Origin: Synechococcus sp. CBW1108
Lineage (GTDB): Bacteria; Cyanobacteriota; Cyanobacteriia; PCC-6307; Cyanobiaceae
NCBI RefSeq assembly: GCF_015840335.1
Contig: NZ_CP060395.1
Location: 1,835,277 to 1,899,276, forward strand
Direction: 5' to 3'
Length of the DNA stretch: 64,000 nt
Shown here: positions 1-64,000 of the stretch, piece after piece
Layout: each line of letters starts with the position of its first letter
Position numbering within the stretch: position 1 is the first letter of the stretch
Made by a program: the position numbers and the translations under genes
The notes under the pieces: generated by a model
Seen by the model: only the letters and a program-made list of their open reading frames with translations
Databases searched by the model: none
Told to the model about the DNA's origin: nothing

Positions 1-408
1 CAGTTCGATCGTGGTGAGCGGCGAGCGCTGGCGTACCTGCTGAATGCAGGCCACAAACTGGCTGGCGCCGCCATCGGCCAGGTCGTCGCGGTTGACCGAG
101 GTGATCACCACGTGGCTGAGGCCCAGGCGCGCCACCGCTTCCCCCAGCCGCTCGGGCTCGCTGGGGTCGAGCTCCCGCACGCTCCTGTCGAAGTCGATGT
201 CGCAGTAGGGGCAGGCGCGGGTGCAGCCCGGCCCCATGATCAAAAAGGTGGCCGTGCCGCCGGCGAAGCACTCGCCGATGTTGGGGCAGCTGGCCTCCTG
301 GCAGACCGTATTTAGCCTGAGATCCTCAAGTAGGTCGGCCACCTCGCCGATCCTTTGCCACTGGGGGGCCTTGACGCGCAGCCAGTCGGGTTTGAGCAAG
401 GCGCGCAA
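1..408 (-). CDS. lipA: lipoyl synthase LipA, C-terminus cut by the window edge
   Basis: Radical-SAM enzyme that inserts two sulfurs into octanoyl groups on lipoate-dependent proteins. The minus-strand translation contains [29 protein letters not shown] (the cysteines of the auxiliary cluster) and [14 protein letters not shown] (the CxxxCxxC radical-SAM motif), followed by [17 protein letters not shown]. The 3' end lies outside the window. There is no ATG in frame: TTG codons at 408 or 399 are the likely starts, the latter giving a protein beginning next to LKPDWL as in relatives. Identity is certain; the start is not. Confidence 0.9.
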
Positions 409-518
409 CCGGCAGCCAGGGCCGGGGGAAGGGCTGGGCTCAACCTTAGGAAGATCCAGAAGGAAGGGGCAAGAAGGAAGGCTCCTGCTGTGAAGCCCAT
501 CCCCTAAAGTAACTTTAT

Positions 519-592
519 CGGGATGTGGCGCAGCTTGGTAGCGCACTTCGTTCGGGACGAAGGGGCCGCAGGTTCGAATCCTGTCATCCCGA
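519..592 (+). tRNA. tRNA-Pro (anticodon CGG)
   Basis: The seven-base acceptor stem CGGGATG at 519-525 pairs with CATCCCG at 585-591, with discriminator A592. The anticodon stem encloses the loop TTCGGGA, giving anticodon CGG, which reads proline codon CCG. A GGTTCGAATCC T-arm follows. CCA is not encoded. It lies between lipA and cobJ and is transcribed opposite to both. Confidence 0.93.
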
Positions 593-616
593 TTGCATTT
601 GCCACCCCTGGGGCGT

Positions 617-2428
617 TCAGCTGAGTTCTGCCCCCGGATAGCCGCGGGGCGTCACCAGGCGCCCATCCTTGGCATAGCTGCTGCTGTTCCCAACCAACAC
701 CAAGGTGAGCATGTCTACCTGTTCCACCGGTAGCTCCCCCAGGGTGTGCAGGCTCACTGCCTCAGCCTCCCGTCCCAGCTGGCGGGCGAGCACGACTGGG
801 GTGGAGGCGGGCCGGCCAGCCAGCAACAGCTCCCGGGCCCTCGCCAGCTGCCAGTCTCGCCCCAGGGAGCGGGGGTTGTAGAGGGCCACCACAAAATCCC
901 CCGCCGCAGCGGCCTGGAGTCGCCGCTCGATCACGGCCCAGGGGGTGAGCCGGTCGCTGAGGCTGATCGTGCAGAAATCGTGCATCAGGGGTGCGCCGGC
1001 CCTGGCGGCGGCAAGCTGTAGGGCCGAGATGCCGGGGTGAACGGCAAAACTTGGGCGGCCATCGGCCGGCTGGGCCAGCCACAGCTCCAGGGCCAGGCCT
1101 GCCATGGCATAGATGCCGCTGTCGCCGGAGGAAACCAGGGCCACATTGAGCCCCTGGCAGGCCAATTCCAAGGCCAGGGCGCAGCGGGTTCGCTCCTCGG
1201 TGAGCTGGCCATCCCAGCGCAGTTGATCTGGCCTCCTCAGGGGTTCGAGCAGGTCGAGGTAAAGCCCGTAGCCCACCCACACCGTGGCTGCCGAGAGGGT
1301 TTGGCGGGCGTCGCCCGTCAGCAGGTCCAGGCTGCCTGGCCCACTGCCCACCAGATGCAGCTGGCCCCGCTGGGGAGCCCATTGGCCCTCCGCCAAGGCC
1401 ACCGCCAGGGTGGCGGCCCCGCGCTCGGTGCCCTGGGCGTGGGCGATCTGCTTGGTCAGCAGCAACCTGGCTCCGGGGCCAGCTGCCAGTTGGGCAGCGG
1501 CTTCAGCAACGCTGGCGGTTCCCATCTCCTTGGCCACGGCTGCCGAGGGAGTGGGCACGACCACGGCGGCGAGGCTCGCCGCGTCAAACCAGCGCATCGG
1601 CCAGTGCCGGCGCGCGGCCAGCTCAAGCAAGGCCGGTTCATCGGCCTTGCGGTCGATGCTGGCCAGCCCGGCCACCGCCTGGGGAGCCAGTTGCTGGCCT
1701 GCCAGGGTCTGGTCCACCAGGCGCTCCAGCAGGCCCAGGCTGGTATCGCGTTCACAGCCCAGGCCCAGCCAGAGGCTGGGCGGGTGCCACCTGCAGCCGC
1801 TGCCGGTGTGGATGTCCACGAACATGGCTGGCTTGGCCACGGCGGAATTGGCTCCGGCCTGGAGGTGGGCTGCGGCATCCAGCCCCAGCCAGCGAGGGCT
1901 GCCATGGCGGGCCTCTACCTGAAGGGATTGGTCACCTTCGCGGCCGGCAGCGAGCATCAGCTCCTGCCAATCGCCAGCTCCGCGCCGCCATCCCCAGCCC
2001 CTGCCGAAGCTGTCGAGACTGAGCCGACCTGCGGCGGCACTGGCACCGGTCAGCACGGCCTGGCCTCCAAGGCTGGCGGCGATTCGGTGGCTGAGCTGGT
2101 CCGCCCCGGCTCCATGGCCGCCCAGCAGGGGGACGGCGAATCGCCCTTGGGGGTCCACCACCACCACGGCTGGATCGCTGTCCTTGCCGGTGAGCAGGGG
2201 GGCAATCAGCCGGGTCACCAGTCCGCAGGCCCCCACCACCACGAAGGCATGGGCGGATTGCCAGTGGGTGACCAGAGCCTCCCGGGGCAAGGGCTTGTCC
2301 GTCGGCCCGAGCCGGGCATCGATCAGGCCAGCTTGGCTGAGGCGCTCCAGCATCGGCGCGCTGCCGTGACTGAAGCCCAGGCCCCAGATCAGGCCCCGCG
2401 CCGGCAGGGATGCAGGGGTGGGGGTCAT
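617..2428 (-). CDS. cobJ: CbiG-CobJ fusion, precorrin-3B C17-methyltransferase
   Basis: Cobalamin ring-contraction protein of 603 aa. The N-terminal half (roughly residues 10-330) resembles CbiG, which opens the delta-lactone. The C-terminal half starts at [16 protein letters not shown] and is the SAM-dependent C17 methyltransferase CobJ/CbiH, including [14 protein letters not shown] and VALYNPRS. This fusion is usual in cyanobacteria. The start ATG overlaps the stop of the upstream hypothetical by 4 bases (ATGA), so the two are probably co-transcribed. The long ORF antisense to this gene is a high-GC shadow. Confidence 0.92.
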
Positions 2429-3705
2429 TCGCCAGACCTGCGCAATGAGCCGTCTGGATTCACCTGGCTGCGGGCCGATCCCCCCGGGCTGGTGGATGGC
2501 GCCTCAGCTGGTTGAAGGGATTGTTCAACAGCTGCTTGGGGAGCTGGCACTGGTTCTGGTTCGGCAACTGGTTTGGGCTCTGGCTCAGATTCGGGCTCGA
2601 GTTCGGGCACTGGTTCGGGCTCGAGTTCTAGTTCTGGTTCTGGCTCCGGCTCTGGCTCGGACTCAGGTTCTGGTTGGGCCGGGGTCTGGGCCGGTGGCTC
2701 TGGCGGAGCCGTGCCCAGCAGCTGGGCCAGCTCACCCTCTGCCAGCCGGCCCTTTTGCCAGCCCAAGCCTGGCTTGGAGGGGTCCAGCACCACCTCCCTA
2801 ACTTGGCTGTTGAAGGGAGGATTCAGCGGTTCGCCGAGTCCATCTACCAGTTCCAGCAGCAGGCTGTTGCTGCCGGGTTGCCAGCCCTTGAGCCAAAGGG
2901 GGGAGTTCTGATCGACCAGAAAGCTGTCGCCATTGACGGATACCCGCAGGCGCCAGCTGCCGTCGTTATCCCGCAGGCCCTGGAGGGGCGCATCCAGCAG
3001 CAGCCAGTCGAGTAGCAGCGGTTCAGAGCCGGCCAGGTCCGCCGGGCTGACTGGAAGCAGCTGGGGGGTCCCAGGCTGGGGGATCGCCAGGGGATTGGCC
3101 GTGACCCGATGCACCCTGATCTGGCTCCAGGCGCCAGGGCTTTTCACCGCCTCTCCCCAGGGCCTTGCTGCATAGGCAGTGATCCGGTGGCTCCCAGGGC
3201 TCAGGGAAGGCAGCTCAAGCTCGAGGCCGCTGAGCCGAATGGCTGGCAGGTCGTCTACCTGCACCACCACATGGGGGCCCAGGCCCAGTTCCCCGGCGTC
3301 TACCAGGGGCCAGTCGCGCACCTGCAAGCTCAGCTTGATTGGCCCGGCAGGCAGGTTGGCCCCATCCCGCGGCGCCTCGATCGTCACCTGGGGGCGGAGC
3401 AGGGCCAGGGCCTCCTGAAGTTGTTGTACGGCCCCTGGCGGAGCTACCTCCTGCAGGCGCCCCGAGGGGGCCTGGGCTTGCAGGAGCCCATCTGCTGGCG
3501 GGGTGGCTCGCTTCCAGGAGATGGGGCCGTAGCCCACCGGCAGCACCAACAGCGCCACAAACAGGAGTGTCAGCAGGCCCTGGCGCCACAGGATGGGGTG
3601 GCGGCGGTTGGCTGGCTTGGTTGCGCTGGCTCCGCCCACGCTGGATTTCAGGCTGATTTTGAGGCCATTGTGGCGGCAAGGCTGCCCAGCTAATCCAGTC
3701 AGCAC
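2425..3705 (-). CDS. membrane-anchored hypothetical with Ig-like region and Pro-Glu tail
   Basis: I do not recognise a named family. The open frame runs on to an ATG at 4035, but that N-terminal part covers the psaA promoter and has no protein-like composition. I prefer the GTG at 3705, giving 426 aa. Visible parts are a basic N-terminus, one transmembrane helix (LLTLLFVALLVLPVGYG), a beta-rich region resembling Ig-like folds (VTIEAPRDGANLPAGPI onward, then SPGSHRITAYA), and a long acidic tail of Pro-Glu dipeptides. The tail would be periplasmic or luminal if the helix is a signal anchor. Translational coupling to cobJ is suggested by the 4-base overlap. The start is uncertain. Confidence 0.65.
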   Translation of the reverse strand: MLTGLAGQPCRHNGLKISLKSSVGGASATKPANRRHPILWRQGLLTLLFVALLVLPVGYGPISWKRATPPADGLLQAQAPSGRLQEVAPPGAVQQLQEALALLRPQVTIEAPRDGANLPAGPIKLSLQVRDWPLVDAGELGLGPHVVVQVDDLPAIRLSGLELELPSLSPGSHRITAYAARPWGEAVKSPGAWSQIRVHRVTANPLAIPQPGTPQLLPVSPADLAGSEPLLLDWLLLDAPLQGLRDNDGSWRLRVSVNGDSFLVDQNSPLWLKGWQPGSNSLLLELVDGLGEPLNPPFNSQVREVVLDPSKPGLGWQKGRLAEGELAQLLGTAPPEPPAQTPAQPEPESEPEPEPEPELELEPEPVPELEPESEPEPKPVAEPEPVPAPQAAVEQSLQPAEAPSTSPGGSARSQVNPDGSLRRSGE

Positions 3706-3816
3706 TTTGAGGGCGCCCGGGCTTTGAAGAATAATTAATTGCTCAAGAGTTGCCCGATCTCGATAATTCTTTTTGTTCTGTAAAGCCCAGTGCTGGCCTG
3801 GGAAGCACTGGGATTG

Positions 3817-3863
3817 AACCTTTGTAACTGCTACCCAAACTCCTCGAAAACGACCCCTATACT
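3817..3863 (+). promoter_or_regulatory. psaA promoter with HLR1-like (RpaB) site
   Basis: Read on the minus strand, 3828-3817 is GTTACAAAGGTT, matching the cyanobacterial HLR1 consensus (G/T)TTACA(T/A)(T/A)NN(T/A)(T/A) bound by the response regulator RpaB. A TATACT -10-like hexamer lies at 3858-3863, and a 17-base spacer places a weak -35 (CCAAAC) at 3835-3840, just downstream of the HLR1 site. This fits the known arrangement in which RpaB activates PSI genes in low light. The transcript would have a leader of about 200 bases. The rest of 3706-4064 shows no gene I can support. Confidence 0.6.
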
Positions 3864-4064
3864 TCGACCAGCGGTCCCCTATCTGGGGCCCAAAGCTCCA
3901 GTTGTGCCAAGAGGTTTCGCGGTTTCGCGAGCTTCTTTGCTGCTGGCGCCCACGAGCGGCTTGGGGTTTCGGCCCTGGCTGTCCGTGGGGCCCACAGGTA
4001 AGCCTTCCGGCTTGCCGAAGGGGTGGACCCACCACCTCGACTCCGTCCCTCGAGGAATGTCTCG

Positions 4065-6368
4065 ATGACCATCAGCCCACCAGAACGTGGGGAAAAGGCG
4101 AAGGCCATGGTCGACCGGAACCCAGTTCCGGCCACCTTCGAATTGTTCGGCAAGCCCGGCCATTTCGATCGCAGCCTTGCCAAAGGTCCCAAAACCACCA
4201 CCTGGGTTTGGAACCTCCACGCCAATGCTCACGACTTCGATAGCCACACGAGTGACCTCGAAGAGGTCTCTCGCAACATCTTTTCTGCTCACTTCGGCCA
4301 TTTGGCCGTCATTTTCATCTGGTTGAGCGGCGCCTTCTTCCATGGAGCCCGCTTTTCCAACTACACCGGTTGGTTGACCGATCCCCTGCACGTCAAGCCT
4401 TCGGCGCAGGTGGTCTGGCCCATTTTCGGCCAGGAAATCCTCAATGGCGATATGGGTGCCGGCTTCCACGGCATTCAGATCACCTCCGGCGTCTTCCACG
4501 TTTGGAGGGCCTGGGGCATCACCAACGAAACCCAGCTGCTCTCCCTGGCCATCGGCGCCCTGGTGATGGCTGGGCTGATGCTCAATGCCGGTGTCTTCCA
4601 TTACCACAAGGCAGCTCCCAAGCTGGAATGGTTCCAGAACGTTGAGTCGATGCTCAACCACCATCTGGCTGGCCTGCTTGGTTTGGGCTCCCTCTCCTGG
4701 ACAGGCCACCTCCTGCACGTGTCCCTGCCCACCAATGCGCTGATGGAAGCCATCGACGCCGGCCAGCCGCTGGTGCTCAATGGCAAAACCATCGCCACCT
4801 ATGGGGACATCCCCCTGCCCCATGAATTCCTGAATCAGGATCTGATCGCCCAGATATTCCCCGGTTTCGGGGCGGGCATTTCAGCCTTTTTCTCAGGAAA
4901 CTGGGCCGCTTACAGCGATTTCCTCACCTTCAAGGGTGGGCTCAATCCTGTGACCGGCAGCCTTTGGATGACCGACATCGCCCATCACCATCTGGCGATC
5001 GCGGTGCTGTTCATCGTGGCCGGTCACATGTACCGGACCAACTGGGGCATCGGCCACAGCATCAAGGAGATCCTTGAGGGCCAGAAGGGTGATCCCCTGC
5101 TGTTCCCCGCCCCCAAGGGCCACGACGGCCTCTTTGAGTTCATGACCACCAGCTGGCACGCCCAACTGGCCGTGAACCTGGCGCTGCTTGGCTCCCTGAC
5201 GATCATCGTGGCGCATCACATGTATGCGATGCCCCCCTATCCCTACATCGGGATTGACTATCCCACCCAGCTGTCGATCTTCACCCATCACACCTGGATT
5301 GGCGGTTTCTTGATCGTTGGTGCCGGCGCCCACGCCGCCATCGCCATGATTCGCGATTACGACCCCGCCAAGCACGTGGACAACGTGCTCGACCGGGTGC
5401 TCAAGGCGCGCGATGCCCTGATCAGTCACCTCAACTGGGTGTGCATCTGGCTGGGCTTCCACAGCTTCGGCCTTTACATCCACAACGACACCATGCGTGC
5501 CCTGGGCCGTCCCCAGGACATGTTCAGCGACTCCGCCATTGCCCTGAAGCCCGTCTTCGCGCAGTGGGTCCAGGGGCTGCACGCCGCCGCCGCTGGCACC
5601 ACCGCACCCAATGCCCTGGCAGGGGTAAGTGAGGTGTTCAATGGCGCCGTAGTTGCAGTGGGAGGCAAGGTGGCCGCCGGTCCGATTCCCCTGGGAACGG
5701 CCGATTTCATGGTCCACCACATCCATGCCTTCACGATCCACGTCACCGTGCTGATCCTGCTGAAGGGTGTGTTGTATGCGCGTAGCTCCCGCCTCGTCCC
5801 CGACAAGGCGAATCTGGGCTTCCGCTTCCCCTGCGACGGCCCTGGCCGTGGCGGCACCTGCCAGGTGTCGGCTTGGGACCATGTGTTCCTCGGCCTGTTC
5901 TGGATGTACAACTCCCTGTCGATCGTCATTTTCCACTTCTCCTGGAAGATGCAGAGCGACGTCTGGGGCACCGTCAATGCTGACGGCAGCGTCCAGCACA
6001 TCACCAATGGCAACTTTGCCCAGAGCGCCATCACCATCAACGGCTGGTTGCGCGACTTCCTCTGGGCCCAGGCAGCCCAAGTGATCAACAGTTACGGCTC
6101 CAGTTCCAGTGCCTATGGCCTGATGTTCCTGGGTGCCCACTTCATCTGGGCCTTCAGCCTGATGTTCCTGTTCAGTGGCCGCGGCTATTGGCAGGAGCTG
6201 ATTGAGTCCATCGTTTGGGCTCACAACAAGCTGAGGGTTGCTCCGGCGATTCAGCCGCGGGCTCTCTCGATCACCCAGGGTCGTGCTGTAGGTGTCGCCC
6301 ACTATCTGTTGGGCGGTATCGCAACAACCTGGGCATTCTTCCTGGCCCGCATCGTCGCGGTCGGCTGA
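4065..6368 (+). CDS. psaA: photosystem I P700 apoprotein A1
   Basis: Core reaction-centre subunit of PSI, 767 aa, an 11-helix thylakoid membrane protein that binds P700, chlorophylls and, with PsaB, the F-X iron-sulfur cluster. The start at 4065 gives the family N-terminus [20 protein letters not shown]; the ATG 14 codons upstream is not conserved. GAGGA at 4052-4056 is a good Shine-Dalgarno. [12 protein letters not shown] carries the two cysteines that ligate F-X. Length matches the family, and psaB follows after 19 bases. Confidence 0.98.
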
Positions 6369-6387
6369 CCTTTACTGACCTCTCCCA

Positions 6388-8601
6388 ATGGCAACGAAAT
6401 TTCCTTCGTTCAGCCAGGGTCTGGCGCAGGACCCGACAACCCGCCGTATTTGGTACGGCATCGCCACGGCTCACGATTTCGAGAGCCACGACGGCATGAC
6501 CGAGGAGCGGCTTTACCAAAAGCTGTTCTCCACCCACTTCGGTCATCTGGCCATCATTGGCCTCTGGGTTTCGGGCAACCTGTTCCATATCGCCTGGCAG
6601 GGCAACTTTGAGCAGTGGGTCGCCGATCCGCTGCACATCCGTCCCATCGCGCATGCGATCTGGGATCCCCACTTCGGCCAGGGCGCCATTGCCGCCTTTA
6701 CCCAGGCGGGCGCCTCCTCTCCGGTGAACATTGCCTATTCCGGTCTGTACCACTGGTGGTACACGATCGGCATGCGCACCAATGCCGAGCTGTATCAGGG
6801 TTCCATCTTCATGATGATCCTGTCGGCCTGGGCCCTGTTTGCCGGCTGGCTCCATCTCCAGCCCAAGTTCAGGCCTTCTTTGGCCTGGTTCAAGAACGCT
6901 GAATCCCGGCTCAACCACCACCTGGCTGTGCTGTTTGGCTTCAGCTCGATCGCCTGGACTGGTCACCTGGTTCACGTGGCCATTCCCGAGGCCCGCGGTC
7001 AGCACGTCGGGTGGGACAACTTCCTCTCGGTACTGCCCCATCCAGCTGGCCTGGCTCCTTTCTTCACCGGCAACTGGGGCGTCTACGCCCAGAATCCCGA
7101 CACTGTTTATCAGCAGTTCGGAGCGGCTGAAGGCTCCGGCACGGCGATCCTCACCTTCCTAGGTGGCTTCCACCCCCAATCTGAAGCCCTCTGGCTCACG
7201 GACATCGCCCATCACCACCTGGCGATTGGCTGTCTGTTCGTGATTGCCGGTCACATGTACCGCACCAACTTCGGGATCGGTCACTCGATCCGGGAGATTC
7301 TCGAGGCCCATAATCCGCCCAAGGGAACCCCCTTTGGTGGGGCCCTGGGTGCAGGTCACAAGGGTCTCTACGACACCATCAACAACTCCCTGCACTTCCA
7401 GCTCGGTCTGGCCTTGGCAGCGTTGGGTGTGGTCACCAGTCTGGTGGCACAGCATATGTATGCCATGCCGTCCTACGCGTTCATCGCCAAGGATTACACC
7501 ACCCAGGCTGCTCTTTATACCCATCACCAGTACATCGCCATCTTCCTGATGTGCGGTGCTTTCGCCCACGGTGCGATCTTCTTCATCCGGGATTACGACC
7601 CTGAAGCCAACAAGGACAACGTGTTGGCACGGATGCTTGAGCACAAGGAAGCCATCATCAGTCACCTGAGTTGGGTATCCCTGTTCCTCGGTTTCCACAC
7701 CCTTGGTCTCTACGTCCACAACGATGTGGTTGTGGCCTTCGGTACTCCTGAGAAGCAGATCTTGGTGGAACCCGTCTTTGCCCAGTTCGTCCAAGCCGCT
7801 TCCGGCAAGGCGATGTACGGCATGGATGTGTTGCTATCTAATTCCGCATCCGCAGCTAGCACCGCCAGTGCGGTTTATCTGCCCGGTTGGATCGACGCCA
7901 TCAATGGTGGCAACGACCTGTTCCTGCAGATTGGCCCTGGTGACTTCTTGGTACACCACGCCATCGCTCTGGGTCTGCACACCACCACCTTGATTTTGGT
8001 CAAGGGTGCCCTGGATGCTCGGGGTTCCAAGCTGATGCCCGATAAAAAGGACTTCGGCTACGCCTTCCCCTGCGACGGCCCCGGCCGTGGCGGCACCTGT
8101 GATATCTCTGCCTGGGATTCCTTCTACCTGTCGGTTTTCTGGGCCCTGAACACGGTGGGTTGGGTGACCTTCTACTGGCACTGGAAGCACCTTGCCATCT
8201 GGCAGGGCAACGTGGCCCAGTTCAACGAATCCAGCACCTATCTGATGGGCTGGTTCCGTGATTATCTGTGGCTCAACTCCTCCCAGCTGATCAATGGTTA
8301 CAACCCCTTTGGCAGCAACAACCTGGCCGTTTGGTCCTGGATGTTCCTGTTTGGTCACCTGGTGTGGGCTACGGGCTTCATGTTCCTGATCTCCTGGAGG
8401 GGTTACTGGCAGGAGCTGATCGAAACCATCGTCTGGGCCCATCAACGCACCCCGCTTGCCAATCTGGTGGGCTGGCGCGATAAGCCCGTCGCTCTTTCGA
8501 TCGTTCAAGCCCGTGTGGTGGGTCTGGCCCACTTCACCATCGGTTATATCCTCACCTATGCGGCATTCCTGATCGCATCTACCTCGGGCAAGTTCGGCTA
8601 G
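6388..8601 (+). CDS. psaB: photosystem I P700 apoprotein A2
   Basis: Second PSI core subunit, 737 aa, the partner of PsaA in the P700 heterodimer. It begins [31 protein letters not shown] as expected, and [18 protein letters not shown] carries the two F-X cysteine ligands. Many HxxxH-type histidines for chlorophyll binding are visible. It is co-transcribed with psaA, and an intrinsic terminator starts 38 bases after its stop codon. Confidence 0.98.
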
Positions 8602-8638
8602 CCGCCTAGCCCCTGTGCTGCTTGAGGGACGACGACCC

Positions 8639-8665
8639 AACCCCGGCCCATGCCGGGGTTTTTTT
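8639..8665 (+). terminator. intrinsic terminator of psaAB
   Basis: A CCCCGGC/GCCGGGG stem with a four-base loop is followed by seven T residues. It ends the psaAB transcript. The T-run overlaps the last bases of the convergent lipoprotein gene. Confidence 0.9.
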
Positions 8666-9014
8666 ATGGCGCTGCGGCCGCGGCGTAGTTCTCCCGCACG
8701 TAGGCCAGCTCCTCACAGCGCAGTTCGTTGCCATCGGTCTGGGCCCTTTCACCATGGAGGCAGGCCACCGTGGCCCTGTGGCCGTCGATCCAGCCCTTTT
8801 GGCCAGCTACCCCTTTCTCGCTCTTGAGCCGCTCCGCCAAGCGGAGCGTCGCTAGGCGCTGTTGCTCTGCCATTTGCTTTGCAAGTTGCTCCTGGGTTGG
8901 TTGGATTGATTCCTGGCTGGGTTTATTCGAGCGGCAGGAAACCAGCAGGCCGCTACTGGCGCCAATGGCCAAGGCCAGCAGAGTGCCAATCAGGGGCTTG
9001 AATCGGGCACACAT
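8664..9014 (-). CDS. small putative lipoprotein
   Basis: Unrecognised 116-aa protein. The N-terminus is a classic lipoprotein signal: a basic start, a hydrophobic stretch LIGTLLALAIGASS and a lipobox-like LVSC (Cys near residue 27). The mature part is Gln/Glu-rich and probably helical (QEQLAKQMAEQQRLATLRLAERLKSE), followed by a segment with two further cysteines. It is convergent with psaB and shares the psaB terminator region. Location at a membrane is inferred only from the signal. Confidence 0.65.
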   Translation of the reverse strand: MCARFKPLIGTLLALAIGASSGLLVSCRSNKPSQESIQPTQEQLAKQMAEQQRLATLRLAERLKSEKGVAGQKGWIDGHRATVACLHGERAQTDGNELRCEELAYVRENYAAAAAP

Positions 9015-9066
9015 GCAACAGGGCTCGCGCTGGATCTATTGCTATCTTCCCCTGGCTGATCGCCAT

Positions 9067-9092
9067 TAAAAAAGCCCCGCCGAAGCGGGGCT
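9067..9092 (-). terminator. intrinsic terminator of psaI-psaL
   Basis: Read on the minus strand, an 8-bp GC-rich stem (AGCCCCGC with GCGGGGCT) with a TTCG loop is followed by a run of T residues. It lies about 25 bases after the psaL stop. Confidence 0.9.
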
Positions 9093-9114
9093 GGTTGAGG
9101 AGGAGGCCTTGGGC

Positions 9115-9606
9115 TCAGCCCACGCTCCAAACTCCACCGGCGATATTGACCAGTGGGGCCACGATGGCCGTGCCGGCCAGGAACCAGGCGAAGGCGGCGC
9201 CGCCACAGCCACCTAGCCAGAAACCACTGGCAAACTCAGCCCAGCCCGCCTTGGTGAACAGGTCGGCGGGAGGATTGTCGATCGTGGCATCCGCAGGCTG
9301 GATGTTGGGGCCGTTGCCAGCGGTGCCGTAGATCGAAAGGCAGATTGTCAGGATCGAAACCAGGCCGATGCTGGCCAGTAGCCCGGCGGTGCTGGCGTAT
9401 TCGGTGAGCCGGAGCGGACCACAGATTGCAAACGGGCCATATAGGAAGAAGCCATGGGCCATGCCCACTTCCAGCCCGCGGCGGTTTGGCGAGAGGGAGG
9501 GCCGGTAGGCCGGCAGAGCGTTCAGAAACGCCCGCGAGAAGTAGCTGCTGTTGACAGGGGTTGCCAGATTGCCGACGCAGGGGTCGGCCACGGGAGTCAC
9601 GGTCAT
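9115..9606 (-). CDS. psaL: photosystem I reaction centre subunit XI
   Basis: 163-aa PSI subunit needed for trimer formation. Family landmarks are [41 protein letters not shown] and the following membrane helices ([36 protein letters not shown]). It lies 52 bases downstream of psaI on the same strand, which is the usual cyanobacterial psaI-psaL order, and a terminator follows. Confidence 0.97.
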
Positions 9607-9658
9607 GGTGGCGGGTAGGGAAGCGGCGATGGAAGGCGATGGAGTCGCTTGAGGCGCG

Positions 9659-9775
9659 TCAGTCGCGGGCTTCGATCACGTTGAACAGCAGGGCCATGGC
9701 CACGGCTGGGCCGAGGATCCCAACAAGCGGAACAAGCACCGATGGCAGCCAGGCGGCAGCGAATTCTCCAGTCAT
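9659..9775 (-). CDS. psaI: photosystem I reaction centre subunit VIII
   Basis: 38-aa single-helix PSI subunit adjacent to PsaL in the complex. The sequence [19 protein letters not shown] followed by [19 protein letters not shown] has the family pattern of one transmembrane helix and a charged end. The frame stays open upstream, but the ATG at 9775 gives the family length. It is the first gene of the psaI-psaL unit. Confidence 0.93.
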
Positions 9776-9858
9776 GGTGCGGACCATAAGCAACCACGAG
9801 CACTGTAGGGATCTGCCCGAAGCCTGCTTTGGCCCACTTGCGCGGGCGACATAAAAGT

Positions 9859-10845
9859 TCAATCCATGCCGGCGCCGGCCGTGTCCCGCAGGGTGGCGCG
9901 CACCCGGTAGATCGGCCGTCCCTGACTCTCGTGGTAAGTACGCATCTGCAGCTCGGCCAGCAGGCCGAAGCAAAAGAGCTGCACCCCGGTAAGAAAACTA
10001 AGCAGGGCCATCAGCAGTAGGGGACGATCGCCGATGTCGGCCCCCAGCAGCAGCTTTTCGCCCACCAGCCAGAGCCCGATCACCACACCCAGGCCCATGG
10101 CGGCAAGCCCTCCGAAGCCGAACACATGCATCGGTCTGGTCAGGAAGCGCTTCATGAACCACACCGTCAGCAGGTCCATCAACACTCGGAAGGTGCGATC
10201 CAGTCCGTATTTGCTTTTCCCATAGAGCCGGGGGTGGTGGCTTACTTTCACCTCACTGATCCGGGCCCCTTCGATAAAGGCCAGGGCGGGCAGGAAACGG
10301 TGTAGTTCGCCGTAGAGGTTGAGGTCACTCACCACCTCCCGTCGATAGGCCTTGAGGGAGCAGCCGTAGTCGTGCAGCTGCACGCCGGTCACCTGGGCAA
10401 TCAGGCGGTTGGCGATCAGGCTTGGCAGCAGACGTTTGATGGCGCCGTCCTGGCGCTGGTGGCGCCAGCCACTCACCAGGTCGAAGCCTTGGTTGAGTTC
10501 TTTGAGCAGCAGGGGGATGTCGGCTGGATCGTTTTGGAGATCACCATCGAGGGTGACGATCACGGCCCCGCTGCTGGCGTCAAAGCCTGCGGCCATGGCG
10601 GCTGTCTGGCCGTAGTTGCGGCGCAGCAGCACGGCTACGAGCTCGGGAACCTGGGCCGCGAGCCCGCTGAGCAGGTTTGGGGTGTTGTCCTTGGAGCCGT
10701 CGTCGACGAGCACCAGTTCGAAATTCAGGCCAAGCGGACGCACTACCGCCAGGATCTGCTCGGCCAGCTGGCTCACACTCTCCTCCTCGTTGTAGAGGGG
10801 GACCACCACGGAAAGCTCCGGGGGCTTTTGCCGTGGCTGGGTCAT
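9859..10845 (-). CDS. GT2 family glycosyltransferase with two membrane helices
   Basis: 328 aa. The GT-A domain has LSVVVPLYNEEES, VLVDDGSKDNT and TLDGDLQND (the DxD-type metal and nucleotide site). Two C-terminal hydrophobic segments follow (FGFGGLAAMGLGVVIGLWLVG and LLLMALLSFLTGVQLFCFGLLAELQ). This architecture is that of dolichol- or undecaprenyl-phosphate glycosyltransferases such as DPM1, GtrB and ArnC relatives. It probably loads a sugar onto polyprenyl phosphate; the sugar cannot be told from sequence. It sits 25 bases downstream of the NlpC/P60 gene on the same strand. Confidence 0.85.
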   Translation of the reverse strand: MTQPRQKPPELSVVVPLYNEEESVSQLAEQILAVVRPLGLNFELVLVDDGSKDNTPNLLSGLAAQVPELVAVLLRRNYGQTAAMAAGFDASSGAVIVTLDGDLQNDPADIPLLLKELNQGFDLVSGWRHQRQDGAIKRLLPSLIANRLIAQVTGVQLHDYGCSLKAYRREVVSDLNLYGELHRFLPALAFIEGARISEVKVSHHPRLYGKSKYGLDRTFRVLMDLLTVWFMKRFLTRPMHVFGFGGLAAMGLGVVIGLWLVGEKLLLGADIGDRPLLLMALLSFLTGVQLFCFGLLAELQMRTYHESQGRPIYRVRATLRDTAGAGMD

Positions 10846-10870
10846 TTGCTGCCGTGTCCTGGCGGCGACC

Positions 10871-11647
10871 CTAGGCGGTCATTGGGCTGCCGCCATGGCT
10901 GTGCATCACCCGCCCGGCTCCGCGCAGCTCCCCCAAATAGTGGCGCGCCACCGGGTGGGGGTTGTGGGGAGAGATGGTGTCGATGCCGATCCCGTTGCGG
11001 CCGTGGGCCTGGCCAGAACTGTGCAGATAGGAGCCCCCGCCCAGGTGTAGGCCCACATGGCTGCAGCGCTGGGGGCTGCCAAAAAAGATCAGATCACCAG
11101 GCAGCAGCAGCTGGCTCTGGCCAGGTTGCACTCCTACGGGTTGGCAGAATCGCTCCTGCAGGTAGGCGTCACGCGGGATCCAGATCCCTGCGCTGGCATA
11201 AGCGCGCTGCACCAGGCCGGAGCAGTCGTAGTCGGGCCCCAGGCTGCCACCCCAGAGGTAGCGATTGGGCCGGTGCTGGGCGCTGTTGGCGAAGGCTAAA
11301 ACCCTCTCCAGTCTCTGCAGAATGGCGCAGCGGTGCAGGCCTCGCCCTGGCTGCCGTTGACCGGCCAGGGCATGCCCCAGCAGGGCGCTGCTGCCAATCC
11401 AGCCGGGGTAGCCGTCCTCAAGCAGGCGCACCCGCAGCCGCTGGCCAGGACCCCCGGCTGCGGTGGGAGCAAGGATCTGCAGCTGCCGGCCTTCCCAGGC
11501 CTGGGTGGCCAGTCCCGCTCCTGTCGGCTGGCTGTAGAGGTTCAGCGGGGCGGTGAGGCGCCAGATGGTGCCGGGTTTGAGCCATTCGGGCGCTGCTGGG
11601 GTGCCGCTGGCCAGGTGCATCGGGTTGGAGCTCGCTGATGGGGCCAC
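10871..11647 (-). CDS. NlpC/P60 family cysteine peptidase (C40)
   Basis: 258-aa peptidoglycan endopeptidase-like protein. The N-terminal part looks SH3-like (IWRLTAPLNLYSQPTGAGLATQ). The C-terminal NlpC/P60 domain shows the catalytic Cys142 in YDCSGLVQRAY and His197 in SHVGLHLGGG, with GDLIFFG between. The family cleaves stem-peptide bonds. No signal peptide is obvious with this start. It overlaps by about 10 bases, head to head, the open frame of the beta-lactamase-like gene, so the two probably share a divergent promoter region. Confidence 0.85.
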   Translation of the reverse strand: MAPSASSNPMHLASGTPAAPEWLKPGTIWRLTAPLNLYSQPTGAGLATQAWEGRQLQILAPTAAGGPGQRLRVRLLEDGYPGWIGSSALLGHALAGQRQPGRGLHRCAILQRLERVLAFANSAQHRPNRYLWGGSLGPDYDCSGLVQRAYASAGIWIPRDAYLQERFCQPVGVQPGQSQLLLPGDLIFFGSPQRCSHVGLHLGGGSYLHSSGQAHGRNGIGIDTISPHNPHPVARHYLGELRGAGRVMHSHGGSPMTA

Positions 11648-11679
11648 TCCTAATCTCGCAACAACATGGACCGGCGCTC

Positions 11680-12609
11680 ATGGCGTTCTACAGCCCCGAT
11701 CCGGCGATGGGCCAGATCCTGGCCGATCTGGTGAGGGCCCTGGAGCTCGATGGCCGCTCGGGCTTGGCCTCGCAGCTCTCGATCACCTGGCTGCGTTACG
11801 ATCAGCCGTTGATCGGCCGGGCAGCCCAGCTGGCCCCGCAGCAGTTCTGGGCCCTGCCGGTGCAGGGTGCCAGCTGGGCCGGAGACCGGCTGCGCTATCC
11901 CGCCAGTGTGGTGAAGCTGGTCTATCTGATCGCGGCGGAGGCCTGGCGGCAGGCCGATCTGCTGGCAGACACCCCCGAGCTGCGGCTGGCCCTGGGGGAC
12001 ATGATCAGGGATTCCTGTAACGATGCCACCGCCTTGGTGCTGGACCTGCTCACCGGCACCACCAGTGGTCCCTCCCTGCCCCCGCGGCGCATGGCCCAGT
12101 GGGTGGAGCAGCGTCAACTGGTGAATTGCTGGCTGGCCGAGCTCGACTGGCCGGAATTGCAGGGCTGTAACGCTTGCCAGAAAACCTGGGGGGATGGCCC
12201 CTACGGCCGGGAGCGGGATTTCTATGGCTCCGAACTGGAGAACCGCAATCGCCTCAGCACCGATGCGGTGGCCCGGTTACTGCAGGCTGTGATGGCCTCG
12301 GCGTTGCTCTCGCCGCCGGCCTGTGCCCGGATGCGCGCCCTGCTGGCTCGCAGCCTGGATCCGGCCCTGCGCGCGGCCGATCCGGAAAATCAGGTGGATG
12401 GTTTCGTCGGCGCCGGACTCCCCCCGGGCTCAAGCCTGTGGAGCAAGGCTGGTTGGATGAGTTTGGCCAGGCACGATGCGGCCTACGTGGAGCTGGAGAA
12501 CTGCCCTCCCATGCTGCTTGTGGTGTTTAGTGAGGGCCGTGATTGCGCCGCAGATGAACGCCTGCTGCCTGAAATTGCCGCCCAGCTGGTCAGGGCAAGT
12601 AGGCCATAG
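11680..12609 (+). CDS. class A beta-lactamase-like serine hydrolase
   Basis: 309 aa from the ATG at 11680; an in-frame ATG at 11638 overlaps the divergent gene and is less likely. The SxxK motif of the penicillin-recognising fold is S76-V-V-K79 in RYPASVVKL. SCND resembles the SDN loop, and the W-S-K-A-G segment near the C-terminus resembles the KTG strand. It could be a carboxypeptidase-like cell-wall enzyme rather than a resistance enzyme. There is no clear signal peptide. The divergent NlpC/P60 neighbour supports a cell-wall role. Confidence 0.75.
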   Translation: MAFYSPDPAMGQILADLVRALELDGRSGLASQLSITWLRYDQPLIGRAAQLAPQQFWALPVQGASWAGDRLRYPASVVKLVYLIAAEAWRQADLLADTPELRLALGDMIRDSCNDATALVLDLLTGTTSGPSLPPRRMAQWVEQRQLVNCWLAELDWPELQGCNACQKTWGDGPYGRERDFYGSELENRNRLSTDAVARLLQAVMASALLSPPACARMRALLARSLDPALRAADPENQVDGFVGAGLPPGSSLWSKAGWMSLARHDAAYVELENCPPMLLVVFSEGRDCAADERLLPEIAAQLVRASRP

Positions 12610-12660
12610 CTGATGCTGCTGATAGGCTAACAGTGAAATTTTGCTTCTAGTGCGGCCGAT

Positions 12661-13092
12661 ATGAACATCAACCAACTGGCGCCATCGGATGCAAAGCGTT
12701 TCCAGTCGGCCCACTCCCTTCACTTTCAGGGGGCGGGCAACAGTATTTTGATTCAACTCTCTGGCGTTGTTGTCGTTGATTACCAAGCCAAGGGTTCGAT
12801 GGGAGGCAGCCGTGGCTGGGCCAATGAAACGCTCAACCTGAATCTGGCCCTGCCTGCGGTGCCTGGTCAAAGTCAGTCGTTCTTTGTGGAGCAGTCCACC
12901 CCCCTGATCACCATCAATGGTGTGGGCGGGATTTCAACGGTGGGCTGGAGCGTGAACTCCTGTACGGGTTCCGTCAACACTCTTTGCAATGGGAGCTACG
13001 GCCTGGAGGCCGTTCTAGGTGTCTATACCTCTGGCGAAGTTCTCCACACGATTGGCTACATGGTTTCCCTGGTCGGCCACTTTCAGGCTTAG
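12661..13092 (+). CDS. hypothetical beta-rich protein
   Basis: 143 aa, not recognised. Many short hydrophobic alternating stretches (ILIQLSGVVVVDY, LNLNLALPAVPG, GYMVSLVGHF) suggest a beta-rich fold. There is no signal peptide or clear membrane helix, and two cysteines occur near residues 101 and 108. It has good codon usage for this genome and a strong hairpin downstream. It is the last gene before the accessory island. Confidence 0.55.
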   Translation: MNINQLAPSDAKRFQSAHSLHFQGAGNSILIQLSGVVVVDYQAKGSMGGSRGWANETLNLNLALPAVPGQSQSFFVEQSTPLITINGVGGISTVGWSVNSCTGSVNTLCNGSYGLEAVLGVYTSGEVLHTIGYMVSLVGHFQA

Positions 13093-13103
13093 GGCCAGCC
13101 CCT

Positions 13104-13133
13104 GCTACAGCCAGCCCCCACGGCTGCTGTAGC
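13104..13133 (+). terminator. strong hairpin after the hypothetical gene
   Basis: GCTACAG and an inner CAGCC pair with GGCTG and CTGTAGC around a five-base loop. The position 11 bases after a stop codon suggests a terminator, but there is no T-run. Confidence 0.45.
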
Positions 13134-13172
13134 CGGGGGGCGGGAGGTTGGAATCCCTGGGGATTCGAATTC

Positions 13173-13184
13173 AACGGAGAGGGA
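13173..13184 (+). repeat. possible left attachment site (copy of the tRNA-Ser 3' end)
   Basis: AACGGAGAGGGA is identical, and in the same orientation, to 30450-30461, which covers the 3' end of the minus-strand tRNA-Ser gene. This is the position expected for the distal repeat of an element integrated into that tRNA. GC-rich core DNA gives way to AT-richer DNA just after it. Twelve bases is short, so this stays a proposal. Confidence 0.45.
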
Positions 13185-13436
13185 CTCCTTCGTTGTGACT
13201 CTCAGTGCGAAGTGGTGACACGGGAAGAGACGACTCTTCTCTTTGGTGGAGGTGGACTCCGACACCATATTCAACACCACATAGAGTATGCAAACTCAAG
13301 GCGCCGAATGCAGTCAATGCCATCCTTTAGCTTCTTACAATCGCCACAAGTTTGTGATACAATAGTGCCAAGAAATAAGCTAAAAGCGAGATGCTTTGGT
13401 ATCGGACCTGATTATACATTATATGGAGCAGGCACG
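13185..13436. other. AT-richer gene-free stretch at the island edge
   Basis: I see no supported gene. Composition drops clearly in GC from about 13270 onward compared with the flanking core. An open plus-strand frame crosses it, but only its last 46 codons look like protein (the AlpA-like gene). It may hold promoter or attachment DNA of the former integrative element. Confidence 0.5.
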
Positions 13437-13577
13437 ATGAAAGATCAGTTCATGCTAATTGACTTAAAGGAGGCTATACGTGCCACAAGATTGTCAAAAT
13501 TAACTGTCTACAGGCCCATGAATGAGGGATGTTTCCCAAAGCATCTGAATCTTGGGGGCAACTGCCGACGATGGTGA
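13437..13577 (+). pseudogene. AlpA-like excisionase/regulator, truncated
   Basis: The 46-aa translation reads MKDQFMLIDLKEAIRATRLSKLTVYRPMNEGCFPKHLNLGGNCRRW. It matches the winged-helix pattern of AlpA/MerR-like phage excisionases (lkEvi..TglSr.TvYr.i.eG.FP....LGg..r.W). The family normally continues with a further ten to twenty residues (a WI-type helix), and here the stop comes right after RRW. The following DNA belongs to another gene on the opposite strand, so a deletion probably cut it. Such proteins control integration and excision of phages and islands, which fits the nearby putative att site. Confidence 0.6.
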
Positions 13578-13756
13578 AGGTGACGGGCAATGGTGTTCCA
13601 GGGGTAGTAGGTCAGGGTTGCTGTGCCTTGCTTTCTTGTCTTGAGGTGCCGTGGGTCAATGGGACGGGACAGATCCGCCAGGGTTTCGGCAGTAGGGCGA
13701 AGAGAGAACTTGACGGCGGTTGTTGCCTGAGTGCCGTTGCTGGATGTCTTGAGCAT
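13562..13756 (-). pseudogene. N-terminal fragment of a Rad52-like annealing protein
   Basis: The minus-strand translation starts MLKTSSNGTQATTAVKFSLR and continues TLADLSRPIDPRHLKTRKQGTATLTYYPWNTIARHLHHR. The segment LSRPIDPRHLKTRKQG resembles the start of Rad52/22-type or ERF-type single-strand annealing proteins carried by phages and plasmids (aPldp..vk.Rkqgg..l.Yi.gw). After HLHHR the frame runs antisense into the AlpA remnant, so only the N-terminus is left. TACAAT at about 13793-13798 could be its -10. The family assignment is by eye and uncertain. Confidence 0.4.
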
Positions 13757-13875
13757 TGGATTGACCCTCTGTGGAGTTCAGTTCTGTGATTGTAGCACAA
13801 GACGCTGTACTCAATCATCTTTTTAATCAATGCCCCCTTCTGCCCATGATGGTTCTACTTGCTTGAGCGTCGTCG

Positions 13876-14136
13876 GTGGAATGCTCCTCGCCTCTGCTGC
13901 TGGATGCCCTGGATCACCTCTGCCATTTGGTAGATGGCGACCCAGGGTTTGAACGGGTCTTCTATGCCAGCACGACCGCAGAGGAGATGGTTGCTCTGGC
14001 AGAAGGAAGCGGCATTTTGATTGGTGCAGACGACTTTCGTGCCCTACTAAGAAGCGGCACTACTGAGCGCTGGTTGCTCCGTGGAAACGCCAGCACTAAT
14101 CCAATTGTTCACCTGCAACTGATCATCGGTGTCTGA
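13876..14136 (+). CDS. Nif11-like domain small protein
   Basis: 86 aa. LDHLCHLVDGDPGFERVFYASTTAEEMVALAEGSG then ILIGADDF follow the Nif11/N11P pattern (fl..v..D..l...l..A.t.eE.valA...G..is.ddl) found in cyanobacterial leader peptides and nitrogen-fixation-associated proteins. The C-terminus is WLLRGNASTNPIVHLQLIIGV. No Gly-Gly or Gly-Ala cleavage site followed by a Cys/Ser/Thr-rich core is present, and no lanthionine synthetase lies near. I read it as a stand-alone Nif11-domain protein rather than a natural-product precursor. It is surrounded by decayed DNA. Confidence 0.6.
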   Translation: MECSSPLLLDALDHLCHLVDGDPGFERVFYASTTAEEMVALAEGSGILIGADDFRALLRSGTTERWLLRGNASTNPIVHLQLIIGV

Positions 14137-14276
14137 TAATGGAACCCTAAGGCGGATACAGTAAATAAATTTATTACTTTTGTGGATTTTGCAGGAAAGT
14201 CACTTGATATTCTTTGTGCTTGCTAGCGGGAGAGCAGGGATTTGTGCCTTTTCGTGTTTGCGCCCACCAGTTTTGC

Positions 14277-14456
14277 CTAATCATTGATCTCATTTAAGAA
14301 TTGCTCTAATACCTCTGCGGCAAGACTGCTTAGCGAGCATCCTTCCCTGATGCTCTGCTTCTGCAGGATCTCGTATAGAGAATGCGGGAGTGAGATGCTG
14401 ATTTGTCTAGGTTTTTTAAAATCTGCGCCAGGAACGCTGTCGTTATTTAGTTCGGT
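14277..14456 (-). pseudogene. RHH protein A', split by the IS66 insertion
   Basis: Main coding part of a small CopG-like ribbon-helix-helix protein: DFKKPRQISISLPHSLYEILQKQSI, then REGCSLSSLAAEVLEQFLNEIND and a stop. The 5' end lies 8.1 kb away at 22573-22583 (GTG start at 22583). Joining the halves at the 8-bp duplication gives MTELNNDSVPGADFKKPRQ, an intact protein of about 61 aa. It is a paralogue of the RHH protein at 23046-23225 (FRKPQRITITVPKSVYEYL). RHH proteins bind DNA as dimers and act as antitoxins or repressors; no toxin is visible here. IS66 inserted within the first five codons. Confidence 0.75.
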
Positions 14457-14876
14457 GTAAGCATTCAGGGGTCGGGACGCGCCGCCGCGCGAATGCGCGC
14501 CTCATCGCTCATCTCTGAGTGAGCAAAGATGCGGTGCCACCCTTTCTTCTGCCCTCAGGGATCGCTCAGCAGTGACGGCATCACCCCACCGCGGTGATGG
14601 GAGATCCAGGCCTGCTCGAGGAACTCCCAGACATCCCGCCCCTGTTGCCTAAGGGTGGTGGTGACTGTGAGCAGGCGGCTGCGGCAGATGGCACCGCTGG
14701 CTGATTGGACGCCGTGACTGATCTTGCGCTGAATCACCGACTGGCGCAGCGCACGCTCTGCGGCGTTGTTGGTGGGCTCGTGTCCGCCGACAATGAAGTT
14801 GGCCGGTCGGCGACAAGCTCGTTGGCCGGTGGGGTGAGTGCTGGAGACCCTGGTGCCGATGCGCAGGGACCAGGTG

Positions 14877-16475
14877 ATGCCGGCACCACTGACAAGCCAC
14901 CAACGCAATCTGTTCATGACGAAACGACGAGGCGGCAGCAGCCAGGAGGCTGCTGCCGCGGCGGCGGGCATCTCAGTGCGCAGTGCTCGCCGGATTGAAT
15001 GCAATCAGCTGCAGCCGCGGGCGAACCAGCCCCGTGGCCGCACCCGCCCCGATCCGCTGGTAGGGGTATGGGAGGAGGAGCTGGTGCCGTTGCTGCAGCG
15101 CTCACCCGCGCTGACGCCGATCACGCTCCTGGAGCATCTGCAGCAGCAGAAACCTGATGTGGACTGGATTCCGCTACAGCGCACCCTGCAGCGCCGGGTG
15201 CGGGAGTGGAAGGCACTGCACGGCCCGGCGCCGGAGGTGATCTTCCCTTTGAGCTATGAGCCTGGCGAAATTGCCTTCTGTGACTTCACCCAGCTCAAGG
15301 GGGTGGAGGTGACGATCGCCGGCCAGGTGTTCCCCCATCTGCTGTTCCACTACCGCCTGGCCTGGAGCGGCTGGAGCTACGCGCAGGTGGTCCAGGGCGG
15401 CGAGAGTTTTGCCGCCCTCTCCGAGGGTCTGCAGAACGCTCTGGCTGCCTGCGGCGGGGTGCCAGGTGAACTGCGCACCGACCGGTTATCAGCAGCGTGC
15501 CGTAACCGCAACGGCAGTTTCAGCTCCGACATCACCCGCCGTTATCACGCCCTCTGCAGCCACTACAGCCTGGCCTACAGCCGCAACAACCTGGGGGTGG
15601 CGCATGAGAACGGCCGTGTGGAGAGTCCTCATGGCCATCTCAAACGGCGGATCGAGCAGGCGTTGCTGCTGCGCGGCAGCAGTGATTTCGAGACGCTGGC
15701 TGAATACCAGGCTTTTCTGGCCGCGGTGATTGACCAGTACAACAGGCCGCGCCTGATCCGGCTGGAGCAGGAGCAGGCGGCGCTGCGGCCACTACCGCGG
15801 TTTCGTTTTGCCGACTACGACATTGAACAGCTCACGGTGCGGCGCACCAGCACGATCGAGGTACGCAGAGTCGTGTATTCGGTGCCGCCGCGGCTGATCG
15901 ACCAGCGGCTGACGGTGCGGATCTTCCACGACCGGCTGCAGCTGCTTCTGGGCCGGCAGATCGCCTGCGAACTGGAGCGGCGCCACGGCGGTGTCGAGCG
16001 TCATGGGCGGGCGTGGAGCATCGATCTGGAGCACCTGATCGATGCGCTCAGGCGAAAACCCCGGGCATTGCTGCACTGCAGTTACCAGCGGGAGCTGTTC
16101 CCCGATGAGCGCTGGTGGCAGCTGTGGCAGCAGCTGCGCAATGGCGGTGACCGTGACGCCGCCGCCCGATTGATGGTCGAGGCGCTGTATGTGGGCTGCC
16201 GCCTGGCGGGCTACGAGCCAGTGCTGGGTTGGCTCGAGAAGGCCCATCAACGGCAAGGGCTGTCGCTGGCGGCGCTGCAGCAACGCTTCCGGCTGCCGCC
16301 CCATCGCCCCCACCCACCGCAACGCATTCCCCAACACAGCCTGCAGAGCTATGACGACCTCCTTGCCCTCCATCCCGCGGCCCCAGGCGGCGGAAGCCGC
16401 CCTGCCGATCCTGCTGCGACAGCTGCGGTTGGCATGGATCCGCTGCCACTGGCAGAGCATCGCCTCGCAGGCTGA
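14877..16475 (+). CDS. istA: IS21 transposase IstA
   Basis: DDE-type transposase. From the ATG at 14877 (MPAPLTSHQRNLFMTKRRGG) it is 532 aa. There is an N-terminal helix-turn-helix (SQEAAAAAAGISVRSARRIE), then catalytic residues in EIAFCDFTQLKG (D), ELRTDRLSAA (D) and HENGRVESPHGHLKRRIEQ (E), and a C-terminal domain. The in-frame ATG at 14838 would add residues not typical of the family. It overlaps istB by about 125 bases, which is more than usual. It appears intact. Confidence 0.9.
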   Translation: MPAPLTSHQRNLFMTKRRGGSSQEAAAAAAGISVRSARRIECNQLQPRANQPRGRTRPDPLVGVWEEELVPLLQRSPALTPITLLEHLQQQKPDVDWIPLQRTLQRRVREWKALHGPAPEVIFPLSYEPGEIAFCDFTQLKGVEVTIAGQVFPHLLFHYRLAWSGWSYAQVVQGGESFAALSEGLQNALAACGGVPGELRTDRLSAACRNRNGSFSSDITRRYHALCSHYSLAYSRNNLGVAHENGRVESPHGHLKRRIEQALLLRGSSDFETLAEYQAFLAAVIDQYNRPRLIRLEQEQAALRPLPRFRFADYDIEQLTVRRTSTIEVRRVVYSVPPRLIDQRLTVRIFHDRLQLLLGRQIACELERRHGGVERHGRAWSIDLEHLIDALRRKPRALLHCSYQRELFPDERWWQLWQQLRNGGDRDAAARLMVEALYVGCRLAGYEPVLGWLEKAHQRQGLSLAALQQRFRLPPHRPHPPQRIPQHSLQSYDDLLALHPAAPGGGSRPADPAATAAVGMDPLPLAEHRLAG

Positions 16476-17142
16476 GGGCGAGGGCTGGAGCCCCAGTCAG
16501 TTTCTCTATGCCCTGTGCGAGCAGGAAATGGAGCAACGCCAGCAGGCCCGCCAGCACCGGCTGCTGCGCGCGGCCCAGCTGCCCTGGAGCAAAGCGCTGG
16601 CGGACTACGACCATGGCGGCCGGATCGAGGCGCACCGATGGCAGGAACTGGAGGCCTTGAGCCGCCAGAGCGAGTGGCTGCAGCGGGGCGAGAACGTGCT
16701 GCTGTTCGGCCCCAGCGGTGTGGGCAAGACGCACCTGGCGGTCGGCATCGCCTTGGCGCAGATCGGCCTGGATCAGGCCTGCCGCTTCTATCCCGCCACG
16801 AGCCTGGTGCAGGAGCTGCAGAAGGCCCGCGCCGAATACAACCTGCCGGCAGCGCTGGAGCGGCTGGATCGCTACCCGCTGCTGCTGATCGATGACATTG
16901 GCTATGTGCGGCGGGATGAACAGGAGAGCAGCGTGCTGTTTGAGCTGATCTGCCACCGCTACGAGCGCCGATCGCTGCTGATCACCGCCAATCAGCCGTT
17001 CACCGCCTGGGATGAGATCTTCCCCAGCAGCTCAATGACCGTGGCGGCGGTGGACCGGCTGGTGCACCACTGCCACATCGTCGAGATCAGCGGCGACAGC
17101 CACCGCCGCGCCCAAGCAAGCCGGCGCAGCGGCAGCAAATAG
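16351..17142 (+). CDS. istB: IS21 helper ATPase IstB
   Basis: 263-aa AAA+ protein that remodels target DNA and activates IstA. Walker A is GPSGVGKTHLA and Walker B is LLLIDDIGYV; ITANQPF corresponds to sensor 1. The start is the ATG at 16351 (MTTSLPSIPRPQ), inside the 3' end of istA in another frame. It appears intact, so this copy may still be able to transpose. Confidence 0.9.
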   Translation: MTTSLPSIPRPQAAEAALPILLRQLRLAWIRCHWQSIASQAEGEGWSPSQFLYALCEQEMEQRQQARQHRLLRAAQLPWSKALADYDHGGRIEAHRWQELEALSRQSEWLQRGENVLLFGPSGVGKTHLAVGIALAQIGLDQACRFYPATSLVQELQKARAEYNLPAALERLDRYPLLLIDDIGYVRRDEQESSVLFELICHRYERRSLLITANQPFTAWDEIFPSSSMTVAAVDRLVHHCHIVEISGDSHRRAQASRRSGSK

Positions 17143-17411
17143 CCACAGCAGCCGTAGAGAAGCGGAGAACAGCCCGGGAGATTGTCGTCCGGCGACAACC
17201 TGGTGCCGATGGTGCCAGACCCCGGCGGGGAGCTCCGCGCTGCCGGCGGACTGTGCGGTCCGCCGGCTCGTGCGCTCCAGGGCAAGGCTCAGCAGAGGTC
17301 TCGGCGCCTAACCGGCCAACGTGGTTGTCGCCTGGTGCCGATCAGAGGAAGTCAGTGCTGGCAATGGCTCGGACTGATGTGTGGCTCAGTTTTCGTGTCG
17401 CCTCCAGCGTC

Positions 17412-17451
17412 ATCGCCCCCCAGTTGTCGCCGGCGACAACTGGGGGGCGAT
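17412..17451. repeat. 40-bp perfect palindrome in the IS21 right end
   Basis: ATCGCCCCCCAGTTGTCGCC is followed directly by its exact reverse complement. There is no spacer, so it can form a cruciform. The core GTTGTCGCCGGCGACAAC repeats a motif found elsewhere in the element (about 17183 and 17320). It could be a regulatory or end-recognition site, or a recent inverted duplication. Confidence 0.85.
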
Positions 17452-18026
17452 CAGTTCCCCTCACCGGCCAACTTGATTGACGCCAATCGGCCAAGGGGGT
17501 TGACGCGGGACAGGCTCGATTCCCTCGTTCTCCAGGAAGGTCCACAACCCATCTGTCACCTTCTGGTGCTGCTGGCAGGTGCGCACTGTGCTGGCCCAAG
17601 GCGTTCGCTCGCCGCGCTGGTAGCCCAGCTCCACTACCCGCTGCAGGGTGGCCTCAAAGGTCTGGCGAATCGGCAGGCAGCTTTGCTGCAAGGCGGGCCA
17701 GTCAATCTTTCCCTGCTTGTAGTTGTGCCAGTGGCCAAACAGCTGTTGCTGCAGGCCCAGCAGCTTTGCTCCGAATTCGGCGCTGGCGCCTGGGCGTTCG
17801 GCGATGGCGACCAGATCGCGGATTAAGTGGGCCCAACACAGCTGGCGCTGCTGGGTGGGCAGGTGGTTGTAAGACGAGAAGCGATCGCTCACGACAATCC
17901 CGCCAAAGGCGTTCCCCAGCAGCTCGATGGCGGCGGCCGTCGATCGACTCAGGCCTTGGATGAATACCGTCACCACGGCGGTGACCATGACCCACTGCCA
18001 GCTCCGCTTTCCAGTGGGATTGTTGC

Positions 18027-18112
18027 CCACCGCTTCGCGGAAGACTGCGTCTACTTGTGCCACGAGTCAAATGTTCTTTATGAGCACTGACACAACTACA
18101 TCGAGGATGGGA
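18027..18112. other. passenger DNA between tnpC and the group II intron
   Basis: About 86 bp not belonging to IS66 lie between the tnpC codons GNN and the intron 5' end. The first 27 bases resemble the roughly 30-bp repeats at 22208 and 22261. The remaining ~59 bases match nothing else that I can see here. It may be the intron's older exon or homing site carried along. Confidence 0.45.
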
Positions 18113-19916
18113 GTGTGGCCTCCCGGAGCCGGCCTGCAGGGGCAGGCTCCAAACCACCCCATGCTGCTGCGGTTAAGAGCTGCGGTAGTGAGCGATGGGG
18201 AAAAGGCGGCCTCGAGCTGTCAGGTGAGTGATGGGAAGATGAGCAACAGCGAATCGCCGCTGACGCATCGAAAAGTCTTCCAGATGCTGTCAAAACGGGT
18301 GCAGGTAGGCGGCACCCGGATCAGTGTGGACGTTACCTGCTTACGGTCCACGCGGCAGCCGGTGTTCAGGCGGCATGAGCCCATCACAGGCCTCGATGTG
18401 GAACGTGGGAACCTGGCATGGGGTGTAAAGGAAAAGCCACAAGTGGCCACAACCACGAGGGCGAATACCAAGACCCATGACAGGGGCGGATCAGCCCGTA
18501 GTAGTGATGAAGGAGCTGTAATGGCTCTGGAGCAAAGGGGCTGTGTTATCCCGTCCGGATCAACTCAACAACTGCCATTGGCAGGAGGTAGGAGATGAGC
18601 CCGGACAGGCCGCTACCGATCACCAAGGCGATGGTCTGGAAGGCCTATCAGCAGGTGAAACGGAATGGGAATGCGGCCGGCGTGGATGGTCAGAGCCTGG
18701 ATGACTTCGCCAAGGATCTGGAGAACAATCTCTATAGGCTATGGAATCGGATGGCATCCGGGAGTTACTTCCCGCCGCCGGTTCGGCGTGTTGAGATTCC
18801 CAAATCCAACGGCGGAGTTCGCCCTCTGGGCATTCCGACGGTGGCTGATCGCATCGCGCAGATGGTGGTCAAGCAGATGCTGGAGCCCCAGTTGGAGCCG
18901 ATCTTCGATCAGGACTCCTACGGCTACAGACCGGGCAAGTCGGCCCACCAGGCTGTGGAGAGCTGCCGTAAGCGCTGCTGGAAGTATGACTGGGTTGTGG
19001 ATCTCGATATCAAGGGGTTTTTCGATTCGATCGATCATGACCTCCTGATGCGGGCCATCCAGTTCCATACGTCCGAGCGCTGGGTTGTTCTGTATCTGCG
19101 GCGCTGGTTGGAGGCTCCGGTGGAATTGCCGGATGGGCGCCTTCAGCCCCGGACCAGTGGCACGCCTCAAGGCGGTGTCATTAGCCCGCTACTGGCCAAT
19201 CTGTTTCTGCACTACACGTTCGACAAATGGATGCGACGGAGTTTTCCACGCGTCCCGTTTGAGCGTTATGCAGACGATGTGATCTGTCACTGTCACTGCC
19301 GAGCTGAGGCTGAACGGCTCATGGATGCCCTGCAGGAGCGATTTACCTCCTGCGGGTTACAGCTGCATCCAGAGAAGACCAAAGTAGTCTATTGCAAGGA
19401 TAGCAGCCGCCGTGGTCAGTTCGATCAGATCCAGTTCACGTTTCTCGGCTTTTGCTTCCGACCACGTATGGCCAAGAACCGCTATGGGGAGATCTTTACG
19501 AGCTTCCTCCCAGCGGTTAGTCCGCAGGCGCTTAAGCGCATGCGAGAGAGGATCAGGAAAATGCATCTGCGTAGGCGGATGTTTTTGCCTTTGGAGGAGA
19601 TCGCCCGGCTCCTGAATCCGATCCTAGGGGGTTGGATTCAGTATTACGGACGTTTTTATCCAACCGAACTGAGGGCCAAGCTATTTGGCTATCTCAATGA
19701 GCACCTGAGCGCATGGCTGCGTCAGAAACACAGCCGGCTGTTGCGACATGACCGCCGCAGCCGGCAAGTTCTGGCGAGGATCGCTCAGGAGAGGCGGGAC
19801 CTTTTTGCTCACTGGCGTGGTGTTGATGTTGCGGCTGGATGACAGGAGCCGGATGACGCGAGAGTGTCACGTCCGGATCTGTGGGGGCCTCGGGGGGAAG
19901 TTCCCCGGGGCTACCC
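18113..19916 (+). mobile_element. group II intron with reverse transcriptase
   Basis: A 5' GTGTGG-like start at 18113 (bacterial group II introns begin GUGYG) is followed by about 480 gene-free bases that would be domains I-IV. Then come the reverse transcriptase gene, a recognisable domain V hairpin at 19846-19880 (GAGCCGGATGACGCGAGAG then TGTCACGTCCGGATC) and a domain VI-like stem ending near CTAC. The 3' end is uncertain by a few bases. The intron lies antisense to the IS66 transposase, so splicing could not restore tnpC mRNA. Confidence 0.82.
18595..19842 (+). CDS. ltrA: group II intron reverse transcriptase/maturase
   Basis: 415 aa. The RT domain shows GVRPLGIPTVADRIAQ, YGYRPGKSAHQA, VVDLDIKGFFDSID (catalytic Asp), SGTPQGGVISPLLAN and the active-site YADD in FERYADDVICH. 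A maturase domain X-like region follows (LLNPILGGWIQYYGRFYPTEL). No HNH endonuclease domain is present after it; the protein ends in a basic tail. AGGAGG-type bases lie just upstream of the ATG. It appears intact. Confidence 0.93.
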   Translation: MSPDRPLPITKAMVWKAYQQVKRNGNAAGVDGQSLDDFAKDLENNLYRLWNRMASGSYFPPPVRRVEIPKSNGGVRPLGIPTVADRIAQMVVKQMLEPQLEPIFDQDSYGYRPGKSAHQAVESCRKRCWKYDWVVDLDIKGFFDSIDHDLLMRAIQFHTSERWVVLYLRRWLEAPVELPDGRLQPRTSGTPQGGVISPLLANLFLHYTFDKWMRRSFPRVPFERYADDVICHCHCRAEAERLMDALQERFTSCGLQLHPEKTKVVYCKDSSRRGQFDQIQFTFLGFCFRPRMAKNRYGEIFTSFLPAVSPQALKRMRERIRKMHLRRRMFLPLEEIARLLNPILGGWIQYYGRFYPTELRAKLFGYLNEHLSAWLRQKHSRLLRHDRRSRQVLARIAQERRDLFAHWRGVDVAAG

Positions 19917-20185
19917 GGCGGCGTTGCCGGTGGGGGCGCCGGTCTCATCCACGTAAGCCACCGGTTGCTGACGGGCGGCCGCAAGCGCCTGGGCCATCGG
20001 TTCCGCCAATGCTGCGCTCAGGCGCTGGCGGACCCGTGCGATTGCCCCACAGCTAATTCCACTCCCACCAGCTGCTGGAGCAGGGCCTGGGTCTTGCTGA
20101 AACTCAAGTGGAAGGCACTGCCCAGCAGGCCCACCAGGGCACTGAGCCTGCCTGCGTCCCCCGCAGTGGTGTAATTCCCCTGGGC

Positions 20186-20212
20186 CTCAGCCCCGGCGTA
20201 GCCGGGGCTGAG
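20186..20212. promoter_or_regulatory. hairpin in the IS256 leader
   Basis: A 12-bp perfect stem, CTCAGCCCCGGC with its complement, has a three-base loop between the left end and the transposase start. Such leader hairpins can limit read-in transcription from outside promoters; here that role is inferred from position only. Confidence 0.5.
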
Positions 20213-20361
20213 CGTCCGCACCTCAAGCGATCGGCTCAGCGGCTGGCGTTGCAAGGGGCGGGGCACCCCGCGAATTCAGCGCCTCGGGCGCTGGATTCGT
20301 GGGGACCCCGGGTGGGCAGGCCCGTTTCCCTGGTTCGAGTACCACCTCAACCAGACGAACC

Positions 20362-21588
20362 ATGCCCAAGCACCATGCTGCCGTGCCTGAACTGGCGGCG
20401 CTACTCGATGGCAGCAGCGCCGGTGAGCTGATCCCCGAGCTGGCCCGCTACGGCCTGCAGCAGCTGATCGAACTGGAGGCCTCCGCTGTGGTCGGTGCCG
20501 ATCGCCATGAGCGCAGCGAGGAGCGGGTCAACCAACGCAATGGCTACCGGCCTCGCACCCTGACCACCCAGGTGGGGGATCTCGCCCTGCAGATCCCCAA
20601 ACTGCGAGCCGGCAGCTTCCTGCCCACGATCCTCGAGCCCCGCCGCAGGGTCGATCAGGCCCTGTACGCGGTGATCATGGAGGCCTACATCAGTGGCGTC
20701 TCGACCCGCAAGGTGGATTCCCTAGTGGCGGCGCTGGGTTCCCAGAGCGGCATCTCCAAGTCGCAGGTGAGCCGCATCTGTCAGGACATCGACCAGCAGG
20801 TGCAGGCGTTCCTGGGCCGGCCGCTGGAGAGCAGCAGCTACGCCTACGTCTACCTGGATGCCACCTACCTCAAGGGGCGCCTGGGCAAGGCCCAGCAGGT
20901 CTGCTCCCGCGCTGTCGTCGTCGCCATGGGGGTCAACGAGGACGGGCGCCGGGAGTTGCTGGGCCTCAAGGTGGGTAACAGTGAGAGCGAGCCCTTCTGG
21001 GCGGAGTTCATCTCCCACCTCAAAGAGCGGGGTCTGGGTGGCGTCAAGCTGGTGATCTCTGACGCCCACAGCGGCCTCACCAAGGCGATCCGCAGGCAAT
21101 TGCAGGGCTGCGTCTGGCAGCGCTGCCGGGTGCATTTTGCCCGCAACCTGCTGCAGTGTGTTCCCAGGGCTCACCAAGGCATGGTCACCGCTGCCCTGCG
21201 CAGCGTGTTCGCCCAAGAAACCGCTGAGGAGATCGAGTCGCGCTGGGATGATCTGGCGGCCTCGCTGGCGGAGCGCTTCCCCAAGGCCGCTGCGCTCATG
21301 CACGAGGCCAAGGAGGACGTGCTGGCTTTCCGCCACTTCCCCAAGGACCACTGGCGCAAGATCTGGAGCACCAACCTGCTGGAGCGGGTGAACGAGGAGA
21401 TCAAGCGCCGCACCAGGGTCGTGGGCATTTTTCCCAACGACCCTGCGATCATCCGCCTAGTCGGGGCGGTGTTGCTGGAGCAACACGAGCACTGGCAGCT
21501 GGAGGGCCGCCGCATGTTCTCCGCCGAGAGCATGGCGACCATCCCCGAACTGGGCGACACCCCTACCCTCCAGGCCGCCGGCGCCTGA
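20362..21588 (+). CDS. IS256-family (mutator type) transposase
   Basis: 408 aa from the ATG at 20362 (MPKHHAAVPELAALLDG). Mutator-type motifs are visible: RNGYRPRTLTTQVGDLALQIPKLR, YLDATYLKGR (catalytic D), VISDAHSGLTKAI (D), WQRCRVHFARNLL (the C-x2-H motif) and LERVNEEIKRRTRVVGIFPN (E). Length is normal for the family. The in-frame ATG at 20299 is less likely. It appears intact and functional. Confidence 0.95.
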   Translation: MPKHHAAVPELAALLDGSSAGELIPELARYGLQQLIELEASAVVGADRHERSEERVNQRNGYRPRTLTTQVGDLALQIPKLRAGSFLPTILEPRRRVDQALYAVIMEAYISGVSTRKVDSLVAALGSQSGISKSQVSRICQDIDQQVQAFLGRPLESSSYAYVYLDATYLKGRLGKAQQVCSRAVVVAMGVNEDGRRELLGLKVGNSESEPFWAEFISHLKERGLGGVKLVISDAHSGLTKAIRRQLQGCVWQRCRVHFARNLLQCVPRAHQGMVTAALRSVFAQETAEEIESRWDDLAASLAERFPKAAALMHEAKEDVLAFRHFPKDHWRKIWSTNLLERVNEEIKRRTRVVGIFPNDPAIIRLVGAVLLEQHEHWQLEGRRMFSAESMATIPELGDTPTLQAAGA

Positions 21589-22207
21589 GAGCTGCAGGAA
21601 ACAGGCCCCAGGTGATCGAGGCTGCAGCGCCTCTACAGGGCGCAGCGGTCTTGATCGCCGCCCGGGGGCCGGGGCAACAACCTGTAGCTGGTGCCAGCCA
21701 CTCCAGAACACAACACATCCGCGATCGGGCGAAAGACTTGACAAGTCAATCGCCCTTGATTCAAGGTGAAAAAACGAGGTGCATCTGCGCCTCCGGAATG
21801 ACAGCCCGTCATTCCACCCTGTTCACCCTCTGATCAGGGCATTCGGGCCTCGGGTTTTACACCACGCAAAGGGACGCGGTCCTGAGCCTTGGGCCGTAGT
21901 GACTGGCTTCCACATCAGCCGGCAACGTCGCGCAGGTGCTGGTGGAGCAGCAGGGGCACACCAGGCGATGCAACCGGTGCTCGATCACCAGCGGTGTGAT
22001 CGGTGGTATCTCAATCACCTGATGGCGCATGGGATCTGGATCCTCCCCCACTCCCTGCAGCAACGTGCCACAGCGGCGGCAGGCATCGGGGTGGTGTTCC
22101 ACCACCTCATCCACCCGCTCGATCGGCAGCAGTTCCGGCCCCGATCCGGGATGGCCCGGCTGGCCGCCCCGCTTGCGACCACTGCCCTTGCGCCGCTCTG
22201 GCGGCTT

Positions 22208-22290
22208 CTAGCCCGAAGGGCTTCCGCGCAGCGGTAAACCCAGACCATCACTGGAGGGAGGTTACTGCTGCGCAGAAGCCTTGCGGCTAG
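22208..22290. repeat. inverted pair of roughly 30-bp repeats within tnpC
   Basis: 22208-22238 (CTAGCCCGAAGGGCTTCCGC...) and the reverse complement of 22261-22290 (CTAGCCGCAAGGCTTCTGC...) are near-identical. Between them are 22 bases that still encode the IS66 residues around PPSSDG. Each copy adds stops or frameshifts to tnpC. A third, more diverged copy lies near 18027-18053. Confidence 0.7.
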
Positions 22291-22621
22291 GTGGAGTTGC
22301 GGGAGCTGCGACCAATCCGCTCCCGCAGGCTGGCCAGCTCGCTCGCCAGGGCGGTGAGTTGGCTGCGGAGCAGCTCAATCTCCTCATGCTGGGAAAGGAT
22401 CAGCTCTCTTGCACCAGCCGGCCAGGTCTCCCAGTCAGCTTCTGAAATTCCGGCCGGAGGTGTGCTCATCACAAGCAGTCTCTGCCTGAGATACAACCGG
22501 TAATAAAGCTGCCGTCAAGGGTTCAGCAGGGACAATGTTCGCACTGAGCCGTCCCGACCTCTGAACAGTTACAGTTCGGTCACCCACCTTAATCCCCGTG
22601 CTTTGCCTTGGTGGCCTTGTG

Positions 22622-22627
22622 ATTATA
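22622..22627 (-). promoter_or_regulatory. -10 hexamer upstream of the split RHH gene
   Basis: A perfect TATAAT on the minus strand lies about 40 bases before the GTG start at 22583. No convincing -35 is seen; the expected position falls in the C/G run at 22645-22661. Confidence 0.4.
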
Positions 22628-22644
22628 AGCGTAACCATTCCTTG

Positions 22645-22661
22645 CCCCCCCCGGGGGGGGG
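22645..22661. repeat. C8G9 palindromic homopolymer tract
   Basis: Eight C residues are followed by nine G residues and then an AT-only stretch. Self-complementary and prone to slippage, it sits in the promoter region of the interrupted RHH gene, where length changes could alter expression. Confidence 0.7.
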
Positions 22662-22748
22662 TAAATATATTTACAAACTATTGCAACAATGGCGCTCGTC
22701 TCCGCCTCGTGCGATGCATCTTCTGATCTGAGGAACCGCCTTCCCGCT

Positions 22749-22928
22749 TTACGGAAGATCTGCTTTCTTGGAGAGGATATCAGTCACCACCTCTGAGAGT
22801 GAGCGACCAGTGGCGCTCGCAATTGACTGGAGAGATTCAATGACCTCCTCGCTCAAATCAAGGTCAAGTCGTACAGGAAACAACTTGGGGTCAAGTCGGA
22901 AGGCGCTATCCGCTTCATCTTTTACCAT
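22749..22928 (-). CDS. RHH protein B (CopG-like)
   Basis: 59 aa: MVKDEADSAFRLDPKLFPVR, then LDLDLSEEVIESLQSIASATGRSLSEVVTDILSKKADLP. The pattern is a short beta strand (VRLDLDL) followed by two helices separated by GRSLS, typical of ribbon-helix-helix DNA-binding proteins and antitoxins. A frameshifted paralogue lies at 23358-23533. No toxin-like gene is adjacent. Stop and start agree with codon usage, and the neighbours on the same strand are other RHH genes. Confidence 0.72.
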   Translation of the reverse strand: MVKDEADSAFRLDPKLFPVRLDLDLSEEVIESLQSIASATGRSLSEVVTDILSKKADLP

Positions 22929-23045
22929 TTCAGATTTCTCTGTGAGGTGATGACATCGGTTTCAACCTACTCCATGATGCCCGGCAGATTCGTTGCGCCA
23001 CAAATGCTTTTATCCACAACGGTGGCAGTTAGGTGGCGGTAGTTC

Positions 23046-23225
23046 TTATCTGCCTTCAGCGGAGCGCTCCAGCAGGTAGGAGGCATAGTTGCTGAGCGAA
23101 CGCCCTTCATAGGCACTTGTCTCCACTAGATATTCATAGACTGACTTCGGGACTGTGATGGTGATCCGCTGGGGTTTTCTAAAGGCAACAGATTGCTTGT
23201 TGCCACCATTAATGTCGCTGTGCAT
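23046..23225 (-). CDS. RHH protein A (CopG-like)
   Basis: 59 aa from the ATG at 23225 (an ATG at 23249 adds MLLILTNP). AFRKPQRITITVPKSVYEYLVETSAYEGRSLSNYASYLLERS is a canonical RHH: strand RITITVP, helix, EGRSLSNYAS turn, helix. It is paralogous to the IS66-split protein A'. It probably acts as a dimeric DNA-binding repressor or antitoxin. It lies between the two B-type RHH genes, giving the order B'-A-B-A'. Confidence 0.72.
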   Translation of the reverse strand: MHSDINGGNKQSVAFRKPQRITITVPKSVYEYLVETSAYEGRSLSNYASYLLERSAEGR

Positions 23226-23357
23226 CGGGTTTGTGAGTATCAGCAGCACAAATATAATGAATCTCTGTAGCGATGCAACCCTTGAGGCGTGACCATTTAT
23301 ACTTATTTGCTTTCTTGGGCGTTTTCTGTAGAGTTCTTCGTTTTCGCAAAAACTCTT

Positions 23358-23533
23358 TTACGGTTCTAATGCTTTGGAGAGGATATCGGTTGCGACCACC
23401 GAGAAGGAGCGTCCTGATCCTTCTGCTGTTTTTTCATTTTCCCCGCGATATCACTTCTTAATTCCAGTTCTATGCGCTTGGGGAAGTTCTTAGGGTCTAA
23501 GTAGAAGGAGGTTGCTGTGTCGTCAGTGGTCAT
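23358..23533 (-). pseudogene. RHH protein B', frameshifted
   Basis: The start MTTDDTATSFYLDPKNFPKR with IELELRSDIAGKMKK aligns with protein B (MVKDEADSAFRLDPKLFPVR). After KKQQ the matching sequence continues in another frame as AEGSGRSFSVVATDILSKALEP and a stop, aligning with ATGRSLSEVVTDILSKKADLP. One frameshift near the middle inactivates it, unless there is a sequencing error. Confidence 0.7.
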
Positions 23534-23606
23534 TTCTGGTGTAAAAGCGTAAAATAGATACTAGGTCTCCCTGTCTGGTATTGCTTGATACTGATTCAAG
23601 GATGTT

Positions 23607-24636
23607 CTTGATTACCCAGCTCGCTCCGCGCACCGCGAGCCTGGGCCGTAGACTGGTACGCACATACCAGTTCAGTCATGGCGCGCAACGTCATCCAGTT
23701 CCAGAAAGGCCTTTCACTGCCTGACTTCCAGCGGCTCTACGGCACCGAGGTGCAATGTGAGGCTGCTTTGGAGAAGGCGCGCTGGCCCGGTGGGTTCCGC
23801 TGTCCCCGCTGCAATGGCCATGAGCATGGGCTGGTCTATGGCCGCAGGCTCAAGCGCTATCAGTGCCGCAGCTGCGGCCATCAGGCCACGCTCACGGCTG
23901 GCACGATCATGCAGGCCACGAAATTGCCTCTGACCACCTGGTTTCTGGCCTTTTACATGATCGGGCAGGCCAAAACAGGGATCTCCTCGCTGGAGCTCAG
24001 CCGCCACCTGGGCGTGAACTACGACACCGCCTGGCTGCTGCACCACAAGATTCTGCGGGCGATGGCTGATCGGGAGGAGGCTTACCTGCTGCGGGGAAAA
24101 GTCCAGATCGATGATTCCTACCTCGGCGGAGAACTGCCGGGCGGCAAGGCAGGTCGGGGTTCAGAGAACAAGATCCCCATCGTCGCGGCCGTCTCCTTGA
24201 ATGAGGCGGGCCGGCTGATTCACGCCAGGATCACAGCCGTGAGTGGCTTCAGCTCAGAGGCCATCGCTGAGTGGGCCAAGCGCCATCTGGCGCCCGGCAG
24301 TCAGGTGCTCTCCGATGGCCTGGCCTGCTTTCGTGCCGTGACCACGGCAGGCTGCAGCCATCACGCCATCGTCACCGGTGGGAAGCACCCAAACGACTTG
24401 CCGCAGTTCCGTTGGATCAACACCGTGCTGGGCAACCTCAAGACCGGCTTCAACGGCACCTTCCACGCTTTCAATTTCGACAAGTACGCCAGGCGCTACC
24501 TGGGCGGCTTCTGCTTCCGGTTCAACCGGCGCTTCTCGATGGTTGCGATGACTGATCGCATTGCCAATGCGGTCTGTTGCTGCATGCCCTGCACGGAGCG
24601 GGATCTCAGGGTTGCGGAGGCTTATGGGTAATCAAG
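23607..24636 (+). mobile_element. IS1595-family element
   Basis: 1030 bp with perfect 12-bp ends CTTGATTACCCA / TGGGTAATCAAG and an 8-bp duplication AGGATGTT at 23599-23606 and 24637-24644. One intact transposase gene, whose stop codon lies in the right inverted repeat. It inserted between the RHH cluster and the 24680-25257 gene pair. Confidence 0.93.
23678..24631 (+). CDS. IS1595-family (ISXO2-like) transposase
   Basis: 317 aa. An N-terminal zinc ribbon (CPRCNGHEHG...YQCRSCGHQATLTAGTIM) is followed by the ISXO2-like DDE domain: KVQIDDSYLGGE (D), SQVLSDGLACF (D) and a C-terminal HPNDLPQFRWINTVLGNLKT with FHAFNFDKYARRYLGGFCFRFNRR. The ATG at 23678 gives the full family length. It appears intact. 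Confidence 0.95.
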   Translation: MARNVIQFQKGLSLPDFQRLYGTEVQCEAALEKARWPGGFRCPRCNGHEHGLVYGRRLKRYQCRSCGHQATLTAGTIMQATKLPLTTWFLAFYMIGQAKTGISSLELSRHLGVNYDTAWLLHHKILRAMADREEAYLLRGKVQIDDSYLGGELPGGKAGRGSENKIPIVAAVSLNEAGRLIHARITAVSGFSSEAIAEWAKRHLAPGSQVLSDGLACFRAVTTAGCSHHAIVTGGKHPNDLPQFRWINTVLGNLKTGFNGTFHAFNFDKYARRYLGGFCFRFNRRFSMVAMTDRIANAVCCCMPCTERDLRVAEAYG

Positions 24637-24679
24637 AGGATGTTTAACTCTGCCTCGGAGACCCCCCAAAAAAATCTAC

Positions 24680-25057
24680 TCACTGAGAAATCATCAGGTA
24701 GTGAGTGCTAATCGGTTGTGCCCTCCCATCCCGTTGTGCCTGCCTCTGGAGACCCTTGATGGCATCCCGAACTTCGGGATCGTAGTCCCAACTGGTTCTT
24801 GACCGTGAGCGCAGAATCCATCCACCAGGGGCACGAACTCCAAATCGCAGTTCAGCATCGCCAAAGGTGCTTAGTAGTTCGGCGTCAATTACCTGCCTCT
24901 CCTGCTCCAGGGTCTTGATGGTGCCTGTGACATCTACCCGTCTGCTGAGAAGGGCATCAGGACTCAGATTTGCCTGATGGGGGAAGGGTTCTGGTCGTTC
25001 AGGAGGCAGGGTCTGGAGGACTCTGTGGAGTGCTTCTGGATCAATTGGTGGGGTCAT
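24680..25057 (-). CDS. hypothetical 125-aa protein paired with a small RHH-like gene
   Basis: Not recognised by name. LSRRVDVTGTIKTLEQERQVIDAELLSTFGDAELRFGV is probably helical; it is followed by a beta-rich GGWILRSRSRTSWDYDPEVRDAIKGLQ. This layout recalls small phage or plasmid proteins of cyanobacteria, but I cannot name a function. The start ATG overlaps the stop of the upstream gene by 4 bases, so they are translationally coupled. A partner role in a toxin-antitoxin pair is possible but unproven. Confidence 0.6.
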   Translation of the reverse strand: MTPPIDPEALHRVLQTLPPERPEPFPHQANLSPDALLSRRVDVTGTIKTLEQERQVIDAELLSTFGDAELRFGVRAPGGWILRSRSRTSWDYDPEVRDAIKGLQRQAQRDGRAQPISTHYLMISQ

Positions 25058-25257
25058 AAGAGATTATTGTCTTCAATTGCACCTTCTTCCACTAGTCGTG
25101 CGTAATAGAGGTCAATGGCGTCTTCCACGATTGCCGAGAGGGTGGTGGGTTGGTTGATGCGTCTACGGAATCCTTGGATCCGAGTCACCAGACCCATCGT
25201 TTCATTTGGCAAACGCACAGAGAATTGCTGAGGGGCGTCTGGATGCTCGTGTGCCAT
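25054..25257 (-). CDS. small RHH-like protein C
   Basis: 67 aa from the ATG at 25257 (MAHEHPDAPQQFSVRLPNE); an ATG at 25305 is also in frame. The pattern is strand QFSVRLP, helix TMGLVTRIQGFRRRI, a loop with TTLSAIVE and a second helix DAIDLYYARL, consistent with a ribbon-helix-helix fold. It precedes and overlaps the 125-aa gene by ATGA. It is more distant from the A and B proteins. Confidence 0.55.
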   Translation of the reverse strand: MAHEHPDAPQQFSVRLPNETMGLVTRIQGFRRRINQPTTLSAIVEDAIDLYYARLVEEGAIEDNNLL

Positions 25258-25325
25258 TTCTGCTGTGGCGTGTGGTTTGATTCTGGCGGGGAAGACCACC
25301 AGCACCGGCAGAGATAAGGAAGCGC

Positions 25326-25850
25326 ATCTGGGATCCTCTATTGGGATTCTGGGAAAAGGTGTTGGAGGGGCGAACTTCTAAAAGTTTTTGCCTCTCAACA
25401 CTGAAATCATAGCATTATATAGGGTAGTTATGGTGCTGGATGCTCAAAAGTCATCAAAGGGCAACCAGTTCTGGTTCCTCCTGAGACGCTACGACCTCCA
25501 GAGCGACCGCATCTAGAACCTGATCGGCAACAGAGCGGTGATTGGTGGGGGAGAACAGATTCTTGAACTCGGTGCCGATGGTGGTGGAAAAGTAGGTCGG
25601 CGGCAAACGCCAGTGCTTGACCATCACAGCATTACTCAGGTTGCCATCGGAAGCGTGATCGGATGACTCCTGTTCCCACTGACAGACCTCGTGCGGATGG
25701 AAGAGACGATGACATCATGAGCAACATTTATAGTGCCCAGGTCAATGGAGGAGAAGTCGGTTGGCATTGGTCTGATCCTCTTTGGGATTCGGATAAAGGT
25801 CTTGGAGGGCGGGTTTCTTTGATTTTTTCGCCCTTAACACTCAACTCATC
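25326..25850. repeat. imperfect direct repeat of about 85 bp
   Basis: 25326-25410 and 25766-25850 share ATCCTCT..TGGGATTC..G..AAAGGT.TTGGAGGG and a later TCAACACT/TTAACACT-like block, roughly two-thirds identical by eye. The first copy is just upstream of the RHH-like gene at 25257, so the repeat may be duplicated promoter DNA. Confidence 0.5.
25454..25714 (-). pseudogene. possible C-terminal gene fragment
   Basis: A minus-strand frame without a good start reads HPHEVCQWEQESSDHASDGN, then VMVKHWRLPPTYFSTTIGTEFKNLFSPTNHRSVADQVLDAVALEVVASQEEPELVAL and a stop. It looks like protein and lies upstream of and parallel to the RHH-like operon, but I recognise no family. An internal ATG at 25624 would give 56 aa. 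The rest of 25306-26153 holds no gene I can support; the plus-strand frame at 25663-25944 crosses the direct repeat and is unconvincing. Confidence 0.35.
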
Positions 25851-26107
25851 GCAAAGAGAACTGAGTGTGAAGCATCAAGCGCTCTTGAATTGCGGAATGT
25901 TCCAGTTGGTTCTGCTGTGCCTGCTGCGGCACGCCTTTCTTTAGGTTTGCTTTAGGGTGAGTCGTTAGCAGAGTTTTTTTGGTTTTCTCTGGTCTTCCCG
26001 TGCTTCTTGGCATCGTTGCTTTTGCGGGGTTTGTTGTGGTTGAGGCATTGCTTAGGTTCGCCGCTTGACGCTCATAATATTGCGTTAAAGACTATGATTG
26101 CCACTTG

Positions 26108-26136
26108 AGGCACTGCTTTGCCGTTTCGAGGTGCCT
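26108..26136. promoter_or_regulatory. possible operator in front of the XRE gene
   Basis: AGGCAC at 26108-26113 and GTGCCT at 26131-26136 form a 6-bp inverted repeat 18 bases before the XRE start; another GTGCCT follows at about 26147. Autoregulation is common for such small XRE proteins. This is based on symmetry only. Confidence 0.3.
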
Positions 26137-26153
26137 GATGTATTGTGTGCCTT

Positions 26154-26405
26154 ATGGCAAAGCAAGTTCGGCTGACCCTCGCCAAGGCAATCGCAAAGTC
26201 AAATCTGCGTCGTGCGGAGGCGGGCGAGAAGGCAATCACGATGAATGGTTTGGCAGTTGCTGCGGGGGTGGCAGCAACCACCATCACCCGCTTGGCTCGG
26301 AACGATCAGAAGGCGGCATCAGCACTTTCTCTGGATCTGGCGGGGAAGATCGTGACGGTGCTTGATTGTGGGATTGAGGATTTGTTGGAGGTTGTCGAGG
26401 CGTAG
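26154..26405 (+). CDS. small XRE/Cro-like helix-turn-helix protein
   Basis: 83 aa from the ATG at 26154 (MAKQVRLTLAKAIAKSN). The HTH region is TMNGLAVAAGVAATTITRLARND followed by LSLDLAGKIVTVLDCGIEDLLEV, the classic Cro/C1 pattern of a helix pair and a C-terminal helix that closes the domain. Proteins of this size are phage repressors or antitoxins. No toxin gene follows; the downstream DNA is degraded. Confidence 0.75.
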   Translation: MAKQVRLTLAKAIAKSNLRRAEAGEKAITMNGLAVAAGVAATTITRLARNDQKAASALSLDLAGKIVTVLDCGIEDLLEVVEA

Positions 26406-26590
26406 TGCCCGTTCAGAATTGCTTTTCCAAAGCATCGGCAACAACCGCCTGAATCTTGTTGCCCAAATCTTATCTCGACCACTCCTCAGAAATCATCTCG
26501 GTTTGCTGGAGCACCAACTCAATCGGTGCCGCCTCTTGATCAGGCGGATACTTGTAGCGTTTCAGAATCCCTTCAAATCCTTGGCGGGTG
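26406..26590 (-). pseudogene. C-terminal remnant of a type I restriction R subunit
   Basis: The minus strand reads GILKRYKYPPDQEAAPIELVLQQTEM then ISEEWSR and a stop. This resembles the conserved C-terminal segment of HsdR-type proteins (lLrkygYPPdkqe.A...VL.Qae.l). Beyond the TAA the same frame continues DLGNKIQAVVADALEKQF, suggesting a further nonsense mutation. No helicase or nuclease part is left nearby; 26590-26850 holds only short broken frames. The assignment rests on one motif. Confidence 0.4.
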
Positions 26591-26850
26591 CTTCCTTCTT
26601 CGCTCTGCCTCGACCTCGTTTAGGCGCTGGTTCCCCCTCTGACCTCACTTATGCCAGTAGGTCATACAGACCGTCCAGACTTTCACCCGTGTCTTCGTCG
26701 TCTGCTTCTGGGGTGCTGAAGGTCGCTGAGTCGGTCACACGGTCTGGTCACTTCCTCCCATTCTCGCTTGTGGGACTGGGTTTTGCCCGTTATGCAGAGA
26801 TCGCATATCCCCTTTGGGTTTTATGATGGACGCTTGCCCGACCGTCACAC

Positions 26851-27003
26851 ATGGCGTCACCCACTCCTCGTTGCATCAACTGCCAGAACTTCAGCGGTTG
26901 CAATCGAACTGCTGGCGTCTGCAGGGTCTGGCAAGCACTGCTCCCTACTCAGGTGGCGTCCAGCAACCGTTGTGAGCATTGGACGGCCCCGTCGGTTCGG
27001 TAG
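26851..27003 (+). CDS. small Cys-rich protein
   Basis: 50 aa beginning MASPTPRCINCQNFSGCNRT and ending in a tail with CRVW and RCEHW. The C-x2-C pair and further Cys/His residues suggest a zinc-ribbon-like small protein. It shares its CI(N/T)CQ(N/H)F start and R-C-x-x-W end with the fragment at 29667-29858. Function unknown. The short length leaves some doubt that it is translated. Confidence 0.4.
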   Translation: MASPTPRCINCQNFSGCNRTAGVCRVWQALLPTQVASSNRCEHWTAPSVR

Positions 27004-27140
27004 CAGCGCAACGGTTGCGTCTCTACTTACAGTGATGCTCCGCCGCCTCATTCTTTTAATTCGGGACTATCGGTATCGGTTTCCCCCAGCAGTAAATTTT
27101 TTTGTGCCTCAAGTGCCAGCGCCTCGTACTTGTCTCTGAA

Positions 27141-28390
27141 GGGCACCTCGAAAAATACGACCAGCCCTTGCGTTGAGGCGACAATAGCTTATAATTTGGA
27201 TAGTTAATTGCATACCTGGTATGGGCCAGAGAGGCTTCTGGGCCGAGCAGCAGAGGGTTGAAAAGCTCAAAACTAAAAAACCTGTTCTTGAGCGACTTTC
27301 CCAGTCGATTCCTTGGGAATCATTTCGCCCACTGCTCGAAAGAGGTTATGCGCAAGAGCGGAAAAGCAATGCTGGTCGGCGGAGAATTGATCCTCTGATC
27401 CTCTTCAAAATGCTGGTGCTCCAACAGCTTTTCAATTTGAGCGATGATGACACTGAGTTCCAGGTAAATGATCGCCGTTCTTTTGAAGAGTTTGTTGGCT
27501 TAGGCGTAATGAACGATATTCCCGATGCTACTACTATCGCCTTTTTTAGAGAAAGGCTTCGTAAGGCTGGGGTAATCGAAGAGCTGTTTGAAAAGTTTGA
27601 GGCCTATCTCCGGTCCCAAGGCCTCGAAGCCCGTGGCGGGCAGATAATTGATGCAACGTTGGTTCCAGTGCCACGGCAGCGGAATAGCAGAGAAGACAAC
27701 AAGGAGATTAAAGAGAATCGCATGCCTGAAGGATGGGACGAAAACCCAAATCGATTGCAGCAAAAGGACTTAGATGCGCGATGGGTTAAAAAGAACGGCA
27801 TCAATCACTATGGCTACAAGAACAGTATCTGTATCGACGTTGAACATGGATTTATCAGACGCTATGCCGTGACACCGGCCAATATCCATGACAGTCAGAT
27901 GCTGCCGATGCTCCTCGATCCTGAGAACACAGATGATTATGTTTGGGCAGATTCTGCCTTTGCAGGCGAGCGCTTTGAAGACCTACTGGATCTTGGCGGT
28001 TTTGAAAGTTGCATTCACGAAAAAGGCAGCCGCAATCACCCGCTAAGCGACGCAGCCAAAGAGCGTAACCGTATTAAATCAGCAATTAGAGCTTGTGTGG
28101 AACATGTTTTTGGCTGCATGACCATGTCTATGGGTGGCAAGATGACTAGAAAGATTGGGCTTGAGAAAAACAAAGCATGGTGGGGTCTCAAGAATCTGAC
28201 ATTTAACTTCTTGCGATATCTTCTAAGAGCAAATCGTGCATTTGCACTCGCATGAGTAATAATTTTCATGAGGCTGCCTGATTCAATTTAGTCGTTTTGT
28301 TGTGCAAATTATTAGATCGTTTGGCGCCGCAAGGCGTTTTTTTTTTGCAAGCGGCTGTAGGTGTGAAATTCTTGATTTTTCGAGGTCCCC
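27141..28390 (+). mobile_element. IS5-family element
   Basis: 1250 bp. The ends are GGGCACCTCGAAAAAT and, inward from the right, GGGGACCTCGAAAAAT. A 4-bp duplication TGAA lies at 27137-27140 and 28391-28394. One intact transposase. It interrupts the iron-permease-like gene; a read-through of the broken gene into the element creates the longer open frame ending at 28266. Confidence 0.92.
27221..28255 (+). CDS. IS5-family transposase
   Basis: 344-aa DDE transposase. The N-terminal domain has DPLILFKMLVLQQLFNLSDDDTEFQVNDRRSF. Catalytic positions are GQIIDATLVPVPRQRN (D), DDYVWADSAFAGE (D) and RNRIKSAIRACVEHVFGCM (the E of the Y/R-rich motif). Length is typical of the IS5 group. It appears intact. 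The base composition is AT-richer than the core genes. Confidence 0.95.
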   Translation: MGQRGFWAEQQRVEKLKTKKPVLERLSQSIPWESFRPLLERGYAQERKSNAGRRRIDPLILFKMLVLQQLFNLSDDDTEFQVNDRRSFEEFVGLGVMNDIPDATTIAFFRERLRKAGVIEELFEKFEAYLRSQGLEARGGQIIDATLVPVPRQRNSREDNKEIKENRMPEGWDENPNRLQQKDLDARWVKKNGINHYGYKNSICIDVEHGFIRRYAVTPANIHDSQMLPMLLDPENTDDYVWADSAFAGERFEDLLDLGGFESCIHEKGSRNHPLSDAAKERNRIKSAIRACVEHVFGCMTMSMGGKMTRKIGLEKNKAWWGLKNLTFNFLRYLLRANRAFALA

Positions 28391-28736
28391 TGAAGTAATC
28401 CTGTTGCTGTTCGGTCAGTTCCTCCAAATCAAGAAGGGCATTATGCGCTCCCTTGGTTGCCCGGATCAGTTCGTCTAATTTGATTTGCACCGCCTCGGCA
28501 TCCCTGTTCTGGGTGTGCTGAATCAGGAATGCCATTAGAAAAGTGATGATTGTCGTGGCGGTATTGATTGCCAACTGCCAGGTATCGCTGTAATCAAATA
28601 TGGGACCACTCAGTAACCATAGTCCGACGACTGCGCAAGCAACTGTGAATGTGCCTGATCTACCTGATGTCTTGGCGGCAATCTTTGAGAATTGTTCGTA
28701 CCAACTTTTTTGCTTCACTGATTTTGGGCTTTCCTT

Positions 28737-29057
28737 CTACGCTACTCGTTTTTTCTTGACCACTCTGGATGTCTGACGCTGCTTAGTCGGCTGGTGCTGC
28801 CTGCATGTCCACTGGTTGCTCTTTGGGACCATTCCGCAGTGCTCACAGCCAGTTGTAGGCGCTTCTTTAACCCAGTTGGCAGGTCGTGTACTCACGAGCT
28901 CTCTGCGTGACGGGTCATTGCCTCTACCGCGTTGGTAGCGACCAAGAGCAGCAGGCGCAGGGGTCACAAATCCTGTTTCCAGGCAACGGAACAAGAGGTT
29001 CTGCCCCCGAAGGTTTTGGATGTTGAACGCTGAAGGACTTACCGACTCGTCGCCCAC
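28737..29057 (-). CDS. phage-like hypothetical with C-terminal zinc-finger motif
   Basis: About 106 aa from a GTG at 29057; an ATG at 29162 is in frame but overlaps the upstream gene. FNIQNLRGQNLLFRCLETGFVTPAPAALGRYQRGRGNDPSRRE resembles small DNA-associated proteins of cyanobacterial phages and islands (fRcleTG.v...g...yqr.rgid...R). The C-terminus has CEHCGMVPKSNQWTCRQHQ, a possible zinc site, and a basic tail. The function is unknown. Confidence 0.5.
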   Translation of the reverse strand: MGDESVSPSAFNIQNLRGQNLLFRCLETGFVTPAPAALGRYQRGRGNDPSRRELVSTRPANWVKEAPTTGCEHCGMVPKSNQWTCRQHQPTKQRQTSRVVKKKRVA

Positions 29058-29233
29058 CGCAGTGCTCCAACAGCAATAGAAAGTCCCACCATTGTGTTCC
29101 AGGCGATTGCTTTGCGGGCGCTGAGTCGCAGCAGAAAGGGTGGCAGGGTCTTGTGGCGACACAGCAGCAGGGAAGTGCTGATCAACAGGTAGGCGGCGGG
29201 GATGCCCACTGCCAGCAGCAACTCTGTGGTCAC
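29039..29233 (-). CDS. small membrane protein, two helices
   Basis: 64 aa with hydrophobic segments LLLAVGIPAAYLLISTSLLL and AWNTMVGLSIAVGALRW joined by a basic loop (RLSARKA). Its ATG overlaps the stop of the LprI-like gene (ATGA), so they form an operon. No family is recognised. Confidence 0.55.
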   Translation of the reverse strand: MTTELLLAVGIPAAYLLISTSLLLCRHKTLPPFLLRLSARKAIAWNTMVGLSIAVGALRWATSR

Positions 29234-29595
29234 GGCGTCCTCTCAGGGTCTCCTTGGTTGTTCAGCGGACGGAACTCCTTTAGCAGTGCCCGATTAAGAT
29301 TGTCATTGCAACTCACCACCAACTGCGGGTAGATGGTGCCGTCTTTGTAGGGGGCATAGGCGTGGGCGCAAAGTGCTCGGGTTGCCTCCTGCCACTGCCT
29401 CAGGAGTGCCTTGCGGATCTTGCGCTTTAACTGGTCAGTGGACTGCTCCCAGGACAGGCCGGCGCAGTAGCGCATCTCCACTGTGTTCTCACCAAGGCAC
29501 TGGATCTTGGGTCCCTGGGCGTAAGCGGCAGGAACCAACACCAGCAGGGCACCAAGCAGCAGCAGGCGCTTTATCGGGGTCTTGAGCGGGGTCAT
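29230..29595 (-). CDS. LprI-like (DUF1311) secreted protein
   Basis: 121 aa from the ATG at 29595 (MTPLKTPIKRLLLLGALLVL); an ATG at 29682 lacks a sensible N-terminus. A signal peptide ending VPAAYAQG is followed by CLGENTVEMRYCAGLSWEQSTDQLKRKIRKAL, the DUF1311 pattern also found in the lysozyme inhibitor LprI, with four cysteines in the mature part. It is likely periplasmic. The role as an inhibitor is inferred from the family only. Confidence 0.65.
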   Translation of the reverse strand: MTPLKTPIKRLLLLGALLVLVPAAYAQGPKIQCLGENTVEMRYCAGLSWEQSTDQLKRKIRKALLRQWQEATRALCAHAYAPYKDGTIYPQLVVSCNDNLNRALLKEFRPLNNQGDPERTP

Positions 29596-29666
29596 AAAGA
29601 CACGGTATGGGCGTTGGACGCTGGAGGCGACCGCCGGAGTGCCAAGGGTCTCAATGGACTCCTTGA

Positions 29667-29858
29667 CCCTGCCGCTCCTCAAGCGTCTGTATCACCTGTC
29701 AGCACTTCCGCTACGAGGTCGGTAGGCACTGCGTCACCTTGCTGACCTGTCCGATTCACCAGGGTCTGATTCCCCAGGGCGAGCACCTCACCAAGCGGTG
29801 CTCTCAGTGGGTGCCGCGGCAGGAGGTGGCGACGGGGTGGTGTCCTGAGGGTGGTTAG
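29667..29858 (+). pseudogene. Cys-rich protein fragment lacking a start
   Basis: The open frame after a TGA reads PCRSSSVCITCQHFRYEVGRH, then CVTLLTCPIHQGLIPQGEHLTKRCSQWVPRQEVATGWCPEGG and a stop. It contains C-x2-C, a His/Cys pair and a final R-C-x-x-W. There is no ATG, GTG or TTG start in frame, so it looks like the 3' part of a gene. It is homologous to 30049-30264 and shares its layout with 26851-27003. Confidence 0.45.
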
Positions 29859-30048
29859 TGCCTTGAGTGTGTCCGCCTGAACACCTGCGGCAATCACCCC
29901 ATGGCGTGAGTGTAAATGCCTAATAGCGTTAGCGAGTCGTCATGAGCGACGGGAAGCATGTCCCTGGCGGCGTCGAAACTGTCAGGGATTTTTTTGTGAA
30001 CAAACCTTGCCCCTGCTCGCGCTCAATACCAGTGCCTGCCGTTAATGA

Positions 30049-30264
30049 ATGGACTATGGCGGTGTTCGACCCGTCCATAGGTTGAGGAAGCGGGCGGAGA
30101 TTTCGTCCCCGTCGCTCACGCCCTGCTCCTCCCTCAAGCAGCGCCAGGTCTGGGACTCTCTGGGCGAGCACCTGAGTCGGAGGTGTCGTGAGTGGGTTGG
30201 TCGGCAGGAGGTGGCGGTTGGGTTAGGTGGCGTGGAACCATCGCTCATCCCCGGTGTTATCTAG
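30049..30264 (+). pseudogene. second Cys-rich fragment
   Basis: Residues QVWDSLGEHLSRRCREWVGRQEVAVGL align with QGLIPQGEHLTKRCSQWVPRQEVATGW of 29667-29858, and DNA identity is visible around GGGCGAGCACCT and CGGCAGGAGGTGGC. The N-terminal CxxC part is missing. The DNA from 29859 to 30451 otherwise shows only a doubtful 47-codon frame (29942-30085) and no supported gene. Confidence 0.4.
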
Positions 30265-30449
30265 TGCTGGACTGCCTTTTCGCCATTCGGGCATCCAACA
30301 CCACATGACTGTGAATCCAACACCACTTCCAACACCCATGTGCGGGTACCGTGTGGCACCATTAGACAACTGCTGACCCACCAATTTCGGTCGCCATCAG
30401 GGTTTTGGGCGGGTTTAGGAGGGGGTGACCCCGCCAGAAACCTGTTCTA

Positions 30450-30461
30450 AACGGAGAGGGA
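30450..30461 (-). repeat. possible right attachment core in tRNA-Ser
   Basis: AACGGAGAGGGA (plus strand) covers the last bases of the tRNA-Ser acceptor and T-stem and two bases beyond. The same 12 bases recur at 13173-13184. Integration at a tRNA 3' end keeps the tRNA intact on one side, as seen here. Confidence 0.45.
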
Positions 30462-30540
30462 GGGATTCGAACCCTCGACAAGAGTTGCCTCCTGTAACTC
30501 CTTAGCAGGGAGCCGCTTTCAACCACTCAGCCACCTCTCC
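30452..30540 (-). tRNA. tRNA-Ser (anticodon GCT)
   Basis: Minus-strand 89-nt class II tRNA. The acceptor GGAGAGG pairs with the 3' CCTCTCC, discriminator G. The anticodon loop CTGCTAA gives GCT, reading AGC and AGU. A long variable arm (CAGGAGGCAACTCTTG region) and a GGTTCGAATCC T-arm are present. It lies 18 bases downstream of alr. Confidence 0.95.
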
Positions 30541-30558
30541 AGCAGCTTGACGAGCTTA

Positions 30559-31776
30559 TCAGTGAGCCCCGGGGGTGGGCCCCTCCCAGGCGGCCTGGGC
30601 GGCGGTGAGTCGGGGCAGCCGGTGCTTGAACCCACAGAGAATTTCCCAGGGGATGGTTTGGCAGCGCTCGCTCCAGTCGGAGGGGCGGATCTGCTGGTCG
30701 CCGTCCTGCCCCAGCAGGGTTACCACCGAGCCCGATTCCAGGGCCGGGCAGTCGGAGGCATCCAATACCAGCTGGTCCATGGTGATGGCCCCTACCTGGG
30801 GTATGCGCTGGCCTTGGAAGAGCACCTCGAGTTGATTCGAGAGCTGCCTGGGCACGCCATCGGCATAGCCGATGCCGACCACGGCGAGGCGGCTTGGCCG
30901 TCTGGTGTGGAAGCTGTGGCCGTAGCTCACCCCGGTGCCGGCGGGAACCTCCCTGATCAGGCTTACCCGAGCGTGCAGGGCCATGGCCGGCTCCAGGGGG
31001 ATGACGCTGGCCAGGTGGGGGGCGGGGCTATGGCCATAGAGGGCGAGACCGACTCGCACCAGGTCGTAATGGAGGCCCCCGCTGCGCAGGGTGGCGGCGG
31101 AATTGGCGAGGTGGCAGCTGAGTCCCTCCAGGTTCTGGTTGCCTAGGGCTTGCAACACACTTTCGAAGCGCTGTTGCTGCCGGGCGGTGAGCCCATCATC
31201 TGCAGCGGGTGGGACATCGGCACTGGCCAGGTGGGAGTAGAGGCCGGCCAGTTGCACGGCGTCCAGTTCGCCAATGGCCGCCACCAGCCTGGGGCCTTCT
31301 GGCCAGTCAGCCCCCAGCCGGGCCATGCCGGTGTCGAGCTTCAATTGCAGCTGCATGGGCCGGCCTTGGCCGCTGGCCAGGTTTTGGCAGACCAGGGCTT
31401 CGCGCATGCCGCTGATGGTGGGCATCAGTTGCCAGCGCAGGCAGCTGCGCAGTTCTTCGACCTGGGTCAGGTTGCCCAGCACCAGGATCGGCGCTTCGAT
31501 GCCGGCCCGGCGCAGTTCGATGCCCTCAGCCAGGGTGGCAACACCGCACTGGCTGGCTCCGCCGGAGAGGGCGGCCCTGGCCACAGGCACCGAGCCGTGG
31601 CCGTAGCCATCGGCTTTCACCACGGCCATCAAGCTGGTTGCTGGGCCGATTCGGCGCTTGAGGCTGCGGGCATTGGCACTGATTGCAGCGGTGTTCACCT
31701 CCACCCAGGCCCGCTGACGGGCCAGTCCGGCTTCAGCGGTCTCAGCGCTCCAGCTGGCCTCGGTGGCCTGGGTCAC
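30559..31776 (-). CDS. alr: alanine racemase
   Basis: 405-aa PLP enzyme making D-alanine for peptidoglycan. Lys54 in MAVVKADGYGHG forms the Schiff base. KLDTGMARLG, CHLANSAA, VRVGLALYGHSP and the catalytic-tyrosine region GTGVSYGHSF are present; VGIGYADGVPR and ITMDQLVLD complete the beta domain. Normal length. Divergent from the HNH gene; tRNA-Ser follows. Confidence 0.96.
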   Translation of the reverse strand: MTQATEASWSAETAEAGLARQRAWVEVNTAAISANARSLKRRIGPATSLMAVVKADGYGHGSVPVARAALSGGASQCGVATLAEGIELRRAGIEAPILVLGNLTQVEELRSCLRWQLMPTISGMREALVCQNLASGQGRPMQLQLKLDTGMARLGADWPEGPRLVAAIGELDAVQLAGLYSHLASADVPPAADDGLTARQQQRFESVLQALGNQNLEGLSCHLANSAATLRSGGLHYDLVRVGLALYGHSPAPHLASVIPLEPAMALHARVSLIREVPAGTGVSYGHSFHTRRPSRLAVVGIGYADGVPRQLSNQLEVLFQGQRIPQVGAITMDQLVLDASDCPALESGSVVTLLGQDGDQQIRPSDWSERCQTIPWEILCGFKHRLPRLTAAQAAWEGPTPGAH

Positions 31777-31826
31777 GGATTGAAGGCGAGATTGCGACTA
31801 GCATGCCGCCTCACACGGGTGCTGGC

Positions 31827-32330
31827 ATGGGCCAAGTTCTCGTTCTGAATGCGTCCTACGAGCCCCTCAACATCACCACCTGGCGACGGGCCCTGGTGAT
31901 GGTGCTCAAGGGGAAGGCGGAGGGTCTTGAACATGATTCTTCCCGTTGGATTCGGGGAGACACCATGCTGCCCACCGTGATTCGGCTGCGTCAGTACGTG
32001 CGCGTTCCCTATAAACAGCTTCCCCTCACCCGCCGCAACCTCTTCCATCGCGATGGCCACCGATGTCAGTACTGCGGCAGCAGTGCCGACCAGCTTTCGA
32101 TTGACCATGTGGTGCCCCGCAGCCGGGGCGGGCTCGACACCTGGGAGAATGTGATCACCGCCTGCCTGCCCTGCAACGTGCGTAAGGGCAATCGCACCCC
32201 CCGGGAAGCGGGCATGCCCCTGATGGCCAAACCCCATCGCCCCCTCAGCAGCCTTCGCTTCGAGGCCGCTCGCCAGATCTCTGCGGGCCGCCATGGAGAG
32301 TGGGCCAAATATGTGATTGGGGCCGCCTAG
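31827..32330 (+). CDS. HNH endonuclease family protein
   Basis: 167 aa from the ATG at 31827 ([20 protein letters not shown]). [23 protein letters not shown]...[19 protein letters not shown] is the HNH fold with two CxxC zinc pairs and the central H. This protein type is widely conserved in cyanobacteria; its cellular role is not well established. The stop overlaps that of the convergent prfA by 4 bases. The longer open frame upstream belongs to the alr region. Confidence 0.9.
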
Positions 32331-33424
32331 CTGGACACCTGTTTCGCCAGCTCCTCGAGCTGGCGGCCCTGATCCGCGGCGACGCAGGCGCCGATCAGGT
32401 CGTGCAGTTGGCCATTGAGGATGGGTTCAAGCGCAAAATTCTTGCCGAGGCGGTGATCGGTAGTGCGGTTGTCCTTGACGTTGTAGGTGCGGATCTTCTC
32501 GCTGCGATCGCCGCTGCCTACTTGGGCCAACCTGGCCGAGCGCTGCTCGGCATTGGCTTCGGCCAGCTGGCGCTCGTAGAGCTTGGCCCGCAGGATCTCC
32601 ATGGCCCGTTCCCGGTTCTGAAGCTGGGAGCGCTCCTGGGTGCAGAACACCCGGATGCCGGTGGGTTTGTGCAGCAGATCCACGGCCGTTTCCACCTTGT
32701 TGACGTTCTGGCCGCCGGCCCCGCCGGAGCGGGCGGTGCTGATCTCGATCTCGGTGGGATCGATCTGCACCTCAACTGGGTCCGCCTCCGGCATCACGGC
32801 CACCGTGGCGGTGGAGGTGTGGACCCGGCCCTGGGCTTCGGTGGCCGGCACGCGTTGCACCCGATGCACGCCGGCCTCGAATTTCAGCTGACTGAATACG
32901 CCTTCTCCCTTGACCGCCAGGATCAATTCCTTGTACCCCCCAAGCTCTGCTTCGGAGGCACTCACCGGCTCCACCCGCCAGCCCATGCTCTGGGCGTAGC
33001 GCTCGTACATGCGGGCCAGGTCTCCAGCCCAGATGGCGGCTTCATCCCCCCCGGCCCCGGCCCGGATCTCCAGCATCACGCTGCGCCGATCGCGGGGATC
33101 CTGGGGTAGCAGGGCCAGGGTGAGTTTGGCGCGGAGCGCGCCGATTGAGCCGGCCAGGCAGGTGAGCTCCTCCTGGGCCAGCTCTTCCATGGCGAGGTCG
33201 CCTCGGTGCTGCTTCAGCAGCGCCCGGGCTTCGCACTCTTCCCGTTCGAGCTTTTGGAGTAGCAGGTGGTCGAGCACCAGGGGCTCGAGGCGGGACCGTT
33301 CCCGGGCAATTGCCTGCAACTGGCTGGGGTTGGATGCAACGGCCGGATCGGCAAGCTGGCGTTCGAGGGTCTCGAAGGTGCAGCGAGCCGTTTCCAGGCG
33401 CTCATGGAGCAGGGAGGGATTCAA
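32327..33424 (-). CDS. prfA: peptide chain release factor 1
   Basis: 365 aa. It recognises UAA and UAG stop codons and triggers peptide release. The P-A-T tripeptide for stop recognition is in [13 protein letters not shown], and the catalytic GGQ is in [11 protein letters not shown]. The N-terminal helical domain and the C-terminal [23 protein letters not shown] are typical. It ends the ribosomal gene cluster, downstream of rpmE. Confidence 0.96.
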
Positions 33425-33442
33425 TCAGGCCAGGCCCAGGTA

Positions 33443-33742
33443 TCAGGCTTCCGGAGCTGCAGGGGTAGGTTCCGCAGCGGTTTCGCTAGGGGCTGCTTTT
33501 TTGGCGCCAGCTGTTGCACCGGCACCTGAGTCAACCCCACCCATGCCGTATTTGCGCATGAAGCGATCCACCCGTCCCTCGGTGTCGAGAATCTTCTGGG
33601 TACCCGTGTAGAAGGGGTGGTTACCGCTCCACACATCAACATGGAGTTCCGGGGAGGTCGAGCCGGTGGTCATGACCACCTCTCCGTTGCAGATCACTTT
33701 GGCCTCTGGATACCAGGTGGGATGGATATCAGCCTTGGGCAT
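33443..33742 (-). CDS. rpmE: 50S ribosomal protein L31
   Basis: 99 aa, MPKADIHPTWYPEAKVICNGEVVMTTGST...HPFYTGTQKILDTEGRVDRFMRKYGM. Only one cysteine of the zinc motif remains, so this is the zinc-free (C-minus) form. An Ala/Pro/Glu-rich tail of about 25 residues extends the usual length. It sits between rpsI and prfA. Confidence 0.95.
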   Translation of the reverse strand: MPKADIHPTWYPEAKVICNGEVVMTTGSTSPELHVDVWSGNHPFYTGTQKILDTEGRVDRFMRKYGMGGVDSGAGATAGAKKAAPSETAAEPTPAAPEA

Positions 33743-33774
33743 GACAAAAATGTGGGATTGGCGAGGAGAAGAGA

Positions 33775-34176
33775 TCAGCGCTTGGAGAACTGGGGCGCCT
33801 TGCGGGCTTTCTTCAGGCCGTACTTGCGGCGCTCCTTGGCCCGGGGGTCCCGGCTGAGGTGTCCTTCTGTCTTAAGTGGCTTGCGGTTGTCTGGGGACAG
33901 GTCGCAAAGGGCACGGGCCGCGCCCTGCTTGATGGCGTCGGCTTGGCCGGTGAGCCCCCCACCGTGCACGTTGACCAGCAGGTCGTATTCGGTGGCAAGA
34001 CCAAGGGTCTTCAGGGGCGCCTTGACCGCTGCCAGGTAGACGGGGTTGTAGTTGAGGTAGTTGTCGCCGGGGCGACCGTTGATGGTTACGGTGCCAGTGC
34101 CCGGAACCACCCGCACACGGGCGACGGCGGTTTTACGACGACCTGTGCCCCAGTAGACGACTTTATTGGTGCTCAT
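33775..34176 (-). CDS. rpsI: 30S ribosomal protein S9
   Basis: 133 aa, with [26 protein letters not shown] and the basic C-terminal [16 protein letters not shown] that reaches the P site. Its start overlaps the stop of rplM (ATGA), the usual coupled rplM-rpsI pair. Confidence 0.97.
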
Positions 34177-34625
34177 TGGGCGGCAGTGGCGGGGTCGAGG
34201 GCGAGAACCTGGGGTTGCTGGGCAGCATGGGGATGGTCGGTGCCCTTGTAGACCTTCAGCTTGCGGAACAGCTGGCGGCCCAGGGCGTTGTGGGGAAGCA
34301 TGCCCTTGATGGCCTTCTCCACGATCCGCTCGGGGATCCGGGCCTGGAGGTGGGCGAAGGTTTCGGTCTTCATGCCACCGGGGCGGCCGGAATGGCGGCG
34401 GTAGAGCTTCTGGGTGGGCTTGTTACCGCTCACCTTCACCTTGTCGGCGTTGATGACGATCACGAAATCGCCAGTGTCGAGGTGGGGGGTGAAGCAGGCT
34501 TTGTTTTTGCCGCGCAACACCTGGGCAACTTCGCTGGCCAGGCGGCCGAGAGTTTGATTCTCAGCGTCCACCAGGAACCACTGGCGGTCGAGGGAATCAA
34601 TCGAGGGGATGGGGGTCTTGTTCAT
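34173..34625 (-). CDS. rplM: 50S ribosomal protein L13
   Basis: 150 aa from the ATG at 34625 ([34 protein letters not shown]). [44 protein letters not shown] is diagnostic. The in-frame ATG at 34688 is not conserved. Coupled to rpsI. Confidence 0.97.
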
Positions 34626-34706
34626 GTCGCCTGAGCGGGCACCGGCAGGCCGGAAATGGGGCAGGACAGCAGTTCGTTGGCAAGCCAACGCCCAGTTTCA
34701 GTGACC

Positions 34707-35597
34707 TTACCGCTTGACCGGCGCGCCCCCGATTGGCAGCGGCGCAGGATCGGCTGGAAGGACGGTTGAAACAGGCTGGAGCACCGGGGAATCGGAGGAC
34801 TCGAGCTGGTACCGCGGTTGGCAATCATACCAGGCGGCCCTGGGAAAGATGGGCTCCTGATAGCCAACCCTCAGCAGGGACAGGCCCTGGGGGGGGGCCG
34901 CTTCCTTGACCTCCCCCCGCCGGCATTCCCGCCAGCGGCGTTCGAGCGCATCGAGGCTCAGCCGCCCTTCTCCCACGGCCACAAGCTGGCCCAGAATCAG
35001 CCGCACCATGCCATAGAGGAAGCCGCTGGCCTGGAGTTCCACCGTGATCAGATCGCCCTGCCGATCAATGTGCACCTCCTGCATGGTGGTGCGGCCGTGG
35101 GCGCGGCTGCTGCCGGCCCGCTGGAAGGCGGAGAAGTCGTGCTCCCCCAGCATGGCCGCCAGGGCCCTACCCATAGCCGCCTCATCCAATCGCCGCTGGT
35201 ATCGATGCCAGCTCCAGGGAGCCAGAAAGAGATTGGCGCTGCAGGAGTTGTGGATCGTGTAGCGGTAGCGCCGGTAGGTGGCGCTGAAGCAGGCATGCCA
35301 GCTGGCTGGCACCTCGGTGGCTGCCCGAACGTGGATTGAGCTCGGCAGCCGCCCGTTCAGGGCTTTGGCCCAGCGCCCGGCAGGAATCGGCCCGGCGCTG
35401 TCGAAGTGAACAACCTGGCCGGCCGCATGCACGCCCGTATCTGTGCGCCCTGCTGCAACGGTTCGGCCAGGGCCATGGGGATCGAGGCCCGAGATCACCT
35501 GCTCGAGGGTTGCCTGCACGCTGGGGGCATTCTGTTGTCGCTGCCAGCCGCAGAAGGCGGCCCCGTCGTATTGCAGGCACAGGGCAATTCGGCGCAG
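34707..35597 (-). CDS. truA: tRNA pseudouridine(38-40) synthase
   Basis: Modifies positions 38-40 of the tRNA anticodon stem. The catalytic Asp is in [32 protein letters not shown] and [14 protein letters not shown] are also typical. The family N-terminus ([18 protein letters not shown]) begins right at a CTG at 35597, giving 296 aa. In-frame GTG (35666) and ATG (35723) codons lie inside rplQ and would add unconserved residues. The start is therefore uncertain. A C-terminal extension of about 35 residues follows [11 protein letters not shown]. Confidence 0.88.
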
Positions 35598-35628
35598 GGG
35601 CGGCTCGATCGCCGTTCTGGCACGGCCT

Positions 35629-35979
35629 TCAGACCAGCTCGATGATGGCCATCTCGGCGTTGTCACCCCGACGGGGCACGGTGCGGATGATGCGGGTGTA
35701 GCCACCCTGGCGCTCTCCATAGCGGTCCTGGGCCTTGTCAAACAGGGCATGCACCAACCGCTTGTCGTAGATGTAGCCGATGGCGCGGCGGCGGGCCGCC
35801 AGGCTGCCATCCTTCGCCAGGGTGATCATGCGTTCTGCTTCGTCACGCAGGGCCTTGGCCCGGGCCTTGGTGGTGGTGACCCTGCCCTCACGGATCAGTT
35901 GGGTGGTGAGCCCCCTGAGCATCGCTTTGCGTTGGTCGGCGGGGCGTCCCAGCATGGGGACTCGGCACTGGTGTCGCAT
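35629..35979 (-). CDS. rplQ: 50S ribosomal protein L17
   Basis: 116 aa: [45 protein letters not shown] and [25 protein letters not shown] are diagnostic. It follows rpoA as usual in the alpha operon. Confidence 0.97.
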
Positions 35980-36023
35980 GGAACTGGGCTGGTGGGGGGC
36001 GTGTCGGGAAACGGGGGCGCCGC

Positions 36024-36962
36024 TCAGGCGCTGGTGCGGCTCTGGGGCAGGGTGATGCCGATGCGCTCGAGCGCTTCGATCACTTCATCGGCTGATTTGG
36101 AGCCGAAGTTCTTGATCTCGAGCAGATCTTCATAGCTGAAGCCCATCAGGTCGCTCACGGAATTGACCTGGGCGCGCTTGAGGCAGTTGTAGGCCCTCAC
36201 CGACAGGTTGAGCTCCTCGAGGGGGATCTGGGTCTCGGCTGAAGGTTCCGGTTCGATGCCGGGCTCCTCCACCAGGGTCAGGCTGGCCAGGGGCTGGAAC
36301 AGGGCGATCAGCTGGTTGGCAGCCTGGGCCATGGCGTCGTCAGGGGTGACGCTGCCATTAGTCTCGATTTCAAGGCGTAGGCGCTCGCGGGCCGATCCCC
36401 CTTCGCCGACGGCCGTTTCATCCACGGTGTAGTTGACCCGGCGCACGGGCTTGAACACCGCATCAATCTGGAGCAGGTCGATGGCGCTCGTGTCTTCGCT
36501 GTGGCGATTGACTGGTCTGTAGCCCACGCCCCGTTCCACGTGTACCTCCATCTCCAGGCTGTGGCCTTCTGCCACCGTGGCGATCAGGCGGCCGCCGTCA
36601 ATCACCTGAACCTGGGAGGAGAATTGGAGGTCGGCGGCGGTGACGGTGGCGGGGCCATTCACCACCAGGCGGCCGATTTCCAGTTCGCGGTTGCGGCTGT
36701 TAACCGAGATCTGCTTGCAGTTCAGCAGGATGTCGAGAACGTCTTCACGCACCCCGGGCACGGTGGCGTATTCGTGGTTGACACCGGAGATGCGAACGGC
36801 GGTGATGGCGCTGCCCTCAAGGCTGCCGATCAGCACCCGCCTCAGGGCGTTGCCCAGGGTGGTCGCCTGGCCGCGATCGAGGGGGCCAATCAGGAAGGTG
36901 CCCGTCTGGGACCGGTCTTCGACGACCTGATGCTCGATCCGATCAATTTGATAATGCAGCAC
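36024..36962 (-). CDS. rpoA: RNA polymerase alpha subunit
   Basis: 312 aa. The N-terminal assembly domain ([23 protein letters not shown]) forms the dimer; an acidic linker ([16 protein letters not shown]) leads to the C-terminal domain [45 protein letters not shown] that contacts UP elements and activators. It sits between rpsK and rplQ. Confidence 0.98.
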
Positions 36963-37018
36963 GGTCTGAAGGCTCGAAAGGTTGGAGATGGCCCAGGGGG
37001 CAAGCGCGGGGCGCCGAC

Positions 37019-37411
37019 TCAGACGCGGCGACGCTTGGAGCGACGGCAGCCGTTGTGGGGGAGGGGAGTTACGTCGCGGATGAGGGTGATTTCCAGGCCG
37101 GCCACCTGCAGGGCCCGGATGGCTGTTTCCCGGCCTGAGCCAGGGCCACGCACCAGTACCTCGATCTGACGCATACCTTGTTCGAGCGCCCTGCGGGCCG
37201 CAGCCTCAGCGGCGGTTTGGGCGGCGAAAGGAGTGCCTTTGCGGGCCCCCTTGAAGCCGCTGGCGCCGGCCGAACTCCAGGAGATCACTTCTCCGGCCGT
37301 GTCGGTGATCGACACAATCGTGTTGTTGAAGGTGCTCTGGATATGGGCCATGCCGTTGGGCACGTTGCGCTTCGATTTCTTGGCGCCGGATTTTTTGGCT
37401 GGCTTGGCCAT
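37019..37411 (-). CDS. rpsK: 30S ribosomal protein S11
   Basis: 130 aa, including [43 protein letters not shown] and the C-terminal [18 protein letters not shown]. Part of the alpha operon between rpsM and rpoA. Confidence 0.98.
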
Positions 37412-37486
37412 GGCGGAAAGGCCTGCTGCTGCAGGAGGTGATCAGGGAACGGGCAGGGAGGGTGACAAGGGAAGGGGCTAGGGCGC

Positions 37487-37852
37487 CTATTTCTTCTTGC
37501 CGGCCACGGTTTTGCGGGCACCCCGGCGGGTGCGGGCGTTGGTGCGGGTGCGCTGGCCCCGCACGGGCAGGCCCATGCGGTGACGGCGGCCGCGCAGGCA
37601 GCCGATGTCCTGGAGGCGCTTGAGGGCCATGCCCTCCTGGCGGCGCAGGTCACCTTCAAGGGTGAAGGCCTCGGCGGCACCTCGCAGTTTCTGAACGTCG
37701 GCGTCGCTGAGGTCCTTGACCCTGGTGTCCGGGTTGACCCCGGTTTTGCTCAGGATCTTCTGGGCACGGGTTAGACCGATGCCATACACATAGGTGAGGG
37801 AAATCTCAACGCGCTTTTCGCGAGGGATATCTACGCCGGCAATCCGAGCCAC
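37487..37852 (-). CDS. rpsM: 30S ribosomal protein S13
   Basis: 121 aa from a GTG at 37852, giving the family N-terminus (M)[25 protein letters not shown]; the ATG at 37864 would add four unconserved residues. The C-terminal [23 protein letters not shown] contacts the A- and P-site tRNAs. Confidence 0.95.
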
Positions 37853-37949
37853 GGGGGAAATCAATGAGGGGGCAAGATCCGCTGGCGCCGAAGCGGAGCG
37901 GGAATGAATCGAAAACAGCTGGCCCCCAGGCGGGGCTGGCCAGGGCTGG

Positions 37950-38063
37950 TCAGCCTTGGCGCTGCTTGTGCTTGGGGTTGGTGCAAATCACCATCACCCT
38001 GCCGTGGCGACGAATCACCCGGCACTTGTCGCACATTTTCTTGACTGAGGCACGCACCTTCAT
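37950..38063 (-). CDS. rpmJ: 50S ribosomal protein L36
   Basis: 37 aa: [20 protein letters not shown], then [17 protein letters not shown]. The three Cys and one His that bind zinc are present (C-x2-C...C...H). It lies between adk and rpsM, its standard place. Confidence 0.95.
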
Positions 38064-38128
38064 GGGCGTTGTGCTCTCCGAATTTGCAAACCGACAACCT
38101 ACCACAAAGGTCAACCTCCCTTGGCTGC

Positions 38129-38689
38129 TCAGGCCAGTAGGTCTTTGATGCGTGCCGCAATGGTGTCAACCGTGCCGTGGGCCTCTACCGACTGGAGCAG
38201 GGCCGCTTCCCGGTAGTAGCGAATCAGGGGTGCGGTTTGCTCCCGATACACCTCGAGTCGGTGGCGGATCACGCTTTCGTTGTCATCGGCCCGGCCCCGA
38301 CCCAGCAGCCGTTGGAGCAACACGGCATTGTCGAGCTCCAACAGCACCACCAGCTCGATCGGCTGGTGGAGTTCCTCCAGCAGCTGGCCCAGGGCCTCTG
38401 CCTGGGCCAGGTTGCGGGGGAAGCCATCCAGTAGCCAGCCGCCGCCATCGCTGGCCGCCTGGGTCTCCAGGCGGCTGCGCACGATAGCCAGCACCAGCTC
38501 GTCGCTTACCAGGGCTCCGCTGGCCATCACCGCCTCAGCTTCCATGCCAAGAGAGGTGCCTGCGGCCACCTCGGCCCTCAGCAGGTCGCCCGTGGAGAGG
38601 TGCAGCAGGTTGTGGGCTGCGGCCAGGAGCTCCGCCTGGGTGCCCTTGCCAGCACCGGGGGGGCCTAGGAACAGGAGACGTTTTTTCAT
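38129..38689 (-). CDS. adk: adenylate kinase
   Basis: 186 aa from the ATG at 38689 ([23 protein letters not shown]); the upstream ATG at 38737 is not conserved. The P-loop is [34 protein letters not shown] and [18 protein letters not shown] complete the nucleotide sites. It is the short-lid form without zinc. Downstream of secY as in most bacteria. Confidence 0.96.
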
Positions 38690-38764
38690 GTCACTAGTGC
38701 AAACGGAACTACAAACGGCACTGCAAAAGGCTGGCACCGGGGGGCTTGTTGGGCGTGCTTGTGG

Positions 38765-40084
38765 TCACTGCCGCACCATCCCCTCATAGCGTTGGGAGAT
38801 CACGTAAGTCTGCACCTGCTTGGCCGTGTCGATAGCCACGCCCACCAGGATTAGCAGGGAGGTGGCCCCCAGACCCTGGAAGGTGCGCACCTGGGTTGCC
38901 CCTTCCACGGCCGAAGGGATGATTGCTACGGCGCCTAGAAACAGCCCCCCCAGCAGGGTCAAACGGTTTTGGACGCCACTGAGGTAGGTGGCGGTGGCGG
39001 AGCCGGGACGTACCCCTGGGATCGCCACTCCGCTGCGTTTGAGGTTGGTGGCGATGTCCACCGGATTGACGGTGAGGGAGGCGTAGAAAAAGCCAAAGCC
39101 GCAGATCAGGGCGAAGAACACCAGTGCGTAGAGCCAGGGGGTGCTGCTGTTGGGGTTGAGATAGCCAGCCAGTTGGATCAGCCAGGGGCTGCCGGTGAGG
39201 TTGGCGATGGTGAGGGGTAGGAACACCACTGCCGAGGCGAAAATGATCGGCATCACCCCGCCGGCATTGAGCTTGAGGGGCAGGTAGCTCTGGCGGGCCG
39301 AGAGCACCCCGGCTCCCCCCACCTGACGCTTGGCACTCACGATCGGGATGCGGCGGTTGCCCTCCTGCACAAAGATGATCCCCACGATCGTCAGCAGGAA
39401 GACCAGTACCAGCACTACGATGCCGCCGACGGTGCTGCGGTCGCCGCTCTGGGCCAGCTCAATGGTGGAGCCGAGGGCCTTCGGCAGGGTGGCAACGATG
39501 TTCACGAAGATCACCAGGGAGGCCCCCTGGCCGATGCCTCGCTCGGTGATCACTTCGCTGATCCACATCACCACCATCGAGCCGGTCACCAGGGCGAGGG
39601 CCGTCTGGATCACGAATACGGGTTCCGAGAGGCCCTCGGTGGCGTACTGCCGCAGGATCAGGGCGAACACCAGGCTCTGGAGGATCCCCCAGCCCAGGGC
39701 CACGTAGCGGGTGATCTGGGCGATTTTGCGGCGGCCTGCCTCGCCCTCGTTTTTCTGGAGGTCTTCGAGCTGGGGCAGGGCTGCGGTGAGCAGCTGGATG
39801 ATGATCGAGGCGTTGATGAAGGGCAGGATCCCCAGGGCAAAGATGCCCAGGGTGGAGAGGCCTCCGCCGGTGAAAATGTCAAGGAAGCCGATCAGCTGGC
39901 CGCCGCGGGAGAGGAACTCCTGGAAGGCCACCCGGTCGATGCCCGGCATCGGGATGTAGATGCCCAGCCGCACGAGCAGTAACAGGCCGAGGGTGGTCAG
40001 CACCCGGTCGCGCAGGCCCTTGGATTGGATCAGTTGGCTGAGGATTTCCCCGGCACTGGGGTTGCGACCCCGGCTAACAAGCAT
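38765..40084 (-). CDS. secY: preprotein translocase subunit SecY
   Basis: 439 aa, ten membrane helices, forming the channel for protein export and insertion in plasma and thylakoid membranes. Signatures are GIYIPMPGIDRVAF, LGILPFINASIIIQLLTAALP and NPVDIATNLKRSGVAIPGVRPGSATATYL. An intrinsic terminator-like structure lies between it and the upstream rplO. Confidence 0.97.
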   Translation of the reverse strand: MLVSRGRNPSAGEILSQLIQSKGLRDRVLTTLGLLLLVRLGIYIPMPGIDRVAFQEFLSRGGQLIGFLDIFTGGGLSTLGIFALGILPFINASIIIQLLTAALPQLEDLQKNEGEAGRRKIAQITRYVALGWGILQSLVFALILRQYATEGLSEPVFVIQTALALVTGSMVVMWISEVITERGIGQGASLVIFVNIVATLPKALGSTIELAQSGDRSTVGGIVVLVLVFLLTIVGIIFVQEGNRRIPIVSAKRQVGGAGVLSARQSYLPLKLNAGGVMPIIFASAVVFLPLTIANLTGSPWLIQLAGYLNPNSSTPWLYALVFFALICGFGFFYASLTVNPVDIATNLKRSGVAIPGVRPGSATATYLSGVQNRLTLLGGLFLGAVAIIPSAVEGATQVRTFQGLGATSLLILVGVAIDTAKQVQTYVISQRYEGMVRQ

Positions 40085-40104
40085 GGCGGCGTGAGGTGGA
40101 CATC

Positions 40105-40150
40105 AAAAAAACGCCCAGCGGATCGCGGGAAGGCCCCCCGAATCCGCTGG
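40105..40150 (-). terminator. intrinsic terminator between rplO and secY
   Basis: Read on the minus strand, a 9-bp perfect stem (CCAGCGGAT/ATCCGCTGG) with an 18-base loop and three further bases (GCG) is followed by seven T residues. It lies 36 bases after the rplO stop and 20 bases before secY. It may attenuate secY-adk-alpha-operon expression. Confidence 0.7.
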
Positions 40151-40186
40151 ACGAGTCAGACCATAGGGCGGAGGCCCCCAAGGCGA

Positions 40187-40636
40187 TCAGATGACTTGGC
40201 AACTGCCACCAGCAGCTTCGATCTTGCTGCGGGCGCTGGCGGTGAAGGCAGCTGCCTGCACGGTGAGCTTTGCCTTGAGGTCGCCGTTGCCGAGCACCTT
40301 GAGGGGGTGCTTGGGGCTGGTGACCAGGCCATCCTTCACAAGGGAGTCAAGGTTCACGGTGCTGCCGGCCTCGCAGTCGGCCAGCTTGGCCACATTGATG
40401 ATCGTGTACTCCTTGGTGTTCACCAGCTCAAAGTGCTTGAGCTTGGGGATGCGGCGGTATAGGGGCATCTGGCCCCCCTCGAAACCTGGTCGGGTGGGGC
40501 TACCGGAGCGGGACTTCTGGCCCCGCATGCCGAAGCCACAGCTGGCGCCCTGGCCCGCGGCGATGCCGCGGCCCTTGCGCAGTTTGCGGCGGCGGGCACC
40601 GGGATTGGCTTTCAGGGACTGGAGATTGATGCTCAT
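40187..40636 (-). CDS. rplO: 50S ribosomal protein L15
   Basis: 149 aa: the N-terminal half is Gly/Arg-rich ([33 protein letters not shown]), and [18 protein letters not shown] is diagnostic. It follows rpsE after 8 bases. Confidence 0.97.
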
Positions 40637-40644
40637 GGCGAGGC

Positions 40645-41301
40645 TCAGGAGTAGATCTGCTCAAGGGAGATGCCCCGCTCCTTGGCGGTCTCCTTATGGG
40701 TGCGGAGGCCAGCCAGAGCCTGCATCGCAGCCCGGGCATTGTTCAGGGGGGTCTTGGAGCCGAGGCGCTTGGCCAGCACGTTCTTGATGCCGGCGAGCTC
40801 GAGCACGGTGCGGATCGAACCGCCCGCAATCACACCGGTACCCGGAGCGGCTGGACGGATCAGCACGCTGGCGGCTCCGTCACAGCCATTGCTGAGGGTG
40901 GGAATGGAGCTGTGGCGGGTGAGGGGCACCTTGACCAGGTGTTTCTTGCCATCGGCCACGCCCTTGCGGACGGCACCGATCACGTCGCCGGCCTTGCCGA
41001 CACCGACGCCCACCTGACCCTTCTCGTTGCCGACGACAACGATGGCCCGGAAGCTCATCTTCTTGCCGCCCTTGACGGTTTTGGAGACGCGGCGGATCTG
41101 CACCACCCGTTCCTGCCACTCGGAGTCGCGCTCTTGGCCGCGGCGGTTGTCCCGCCCCCGGCCGCCGCCACCGCGGCGGCTGTCGCCACCCCGATTATCA
41201 CCGCGGCCACCGCGGCGCTCCTGCTGGCCTTCGGCCGCCGCAGGCACATCGGATGCGGCCGGGATGTCGTTGGACTGAACTTGATCGTTGGTTTCGGTCA
41301 T
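40645..41301 (-). CDS. rpsE: 30S ribosomal protein S5
   Basis: 218 aa. The S5 core is [43 protein letters not shown]. An N-terminal extension of about 60 residues is Gly/Arg/Asp-rich ([19 protein letters not shown]), as in other picocyanobacteria, and is likely disordered. Confidence 0.97.
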
Positions 41302-41315
41302 GGTGAGAGCAGGGA

Positions 41316-41681
41316 TCAGAACTGAAGGCCCGCTTCCCGGGCGGCATCAGCCAGGGCCTTGACCCGGCCGTGGTACAGGTTGCCGCCTCGATCGAAGACC
41401 ACCTGCTGGATGCCCTGGGCAAGGGCCCGTTTGGCGACCAGCTCACCCACGGCCACGGAGGCATCGCAGGTGGCGCTAGTGGTGAGGCTGGTGCGTAGGT
41501 CCTTGTCAAGGGTTGAGGCCGCACAGAGGGTGTTCTGGGCGTCGTCGTCGATGACTTGGGCGTAGATGTGATTGTTCGAGCGGAACACGGCCAGCCGCGG
41601 GCGGGCGGCGGTGCCACTGAGTAGGCGACGCAGGCGGCGGTGACGCTTCTGGGTCTGAAATTTGCGGGTGATAGAAGACAT
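41316..41681 (-). CDS. rplR: 50S ribosomal protein L18
   Basis: 121 aa, with [32 protein letters not shown] and [28 protein letters not shown]. 5S rRNA-binding. Located between rplF and rpsE. Confidence 0.97.
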
Positions 41682-41713
41682 GGCAATACAGGGTAACGAC
41701 GCTCAGGCAGGCC

Positions 41714-42253
41714 TCACTTCTTACCGGTCTTTCCGGCCTTGCGCAGGATGCGTTCACCCTGGTATTTGATCCCCTTGCCCTTGTAGGGCTCGGGCGGACG
41801 AATGGCGCGCACTTTGGCCGCTTCGTTGCCCACCAGCTCCTTGTTGGCGCCTGAGACCAGCACGGTGGTGTTGCCCTCGACGGAGAAGGTGATCCCATCA
41901 GGGGGCACCACCTCCACCTGGTGGCTGTAGCCAGCGGAGACCACCAGCTTGGTGCCCTGGAGGGCGGCGCGGTAGCCCACGCCGATGATTTCCAGCTTGC
42001 GGGTGTAGCCCTGGCTGACGCCTTCAACCATGTTGGCAACAAGGGTGCGGCAGAGGCCGTGGCGCTCCCGGGAGCGCCTGGTCTCACTGGTGGGTCTCAC
42101 CACCAGGGTGTTGCCGTCCTGGGAGATCTGCACCCCATCGGGCAAGGTGCGGCTGAGTTCGCCCTTCGGCCCCTTCACGGTGACTGCCAGACCATGGAGG
42201 ATGACACTCACCTTGTCGGGGAGGGGAATGGGTGCTTTACCAATACGTGACAT
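41714..42253 (-). CDS. rplF: 50S ribosomal protein L6
   Basis: 179 aa: [35 protein letters not shown] at the start and the signature [26 protein letters not shown] at the end. Two similar half-domains are visible. Confidence 0.97.
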
Positions 42254-42270
42254 TAATCAATCTCCCGGGA

Positions 42271-42672
42271 TCAGTAGACGTAGCAAAGCACTTCGCCACC
42301 GACGCCCTGCTTGCGGGCGTCGCGGTCGCTCATCACTCCCTTAGAGGTGGAGATGATGGCCACTCCCAGGCCGCCCAAAACTTTGGGCAACTGGCGATTG
42401 TTCTTGTAGATGCGCAGGCCAGGCTTACTGACCCGCTGTACGGAGCGGATGGTCGGCTGGCGATGTTTGCCGCTGTACTTGAGCTCCAGCACCAGGTGCT
42501 TCTGCACCCCCTCGCCCTCTTCGGAGATGGCGGCGATGAAGCCCTCCTGCTGCAGCACGTTGGCAATGTTGCGCACCAGGCGGGAGGCAGGGATCTTGGT
42601 GGTCTCGTGACGCTTCTCGCTCGCATTGCGAATGCGGGTGAGCATGTCTGAAATTGGGTCGTGATTGGCCAT
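42271..42672 (-). CDS. rpsH: 30S ribosomal protein S8
   Basis: 133 aa: [36 protein letters not shown] and the C-terminal signature [26 protein letters not shown]. Central 16S rRNA assembly protein. Confidence 0.97.
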
Positions 42673-42691
42673 AGGTCGGGTCCGAAGAGGG

Positions 42692-43231
42692 CTAGTTGCT
42701 GCGGAACGGCATTCCCATCTCGCGGAGGAGGGCCCGGCCCTCTTCGTCGTTACGGGCGTTGGTCACGATCGTCACGTCCATGCCTCGGATCGCATCGATT
42801 TTGTCGAATGAGATCTCGGGAAAGATGATCTGTTCGCGGATCCCCAGGGTGTAATTTCCACGGCCGTCAAAGCTCTTGGGGCTGACGCCCCGGAAGTCGC
42901 GGATACGCGGCAGAGCGAGGTTGATCAAGCGCTCCAGGAAGGCGTACATCCGCTCGCCCCGCAGGGTGACAGCCACCCCAATGGGCATGCCCTGGCGGAT
43001 CTTGAAGCTGGCGATGGCCTTCTTGGCGCGGGTCACCACCACCTTCTGACCAGTGATAGTGGCCAGCTCGGTAATTGAGGCTTCAAGGGCCTTGGCATTC
43101 TGGGCTGCTTCACCGAGGCCCCGGTTGAGGGTGACTTTCACCACCTTGGGAACTTCGTGAATGTTGGAGAGATTCAGATCCTTGAGGAGTTTGGGCTGAA
43201 TCGTCTCCCGGTAGCGCTGTTTCAGAGACAT
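42692..43231 (-). CDS. rplE: 50S ribosomal protein L5
   Basis: 179 aa, with [60 protein letters not shown] and the C-terminal [30 protein letters not shown]. About 100 bases separate it from rplX, a long gap for this cluster; that spacer is strongly C-rich on the coding strand and holds no gene. Confidence 0.97.
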
Positions 43232-43332
43232 GACGGGAGGGGGGATAGGCGCTTCTGGTCGGGGTCAGAAGACTGGGGAGGGGGTTGGGGCCGGAGGTGG
43301 GTGGGTCAGAACAGGTGAGCTGGGGGTGGGGA

Positions 43333-43689
43333 TCAAGCCAAGATTTCTCCCGTCTTCTTGAGACGACGCTTTTTGCTGCCGTCCTTTTCCACCACAATTT
43401 CAACTCGGCTGGCCACTTTTTGTGTGGTTGAGTAGAGCATGACGTTGGAGGCGTGCAGGGAGGCTTCCTCGGTGACGATTCGGCCGCTTTCGCCTTCCTG
43501 GGTGGGTTTGACGTGACGGGTGCGGAGGTTGATGCCCTGCACCACAACCCGGTTGTCGTAGGGCAGGGTGCGGAGCACCTCACCGGTCTTGCCTTTCTCC
43601 TTGCCAGCAATCACCTGAACGGTGTCGCCTTTTTTGAGTCGCATCTTGATGCGCTCGGGTGTCTTGGCCTTGGGGGTTGCGGTGGCCAT
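43333..43689 (-). CDS. rplX: 50S ribosomal protein L24
   Basis: 118 aa with the KOW motif [24 protein letters not shown] and [24 protein letters not shown]. Its 5' end is one base from the rplN stop. Confidence 0.97.
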
Positions 43690-43690
43690 C

Positions 43691-44056
43691 TCAGATCACC
43701 TCAGGAGCAAGGGAGACAATCTTGGTGAAGTTGCGCTCGCGCAATTCGCGGGCCACTGGACCGAATACCCGGGTGCCCTTGGGGTTGTTGTCGGTGCCCA
43801 GGATTACGGCGGCGTTGTCGTCAAATCGGATCGAGTTGCCCGTATCGCGGCGCAGGGTGGCCCTGGTGCGCACCACCACGGCTTTCACCACATCGGACTT
43901 CTTGACGCCCATGTTGGGCATGGCGTCTTTGACGGCAGCGACAATCACATCGCCCACGTGGGCGTAGCGACGGTTGGTGCCGAGCACCCGGATGCACTGG
44001 ATGCGCTTGGCGCCGCTGTTATCAGCGACGTTTAGGTAGGTTTCTTGTTGGATCAT
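43691..44056 (-). CDS. rplN: 50S ribosomal protein L14
   Basis: 121 aa from the ATG at 44056: [26 protein letters not shown] and [28 protein letters not shown]. The frame stays open upstream antisense-free through rpsQ, but the conserved N-terminus fixes the start. Confidence 0.97.
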
Positions 44057-44069
44057 TGGTGGGTTCTCC

Positions 44070-44321
44070 TCAAGCTGACGGGCTGTTGGTAAGAACTTCG
44101 GCCACAGCCCAGCGCTTGGTGCGACTGAGCGGGCGGGTTTCGGTGATGCGAACCCGGTCGCCCACTTTGCAGCTGTTCGCTTCGTCGTGGGCTTTGTAGC
44201 GGGTGGTGCGACTGACCGTCTTTTGATAGATGGGATGGGGGAAGCGGTTTTCCACCGCCACCACCACCGTTTTGTCCATCTTGTCGCTGACGACGGTGCC
44301 GACCCTTTCCTTGAGTGCCAT
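44070..44321 (-). CDS. rpsQ: 30S ribosomal protein S17
   Basis: 83 aa: [36 protein letters not shown], then [20 protein letters not shown]. 16S rRNA-binding; located between rpmC and rplN. Confidence 0.97.
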
Positions 44322-44336
44322 GGGATCGAGGGGGTA

Positions 44337-44561
44337 TCAGGAGGCTGAATCAGCCTTGGTGGCGGAGCGTTGCTGCTCTTGCTGCACCGTGAACAGGTGG
44401 GCCAGCTTGATGCGGGCTTCCTTGAAACGGTGCGTGTTTTCCAGCCGACGGGTGGCCTGCTGGAAGCGCAACTCAAACAGTTCACGCCGGGTGGCGTTCA
44501 CCTGTTCGTTGATCTGGTCGCCGCTGAGCTTGCGCGTATCGGCGATGTTGGGCTTTGCCAT
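44337..44561 (-). CDS. rpmC: 50S ribosomal protein L29
   Basis: 74 aa, two helices: [44 protein letters not shown]. Near the exit tunnel. Three bases separate it from rplP. Confidence 0.96.
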
Positions 44562-44564
44562 GGG

Positions 44565-45008
44565 TCAGGCCTCCACAGGAGCTGCAGTTTCCTGATCCGC
44601 CAGGGTCAGGAATTTGGTCTTCACAGGAAGCTTGTATTGCGCCAGACGCATGGCTTCCTTGGCTATCTCTGGGGTGATTTCGGCCCCACCCATCTCGAAG
44701 AGAATCCTGCCTGGCTTGATTACAGCCACCCAGAACTCAGGGTTGCCCTTGCCGGAACCCATGCGGGTTTCGGCGGCACGCATGGTGACGGGCTTGTCTG
44801 GGAAGATTCGGATCCAGATCTTGCCCCCCCGCTTGACATGGCGGGTCATGGCCCGGCGACTGGCCTCAATCTGGCGTGAGGTGATCCAGCCACATTCCTG
44901 GGCTTGCAAGGCAAACTCACCGAAGGCAATCGTGTTGCCCCGGGTGGCGACACCGCGCATGCGGCCTCGTTGCTGTTTGCGGAATTTGACGCGTCTTGGA
45001 CTCAGCAT
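44565..45008 (-). CDS. rplP: 50S ribosomal protein L16
   Basis: 147 aa: [36 protein letters not shown] and [38 protein letters not shown]. Binds near the A-site tRNA. Confidence 0.97.
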
Positions 45009-45024
45009 GGTTCAGGGCTCCTGA

Positions 45025-45753
45025 TCACTCTTTGTTGGAGCGGTCTTCAAACTGTTGCGGCTGCCGCTTGGTGCGGCGGCGGGGGGCCGCACCAACGGGT
45101 AGCTGCTCCTTCTGGCCGGGCAGAATTTCGCCTTTGAACACCCACACCTTGATGCCCAGAACCCCATAGGTGGTGCTGGCAAGTTTGGTGGCGTAGTCGA
45201 TGTCGGCGCGGAGGGTGTGCAGGGGCACGCGACCTTCGCGGGTCCATTCGGTGCGGGCAATTTCGGCGCCGTTGAGGCGACCGCTCACCTGGATCTTGAG
45301 GCCAAGCACGCCGGCCCGTTGGGCCCGCTGCACCGCCATGCGGATCACCCGGCGGAAGGCAACCCGCTTCTCTAGCTGCTGGGCGATGTACTCAGCCAGC
45401 AGGAAGGCATCGGCGTCGACCCGCTCCACCTCAACTACGTTGATGCGCACTTGGCGGTTGGCGTCGCCGAGGGTTTGCTGGATGCCGGTGCGCAGTTCCT
45501 CAATGCCACTGCCCTGGCGGCCAACAAGCACGCCGGGACGAGCTGTCTTGAGTTCGACTTCCAATTGGTCGGCCTTGCGGGCAATCAGCACATCGCTGAT
45601 GCCGGCAGCGCCGTACTTCTTATGGACGAATTTGCGAATCCGGTCGTCCTCCTGGAGGAGGGTTGGATAGGTTTTGCTTGGTGCGTACCAACGGGAGCGG
45701 TGGTCCTGGGTGATCCCCAGGCGCAGGCCGGTTGGATGGATCTTGTGTCCCAT
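45025..45753 (-). CDS. rpsC: 30S ribosomal protein S3
   Basis: 242 aa from the ATG at 45753 ([24 protein letters not shown]); an ATG at 45834 overlaps rplV. The KH-domain region has [17 protein letters not shown], and [17 protein letters not shown] is the C-terminal signature. Confidence 0.97.
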
Positions 45754-45772
45754 CAGTCGGTGTCCTCGGGGG

Positions 45773-46126
45773 TCAGGTGGAAGGAGCCACAGCAATGCTG
45801 ATGTGGCAAGTTTGTTTCTTGATCGCGTAGGCACGGCCCTGGGCGCGGGGGCGGAAGCGCTTCAGGCACGGTCCCATGTCGGCGATTGCCGAGGCGATCA
45901 CCAAGTTGGCAGGATCCAGGCCCATGTTGTGCTCAGCGTTGGCCACCGCAGAGCGCAGCACCTTGGTAATTGGGCCGGTGGAGCGGTAGGGCATGAACTC
46001 GAGCATGATCAGGGCCTCGCGATAGCTGCGGCCACGGATTTGGTCGAGAACCCGACGCACCTTCGACACGGAACCGCGGATGTAGCGACCGTGGGCGAGG
46101 GCTTGGTTGGAAGTGGTGTTTGCCAT
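45773..46126 (-). CDS. rplV: 50S ribosomal protein L22
   Basis: 117 aa: [42 protein letters not shown] and [24 protein letters not shown]. Lines the exit tunnel. Confidence 0.97.
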
Positions 46127-46130
46127 AGGT

Positions 46131-46406
46131 TCAGCGGCCTCCTTTCTTATCCTTGATGTGGCCCCGGAAGGTGCGGGTGGGGGCGAATTCCCCGAGTTTG
46201 TGGCCCACCATCTGCTCCGTCACATAGACGGGAACATGGGATTTGCCGTTATGAACGGCGATTGTGTGGCCAATCATCATTGGCAGGATAGTGGAAGCCC
46301 GAGACCAGGTTTTGATCACGGTCTTGTCGTCAGCCACGTTTTGCTTTTCAACCTTGCGAAGCAAGCTGTCGGCAACAAATGGCCCTTTTTTGAGTGAACG
46401 TCCCAT
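46131..46406 (-). CDS. rpsS: 30S ribosomal protein S19
   Basis: 91 aa: [21 protein letters not shown], then [52 protein letters not shown]. Four bases upstream of rplV. Confidence 0.98.
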
Positions 46407-46441
46407 GGCGGATTAAGCGAACAGCAAAGCGGTGTGGATCA

Positions 46442-47305
46442 TCAGGAATCGCGTCCGCCCCGACTCCGTTTGGAGACCCGGCGACGTTTCCGAAGCACAA
46501 ACCGATTGCTGGGTTTGTTCCGCTTACGGGTTTTGTAGCCCAGGGCAGGTTTGCCCCAGGGGGTGACCGGCCCAGAGCGGCCGATCGGGGCACGGCCTTC
46601 ACCACCACCATGGGGGTGGTCGCAGGGGTTCATCACCGAACCGCGCACTTCCGGGCGGCGGCCCAGCCAGCGCTTGCGGCCGGCTTTGCCGAGACTGGTG
46701 TTACGCACCTCTGAATTGCCCACTTCGCCCACGGTGGCGTAGCACTCCCTGCGTACCAGGCGCACTTCGGTGGAGGGCAGTTTGAGGGCGACGTAGTCCC
46801 CCTCTTTGGCAACCACCTGGGCACTGGCCCCGGCGGTGCGCACCATCTGGCCACCCCGGCCGGCATAGAGCTCCACGTTGTGGACGCTTGAGCCGAGGGG
46901 GATGGCGGCCAGCGGTAAGGCATTGCCGGTTTCAATCGGCGAATCGGGGCCGGAGATCACCTGTTGGCCCAGTTCAATCCCTGCGGGGGCAAGGATGTAG
47001 CGCTTCTCGCCGTCGGCGTAGAAGAGCAGGGCCAGACGGGCGTTGCGATGGGGGTCGTAGTGGATGGCGGCCACCTTCGCAGTTACGCCATGCTTGTCGC
47101 GGCGGAAGTCGACGATGCGGTAGAGGCGCTTGTGGCCACCACCGCGGTGGCGGCAGGTGATCACGCCGCGGTTGTTGCGGCCCTTGCGGCGGTGTTTGGC
47201 GATAACCAGCCCCCGCTCGCGGCCGCGGCCAGTGATTTCAGAGAAGTCACTGGCGACGCGGGTGCGGGTGCCGGGGGTGATGGGTCGGTAGTTACGGATT
47301 GCCAT
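46442..47305 (-). CDS. rplB: 50S ribosomal protein L2
   Basis: 287 aa. The functionally critical C-terminal segment [41 protein letters not shown] is intact. Required for subunit association and peptidyl transfer. Confidence 0.98.
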
Positions 47306-47320
47306 GACGTTTCAGATCCC

Positions 47321-47623
47321 TCAGGACTCCGGGAAAAGCTGGATGGCGTTGCCCTCGGCCAGGCGCACCACCGCTTTCTTCACCTGGGCACGTTTGCCGG
47401 CGAAGCGTCCCACCCGCCGGGAGCGGCGGGGCGGATTCATGGTGCTGATGCCGATGACCTTGACGTCGAACATCTGTTCAACGGCCGCCTTGATGTCGGG
47501 CTTGGCAGCCCGATGGTCCACCTCAAAGGTGTATTGGTTCTGTTCGAGGGCGCGGGTGGCCTTCTCGGTGATCAGCGGCCTGCGGATCACATCCGCAAGC
47601 CGGCTTGAAAAGCGCTCAGCCAT
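47321..47623 (-). CDS. rplW: 50S ribosomal protein L23
   Basis: 100 aa: [45 protein letters not shown]. Exit-tunnel docking site for trigger factor and SRP. Its 5' end overlaps rplD by 8 bases. Confidence 0.97.
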
Positions 47624-48251
47624 CGCCGTAAACCTCCTGAATCTTTGCGAGTGCTTCTTCGCTCACGACCAACTTGTTGGCGTGGAGCAGGTCGAACACG
47701 TTGAGCTGATCAGCGGCGATCAACTTCACCTTCTCCAGGTTGCGGACGGAAAGTCGCACAGCCTCCGAGGCCCCATCGAGTACCACCAGCACCTTGGCGC
47801 CAAGCTCAATGCCGAGGCGGGCGAGAGCTGCGGTGATCTCTTTGGTTTTGGGGGTGTCCAGTCCCACTCCGAAGCCCTGAACCACAATGATGTCGTCGAT
47901 GCGGCTCATCAGGGCGGTGCGCAGGGCCAGGCGACGTTCCTTACGGTTCATCGTCAGGGTGTAGCTGCGGGGCTTGGGGCCAAACACCACGCCGCCGCCG
48001 GGGCGGAGCGGGGTGCGGATCGATCCCTGGCGGGCCCGACCGGTGCCCTTTTGCTTGTAGGGCTTGCGGCCGCCACCAGCCACTTCGGCGCGGGTGAGGG
48101 TACTGGCCGTGCCCTGGCGGGCATTGGCCAGTTGGCGGACAACGGCGCGGTGGATCAGATCGGTTGCAGAGGATTGCTTGGCGACTTTGAGGTCGAGGGC
48201 AGCCTTGCCGGCTTCCTTGCCTTGCCAGTCACGGATTACGCATTGAGTCAT
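47616..48251 (-). CDS. rplD: 50S ribosomal protein L4
   Basis: 211 aa with the extended loop [39 protein letters not shown]4 is the autoregulator of S10-type operons in some bacteria; whether it is here is not visible. Confidence 0.97.
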
Positions 48252-48262
48252 TGGTGTTCTCC

Positions 48263-48910
48263 TCAGTTCCCAGCTTTGGCGCCCACCCGGTTCGCCGGGC
48301 GGATGTTCAGCAGGGCGCCGGGCTTGCCGGGCACTGAACCTTTCACCACCAGCAGGTTGCGTTCGGCATCCACTTTGAGGATGACGAGGCCACGGGTGGT
48401 GATCTGTTTGCCGCCATAGCGGCCTGCCATGCGCTTGCCCGGGTAGACCCGGCCTGGCGTGGTGCCAGCGCCGATCGAGCCAGGCTCACGGTGGTTCTTT
48501 GAACCGTGGGTCATGGGGCCGCGGCTGAAGCCATGGCGCTTTTGCAGGCCGGAGAAACCCCGCCCCATGGTGTCGCCGCTCACGTCCACCTTCTGGCCGG
48601 CCTCAAAGGCCGTGACGGAGATGGAGCCACCCAGCTCGAGACCATCCACGCTGTCAACCCGATATTCCTTCAGGTGGCGCAGAAGATCTTCGCCCGACTT
48701 GCTCAAGTGCCCCTTGGCCGGCCTGTTCACGAGCTTTTCGCGAATGTCGCCAAACCCAAGCTGCACGGCGGTGTAGCCGTCGGTGCTGGTGCTTTTAATT
48801 TGGGTGATGCGGCAAGGCCCCGCCTCGATCAAGGTGACCGGGATGGAGTTGCCCTCTTCATCGAAGAACTGGGACATGCCCAATTTCTTCCCAAGGATGC
48901 CGATAGACAT
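48263..48910 (-). CDS. rplC: 50S ribosomal protein L3
   Basis: 215 aa from the ATG at 48910 ([20 protein letters not shown]). The signature is [48 protein letters not shown]. The ATG at 49147 gives an unconserved 79-residue extension. First gene of the cluster. No purine-rich Shine-Dalgarno precedes the start; the leader reads CCCCTCCT there. Confidence 0.97.
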
Positions 48911-49364
48911 AGGAGGGGAAACAACGCCAGCTGGACCACCGCTTGCCCGGAGCGCGGGGCTCGAACACAACGGTGAAGCCGACTCAATCGAAGAGTTGCC
49001 TGGCTCTGCCCGGGTGGGCGCTTTGCGCCTTCCGAAGTTGAACTTCGCCAGGCGCTGATGCGATTTCCAAGGGCTAGCAAGGCTGATCTGGATCGGATCA
49101 GCGCGGCTGGGACTTTTCAGAACCGGACCGGAAATCCCGAGGGACAAATTCCAGTGCGTTCTGACAGTTTCCCGGCGGAGTCTGGGCCTAGGGGGGCCGC
49201 AGATCCGTACTGGCCGAAGCCGACCACCACCACTGGTGACCGGGTGCCTTGAGCTGGAGGCCCGGCTAGCGGACGGGCACAGTTCAATGGCACAGCAGGC
49301 AACCCTACAACAGAACCTCCCCTCGAGCTGGCAGACTGCCTCGAAAGCCCAGCGAACCCCTGCG
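48911..49364. other. divergent promoter region between rplC and ndhN
   Basis: 454 bases without a supported gene between two divergent operons. It should hold the promoter and leader of the whole ribosomal cluster on the minus strand and the ndhN promoter on the plus strand. Open frames extend into it from both sides but lack conserved sequence. I could not identify a clear -10/-35 pair or a known ribosomal-protein leader fold by eye. Confidence 0.5.
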
Positions 49365-49826
49365 ATGCCTCTGCTGCTCTCCGGTCGCGGTTTTAAGCGG
49401 GATCTCGAACAAGCGGGGGCCCTGGCACTGTTTGCCCCCCTGGAGGGAGGGGCTGAGACCCGCCTGCTGCGGCGGCTGCGGGCCGCGGGCTACCGGGCCC
49501 AGCTCAGCTCAGCTCGAGGTTTGGGCGATCCGGAGGCCTTCCTGTTTCAGCTCCACGGCGTACGCCCACCCCATCTGGGTCACCAGAGTGTGGGGAGGGG
49601 CGCCGCGGTGGGTGAGGTGCAGAGGGTGATGCCCCAGTTGGGGGCCCTGCTGGAGGGCAGCCAGCCGATCCTGCTTTGGCTGCTTGAGGGTCAGGTGCTT
49701 TCCCAGGCGGAGCTCGGTTCCCTAGTGGCGCTTTGCCGGCGGGAGCCGCGGCTGAAGTTGGTGGTGGAGATGGGGGGCGCTCGGGCCCTGCGCTGGCAGC
49801 CCCTTGAGCAATTGCTTGGTGCCTGA
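49365..49826 (+). CDS. ndhN: NDH-1 complex subunit N
   Basis: 153 aa from the ATG at 49365 ([29 protein letters not shown]). NdhN is a cyanobacterial/plastid-specific subunit of the peripheral arm of NDH-1, active in respiration, cyclic electron flow and CO2 uptake. [45 protein letters not shown] matches the family. The ATG at 49236 adds unconserved residues. It is followed by ldpA, a common cyanobacterial order. Confidence 0.92.
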
Positions 49827-50856
49827 AGGCCTGGAGCCGGAAGCGGCCCTGGCCCGGGGCAACTGGGTCAAGCTGATTTGCGGCGCCAGCAACCAGAATC
49901 TGGCAGCCATAGAGGATCTCAGCGGCATCTTTGCCCTGGCCGGGGTTCATTGCATCGATGCGGCCGCCGACCCTGCCGTGGTGGCGGCCATCCGTCGCGG
50001 CTTGGCCTGGGCTGGGGCCCGGGGCTCTGGAAGGCCCTGGTTGATGCTGAGCCTCAGTGATGGGGCCGATCCCCATTTCCGCAAGGCCTGGTTCGATCCC
50101 CGTCGCTGCCCGAAAACCTGTTCCCGCCCCTGCGAACGGGTCTGCCCAGCCCTTGCCATAGGGGTGGTGGCCACTGGGGAACCTGGGGTGCTGGACGAGC
50201 GCTGCTACGGCTGCGGCAGGTGTCTACCGGCCTGTCCTTATCACCTGATCGAGGAGCGTGGGCAGGTGTTGGCAGGGGATGGGGTGGCGCCCCTGCTGGC
50301 CCAGCTGCGGCCCGATGCGGTGGAGCTCCACACTCAGCCGGGTCGGGGGGAGGCCTTTGCTGAGCGGGTGGCTCAGTTGGTTGCCAGCGGGGTTTCCTTG
50401 CGGCGGGTGGCGGTGAGTGCTGGTCTGGAGGGCACGGCCCAGTCGTCGCGCCAGCTGGCTGCGGAGCTCTGGCAACGGTTCGGCGTGCTGCGCAGGGAGG
50501 GCATGCTCCCTCTCTGGCAGCTTGATGGCCGGCCGATGAGCGGCGACGTGGGGGCCGGCACGGCCGCTGCGGCCGTCGGCCTGGCCGCGGCCGTGCTGCC
50601 CCTGGCACCGCCTGGCCCGGTGCAGCTGGCGGGGGGAACCAACGCCCATACGCTCCTCCAATTGGCGGCCAGGGCCCCATTGCGGCGCCAGATCGCCGGG
50701 GTGGCATTTGGGGGGGTGGCCCGTCGGTTGCTGCAACCGCTGCTGCTGGAAGCCCAGCACCGGGGCCGGCCCCTGCTGGCCGATGGGCTGCTCTGGCCCC
50801 AGGCCTTGCGGCTGGCCCAGGGCCTGGTCAATCCCTGGTTAGAACGGGTGCAGTGA
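49819..50856 (+). CDS. ldpA: iron-sulfur protein LdpA (circadian light input)
   Basis: 345 aa from a GTG at 49819 (a TTG at 49804 is also possible); it overlaps the end of ndhN by 8 bases. [14 protein letters not shown] and [12 protein letters not shown] are two ferredoxin-like [4Fe-4S] motifs, followed by a C-terminal domain starting [15 protein letters not shown]. In Synechococcus elongatus LdpA senses redox state and modulates the circadian period. The role here is inferred by homology and context. Confidence 0.9.
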
Positions 50857-52526
50857 ACCGGCCCCAGCGCGTCACCGACGATCTCGATCGCCTGCTGGAG
50901 GTGCTGCCCCAGGTGGTGCAGACCTGCCTGGCCACCGAGGCTGCGCGGGATCAGCTGATCGAGGTGGTGCTGGATCTGGGCCGGGTGCCAGAGGCGCGCT
51001 ACCCCGCCCGGGCGGTCAGCTTGGGGGCCGAGCCCCTGGGTCGGCTCGAGTTGGCAGCAGTGGTGGAGAGGGTTGGGGCCTTCGGCGGAGACAACCGCGC
51101 CGGCATCGAGCGCACCTTGCATCGGATCAGTGCGATCCGCAACCGCAGTGGGGAGATCGTCGGCCTCACCTGCCGAGTGGGCCGCTCCGTGTTCGGCACG
51201 GTGGCGATGGTGCGCGATCTGCTCGATGGGGGCGACTCCCTGCTGTTGATGGGTCGCCCTGGTGTCGGCAAAACCACCGCCCTGCGGGAGATCGCCCGGG
51301 TGCTGGCCGACGACCTGGGCAAGCGGGTCGTGGTGATTGACACCAGCAACGAGATCGCCGGCGACGGTGACATCCCCCACCCAGCCATTGGTCGGGCCAG
51401 GCGCATGCAGGTGGCAAGGCCCGAGCTGCAGCACCAGGTGATGATCGAGGCGGTGGAAAATCACATGCCCGAAGTCATCGTGATTGATGAGATCGGCACC
51501 GAGTTGGAGGCCCAGGCGGCCCGCACTATCGCCGAGCGGGGCGTGATGCTCGTGGCCACTGCCCACGGCAATGAGCTGACCAACCTGATCAAAAATCCCA
51601 CCCTCTGCGACCTGGTGGGCGGCATTCAGTCGGTGACCCTGGGGGATGAGGAGGCGCGCCGGCGCCGCACCCAGAAAACAGTGCTGGAAAGGGCGGCGGA
51701 TCCCACCTTCCCCTTGGCGGTGGAGATGCACAGCCGCCACCGCTGGCTCGTGCATCGCGATGTGGCTCGCACGGTCGATCTGTTGCTGAGGGGCCAGAGC
51801 GCCCGCCCCGAAATCCGAGAGCTTGGGGCGGGCGGAGAGTTGCGGCTGCAGGAGAGCCCCTCTCCATCTCCATCGCAATCGCAATTGCGATCCCCATCTA
51901 GATCCCCATCCCCATCTAAATCAGCCGGCCTGGCTCCCCGACCCCTGAGTCGGCCCGAGACTCCCTCTATCCCCCCGGTTGGCGTCGAGCCAGCCTGTTC
52001 CAGTCCCGCCCCTGCTGCGCCGCCGTTGCTGCGCCTTTACGGGGTGGGAATCAGCCGCAGCCAGCTGGAGCAGGTAGGGCGGGCCCGCCAGTTGGCTGTG
52101 GAGGTGGTGGGCAGCGTGGAGTTGGCCGATGCGGTGCTCAGCTTGCGCCATGAGCTCGGCCGTGATCCCCATGTGCGCCGCCAGGCCCAGCAGCTTGGCC
52201 TGCCGATCCTGGTGTTGAAATCTGCGGCCCAGCCCCAGCTGCAGCGGGCTATGGAGCGGTTGCTCGAGCGGCACCGCCAGCAGCATGCCGATCCGGATTC
52301 AACCGCTGCGCCCCCCTGCCCTCAGGGGGACGATGCCCACGCTGGCTTGGAGGAATGTCGGCTGGCGGTGGAGCGGGTGGTGTTGCCCCATGGCCAGCCC
52401 GTCGAGCTATTGCCCCGCAGCCCTCGGGTGCGCTTGCTGCAGGCCGAACTAGCCGGCCGCTATCGGCTGCGCACCGCCGAGTTTGGTCGAGGGGCGGAGC
52501 AACGGCTGCGGGTGTTTCCGGCTTGA
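50853..52526 (+). CDS. ycf45: Ycf45-like AAA ATPase
   Basis: 557 aa from a GTG at 50853, overlapping the ldpA stop by 4 bases. The ATPase part has LLLMGRPGVGKTTALREIAR (Walker A), VVVIDTSNEIAGDGD and EVIVIDEIGTELEAQAA (Walker B-like), resembling SpoIIIAA/Ycf45. A low-complexity Ser-Pro linker (about residues 332-355) leads to a C-terminal region containing GIEECRLAVERVVL-like R3H sequence (LEECRLAVERVVLPHGQPVELLPR). It may bind nucleic acids; its function is not established. Confidence 0.87.
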   Translation: MNRPQRVTDDLDRLLEVLPQVVQTCLATEAARDQLIEVVLDLGRVPEARYPARAVSLGAEPLGRLELAAVVERVGAFGGDNRAGIERTLHRISAIRNRSGEIVGLTCRVGRSVFGTVAMVRDLLDGGDSLLLMGRPGVGKTTALREIARVLADDLGKRVVVIDTSNEIAGDGDIPHPAIGRARRMQVARPELQHQVMIEAVENHMPEVIVIDEIGTELEAQAARTIAERGVMLVATAHGNELTNLIKNPTLCDLVGGIQSVTLGDEEARRRRTQKTVLERAADPTFPLAVEMHSRHRWLVHRDVARTVDLLLRGQSARPEIRELGAGGELRLQESPSPSPSQSQLRSPSRSPSPSKSAGLAPRPLSRPETPSIPPVGVEPACSSPAPAAPPLLRLYGVGISRSQLEQVGRARQLAVEVVGSVELADAVLSLRHELGRDPHVRRQAQQLGLPILVLKSAAQPQLQRAMERLLERHRQQHADPDSTAAPPCPQGDDAHAGLEECRLAVERVVLPHGQPVELLPRSPRVRLLQAELAGRYRLRTAEFGRGAEQRLRVFPA

Positions 52527-52608
52527 TTTCCCTGTGTGCCCGGGTCGCGGTTGACGAAGGACCGGCCGCTATGGGTAACTATCTAGGTACCGGCCTGGCC
52601 GGCTGCAT

Positions 52609-52680
52609 TGGGTCGTCGCCAAGTGGTAAGGCAGCGGGTTTTGGTCCCGCCATTCCTAGGTTCGAATCCTAGCGACCCAG
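52609..52680 (+). tRNA. tRNA-Gln (anticodon TTG)
   Basis: 72 nt. Acceptor TGGGTCG at 52609-52615 pairs with CGACCCA at 52673-52679, discriminator G. The anticodon loop TTTTGGT gives TTG, reading CAA. D-arm and GGTTCGAATCC T-arm are present. It lies between ycf45 and the HAD gene. Confidence 0.95.
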
Positions 52681-52692
52681 TTTTGAGGCCCC

Positions 52693-53457
52693 ATGCCGCC
52701 GGCATTCGATTCCCCTGGCCCCTTGGTCGTCTTTGACTTCGACGGCGTGTTGGTGGATGGCATGCCCGAATACTGGTGGGCTGCCAGGACTGCGGCGCTG
52801 CAGCTGGCCCCCCGGCTGCAGCTCCCAGAGTCAGCGCCTGCTGCCTTTGGGCGCTTGCGGCCTCTGATCCACAAGGGCTGGGAGATGGTCCTGATGGCCG
52901 CTGAGCTGGGTCGGGACGAGCTCGACATAGAACACCTATTGAACGATTACCCAGCTGCCCTGGCCTCTGCCCTGGCTCGCTGGAATTGGCCCGCTGGCCT
53001 GCTGCAGCAGCAGCTGGAGCAGGTGCGTGCTGGCGCCATTGGCATCGATGAAGCGGGCTGGTTGGCCCGCCACCGTTTTTATCCTGGGGTTAAGCAGCGG
53101 CTGGTGCGTTTGGGCGAGGACGGGGCGGCCTGGGCCGTACTCACCACCAAGGGTGCCGTATTCGCCGCCAGGCTCCTGGAGGCTGCGGGGCTCAGGCCTG
53201 AAGCTCTCTTTGGCCACGAGCAGGGGAGCAAGGTCGAGGTGCTGCGGCATCTTCAGGCCCAAGGGCGTCCCCTCTGGTTCGTCGAGGACCGTCGCCGGAC
53301 GCTGGAGGCGGTGCGGGCTGATCCGGAGCTGGCCATGGTGCGCTGTTTCCTGGTGAGTTGGGGCTACCTGGGCCCGGGGGATGGCCAGGACCTGCCGCCC
53401 ACCGTTGGCTGGCTCACTCCGGAGGCCTTTTCAGCCCCCCTGGCGCAATGGCCCTAA
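52693..53457 (+). CDS. HAD-superfamily hydrolase
   Basis: 254 aa. Motif I is [17 protein letters not shown] (nucleophile and acid/base Asp), motif II is AVLTTKGA, motif III Lys is in [10 protein letters not shown] and motif IV is [12 protein letters not shown]. The cap is helical. Phosphatase or phosphoglycolate-phosphatase-like activity is likely; the substrate is unknown. It ends just before the recA SOS box. Confidence 0.88.
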
Positions 53458-53465
53458 TCGGTTAG

Positions 53466-53479
53466 AGTACGTCCGTACT
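53466..53479 (+). promoter_or_regulatory. LexA (SOS) box of recA
   Basis: AGTACGTCCGTACT is a perfect 5-4-5 palindrome fitting the cyanobacterial LexA consensus (RGTACNNNDGTWCB-type). It is 154 bases before the recA ATG, and a TACTAT -10-like hexamer overlaps its right arm, so bound LexA would block RNA polymerase. Confidence 0.8.
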
Positions 53480-53633
53480 ATGAGCAATTGGTACGCCGGC
53501 CCTTTTTGGTGGCACTTGCTCTCTAGGGGCGCAGGATTGCTTCCTGAGCTCGTCCCCCCTCTCTGCTGGTCTTTTTCCGCCCAGTTTCTGCCCAATTTCT
53601 GACCAGCTTTCCGCCCCGTTTCCAATTGTCGCC

Positions 53634-54830
53634 ATGGCTGCCGATCCCCGCTCCAATTCCCTTTCCTCCCCTTCCTCCAGTTCGTCGGTGTCTTCCTCCT
53701 CTTCCGCTTCTCGCCCGTCTGCCGGTGCCGCCGCTGAGCGTGAGAAGGCCTTGGGGCTGGTGCTCAACCAGATCGAGCGCAATTTCGGCAAGGGTTCGAT
53801 CATGCGATTGGGGGATGCTTCCCGCATGAGGGTGGAAACCATCTCCACCGGGGCGCTCACCCTTGATCTGGCCCTGGGTGGCGGCTACCCCAAGGGTCGG
53901 GTGGTGGAGGTTTACGGGCCGGAGAGCTCTGGTAAGACCACCCTCACCTTGCATGCCATTGCCGAGGTGCAGAAGCGAGGTGGTGTGGCCGCTTTTGTGG
54001 ACGCGGAGCATGCCCTCGACCCGGTCTATGCAGCGGCCCTTGGCGTTGACATTGAAAACCTGCTGGTCTCCCAACCGGATACCGGTGAGATGGCCCTGGA
54101 GATAGTCGACCAGCTGGTGCGTTCAGCCGCCGTGGACATCGTGGTGATCGATTCGGTGGCGGCCTTGACCCCCCGCGCTGAAATTGAAGGTGAAATGGGG
54201 GATTTGGCTGTGGGTGCCCAGGCTCGCCTGATGAGCCAGGCCATGCGCAAGATCACCGGCAACATCGGTAAGTCAGGCTGCACGGTGATTTTTCTCAACC
54301 AGTTGCGCCAGAAGATTGGCGTTACCTACGGCAATCCCGAAACCACCACGGGCGGCAACGCCCTCAAGTTTTATGCATCGGTGCGCCTCGACATCCGCCG
54401 CATTCAGACCCTCAAGCGGGGCACCGAGGAGTACGGCATCCGCGCCAAGGTGAAGGTGGCCAAGAACAAGGTGGCGCCTCCCTTCCGCATTGCTGAGTTC
54501 GACATCCTGTTTGGCCGCGGCATCAGCACCCTGGGCTGCCTGCTGGATCTGGCCGAGGAAACCGGTGTGGTGGTCCGCAAGGGTGCCTGGTACAGCTACG
54601 AGGGTGACAACATTGGCCAGGGCCGCGACAACACGATCATCTGGCTGGAGCAGAACCCCAAGCAGGCTGAGCTGATCGAGCAGCTCACCCGCCAGAAGCT
54701 TAAGGAAGGCTCCGAAGTGACATCTAACTCGATGAAGCCCCTGGCGGCAGCGGCCAAAGCAGCTGCCGCCACTGGCTCCGTAAAGGAGGATCCGGCGACG
54801 GAGCTGGCCGATCTGCCGGTGGCGAGCTAA
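53634..54830 (+). CDS. recA: recombinase RecA
   Basis: 398 aa. Homologous recombination and SOS co-protease. Walker A is [66 protein letters not shown] and [23 protein letters not shown] are canonical. The N-terminus has a poly-Ser stretch of about 30 residues before [21 protein letters not shown]. The C-terminus is Ala-rich. An SOS box lies upstream. Confidence 0.98.
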
Positions 54831-54863
54831 GCCAGTCAGCTCAGCCACCGGCCAATCCAGGCC

Positions 54864-55262
54864 TCAGGGGCGGCTGAAAGCGCCCTTGGATCTGCCAGGG
54901 AGCCCCGGGGATGGAGCTGACTTGCTGGGGACGTTGGGGCTCTGCAGCACCTGGGCCAGGCGCTGCAGCTCCTGGATGGCTTCGGCCCCCTCCAGCTTTA
55001 CCAATTCGTGGCCGTCGCGGGATTCGACCCAGCTGATGCCGAAATCGGACACCAGAAAACGCACCATGTGTCTGGTGTCCAGGTTGGCCACAAAAGAGGC
55101 ACCATGGCCGTCGCGGCCATCACCACAGATGTAGCAGCTAGCCGCGATGCCGCGCTCCTGCAGGCTTTTGGCCAGGGCCTGGAGGCTCATCACCAGGTCT
55201 TGAACCACCGACCGGTATTGCTCGGCAAGGCGTGGAAACACGGCAGTGACCCCAGTGGTCAT
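54864..55262 (-). CDS. DUF1815 family protein
   Basis: 132 aa. FPRLAEQYRSVVQDLVMSLQALAKSLQERGIAASCYICGDGRDGHGASFVANL and VRFLVSDFGISWVESRDGHELVKLEGAEAIQELQRLA match the cyanobacterial DUF1815 family, often found beside recA. Function unknown. It converges on recA. A Ser/Pro-rich tail of about 25 residues extends the usual length. Confidence 0.85.
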   Translation of the reverse strand: MTTGVTAVFPRLAEQYRSVVQDLVMSLQALAKSLQERGIAASCYICGDGRDGHGASFVANLDTRHMVRFLVSDFGISWVESRDGHELVKLEGAEAIQELQRLAQVLQSPNVPSKSAPSPGLPGRSKGAFSRP

Positions 55263-55279
55263 TAATCATAATGTTTTCT

Positions 55280-55543
55280 TCAGAATCTGGCGACTCGGCC
55301 GTCGGCCAGCGTCCACCAGCCCGCGGCGGGCCCGATGAAGCGAACCGCCACCCAGAAGAGCACGAGGGCTCCGATCCCCACCCAGGCCGCATTGGTGGTG
55401 AGTTTGACGAAGCGATCGGCCTGGTTGCGGCTGAGGGGTAGCCAGGGAACGATGCGCGGCGAAGTATCGGCTGGCCTTGCGCCTGATGACTTGATCCCCT
55501 TGGGTGGCAGGCCCTGGCTGCTGCGGCGCTTTGCTTCCCCCAT
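55280..55543 (-). CDS. DUF2839 family small membrane protein
   Basis: 87 aa from the ATG at 55543: MGEAKRRSSQGLPPKG, PRIVPWLPLSRNQADRFVKLTTNAAWVGIGALVLFWVAVRFIGPAAGWWTLADG. The basic N-terminus and single helix match the cyanobacterial DUF2839 family. Function unknown. It lies between DUF1815 and the helicase-like gene on the same strand. Confidence 0.87.
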   Translation of the reverse strand: MGEAKRRSSQGLPPKGIKSSGARPADTSPRIVPWLPLSRNQADRFVKLTTNAAWVGIGALVLFWVAVRFIGPAAGWWTLADGRVARF

Positions 55544-55581
55544 TGCTTCAGCGGCTCCTTTGGTGCGGTGAGCAATTAAAG

Positions 55582-57021
55582 CTAGTGAGGCAGCAGGCGT
55601 CTGAGGCTTACCCAGGGTTCCAGAGCGAGTAAGACCTGGCGCCCCCAGCTCCGCCCGCGCAGGCGGCCATCCAGAATCGCGAGCCTGCCCCCTTGGCGAC
55701 GCAGGCCGGCCACCCCCAGTTCCAGTCGATTGAGGCCATCGGGAAGCAGGAATTCCCGAAACCAGTCTTGCCCTGACTGACGCATGGCCAGCACCCGGGC
55801 GGCGGTGAGGGGATCTTCCAGGCTGGCGATCGGCAGTAAGGCCACCACGATCTGGCCCGGTAGCGGTAGCCGTTGCTGCTGGTTGAGCCACCAGTCCCAG
55901 CTGGCACAGATCACCCCATTGCTCTCGGGAGCGGTGTGTTCGTGAACCACCCGACTGCCGAATTCAGCAGCTAGCCCACTGGTGAGGTTGAGGCGCAGGG
56001 CTTCGTCATCGATAAGCACCACCGTTACCCCCCCCTGGCCAAGCACCAGCCTGCGAGCGTGGTCCAGCAGGTGCTGGCCGTAATGGGGGCTGTTGGGCAG
56101 GGGTTGGCGAAGGGGGGCATAGAGGGGCAGGGGGTCGGCCAGGGGCGGATCTCCCAGGTTCACGGTCACGTTGGGCTGCAGGCCCAGCTCCACAGAGGGC
56201 CCCCTGGACAATTGGCCCAGCACCACCGCACCGCGCCGGGTCAGCAGGCCCTTCAGGGCCGCCAGGGGGGCTAGCGGTTGGCGATGTAATTGCCATTGCA
56301 GCAGCTGGGGATTGACCTGGGCCCAGCTGGTCCAACCGCTTCCCCTGGCGGCGAGCCAGGCCGGCCAGGGGGCGGGCAGGGGTGCGAGCAACTGCAGTAG
56401 GTGACGCAGGGGTGCTTCGTCTTCAGGCGCCAGTCCCACCAGCTGGTTGGGGTGTGCAGGATGGCTGAGGATGAGCCGGTTGAGGCGCTCGTGCAAGCTC
56501 AGCAGGCTCGCTTCTGCCGTGGGCTGGGCCCGGCGTAATTGATCCCAGTGCTGGGGCGTCAGCACCACCTCCAGGGCCTCCCTGAGCAGGCTGTCGAGAT
56601 GTTCGGCCTCAGGCAGCACCAGTTGCCTCTCCCCGAGCCAGCCTTCTTGCCAGGCGCCCACCAGCTGGCGGTGATTCAAAAGCCAGACGCGGCCATCGGC
56701 AGGTGGATGGTCCCCTTCGAAACAGGCCAGGGCCAGGCTCGGGTCGGCCCTCCCCAGCCGGGGCAGCTCTATCTGCAGCAAGCGTTGGCGGGTGCCATCG
56801 CTAACGACCAGGGCCAGGGGGCATTCACTCAGGGCCAGGGGCACCAACAGGCTGATCCACCAGCTGGGATCGCAGCCCGGGGCAAGCCGCACAAAGGTGT
56901 GGTCGCTACGGCGCAGGCTGCGGGCCACCAGGCGGCTGAGGCTCAGGTGGTGGGGCCAGGGGTCGCCCCCTTCCTGTGCAAGCAGGGCCTTGAGTTGTTG
57001 GTGGGCGCGGGCTTCGAGCAT
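55582..57021 (-). CDS. helicase-like protein (divergent DinG/superfamily 2 type)
   Basis: 479 aa from the ATG at 57021 (MLEARAHQQLKALLAQEGGD). This gene is usually annotated as an ATP-dependent helicase in picocyanobacteria. The recognisable parts are LSLSRLVARSLRRSDHTFVRL near the N-terminus, VWLLNHRQLVGAWQ, VVLIDDEALRLNLTSGLAAEFGSRVVHEHT and the C-terminal ARVLAMRQSGQDWFREFLLPDGLNRLELGVAGLRR. No intact Walker A GxGKT is visible, so ATPase activity is doubtful. Divergent from tyrA. Confidence 0.6.
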   Translation of the reverse strand: MLEARAHQQLKALLAQEGGDPWPHHLSLSRLVARSLRRSDHTFVRLAPGCDPSWWISLLVPLALSECPLALVVSDGTRQRLLQIELPRLGRADPSLALACFEGDHPPADGRVWLLNHRQLVGAWQEGWLGERQLVLPEAEHLDSLLREALEVVLTPQHWDQLRRAQPTAEASLLSLHERLNRLILSHPAHPNQLVGLAPEDEAPLRHLLQLLAPLPAPWPAWLAARGSGWTSWAQVNPQLLQWQLHRQPLAPLAALKGLLTRRGAVVLGQLSRGPSVELGLQPNVTVNLGDPPLADPLPLYAPLRQPLPNSPHYGQHLLDHARRLVLGQGGVTVVLIDDEALRLNLTSGLAAEFGSRVVHEHTAPESNGVICASWDWWLNQQQRLPLPGQIVVALLPIASLEDPLTAARVLAMRQSGQDWFREFLLPDGLNRLELGVAGLRRQGGRLAILDGRLRGRSWGRQVLLALEPWVSLRRLLPH

Positions 57022-57087
57022 TCCCAGGCGGCCAACAGGATCGGATCGTAGGAAGCTGGCTACACGATTCCTGTCTGTGGATGCTCG

Positions 57088-58011
57088 ATGGCGTCTGTTC
57101 CCCTGCCCGCTAGCACTGATGGCCTGGCGCGGGATCCCTGGCGCCTGCAACCTGTGGGTGTGGTGGGCCTGGGGTTGATCGGCGGTTCCCTGGGATTGGA
57201 TCTGCAGCGGCTTGGCATTGGGGTTCGGGGCCTGGTGCATCGCGCCACCTCCGCCGAGCGCGCCCGCCAGAGGGGCCTGGCAACGGAGGTGAGCACCGAT
57301 CCCGCCGTGCTGGCTCCCTGTGCCCTTGTAGTGCTGGCCCTGCCCCTTGATCGCCTGTTGGACCCCGATCCCGACCTGCTGGCGGCCCTGCCGCCCCAGG
57401 CGGTGATCACTGATGTGGGCTCGGTGAAGGAGCCGGTGCTGGAGCGCTGGCGGGCTCTGCATCCGCGATTTGTGGCCAGCCATCCCATGGCGGGTAACGC
57501 TGAGGCGGGAGTGGAGGCAGGGGTGGTGGGCCTGTTTCGCCAGCGCCCCTGGGTGGCCACGCCGGAGGCTGGCACCGATCTAGAAGCCCTGGGGGTGGTG
57601 CGGAATCTGGCGGAGCTCGTGGGGGCCCGCTGGCTCACCTGCCCAGCTGGGGACCACGACCAGGCGGTGGCAATGATTTCCCATCTGCCCGTGCTGTTGG
57701 GGGCGGCCCTGTTGCGGGCAGCAGATTCAGGCGTGGCCCCGCCATACCTGGTGCGCCAGCTGGCTTCGAGTGGATTTGCCGACACCACGCGGGTGGGTGG
57801 GGGCAACCCGCTGCTGGGCTCCCTGATGGCTCGCTGCAATCGTGATGCCCTCTTGGCAGCCCTCGCCGCCTATCGCCAGCAACTTGGGGAGTTGGAGGAT
57901 TTGCTGCAGCGGGGTGATTGGGCTGCGCTGCAGCGGCGACTGGAGGACAGCCACCAGTTGCGGCCCCAGTTTGTGGGTCCGAGCGCCTCTGCAGAAACAG
58001 GTAGCTCCTGA
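57088..58011 (+). CDS. tyrA: prephenate/arogenate dehydrogenase
   Basis: 307 aa, tyrosine biosynthesis. The NAD(P) Rossmann motif is VGVVGLGLIGGSLGLDL; VITDVGSVKEPV, FVASHPMAGNAEAGVEAG, DHDQAVAMISHLPVLLGAALL and SSGFADTTRVGGGNP are family signatures. Cyanobacterial enzymes mostly use arogenate and NADP. Confidence 0.95.
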   Translation: MASVPLPASTDGLARDPWRLQPVGVVGLGLIGGSLGLDLQRLGIGVRGLVHRATSAERARQRGLATEVSTDPAVLAPCALVVLALPLDRLLDPDPDLLAALPPQAVITDVGSVKEPVLERWRALHPRFVASHPMAGNAEAGVEAGVVGLFRQRPWVATPEAGTDLEALGVVRNLAELVGARWLTCPAGDHDQAVAMISHLPVLLGAALLRAADSGVAPPYLVRQLASSGFADTTRVGGGNPLLGSLMARCNRDALLAALAAYRQQLGELEDLLQRGDWAALQRRLEDSHQLRPQFVGPSASAETGSS

Positions 58012-58039
58012 ACTGAGCTCCTGAACCGAGATCCAGAAC

Positions 58040-59566
58040 TCAGCGCCCGAACTCAGCAGTAGTGCCCAGGGTCAGTACCTGGCCCCGCCGCGCCAGCAAC
58101 TGGCGGCAGGCCATCAGGGCTGAGAGCGCCACGCCGGCGGTGCCTTCGCCGGGGTGAATCGAGTCGCCGCACAGCCACAGGCCTGGCAGGGGGGTGCGGC
58201 TGGCCAGGCCGAAGGGCCCGAAGCGACTGGGATGCTGGCCGAGGCCCCCCACAAAGCCGAAGGGGCGGCCGGTCCAGCGGGCGAAACCTCGCGGGGTGGC
58301 CAGCTCGCCGTGGCGCCATTGGTTGGGGGCAATTCCCAGCTGCCTTTGCAGCCCCCGTTGGATGCCTGCCAGGGCTTCGGCTTTGGCCTGGCCATAGGCC
58401 TGGCGGCTGAGGGCAAACCAGGGGCGCGCCGGGGTGAACACGCTGGCGATCACGGTGGCCTGGCCGGCCGGGGCCCGGCCATCGCCCTCGCGGCTCACCG
58501 ACACAAACAGGGAGCCCGGCTCGGCCCAGTCGAGCTGCAGGTGGGCGGGACAGTCGCTCTGCAGCAGGCTCCGGTCCACGGCCCCGTAGAACACCACTGC
58601 TCCAGAGGGATCGGGGAGGCTGGCCAGCCGGCGCCGATAGCCCCCAGGTAGCTGCCCTGGGAGCAGGTCGGGCAAGCTCTGCACCGGCAGGGCCAGCACC
58701 ACATCGGTAGCTGCCAGCGCAAAGGGCTGCGGCTGCTCGCCATGGACATCGCCATGGACAACCCAGCCCTCGCCTGTGCGCTCGAGCTGCGTCACCCGGT
58801 GCCCCAGCCGCAGCTGGCCGCCGGCCGCCGCCAGGGCCTGCTCCAACTGCTGGCTCAGCACCTGCATTGAGCTCTCCAGATGCCATAGGCCCAGGGGTTC
58901 CTGGCCCATGGCCAGCACGGTGGCGCCATAGAGGGCGGCGGTGCGATCGGCTGGCTCCTGGGAGTAGAGCCGCAGTTGGAGATCGAGAAAGCGGCGCAGA
59001 CGCTGATCGCTGCCGCAGCCCGTGAGCATCAGCAGATCGGCCACGGTGGCGGTGATCAGCAGGCCACTGGCCAGGTTGGCGGGACGCAGGGTCGGCAGAA
59101 GCTGGGCCAGATCCCAGGGGCTGCGGGGGGGCAGCACGGGATCCCGGCCGGCGAAGGCCCAGTTGGCCTGGTGCAGGGCGGAGCAGAGTTGCCAGAAGCG
59201 GCCGCTGCCTGGAAATTGCTGCTCCCGCTCTGTGGCCCATCTGGCTGGATCGCGCCAGATCCGCACCGGTGGTCGGCCATCGCCCAGGTCCACCACGCAC
59301 GCCGGATCCAGGGGCGTTGCGGCCGGCAGTGGCAGCTGGAAGTGCTCGAGCAGGCGCCGATGGCTGCCGCCGGGTTCCAGGCCCGCCACCTGGGTCGCGC
59401 CCACATCGAAGGTGTAGGGCCCGCGGCGGAAGGTGCCGGCGCAGCCGCCGCTCTGGTGGTGGGCTTCAAGCAGATGAACCCCCAGACCGGCCTTGGCCAG
59501 CAGGGCCGCCGCGCTGAGACCGGCGATGCCGGCTCCCACTACCACCACATCAGGGTGCGTCTGCAT
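58040..59566 (-). CDS. crtD: FAD-dependent carotenoid desaturase-like protein (CrtD type)
   Basis: 508 aa from the ATG at 59566 (MQTHPDVVVVGAGIAGLSAAALLAKAG). The FAD motif is VVVGAGIAGLSAA...VHLLEAHHQSGGCAGTFRR, and the C-terminus GLWLCGDSIHPGEGTAGVALSALMACRQL is the CrtI/CrtD signature. It is often annotated as C-3',4' desaturase in picocyanobacteria. Related CrtH-like isomerases cannot be excluded. It converges on tyrA. Confidence 0.8.
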   Translation of the reverse strand: MQTHPDVVVVGAGIAGLSAAALLAKAGLGVHLLEAHHQSGGCAGTFRRGPYTFDVGATQVAGLEPGGSHRRLLEHFQLPLPAATPLDPACVVDLGDGRPPVRIWRDPARWATEREQQFPGSGRFWQLCSALHQANWAFAGRDPVLPPRSPWDLAQLLPTLRPANLASGLLITATVADLLMLTGCGSDQRLRRFLDLQLRLYSQEPADRTAALYGATVLAMGQEPLGLWHLESSMQVLSQQLEQALAAAGGQLRLGHRVTQLERTGEGWVVHGDVHGEQPQPFALAATDVVLALPVQSLPDLLPGQLPGGYRRRLASLPDPSGAVVFYGAVDRSLLQSDCPAHLQLDWAEPGSLFVSVSREGDGRAPAGQATVIASVFTPARPWFALSRQAYGQAKAEALAGIQRGLQRQLGIAPNQWRHGELATPRGFARWTGRPFGFVGGLGQHPSRFGPFGLASRTPLPGLWLCGDSIHPGEGTAGVALSALMACRQLLARRGQVLTLGTTAEFGR

Positions 59567-59603
59567 CGAGGCATGCTGGCAGCTGCCTCCCCGCCACGGC
59601 GCC

Positions 59604-60572
59604 ATGGCTGCCGCGCCCGCCGATCCCCTGACCGCCTGGCTAATGGATCGGCTTGGCCGCCGCCTGGTGGCGCGCACGGCGGTGGGTGGGGGCTGCATCC
59701 ACCGGGCTTGGCGGCTCCAGTTTGCCGACGGGGGCGTGTTGTTTGCCAAAACCAACAGGGCCGCCGCCCTGCCCCTGCTTGGGGCGGAAGTGGAGGGACT
59801 CCTGGCGTTGGTGGCCCACGCGCCAGCCGGCCTGGTGGTTCCCGAGCCCCTGGCCTGGGGGACGGCTGCTGATCAGGCCGTGCTGGTGATGCCCTGGCTG
59901 GACCTCGAGGGGATTGGTGGGGGCTCGGGCGACACCGCTGCGGTGTTTCGATTGGGCCAGCGCCTGGCGGATTTGCACCGGGCCAGCGCTGCCAGCTCCG
60001 CGGGACAGGGGTATGGCTGGCCGGCCGCGAACTTCATCGGTTCAGCCCCCCAAGCCAATGGTTGGCGATCCAGCTGGGGCCAGTTTTTCGTCGAGTGCCG
60101 GCTGGCCCCCCAGCTCGCCTGGGCCGCAAGAAGGAGTAAGCAGCTGAAGGGAGCTGAGGCCTTGCTGGAGCTCGTGCCGCAATGGTTGGCAGATCACCCT
60201 GCAGAGCCGGTGCTCGTGCACGGCGATCTCTGGTGTGGCAATGCGGCCTTACTGAGCAATGGCAGTGGGGTCATCTTTGACCCTGCCTGCTACTGGGGGG
60301 ATCGGGAGGTGGATCTGGCGATGGCCCAGTTATTTGGCGGCTTTTCGCCCAGCTTCTTTGCGGGCTATACAAGTCGCTGGCCCCTTGAGCCCGGGGCCAG
60401 CGGGCGGGTGGCCCTCTACAACCTCTATCACTTGCTCAACCACGCCAACCTCTTTGGTGGCAGCTACGGGCAAAGGGCCCAGGCCTCCATCCTCGAACTG
60501 CTCAGCCGAGGTATTCCTGGCGGAGGTTCTGCAGCTTCGACACCACAGCACCGCGTTTCTCACTGGTGGTGA
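59604..60572 (+). CDS. fructosamine kinase family protein
   Basis: 322 aa from the ATG at 59604 (MAAAPADPLTAWLMDRLG). Signatures are GGCIHRAWRL, VLFAKTNRA, EPVLVHGDLWCGNAALL (catalytic Asp) and VIFDPACYWGDREVDLAMAQLFGGF. The family phosphorylates ketosamines or ribulosamines in protein deglycation. Its 3' end overlaps the convergent CAAD gene by 71 bases, and its last residues (GGGSAASTPQHRVSHWW) may be the result of a lost earlier stop. Confidence 0.9.
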   Translation: MAAAPADPLTAWLMDRLGRRLVARTAVGGGCIHRAWRLQFADGGVLFAKTNRAAALPLLGAEVEGLLALVAHAPAGLVVPEPLAWGTAADQAVLVMPWLDLEGIGGGSGDTAAVFRLGQRLADLHRASAASSAGQGYGWPAANFIGSAPQANGWRSSWGQFFVECRLAPQLAWAARRSKQLKGAEALLELVPQWLADHPAEPVLVHGDLWCGNAALLSNGSGVIFDPACYWGDREVDLAMAQLFGGFSPSFFAGYTSRWPLEPGASGRVALYNLYHLLNHANLFGGSYGQRAQASILELLSRGIPGGGSAASTPQHRVSHWW

Positions 60573-60942
60573 GGTTCTGCCAGCTCCAATTGCCCACTAC
60601 CACCAGGCCCAGCAGTTCGAGCAGGCCTGGCACCACGGGCAGAAGGTTGATGGTGTCGAGCACTCCCTTGATCAGGATCTGGGCCACGATCACCGCCAGG
60701 ATCACCCCGGTGGCCTTGCCGATCCGGCCCATCTGGCTCCAGTCCACCTTGTCGAGGGTGGCATTCACCTTGGTCAGGATCTCGCTGTAGCGCTCTGTGA
60801 AGCTGACTTCGGAGTTGGCGTCGGCATCGGAAGTGGCTGCTGAGCCGCTTGCTGAGCCGGTTTCGGATCCAGTGGTGGCAGCGCCTGGCTCCACTCCAGT
60901 GGCAGTTTCCTGCTCAACTGCTTCGGGGGTGGTGTCACTCAT
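60502..60942 (-). CDS. CAAD domain thylakoid-curvature-like protein (CurT type)
   Basis: 146 aa from the ATG at 60942 (MSDTTPEAVEQET). A Ser/Thr/Glu-rich N-terminus is followed by VNATLDKVDWSQMGRIGKATGVILAVIVAQILIKGVLDTINLLPVVPGLLELLGLVVVGNWSWQNL, the CAAD domain with two helices, and an amphipathic C-terminus. CURT1/CurT homologues bend thylakoid membranes. Role by homology. Confidence 0.88.
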   Translation of the reverse strand: MSDTTPEAVEQETATGVEPGAATTGSETGSASGSAATSDADANSEVSFTERYSEILTKVNATLDKVDWSQMGRIGKATGVILAVIVAQILIKGVLDTINLLPVVPGLLELLGLVVVGNWSWQNLTTSEKRGAVVSKLQNLRQEYLG

Positions 60943-60987
60943 GGACCGGATGGTGGGCAAGGGTGTACTGAATCACAAGGTATCGGT

Positions 60988-61449
60988 GTGTGTTTGCAAG
61001 CGCCAGCTCATCTCAGGGCAGATTTGCAGCTGCTCACCGTTCTGGGCCGGATTTTGGCAGCGGCGAAACCCGAGGAGGGATGTGCCTTGCTGCTGGGTCA
61101 GAGGCAGAGCGATGGTTGGCAACTGCGTCGGATCTGGCCTTGCTGCAACGTCTGGCCCCAGCCTGGGGCCCGCAACCACCGCTTCGCGATTGATCCCCGC
61201 GAGCAACTGCTGGCCCAGAAGTGGGCAAGGGAGCGGGGGCTGGAGCTGCTGGGCTCGGCCCACAGCCACCCCGTCACGGCCCCAGTGCCCTCCACCACCG
61301 ACTGCAGGCTCTGCGTCTGGCCGGCATTGATGGTGATCATGGGTGCGGTAGGCAGTGGCGTTGGGGGTCAGGGCCAGGAACTGGTGGGGTGGTGGATCTG
61401 CCAGCCGCAGGCCCCGCCCCAGCGCCTGCCGTGGAGAATGGAAAGCTGA
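60988..61449 (+). CDS. JAMM/Mov34 family metallopeptidase
   Basis: 153 aa. The JAMM zinc motif is H92-S-H94 followed by P and Asp105 (SAHSHPVTAPVPSTTDC), with Glu29 or Glu30 as the catalytic acid. Bacterial JAMM proteins beside MoeB/ThiF often process C-terminal tails of sulfur-carrier proteins or cleave cysteinyl adducts. It ends 11 bases before moeB. Confidence 0.87.
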   Translation: MCLQAPAHLRADLQLLTVLGRILAAAKPEEGCALLLGQRQSDGWQLRRIWPCCNVWPQPGARNHRFAIDPREQLLAQKWARERGLELLGSAHSHPVTAPVPSTTDCRLCVWPALMVIMGAVGSGVGGQGQELVGWWICQPQAPPQRLPWRMES

Positions 61450-61460
61450 TCCCAGCAGCC

Positions 61461-62633
61461 ATGCTTCCTCCCGACACCAGCGGCGTCCAGCTCAGCCCCG
61501 ATGAGGTGGCCCGCTACGGCCGCCACCTGATCCTGCCCGAGGTTGGAATGGAGGGCCAGAAGCGGCTCAAGGCCGCCTCGGTGCTTTGTGTGGGAACTGG
61601 AGGGTTGGGCTCGCCGCTGCTGCTCTATCTGGCCGCCGCCGGGGTGGGCCGCCTCGGCATCGTCGATTTCGACGTGGTCGACCACTCCAACCTGCAGCGC
61701 CAGGTGATCCACGGCACCAGCTGGGTGGGCAAACCCAAGATCGAATCGGCCAAGGCGCGCATCCTCGAGATCAACCCCCACTGCCAGGTGGATCTCTACC
61801 AAACCGCGCTGACCAGCGACAACGCTCTCGAGATCATTCGGCCCTACGACATCGTCTGCGACGGCACCGACAACTTCCCCACCCGCTACCTGGTGAACGA
61901 CGCCTGCGTGCTGCTGGGCAAGCCCAATGTCTACGGCTCGATCTTTCGCTTCGAGGGCCAGGCCACGGTGTTCAACCTGGATGCGGAAAGCCCCAACTAC
62001 CGCGACCTGTTCCCCGAGCCGCCGCCGCCGGGCATGGTGCCCTCCTGCGCCGAGGGCGGAGTGGTGGGGGTGCTGCCCGGCATCATCGGCCTGATCCAGG
62101 CCACCGAAGCTGTCAAGATCATTGCCGGCATCGGCACCAGCCTCAGCGGCCGCCTGTTGTTGTTTGATGCCCTGGGCATGAAGTTCCGCGAGCTCAAACT
62201 TCGGCCCAACCCCGAGCGGCCGGTGATCGACAAACTTATTGATTATCAAGAGTTCTGCGGGGTGGGCGGCAGTGCTCCGGGCCAGGAGGAGGCCGGCGCG
62301 GTGGACAGCATCAGTGTTACCGAACTAAAAACCCTGCTTGATGGCGACACCAGTGGCCTCGTGCTGGTGGATGTGCGCAATCCCCCCGAGGCCGACATAG
62401 CTCTGATCCCCGGCGCCACCCTCATCCCCCTCGACCAGATCGAGAGCGGCGTGGCGATTGATCAGATCCGCGACCTGGCGGCCGGCAAGAAGCTTTACGT
62501 GCACTGCAAGCTGGGCGGCCGTAGCGCCAAAGCGCTCATCGCCCTTCGGCGCCACGGCATCGAGGGCATCAATGTCTCAGGCGGCATCGATGCCTGGAGC
62601 CAGGAGGTGGATCCGGCCGTGCCGCGCTACTGA
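61461..62633 (+). CDS. moeB: MoeB/ThiF-type adenylyltransferase with rhodanese domain
   Basis: 390 aa from the ATG at 61461 (MLPPDTSGVQLSPDEVARYGRHLILPEVG). The E1-like part has VLCVGTGGLGSPLLLYLAAAGVG, DVVDHSNLQRQ and DGTDNFPTRYLVNDAC. The C-terminal rhodanese domain has the active Cys in LYVHCKLGGRSAKAL. It activates the C-terminal glycine of a MoaD/ThiS-like carrier and supplies sulfur. Coupled to the JAMM gene. Confidence 0.93.
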   Translation: MLPPDTSGVQLSPDEVARYGRHLILPEVGMEGQKRLKAASVLCVGTGGLGSPLLLYLAAAGVGRLGIVDFDVVDHSNLQRQVIHGTSWVGKPKIESAKARILEINPHCQVDLYQTALTSDNALEIIRPYDIVCDGTDNFPTRYLVNDACVLLGKPNVYGSIFRFEGQATVFNLDAESPNYRDLFPEPPPPGMVPSCAEGGVVGVLPGIIGLIQATEAVKIIAGIGTSLSGRLLLFDALGMKFRELKLRPNPERPVIDKLIDYQEFCGVGGSAPGQEEAGAVDSISVTELKTLLDGDTSGLVLVDVRNPPEADIALIPGATLIPLDQIESGVAIDQIRDLAAGKKLYVHCKLGGRSAKALIALRRHGIEGINVSGGIDAWSQEVDPAVPRY

Positions 62634-62642
62634 GCCCCGAGC

Positions 62643-63791
62643 TCAGTAATCCACGCCCCGCTTGAGATCCACGCCCCGCTCGGCGTAGTGCTTGTGGCAC
62701 ACCATCTCGGAGTAGACGCTGGCCAGGTCGAAGTAGGCGGGGCGATTTTTGCAGCGGCCGGTGAGGATTACTTCCGTTTCGGCGGGCTTGCGCAATAGGG
62801 TCTGCACGATCGGCTCCACCGGCAGCAGCTCGAGATCCACCGTGGGGTTGATCTCATCGAGGATCACGGTTTTGTATAGGCCGCTGGAGATGGCTGCCCT
62901 GGCGATCTCCCAGGCCCGCTCGGCCTCCACGTAGTCGATCGGCTGCTGCTGGCCGCGCCAGACAATCGCATCGCGGCCAGAGCGCAGGTGATCCACCAGG
63001 TGGGGATAGCTCTCGCGCAGGGCGGCAATCGCCGCATCCTCGGTGTAGCCGCTGCCGCCCTTGAGCCACTGCAGGATCAGCACCCGGTGGCTTTTGTCTT
63101 GGCTGATACCCCGGCCGATGGCCTGTAGGCCCTTGCCGAGGGCGCTGGTGGATTTGCCCTTGCCCTCGCCGGTGTAGATCTCGACCCCATCGAGACCCCC
63201 GGGCCCCTGGTGGGCCCGCATTTCCGAGTGGAGGTCTGCCAGTTGCACCAGCTTGTGGGGGGCACCGCGCCCCGTGCAGATCACTTCCATTCCGCCTGGC
63301 TTGGCCGCCAGGGTGCGGGCCACGTCGTCGATGTCCAGCAGGCCCAGGTCCAGCACGGGGTTGAGCTCATCGAGCACCACCACTGAGTAGAGGTCGCTGG
63401 CGATGGCGCCCTTGGCAATGTCCCAGCCGCGCTGGGCCTCCTGCCGGTCGAATTTGGTCGCCTCCTCGGCGCTGAAGAATTCGCCCCGGCCCGTGCGCAC
63501 CTGGTCAATCAGGTGGGGAAAGCCCTGCTGCAGGGCTTCGATGGCGGCATCTTCGTCGTAGGCCCGGCCCGGCCCCTTGAGGAAGCGCAGCAGCAACACC
63601 CTGGTGCGTTTCTGCTCGCAAATGCCCAGGCCGATCGTGCGCAGCACCACCCCGAGGGCGGCCTGGCTCTTGCCCTTGCCGTCGCCGTCATACACATGCA
63701 GCTGGCCGTGGGCCCTCTCATCGCTGCCGGCGGCAGTGCGGATGCCGATGCCCCGGCCCGTGCCCCGCTGCGGCGTCTGGGTGCTGCTCAT
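62643..63791 (-). CDS. cobO: cob(I)yrinic acid a,c-diamide adenosyltransferase, double domain
   Basis: 382 aa made of two CobO domains in tandem: first P-loop VYDGDGKGKSQAALG with VVVLDELNPVLDLGLL, second P-loop IYTGEGKGKSTSALG with TVILDEINPTVDLELL. Each adenosylates corrinoid in coenzyme B12 synthesis. The doubled form is common in cyanobacteria. Linked in pathway, not in position, to cobJ at the other end of the window. Confidence 0.93.
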   Translation of the reverse strand: MSSTQTPQRGTGRGIGIRTAAGSDERAHGQLHVYDGDGKGKSQAALGVVLRTIGLGICEQKRTRVLLLRFLKGPGRAYDEDAAIEALQQGFPHLIDQVRTGRGEFFSAEEATKFDRQEAQRGWDIAKGAIASDLYSVVVLDELNPVLDLGLLDIDDVARTLAAKPGGMEVICTGRGAPHKLVQLADLHSEMRAHQGPGGLDGVEIYTGEGKGKSTSALGKGLQAIGRGISQDKSHRVLILQWLKGGSGYTEDAAIAALRESYPHLVDHLRSGRDAIVWRGQQQPIDYVEAERAWEIARAAISSGLYKTVILDEINPTVDLELLPVEPIVQTLLRKPAETEVILTGRCKNRPAYFDLASVYSEMVCHKHYAERGVDLKRGVDY

Positions 63792-63855
63792 GGCGAGATG
63801 TTACCGGCGCCTTTGGCTTGGGGTTGGCAGGATCGGGTCAGGATTGGGGCCCGGA

Positions 63856-64000
63856 TGCACTTTTCTCTTCTAGAACCTCTGCCACCGGCCCTGGCGGGGG
63901 CCTTGACTGAACTGCGTGGCCAGCTGGCAGCCCTCAACCCGGTGGTGGTGGCCTACTCCGGCGGGGTTGACAGCGCCCTGGTGGCGGCCATCGCCCTCGA
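63856..64000 (+). CDS. larE: LarE-like ATP-dependent sulfur transferase, N-terminus only
   Basis: 48 codons before the window ends: MHFSLLEPLPPALAGALTE, then LNPVVVAYSGGVDSALVAAIAL. The PP-loop SGGVDS and the preceding helix match LarE/ATP-pyrophosphatase proteins, which sacrifice a cysteine sulfur to make the nickel-pincer cofactor. Other PP-loop families (for example GuaA-like) remain possible with so little sequence. Confidence 0.7.

Follow-up and report, generated by a model that had tools for sequence, protein, structure and literature searches.

A group II intron beside a mobile double-hairpin repeat in a nested IS66 element of Synechococcus sp. CBW1108: probable RNA-guided retrohoming to a new kind of target

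Analysis of a 64,000-nucleotide stretch of the Synechococcus sp. CBW1108 genome (the window, to which all coordinates refer) suggests that a group II intron, in itself a known kind of element, retrohomes under RNA guidance into a mobile hairpin repeat, which would be a new kind of target for such introns. We assign this reading a probability of roughly 80%. The position of the intron copies, the covariation of the hairpin stems, the empty sites and the agreement between guide loop and target can all be read from the sequence, and it is on these that the proposal is built.

The intron lies within a nest of mobile elements. An IS66-family element (14,457-22,572, reverse strand), of which tnpC is the sole recognised gene, interrupts a small RHH (CopG-like) gene, severing codons 2-60 and the stop (14,277-14,456, reverse strand, spanning the left target duplication) from a GTG start (22,581-22,583, reverse strand) preceded by AAGGTGG, a possible ribosome site. 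Joining the flanks yields a 60-aa product, of which 16 of the 150 other family genomes hold homologues at 39-50%; the insertion falls in codons 2-4, upstream of the portion that the homologues match, and no uninterrupted allele was found among the 151 family genomes. The IS66 assignment rests on its tnpC product (PF03050/NF033517), a near-terminal inverted repeat (14,456-14,479/22,550-22,573), sister copies, and the 8-bp duplication AGTTCGGT at 14,449-14,456 and 22,573-22,580, which fixes the ends. A perfect 8-bp duplication flanks all six IS66 copies checked (the window, L031, L032, L033, L034 and L036).

Two further insertion sequences lie within tnpC. The IS21 (14,781-17,512, forward strand; istA 14,838-16,475, istB 16,189-17,142) is flanked by GGCTCG (14,775-14,780/17,513-17,518), and the IS256 (20,150-21,881, forward strand; transposase 20,299-21,588) by CTGAGCCT (20,142-20,149/21,882-21,889). 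The genome, a single 3.23-Mb contig, holds 19 further long IS21 matches that start at, or a few bases from, the same left end, all of which reach the right end except L020 and L016 (19 bases short); both ends could be read for duplications in 13 of the 19, giving 6 bp in 11 and 4 bp in two. Two IS256 copies, L027 and L028, are 100% identical, with ends that agree with the window copy within 3 bases. Among the sister IS66 copies of the same genome, L032, L033, L034 and L036 lack all three insertions (IS21, intron and IS256) at the corresponding sites, L035 lacks the intron and IS256 and has roughly 1.4 kb of other DNA close to where IS21 sits in the window, and L031 lacks IS21 and IS256. These empty copies, together with the target duplications, establish that the nested insertion is real and uphold the order given in the original prediction, namely RHH gene, then IS66, then the inner elements. 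Its other observations, of clean ends with target duplications and of a broken tnpC beside intact-looking proteins, also hold: tnpC is in pieces, while the RT, IstA, IstB and the transposase of IS256 each show a match to their own family. The list of IS21, intron and IS256 in tnpC was accurate as far as it went, but it was incomplete, since two more hairpin elements reside in the same IS66. Proteins, ends and duplications of the IS66, IS21 and IS256 families are as expected, and the only oddity here is the nesting, which is ordinary and by itself adds little. Nesting recurs elsewhere in the genome, as at L032, where an IS256 is split by an IS21.

What had been taken for passenger DNA of the intron is a separate 25-nt double hairpin, ACCGCTTCGCGGAAGACTGCGTCTA (mini-element 1, 18,029-18,053, forward strand), which is the landing site of the intron and adds a layer to the nest: IS66, hairpin, intron. 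Two similar elements are polymorphic in IS66, each absent from six of eight aligned copies: mini-element 2 (site A, 22,208-22,235, reverse strand), found in the window and L033, and mini-element 3 (site B, 22,264-22,289, forward strand), found in the window and L032, whose 25 extra nt throw tnpC out of frame. The elements are 25-28 nt long, and upon insertion about one T is replaced by A-hairpins-TA. Filled and empty versions of otherwise alike sites (nine pairs compared, eight of them script-checked) identify the double hairpin as a mobile element; the polymorphic sites lie in IS66, in another IS, in host sequence at L041 and, at three sites, in the intron itself. A structure model (R1) returned 41 matches in this genome at E ≤ 1e-5, and the double hairpin occurs in 49 of 151 family genomes; the model is partly circular, 4 of its 13 alignment rows having been picked for forming perfect hairpins, and its E-values are rough. 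As DNA, each 26-nt hairpin alone is modestly stable (-3.2 to -6.3 kcal/mol, z -1.2 to -1.8).

Several simpler accounts of the hairpin were discarded. A search with a 23-mer, at most 3 mismatches being allowed, gave four IS66 copies only and had suggested that the hairpin is exclusive to this intron, against the 41 matches of the structure model. Insertion that preserves the reading frame fails as a rule, net lengths of +24, +25 and +27 being seen. A RAYT is not a general mover, as 40 of the 49 hairpin-bearing genomes are without Y1_Tnp at E ≤ 1e-6 (both surveys are assumed to cover the same 151 genomes), and neither of the two Y1_Tnp genes of genome G000 stands beside an R1 match. The intron RT was rejected as well: of 24 relatives sampled from the same family, 14 have hairpins (E ≤ 1e-5), and in none of these 14 was the intron DNA detected, nor any related RT (E ≤ 1e-20).

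The intron itself (18,055-19,919, forward strand, antisense to tnpC) spans 1865 nt from TTGTGCC to CTACCCGGC; its ends were taken from tandem and empty copies, which correct the bounds of 18,027-19,916 proposed earlier. Its core (domains I-IV) matches RF01999 at 114.4 bits (cut-off 36) and domain V/VI matches RF00029 at 52.1 bits (cut-off 40). The encoded RT/maturase (415 aa, 18,595-19,842, forward strand) matches TIGR04416 at 448.5 bits (cut-off 300) and carries RVT_1 and GIIM, with no other Pfam family at E ≤ 0.001. By bit score, its best PDB match is GsI-IIC at 177.6 bits, with LtrA at 125.4. The mobile unit, as distinct from the splice sites, runs UUGUGCC..CCGGC and so departs from the canonical 5' GUGYG and 3' AY, which the relevant passages of the literature present as a consensus that is not strict, with deviation on record. 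An Rfam match to HCV_5BSL1 fell below its own cut-off and was taken as chance. The introns of the window and L031 show 0 differences in 1865 nt, whereas 44 of 736 positions differ in the nearby IS66 flanks; hence these two IS66 copies had already diverged when the intron arrived or was converted.

Ten of the 11 intron copies in this genome lie directly 3' of a double hairpin, in the layout double hairpin, A, one more base, intron; the eleventh is a tandem copy. In nine intron flanks (L031, which duplicates the window, being omitted), every one of the 72 stem cells is paired and three pairs have changes in both arms, while two of five covariation measures on these nine flanks (pairs with two-sided changes, and further pair types) did not exceed shuffles. 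Furthermore, 16 of 20 intron copies from nine other family genomes reach 7 or more of the 8 pairs at a fixed register, 12 of them all 8, compared with 0.44% of 81,688 control positions. The test has false positives, as L225, the L045 tandem copy, sits behind another intron without a hairpin element and passes at 7/8. Where the association fails, L205 and L208 have no double hairpin, though an IBS1-like sequence persists in each, with one change in CTAY, and the hairpins of L210 and L221 are decayed or different. Several intron sites are related by descent; by similarity, the 20 flanks from other genomes form about 18 groups. The intron start was found in 10 of 400 genomes, six of which are among the 49 that bear hairpins.

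A candidate for the guide is a stem-loop in the 5' half of the intron, GGGTGC-AGGTAGGCG-GCACCC (18,297-18,317, forward strand), with a proposed EBS1 loop at 18,303-18,311. The target offers CGNCUAY (IBS1), formed by the 3' arm of the second hairpin and its tail, as a possible pairing partner for the loop sequence AGGUAGNCG. Of 16 readable non-tandem sites, 15, including two without a double hairpin, agree with the variable base of the loop: loop G faces target T or C in 9/9 cases and loop C faces target G in 6/7 (Fisher p 0.0009, or 0.015 once related sites are collapsed by our own grouping). EBS1 mismatches comprise one in L102 and one, at another base, in L208. Among 20 distinct copies with enough downstream sequence, the loop was not seen in L212 and L214, which match the first part of the intron only, or in L221. 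In distant relatives, 27 of 31 loci show at least 6 contiguous pairs (G-U allowed) between the loop region and the 9 nt that precede GTG, where 500 shuffles gave 9 on average and 17 at most; these 31 are the usable ones of 77 loci (L102 and L103 aside), the others being lost to a missing alignment over the loop, a start too close to the contig end or the absence of GTGY around the predicted start.

The fit of the loop at sites with and without the double hairpin, and the shortness of the hairpin stems, would also be expected if the intron simply read the letters of IBS1, and perhaps IBS2, and the hairpins were a repeat family that happens to carry them. The modest stability of the single hairpins leaves room for such sequence recognition (IBS1 plus a putative IBS2) without structure. 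The frequency of the motif tells against it: about 2,270 CGNCTAY are expected in the genome (45 in 64 kb) compared with 41 hairpin matches, yet all ten non-tandem copies stand at hairpins. In addition, stem 1, which lies 15-25 nt upstream and outside IBS1, is retained along with stem 2. We consider homing by sequence alone unlikely, albeit the likeliest of the alternatives.

The hairpin adjoins nearly every intron, which raises the question as to whether it is cargo that moves with the intron as one unit, lone hairpins being the scars of intron loss. The IS66 copy L033, with a hairpin at the intron site and the intron absent, could be explained by precise loss. However, the 14 relatives described above hold hairpins without the intron, and no intron adjoins the polymorphic IS66 sites A and B or the three polymorphic sites inside the intron. 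Moreover, an orthologous site in species G015 has the hairpin without the intron between 600-bp flanks of which the left is 95% identical to L043 and the right 95% to L042, and this largely refutes the cargo reading, which we regard as improbable. A similar hairpin-only site occurs in G001, where flank likeness extends over just 63 and 48 nt. Finally, an ordinary IS pile-up, with the hairpin link due to chance or the common descent of a few sites, would suit a genome with 19 further long IS21 matches, several IS66 and IS256 and repeated nesting (L032), but hairpins at unrelated sites of several genomes, persisting across unlike flanks and nine other genomes (20 flanks, about 18 similarity groups), refute it and make it exceedingly improbable.

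RNA-guided retrohoming to the hairpin repeat therefore remains our preferred reading. An IS66 copy would have inserted into the small RHH gene, and IS66 copies of this lineage would have gathered mobile double hairpins of 25-28 nt, one of them inside tnpC. Retrohoming may then have placed the group II intron at the 3' edge of this hairpin, with IS21 and IS256 inserting elsewhere in tnpC; the arrivals of intron, IS21 and IS256 are not ordered among themselves. The EBS1 loop would guide the intron by base pairing with IBS1, and this RNA-DNA pairing presumably drives insertion. Since plain IBS1 sequences outnumber hairpins about fifty to one, and every non-tandem copy is at a hairpin, the hairpin context is probably also required or strongly favoured, perhaps through recognition of the hairpin as a structure. 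With no endonuclease domain matched, the intron protein may depend on replication for priming. A more ambitious proposition, to which we give even odds, is that the hairpins are a distinct tiny mobile family, moved by something other than a RAYT and replacing about one T by A-hairpins-TA without duplication of the target, and that the intron lineage has retuned its guide loop to use them, many being inside mobile elements, as a renewable landing site.

In the sections of a review that deal with targets (PMC4424553), bacterial group II introns are assigned to homing sites, terminators and attC, to which the hairpin repeat looks like a fourth type, one tied to a dispersed mobile repeat and legible from a single guide loop. 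As that loop can be read, specificity can be traced over 16 cyanobacterial sites and 31 distant relatives. Likewise, the filled and empty pairs of a 25-nt element render testable what moves such tiny repeats.

The small dispersed repeats (SDR) of Nostoc, which Elhai (2008) is said to have described, are reportedly cyanobacterial elements of 21-27 nt, some sharing a fold with compensatory changes and suspected of being mobile; the double hairpin resembles them in these respects. The GTAG REPs associated with RAYT transposases, as portrayed in the pertinent parts of PMC3733652 and PMC3116915, are also short palindromes with known intragenic copies, and 26 of the 37 hairpin loci listed here end in C, the reverse strand of nearly all of these 26 starting GTAG. 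Unlike those REPs, the element has two hairpins, holds the AG of GTAG within a stem, and mostly occurs without an associated RAYT (Y1_Tnp) gene, as the 40 of 49 genomes above indicate. Group IIC introns insert after terminators or attC according to the relevant passages of PMC4424553 and PMC7923331, and the intron shares with them an RT in which no endonuclease domain was matched, insertion directly behind a hairpin on its 3' side, short EBS1-IBS1 pairing and, by bit score, GsI-IIC as the closest solved RT. It differs in that its target appears to be no terminator or attC hairpin but a dispersed 25-nt double hairpin, several copies of which lie inside mobile-element sequence, with no T tract following at empty sites, and in a pairing of about 7 bp as opposed to the 3-4 bp given for IIC in those passages. 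A parallel in position is the group IIB intron UHB.I2, which, in the part of PMC7923331 that concerns it, sits behind attC and has non-canonical ends (UUGCG..GU): the present intron likewise lies directly behind a hairpin, with ends UUGUGCC..GGC, but where UHB.I2 is described at attC or attC-like sites, the link here is a recurrent one to a single repeat family.

The ends and target duplications of IS66 (14457-22572), IS21 (14781-17512) and IS256 (20150-21881), seen in the window sequence, are as originally predicted, and the proposed order of events (RHH gene, IS66, inner elements) stands, since sister IS66 copies in the same genome are empty at the inner sites. Four of these (L032, L033, L034 and L036) are empty at all three sites, i.e. 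those of IS21, the intron and IS256. In a fifth, L035, the sites of the intron and IS256 are likewise empty, with ~1.4 kb of different DNA close to the IS21 site, and L031 contains the intron, its IS21 and IS256 sites being empty. IS66 entered the RHH gene at codons 2-4, and IS21, IS256 and the intron (18055-19919) are placed next to one another inside IS66, none lying within another. The surrounding genome is a single contig of 3.23 Mb. A row of small RHH/DUF6364-like genes (22749-23533) lies beside the interrupted RHH gene, an IS1595-family transposase gene (23678-24631) is found near the nest, and two long ORFs of the window bear what we take to be a resemblance to photosystem I core proteins.

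The passenger DNA that the original prediction assigned to the intron is instead an independent repeat: the 25 nt ACCGCTTCGCGGAAGACTGCGTCTA (18029-18053), placed between IS66 and the intron, folds as two short hairpins. In L033, these hairpins are present without the intron; the tnpC reading frame is uninterrupted over 489 codons and has nine residues (VDAVFREAV) instead of one D after VDETGAPTGNA. Neither hairpin nor intron occurs at the tnpC intron site of L032, L034, L035 and L036. Across all intron copies of this genome, the double hairpin, with concerted stem changes, is found in 10 of 11 5' flanks, the remaining copy being a tandem one that is preceded by another intron. When nine flanks were compared (L031, which duplicates the window, was omitted), pairing was intact in all 72 stem cells, and 12 were changed on both sides. 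The numbers of paired cells and of cells changed on both sides, and the covariation score, were each reached by none of 500 shuffles; in these nine flanks the number of pairs with two-sided change and further pair types showed no excess over shuffles.

The double hairpin is a repeat in its own right. A covariance model, built from the nine intron flanks and four hairpins chosen for their pairing, yielded 46 matches in the genome at E<=1 and 41 at E<=1e-5, of which ten are intron sites and eight lie within one intron subfamily. Among 39 relatives, E<=1e-5 was reached in 14 of 24 same-family genomes versus none of 15 from other families, and in a larger sample of the family, own genome included, E<=1e-6 was reached in 49 of 151. 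Nine pairs of filled and empty sites show that the double hairpin is mobile in its own right. The sites are the intron site of IS66, IS66 sites A (22208-22235) and B (22264-22289), three positions in the 5' half of the intron, one in the host sequence of the intron locus L041 and two in another IS; a script confirmed eight of the pairs, and the L041 pair was compared visually. In most pairs, A-hairpins-TA (25-26 nt) stands in place of one T of the empty site. Three inserts (at site A, at intron site iii and at the second of the two sites in the other IS) end in TAG; at intron site iii two T are replaced, and an adjacent base is also altered in several pairs. No target duplication was seen in the nine pairs. 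An IS of ~1.3 kb lies directly behind the intron in L031 (4829-6121), and its relative in L052 bears several double hairpins.

The intron, in turn, appears to target the double hairpin. Its mobile unit, TTGTGCC...CTACCCGGC (1865 nt in the window), has ends defined by the tandem copy, by L033 and by an orthologous site in another species, G015, where the hairpin stands alone between flanks 95% identical to the left flank of L043 and the right flank of L042, two intron loci of our genome. A similar intron-free hairpin occurs in genome G001, with flank likeness to the L045 sites limited to 63 and 48 nt. Ten of 400 family genomes, ours counted among them, match the intron-start pattern. Cyanobium is among the sources of the closest RT relatives beyond our genome, which, with the photosystem I-like ORFs, suggests a picocyanobacterium as host. 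In the nine other genomes, at least 7 of 8 fixed-register pairs are formed at 16 of 20 loci and all 8 at 12, with L205, L208, L210 and L221 falling below 7; L204 and L216 are apparently identical to the named Cyanobium loci L103 and L102, and L201, L214 and L222 have host sequence in common. As a control, 0.44% of 81,688 positions reach 7 of 8 pairs; our tandem copy also does so, though without the hairpin element. Among the listed hairpins of our genome, an intron accompanies 0 of 8 that end in CTAG versus 10 of 22 with other endings (p 0.029), several of these 30 being mutual copies and one of the 22 having a CAAC end.

A stem-loop with the loop AGGTAGNCG lies ~250-275 nt from the intron start in 17 of the 20 distinct copies with >330 nt of downstream sequence, and was not found in the other three (L212, L214 and L221). 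This putative EBS1 can, by base complementarity, pair with CGNCTAY just upstream of the unit; L205 and L208 are each one base off CTAY. At 16 non-tandem sites, a variable loop base G meets T or C in nine of nine cases, and C meets G in six of seven, the mismatch being L102 (p 0.0009; 0.015 once related sites are collapsed by our own grouping). Among distant relatives, 27 of 31 form at least six contiguous pairs, G-U allowed, between the loop region and the 9 nt that precede the closest GTGY (500 shuffles: mean 9, maximum 17). By reading, some of these distant introns lie in YADD codons of apparent other reverse transcriptase genes (L107, L111, L113, L119, L120, L147) and others in HGDD codons of an apparent IS66 transposase (L118, L136, L145, L153); at least six bases pair with the intron's own loop in 9 of these 10, and five in L120. 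CGNCTAY occurs frequently (45 times in 64 kb), yet every non-tandem copy of our genome is at a hairpin, which argues that recognition extends beyond IBS1, perhaps to the fold or to a second pairing.

The introns of the window and L031 are identical over 1865 nt, with 44 differences among 736 positions of their near IS66 flanks; the outer IS66 segments differ at 44 of 318 on the left and 20 of 631 on the right (plus 52 gap columns on the right). Versus L037, another intron locus, the window intron has 0 differences in 1864 and one 1-nt deletion, the flanks differing at 58 of 400. Identical introns in differing flanks indicate that homing, or conversion, of the intron postdates the divergence of these IS66 copies. 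The introns of L042 (412.6 kb, minus strand) and L043 (2405 kb, plus strand) are identical over 1914 nt, and in G015 the left flank of L043 and the right flank of L042 are contiguous; this exchange of flanks in our genome points to a ~2 Mb inversion through recombination between the two copies. In L045 (14234-17963), two mutually identical introns stand head to tail with zero spacer. An RT frameshift is common to L042, L043 and L044, and likewise one to L037 and L041; since these copies occupy different sites, an intact RT may have mobilised them in trans, or they may have been converted or have recombined later. Members of the same intron family without an RT reading frame (695-768 nt) occur at L203, L208 and L224, with L203 inside an IS66 relative of another genus, apparently at the tnpC position that the intron occupies in the window.

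Among the matches listed from the open literature (subscription papers mostly fall outside it), no title described an intron targeting a repeat of this kind. Three target types are named for bacterial introns (PMC4424553), terminator proximity is described for class C introns and further types with this location, namely g6, U1 and U2 (PMC8919778), and a group IIB intron with non-canonical ends is placed behind attC (PMC7923331). GTAG REPs are reported from the cyanobacteria Anabaena, Nostoc and Cyanothece (PMC3733652), and in P. putida two of nine group II introns are located at REPs (PMC1525189).

What the first reader, a model, noticed from the sequence alone, without database searches (positions are those of the whole stretch)
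22573..23533. Duplicated pair of small RHH genes without toxins
Read on the minus strand the order is B', A, B, A': two B-type and two A-type RHH proteins alternate, implying that a two-gene B-A unit was duplicated. One copy of each has been damaged (B' by a frameshift, A' by IS66), leaving one intact A and one intact B. No toxin ORF fits in the gaps. Two different RHH proteins kept as a pair may form a dedicated regulator, which I do not know from described systems.
Basis: partly seen in the sequence, partly recalled or inferred. Interest (0 to 1): 0.6.

Follow-up and report, generated by a model that had tools for sequence, protein, structure and literature searches.

The report
Toxin-less pair of small regulator genes
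Two small DNA-binding-type proteins, one normal and one with an unusually acidic DNA-contact face, are kept side by side in many freshwater and marine picocyanobacteria without any toxin gene, which points to an undescribed two-part genetic switch.

Summary
On the minus strand the order is B'(frameshift)-A-B-A'. A' is proven: the IS66 insertion left a perfect 8-bp target duplication (ACCGAACT at 22573-22580 and 14449-14456), and the rest of A' lies at 14277-14456, beyond an 8.1-kb nested insertion. B' groups with B of a congener, and A with A of another. B is sister to the B' clade, and A' is divergent. So these are two old B-A units, and the surviving A and B come from different ones.

B-A adjacency recurs: 44 of 63 B loci in picocyanobacterial genomes have an A within about 650 bp (about 0.3% expected by chance), in all orientations. 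Some loci carry a third RHH gene, C, upstream of B. Both genes are under purifying selection, cognate pairs co-diverge, and no toxin family or conserved hidden ORF accompanies them.

The two proteins differ at the DNA-contact ribbon. A keeps CopG-like R-x-T-x-T (51-52 of 52). B has acidic residues at the two threonine positions (57/64 and 60/64).

Best explanation: A is a CopG-type DNA binder and B is an acidic-ribbon RHH partner that restrains A, probably through mixed dimers. The partnership is well supported; the mechanism is inferred.

The parts
23364..23533 (-). B' : acidic-ribbon RHH gene of unit 1, split by a -1 frameshift after about codon 29-33; the C-terminal half (GRSFSVVATDILSK) is still readable in another frame
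   Evidence: groups with the intact B of G143 with support 99/86
23046..23225 (-). A : intact CopG-like RHH gene of unit 1 (R-x-T-x-T ribbon); a longer GTG start at 23249 is possible
   Evidence: Pfam RHH_5 33.4 bits against a cut-off of 26; AlphaFold model matches the CopG-DNA complex best; nearest row is A of G195, support 88/78
22749..22928 (-). B : intact acidic-ribbon RHH gene of unit 2 (LDPxxFP N-terminal motif, R-x-D-x-D ribbon)
   Evidence: Pfam DUF6364 27.5 bits against 27.3, weaker RHH_1/RHH_5/FitA-like; AlphaFold pLDDT 84 with the RHH helix pair; top fold matches are RHH repressors, CopG first
22573..22583 (-). A' 5' stub: GTG start (22581-22583) and the left copy of the IS66 target duplication ACCGAACT (22573-22580)
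14277..14456 (-). A' remainder: right copy of ACCGAACT (14449-14456) and the RHH body (DFKKPRQISISLPHSLYEILQKQSIREGCSLSSLAAEVLEQ) up to the stop codon
14457..22572 (-). IS66-family element that interrupts A' (ends GTAACTG.../...GCTTAC), itself enlarged by nested insertions (IS256-type at 20147-21882, an istA/istB-like pair around 14838-17142)
23600..24650 (+). IS1595/ISXO2-type transposase element between B' and the upstream genes; absent from the orthologous G195 locus, where the upstream gene directly adjoins B-A
   Evidence: Pfam DDE_Tnp_IS1595; inverted repeat I1; synteny with L071

Best explanation
The locus holds two old, diverged copies of a toxin-less two-gene module of picocyanobacteria, now partly broken. 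A is a CopG-type ribbon-helix-helix protein that most likely binds DNA through its R-x-T-x-T ribbon and represses its own promoter or that of a neighbour. B is a second RHH protein whose ribbon carries acidic side chains where DNA binders carry Thr, Ser, Arg or Asn, so it is unlikely to bind DNA in the usual way. I propose that B pairs with A, most simply as a mixed RHH dimer whose ribbon cannot dock into DNA, and thereby titrates or re-targets A: A would be the DNA-binding half and B the antagonist half of a small switch. In some loci a third RHH protein, C (R-x-T ribbon), sits directly upstream of B. Shown: the anatomy, the two units, the IS66 event, the conserved adjacency, purifying selection, co-divergence, the absence of a toxin and the ribbon residues. 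Inferred: DNA binding by A, mixed dimers and antagonism. In this genome B' and A' are broken, so any working switch would have to use A of unit 1 with B of unit 2, or the module is decaying.
For: Adjacency: 44 of 63 B loci have A within about 650 bp, 20 of them tandem B>A, also convergent, divergent and A>B; the chance expectation is at most 0.73% per locus. Adding C, 49 of 64 B have an A or C neighbour, and at least four of the rest lie at contig ends. Co-divergence: tree distances of B and A correlate (r = 0.247; maximum of full shuffles 0.150), and only 27 of 5000 within-genome partner swaps reach the observed value. Selection: dN/dS is 0.02-0.25 for B and 0.06-0.38 for A in most cross-species pairs that are not saturated or nearly identical. 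Ribbon: A has R 51/52, T/S 52/52 and T/S 52/52; B has D/E 57/64 and 60/64 at the equivalent threonine positions. CopG contacts bases through Arg4 and Thr6 and the backbone through Thr8 (PMC8251345). None of 29 RHH_1 control proteins from other cyanobacteria has both positions acidic, and one has a single acid (19 of them are one near-identical family). Folds: both models match RHH repressors, CopG first. No toxin: no toxin family recurs among 143 flanking ORFs, and there is no conserved hidden ORF.
Against: No heterodimer could be modelled, because only single chains were accepted, and none is known for separate RHH genes in the papers searched. No shared operator-like motif was found upstream of A or B. 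Acidic residues could still contact bases (Glu/Asp to cytosine or adenine amino groups), so B may be a DNA binder with another specificity. Orientation varies, so the genes are often not co-transcribed, which a fixed-stoichiometry pair would usually need. B frames are broken in several genomes (G195, G068, G163, G247 and here), so B is dispensable there. At 10 or more loci B has neither A nor C nearby.
Confidence: 0.42

Rival explanations
1. B and A are two independent DNA-binding RHH regulators at one locus (as with CdrS/CdrL in archaea), each with its own sites and linked by cross-regulation but not by mixed dimers. The acidic ribbon of B simply gives a different base preference.
For: Both have the full RHH fold. 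B keeps Arg at the first ribbon position in most rows (46/64). Variable orientation fits separate transcription units. CdrL binding upstream of cdrS is a precedent (PMC7439475).
Against: Two conserved acidic side chains facing the major groove were not seen in 29 control RHH_1 proteins or in A. Conserved LDPxxFP before the ribbon suggests a protein-contact role (inference).
Confidence: 0.27
2. B and A are orphan antitoxins: remnants or anti-addiction copies whose toxins are encoded elsewhere or were lost.
For: B scores weakly with RelB/BrnA antitoxin models and FitA-like RHH. A and B proliferate in some genomes (7 B and 12 A in G134). The host range is rich in toxin-antitoxin systems (general knowledge).
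Against: B and A lack the C-terminal tail by which RHH antitoxins usually hold a toxin. The same two partners stay together under purifying selection in at least 26 genomes. No toxin family recurs in the flanks. B has no full-length homologue outside the family.
Confidence: 0.17
3. B-A adjacency is only hitch-hiking: the pair travels as a small mobile or island cassette and the two genes have no functional link.
For: The unit is present in G064/G134 but absent from the same intergenic site in G209 and a second G064 locus. Many units lie in islands with IS elements, and some within a few kb of tRNA genes. No boundary repeats tie the unit to a known element.
Against: Each gene is under purifying selection. 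The partners stay adjacent even after one gene has been flipped relative to the other. Some pairs sit at the same core-gene site in several species, such as the MFS/beta-glucosidase site in G177, G209 and G165.
Confidence: 0.12

Closest known systems
CopG (RepA) repressor of plasmid pMV158, RHH family
   Same: A aligns with CopG over its ribbon and both helices (E 0.0004), and the A model matches the CopG-DNA complex best. R4, T6 and T8 of CopG correspond to R, T and T of A.
   Different: CopG works alone as a homodimer for plasmid copy control. A is chromosomal and has a second RHH gene, B, with an acidic ribbon beside it.
CdrS/CdrL of haloarchaea (PMC7439475)
   Same: Two different small RHH regulators encoded next to each other, without a toxin.
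   Different: cdrS is tied to ftsZ2, and CdrL carries an extra zinc-ribbon domain. B-A has no such third gene and a different phyletic range. Mixed dimers are not described there.
Aux1/Aux2 of conjugative plasmid pLS20 (PMC5675868)
   Same: Two different RHH proteins encoded side by side and acting in one process.
   Different: They are relaxosome accessories next to a relaxase. No relaxase was seen in the flanks of B-A.
FciC of the CA4-A island of marine Synechococcus (PMC3877281)
   Same: A 55-67-aa RHH protein in the same family of cyanobacteria, next to AraC-type regulators. A-type genes lie next to AraC-type genes in L067, L084, L090 and possibly L174/L185.
   Different: No B partner is described for fciC.
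Type II toxin-antitoxin modules with RHH antitoxins (RelBE, ParDE, VapBC/FitAB)
   Same: Small, mobile, clade-scattered two-gene units with an RHH protein.
   Different: The second gene is another RHH protein, not a toxin, and gene order and orientation vary.

Membership tests
RHH (MetJ/Arc/CopG) superfamily, for A | Ribbon plus two helices, recognised by profile and fold | tested here: met
   Pfam RHH_5 above cut-off in A, and 20 of 20 alignment members match RHH_5 at E up to 0.1; fold matches all RHH
RHH (MetJ/Arc/CopG) superfamily, for B | Ribbon plus two helices, recognised by profile and fold | tested here: met
   DUF6364 just above cut-off; RHH_5 matches in 19 of 25 members at E up to 0.1; fold matches RHH, CopG first
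DNA-binding RHH repressor, for A | Polar or basic side chains at the ribbon positions that contact DNA | tested here: met
   R 51/52, T/S 52/52, T/S 52/52; CopG contacts from PMC8251345
DNA-binding RHH repressor, for B | Polar or basic side chains at the ribbon positions that contact DNA | tested here: not met
   D/E at 57/64 and 60/64 of the two threonine positions, against 0 of 29 controls with both acidic. Arg at the first position is kept in 46 of 64.
DNA-binding RHH repressor | Specific operator binding and autoregulation | not testable with these tools
   An unbiased upstream motif and inverted-repeat test was negative; binding needs an experiment
Type II toxin-antitoxin module | Toxin gene next to the antitoxin gene | tested here: not met
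   No toxin-sized ORF in the window gaps, no conserved hidden ORF, no recurring toxin family in 143 flanking ORFs (8 of 33 Pfam families were not displayed)
Type II toxin-antitoxin module | Antitoxin with a toxin-binding tail beyond the RHH domain | tested here: not met
   The window A and B are 59 aa and end within a few residues of the second helix
CdrS/CdrL-type linked RHH regulators | Two RHH genes at one locus without a toxin | tested here: met
CdrS/CdrL-type linked RHH regulators | Linkage to ftsZ2 and a zinc-ribbon domain in CdrL | tested here: not met
   No FtsZ among the displayed flank families; A and B are single-domain
Relaxosome auxiliary RHH pair (Aux1/Aux2) | Relaxase gene and oriT alongside | tested here: not met
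   No relaxase among the displayed flank families

The most novel reading that the evidence does not exclude
B founds a family of acidic-ribbon RHH proteins that cannot bind DNA and that switch off a neighbouring DNA-binding RHH protein (A, or C) by forming mixed dimers. This would be a bacterial counterpart of the dominant-negative Id proteins of helix-loop-helix factors, made of two proteins of about 60 residues, spread as small cassettes through picocyanobacteria and using no toxin.
Probability: 0.28. Interest if true: 0.78.

Novelty: new variant of a known kind. Interest (0 to 1): 0.52.

Why it matters
Small RHH genes without a toxin are routinely annotated as orphan antitoxins. A conserved pair in which one member keeps the DNA-contact residues and the other replaces them with acids would be a minimal two-protein switch. 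The acidic ribbon gives a direct, testable prediction (B binds A, not DNA). The pair is present in cultured Synechococcus/Cyanobium relatives, so this can be tested with two very small proteins. It also offers a general way to look for antagonist partners of RHH regulators in other genomes.

Tried and rejected
- Hidden toxin in gaps or overlapping frames: 82 other ORFs in 12 aligned units were compared. Matches are antisense or out-of-frame shadows of A and B with shifting ends.
- Toxin in flanks: 143 ORFs from 26 loci against Pfam, PADLOC and NCBIfam showed no recurring toxin family.
- Shared operator: no k-mer or inverted repeat above dinucleotide shuffles.
- Plasmid origin: B has no plasmid match and A has two weak Nostoc/Calothrix matches.
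- Phage origin: A occurs unannotated in Synechococcus phages S-CBP1 and S-CBP3, and as a hypothetical protein in S-SRP02, but without B.
- Conserved programmed frameshift of B: G195 B is also frameshifted at the same codon region, but B' groups with the intact G143 B (99/86), so the two breaks are probably independent.
- A' as chance similarity: at first doubted, because only a stub precedes IS66. Settled by the 8-bp target duplication.
- B-A as a classical mobile element: an empty site exists but no terminal repeats were found.
- RNA elements: none in Rfam over 22300-25400.
- Named-genome scan: two alignments were too diverse to be accepted. A narrower one found five loci; one of its five rows carried a residue typed wrongly by me (D for F in the G087 sequence), which affects only that scan. 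Row 15 of alignment A3 also has a mistyped N-terminus; this touches only non-core columns.

Full report
SETTING. The window is part of a single-contig 3.23-Mb genome (G000:C1:1835277-1899276) of the picocyanobacterial family that holds Cyanobium and Synechococcus. Named relatives with close B genes are Cyanobium NIES-981-like MAGs and Synechococcus sp. CS-1331. The region is an island crowded with insertion sequences: an IS256-type transposase at 20299-21588, an istA/istB-like pair around 14838-17142, an IS1595-type element at about 23600-24650, and IS66 fragments.

OBSERVATION. On the minus strand the genes are B' (23364-23533), A (23046-23225), B (22749-22928) and A'. A is RHH_5 above cut-off. 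B scores with DUF6364 and several RHH families. B' carries the same N-terminal motif and ribbon in one frame and the second helix in another.

A' looked doubtful at first. Other IS66 copies in the genome place the IS end at 22573, and only 11 bases separate that end from the GTG start. The other end of the same IS66 lies 8.1 kb away. There the sequence resumes with the identical 8-bp flank ACCGAACT, followed by a complete RHH body ending at 14277. IS66 elements are known to duplicate 8 bp on insertion (general knowledge), so this proves that the stub at 22573 and the 'A paralogue' at 14277-14456 are one gene split by IS66. The element was later enlarged by further insertions.

TWO OLD UNITS. 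Trees place B' with the intact B of G143 (99/86), next to B of G140 and G195. The intact B is the sister of that group, A pairs with A of G195 (88/78), and A' is on a long branch. DNA of G195 aligns with the B'-A stretch and continues directly into the gene at 24680-25057; in the window the IS1595 element sits between them. The array is therefore unit 1 (B'-A) plus unit 2 (B-A'), both old. The surviving A and B belong to different units.

B-A IS A REAL PAIR. With a B profile in 400 family genomes, B occurs in 36. Full-length B was not found outside the family in 386 genomes of the phylum. I fetched the surroundings of these B loci. A lies within about 650 bp in 44 of 63: 20 tandem B>A (93-240 nt between domains), 13 convergent, 7 divergent and 4 A>B. 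Given the density of A genes, chance gives 0.26% per locus on average. The loci are not all independent, since some are syntenic orthologues. Upstream sequences collapse to 38 of 52 for A and 48 of 61 for B. B and A co-diverge: r = 0.247, shuffles at most 0.150, and 27 of 5000 within-genome partner swaps reach it. Both genes evolve under purifying selection. In about 16 loci a third RHH gene, C (MPRLTIALDEKDHLALKLL...), lies upstream of B on the same strand, including five loci that lack A.

NO TOXIN. Other ORFs in the units are shadows of A and B with shifting ends. Flanks are ordinary genes (alanine racemase, chlL-type Fer4_NifH, MFS, OCP N-domain, CobD, SelR) and transposases. No toxin family recurs in Pfam, PADLOC or NCBIfam, although eight once-matched Pfam families were not displayed.

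THE RIBBON. CopG contacts bases through Arg4 and Thr6 and the backbone through Thr8 (PMC8251345). A has R, T/S and T/S at these positions in 51, 52 and 52 of 52 rows. B has R in 46/64 but D/E in 57/64 and 60/64 at the two threonine positions. In 29 RHH_1 proteins from other cyanobacteria none has both acidic (most of these are one near-identical family, leaving about 12 distinct ribbon patterns). C is canonical, R-x-T-x-A/T/S. AlphaFold models of A and B give the RHH helix pair, and both match CopG best. So B looks like an RHH protein whose DNA face has been turned acidic while the fold is kept, beside a partner whose DNA face is canonical.

HOW IT MAY WORK. The RHH ribbon is made of one strand from each monomer (general knowledge). 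A mixed A-B dimer would put B's acids next to A's contact residues and should bind DNA poorly. B would then titrate A, or change its target. Conservation of adjacency in all orientations fits partners that must be inherited together rather than an operon with fixed stoichiometry. This step is inference: no mixed dimer could be modelled, and no operator was found. Rivals are two independent regulators, orphan antitoxins, and hitch-hiking on small cassettes. An empty site exists in G209 and in a second G064 locus.

KNOWN RELATIVES. Two linked RHH regulators without a toxin exist: CdrS/CdrL (PMC7439475) and Aux1/Aux2 (PMC5675868). FciC of the CA4-A island is a small RHH protein next to AraC regulators in the same cyanobacterial family (PMC3877281), and A-type genes next to AraC-type genes were seen here. 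Nothing in the searched library describes an acidic-ribbon RHH partner.

VERDICT. The pair is a real, undescribed, clade-restricted module; its mechanism remains to be tested.

Noticed in passing
window 24680-25257 (-): Another RHH-like small gene (ribbon QFSVRLPNE) overlaps by 4 bp a 125-aa gene of unknown family; fragments or homologues of this pair lie near B-A units in L071, L081, L090 and L067. It has the layout of a toxin-antitoxin pair but no family match.
   Followed up: partly
L080:6947-7141, L074:7765-7959, L171:3835-3990 and about 13 other loci: Third RHH family C upstream of B on the same strand (19-135 nt in nearly all of them), sometimes forming C-B-A, sometimes C-B without A.
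   Followed up: partly
L071:7616-7770 (G195) and window 23364-23533: B genes of two congeners are frameshifted at the same codon region beside A-runs, apparently independently; B is also broken in G068, G163 and G247.
   Followed up: partly
L106:2920-3138, L108:695-913, L107:2989-3174: A-type RHH genes in Synechococcus phages S-CBP3 and S-CBP1 (not annotated) and S-SRP02 (hypothetical protein), without B.
   Followed up: partly
L067:5295-6552, L084:1405-2727, L090:7181-8498: A-type gene directly followed by an AraC-type regulator, reminiscent of fciC with fciA/fciB of the CA4-A island.
   Followed up: partly
L068:1525-1728, L069:9853-10053, L070:3346-3549, L087:1522-1722, L091, L085, L101: A 67-aa protein of unknown family (VNTHDSWGLVQVG...) recurs near B genes.
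   Followed up: no
window 22640-22672: Between B and A' lies GTAAATATATTTAC next to a C8G8-type perfect palindrome; possible operator, terminator or assembly-prone repeat.
   Followed up: no
L079:7078-7872 against L104:12981-13029 and L103:14497-14630: Presence/absence of a whole B-A unit at one intergenic site of marine relatives, without obvious terminal repeats.
   Followed up: partly
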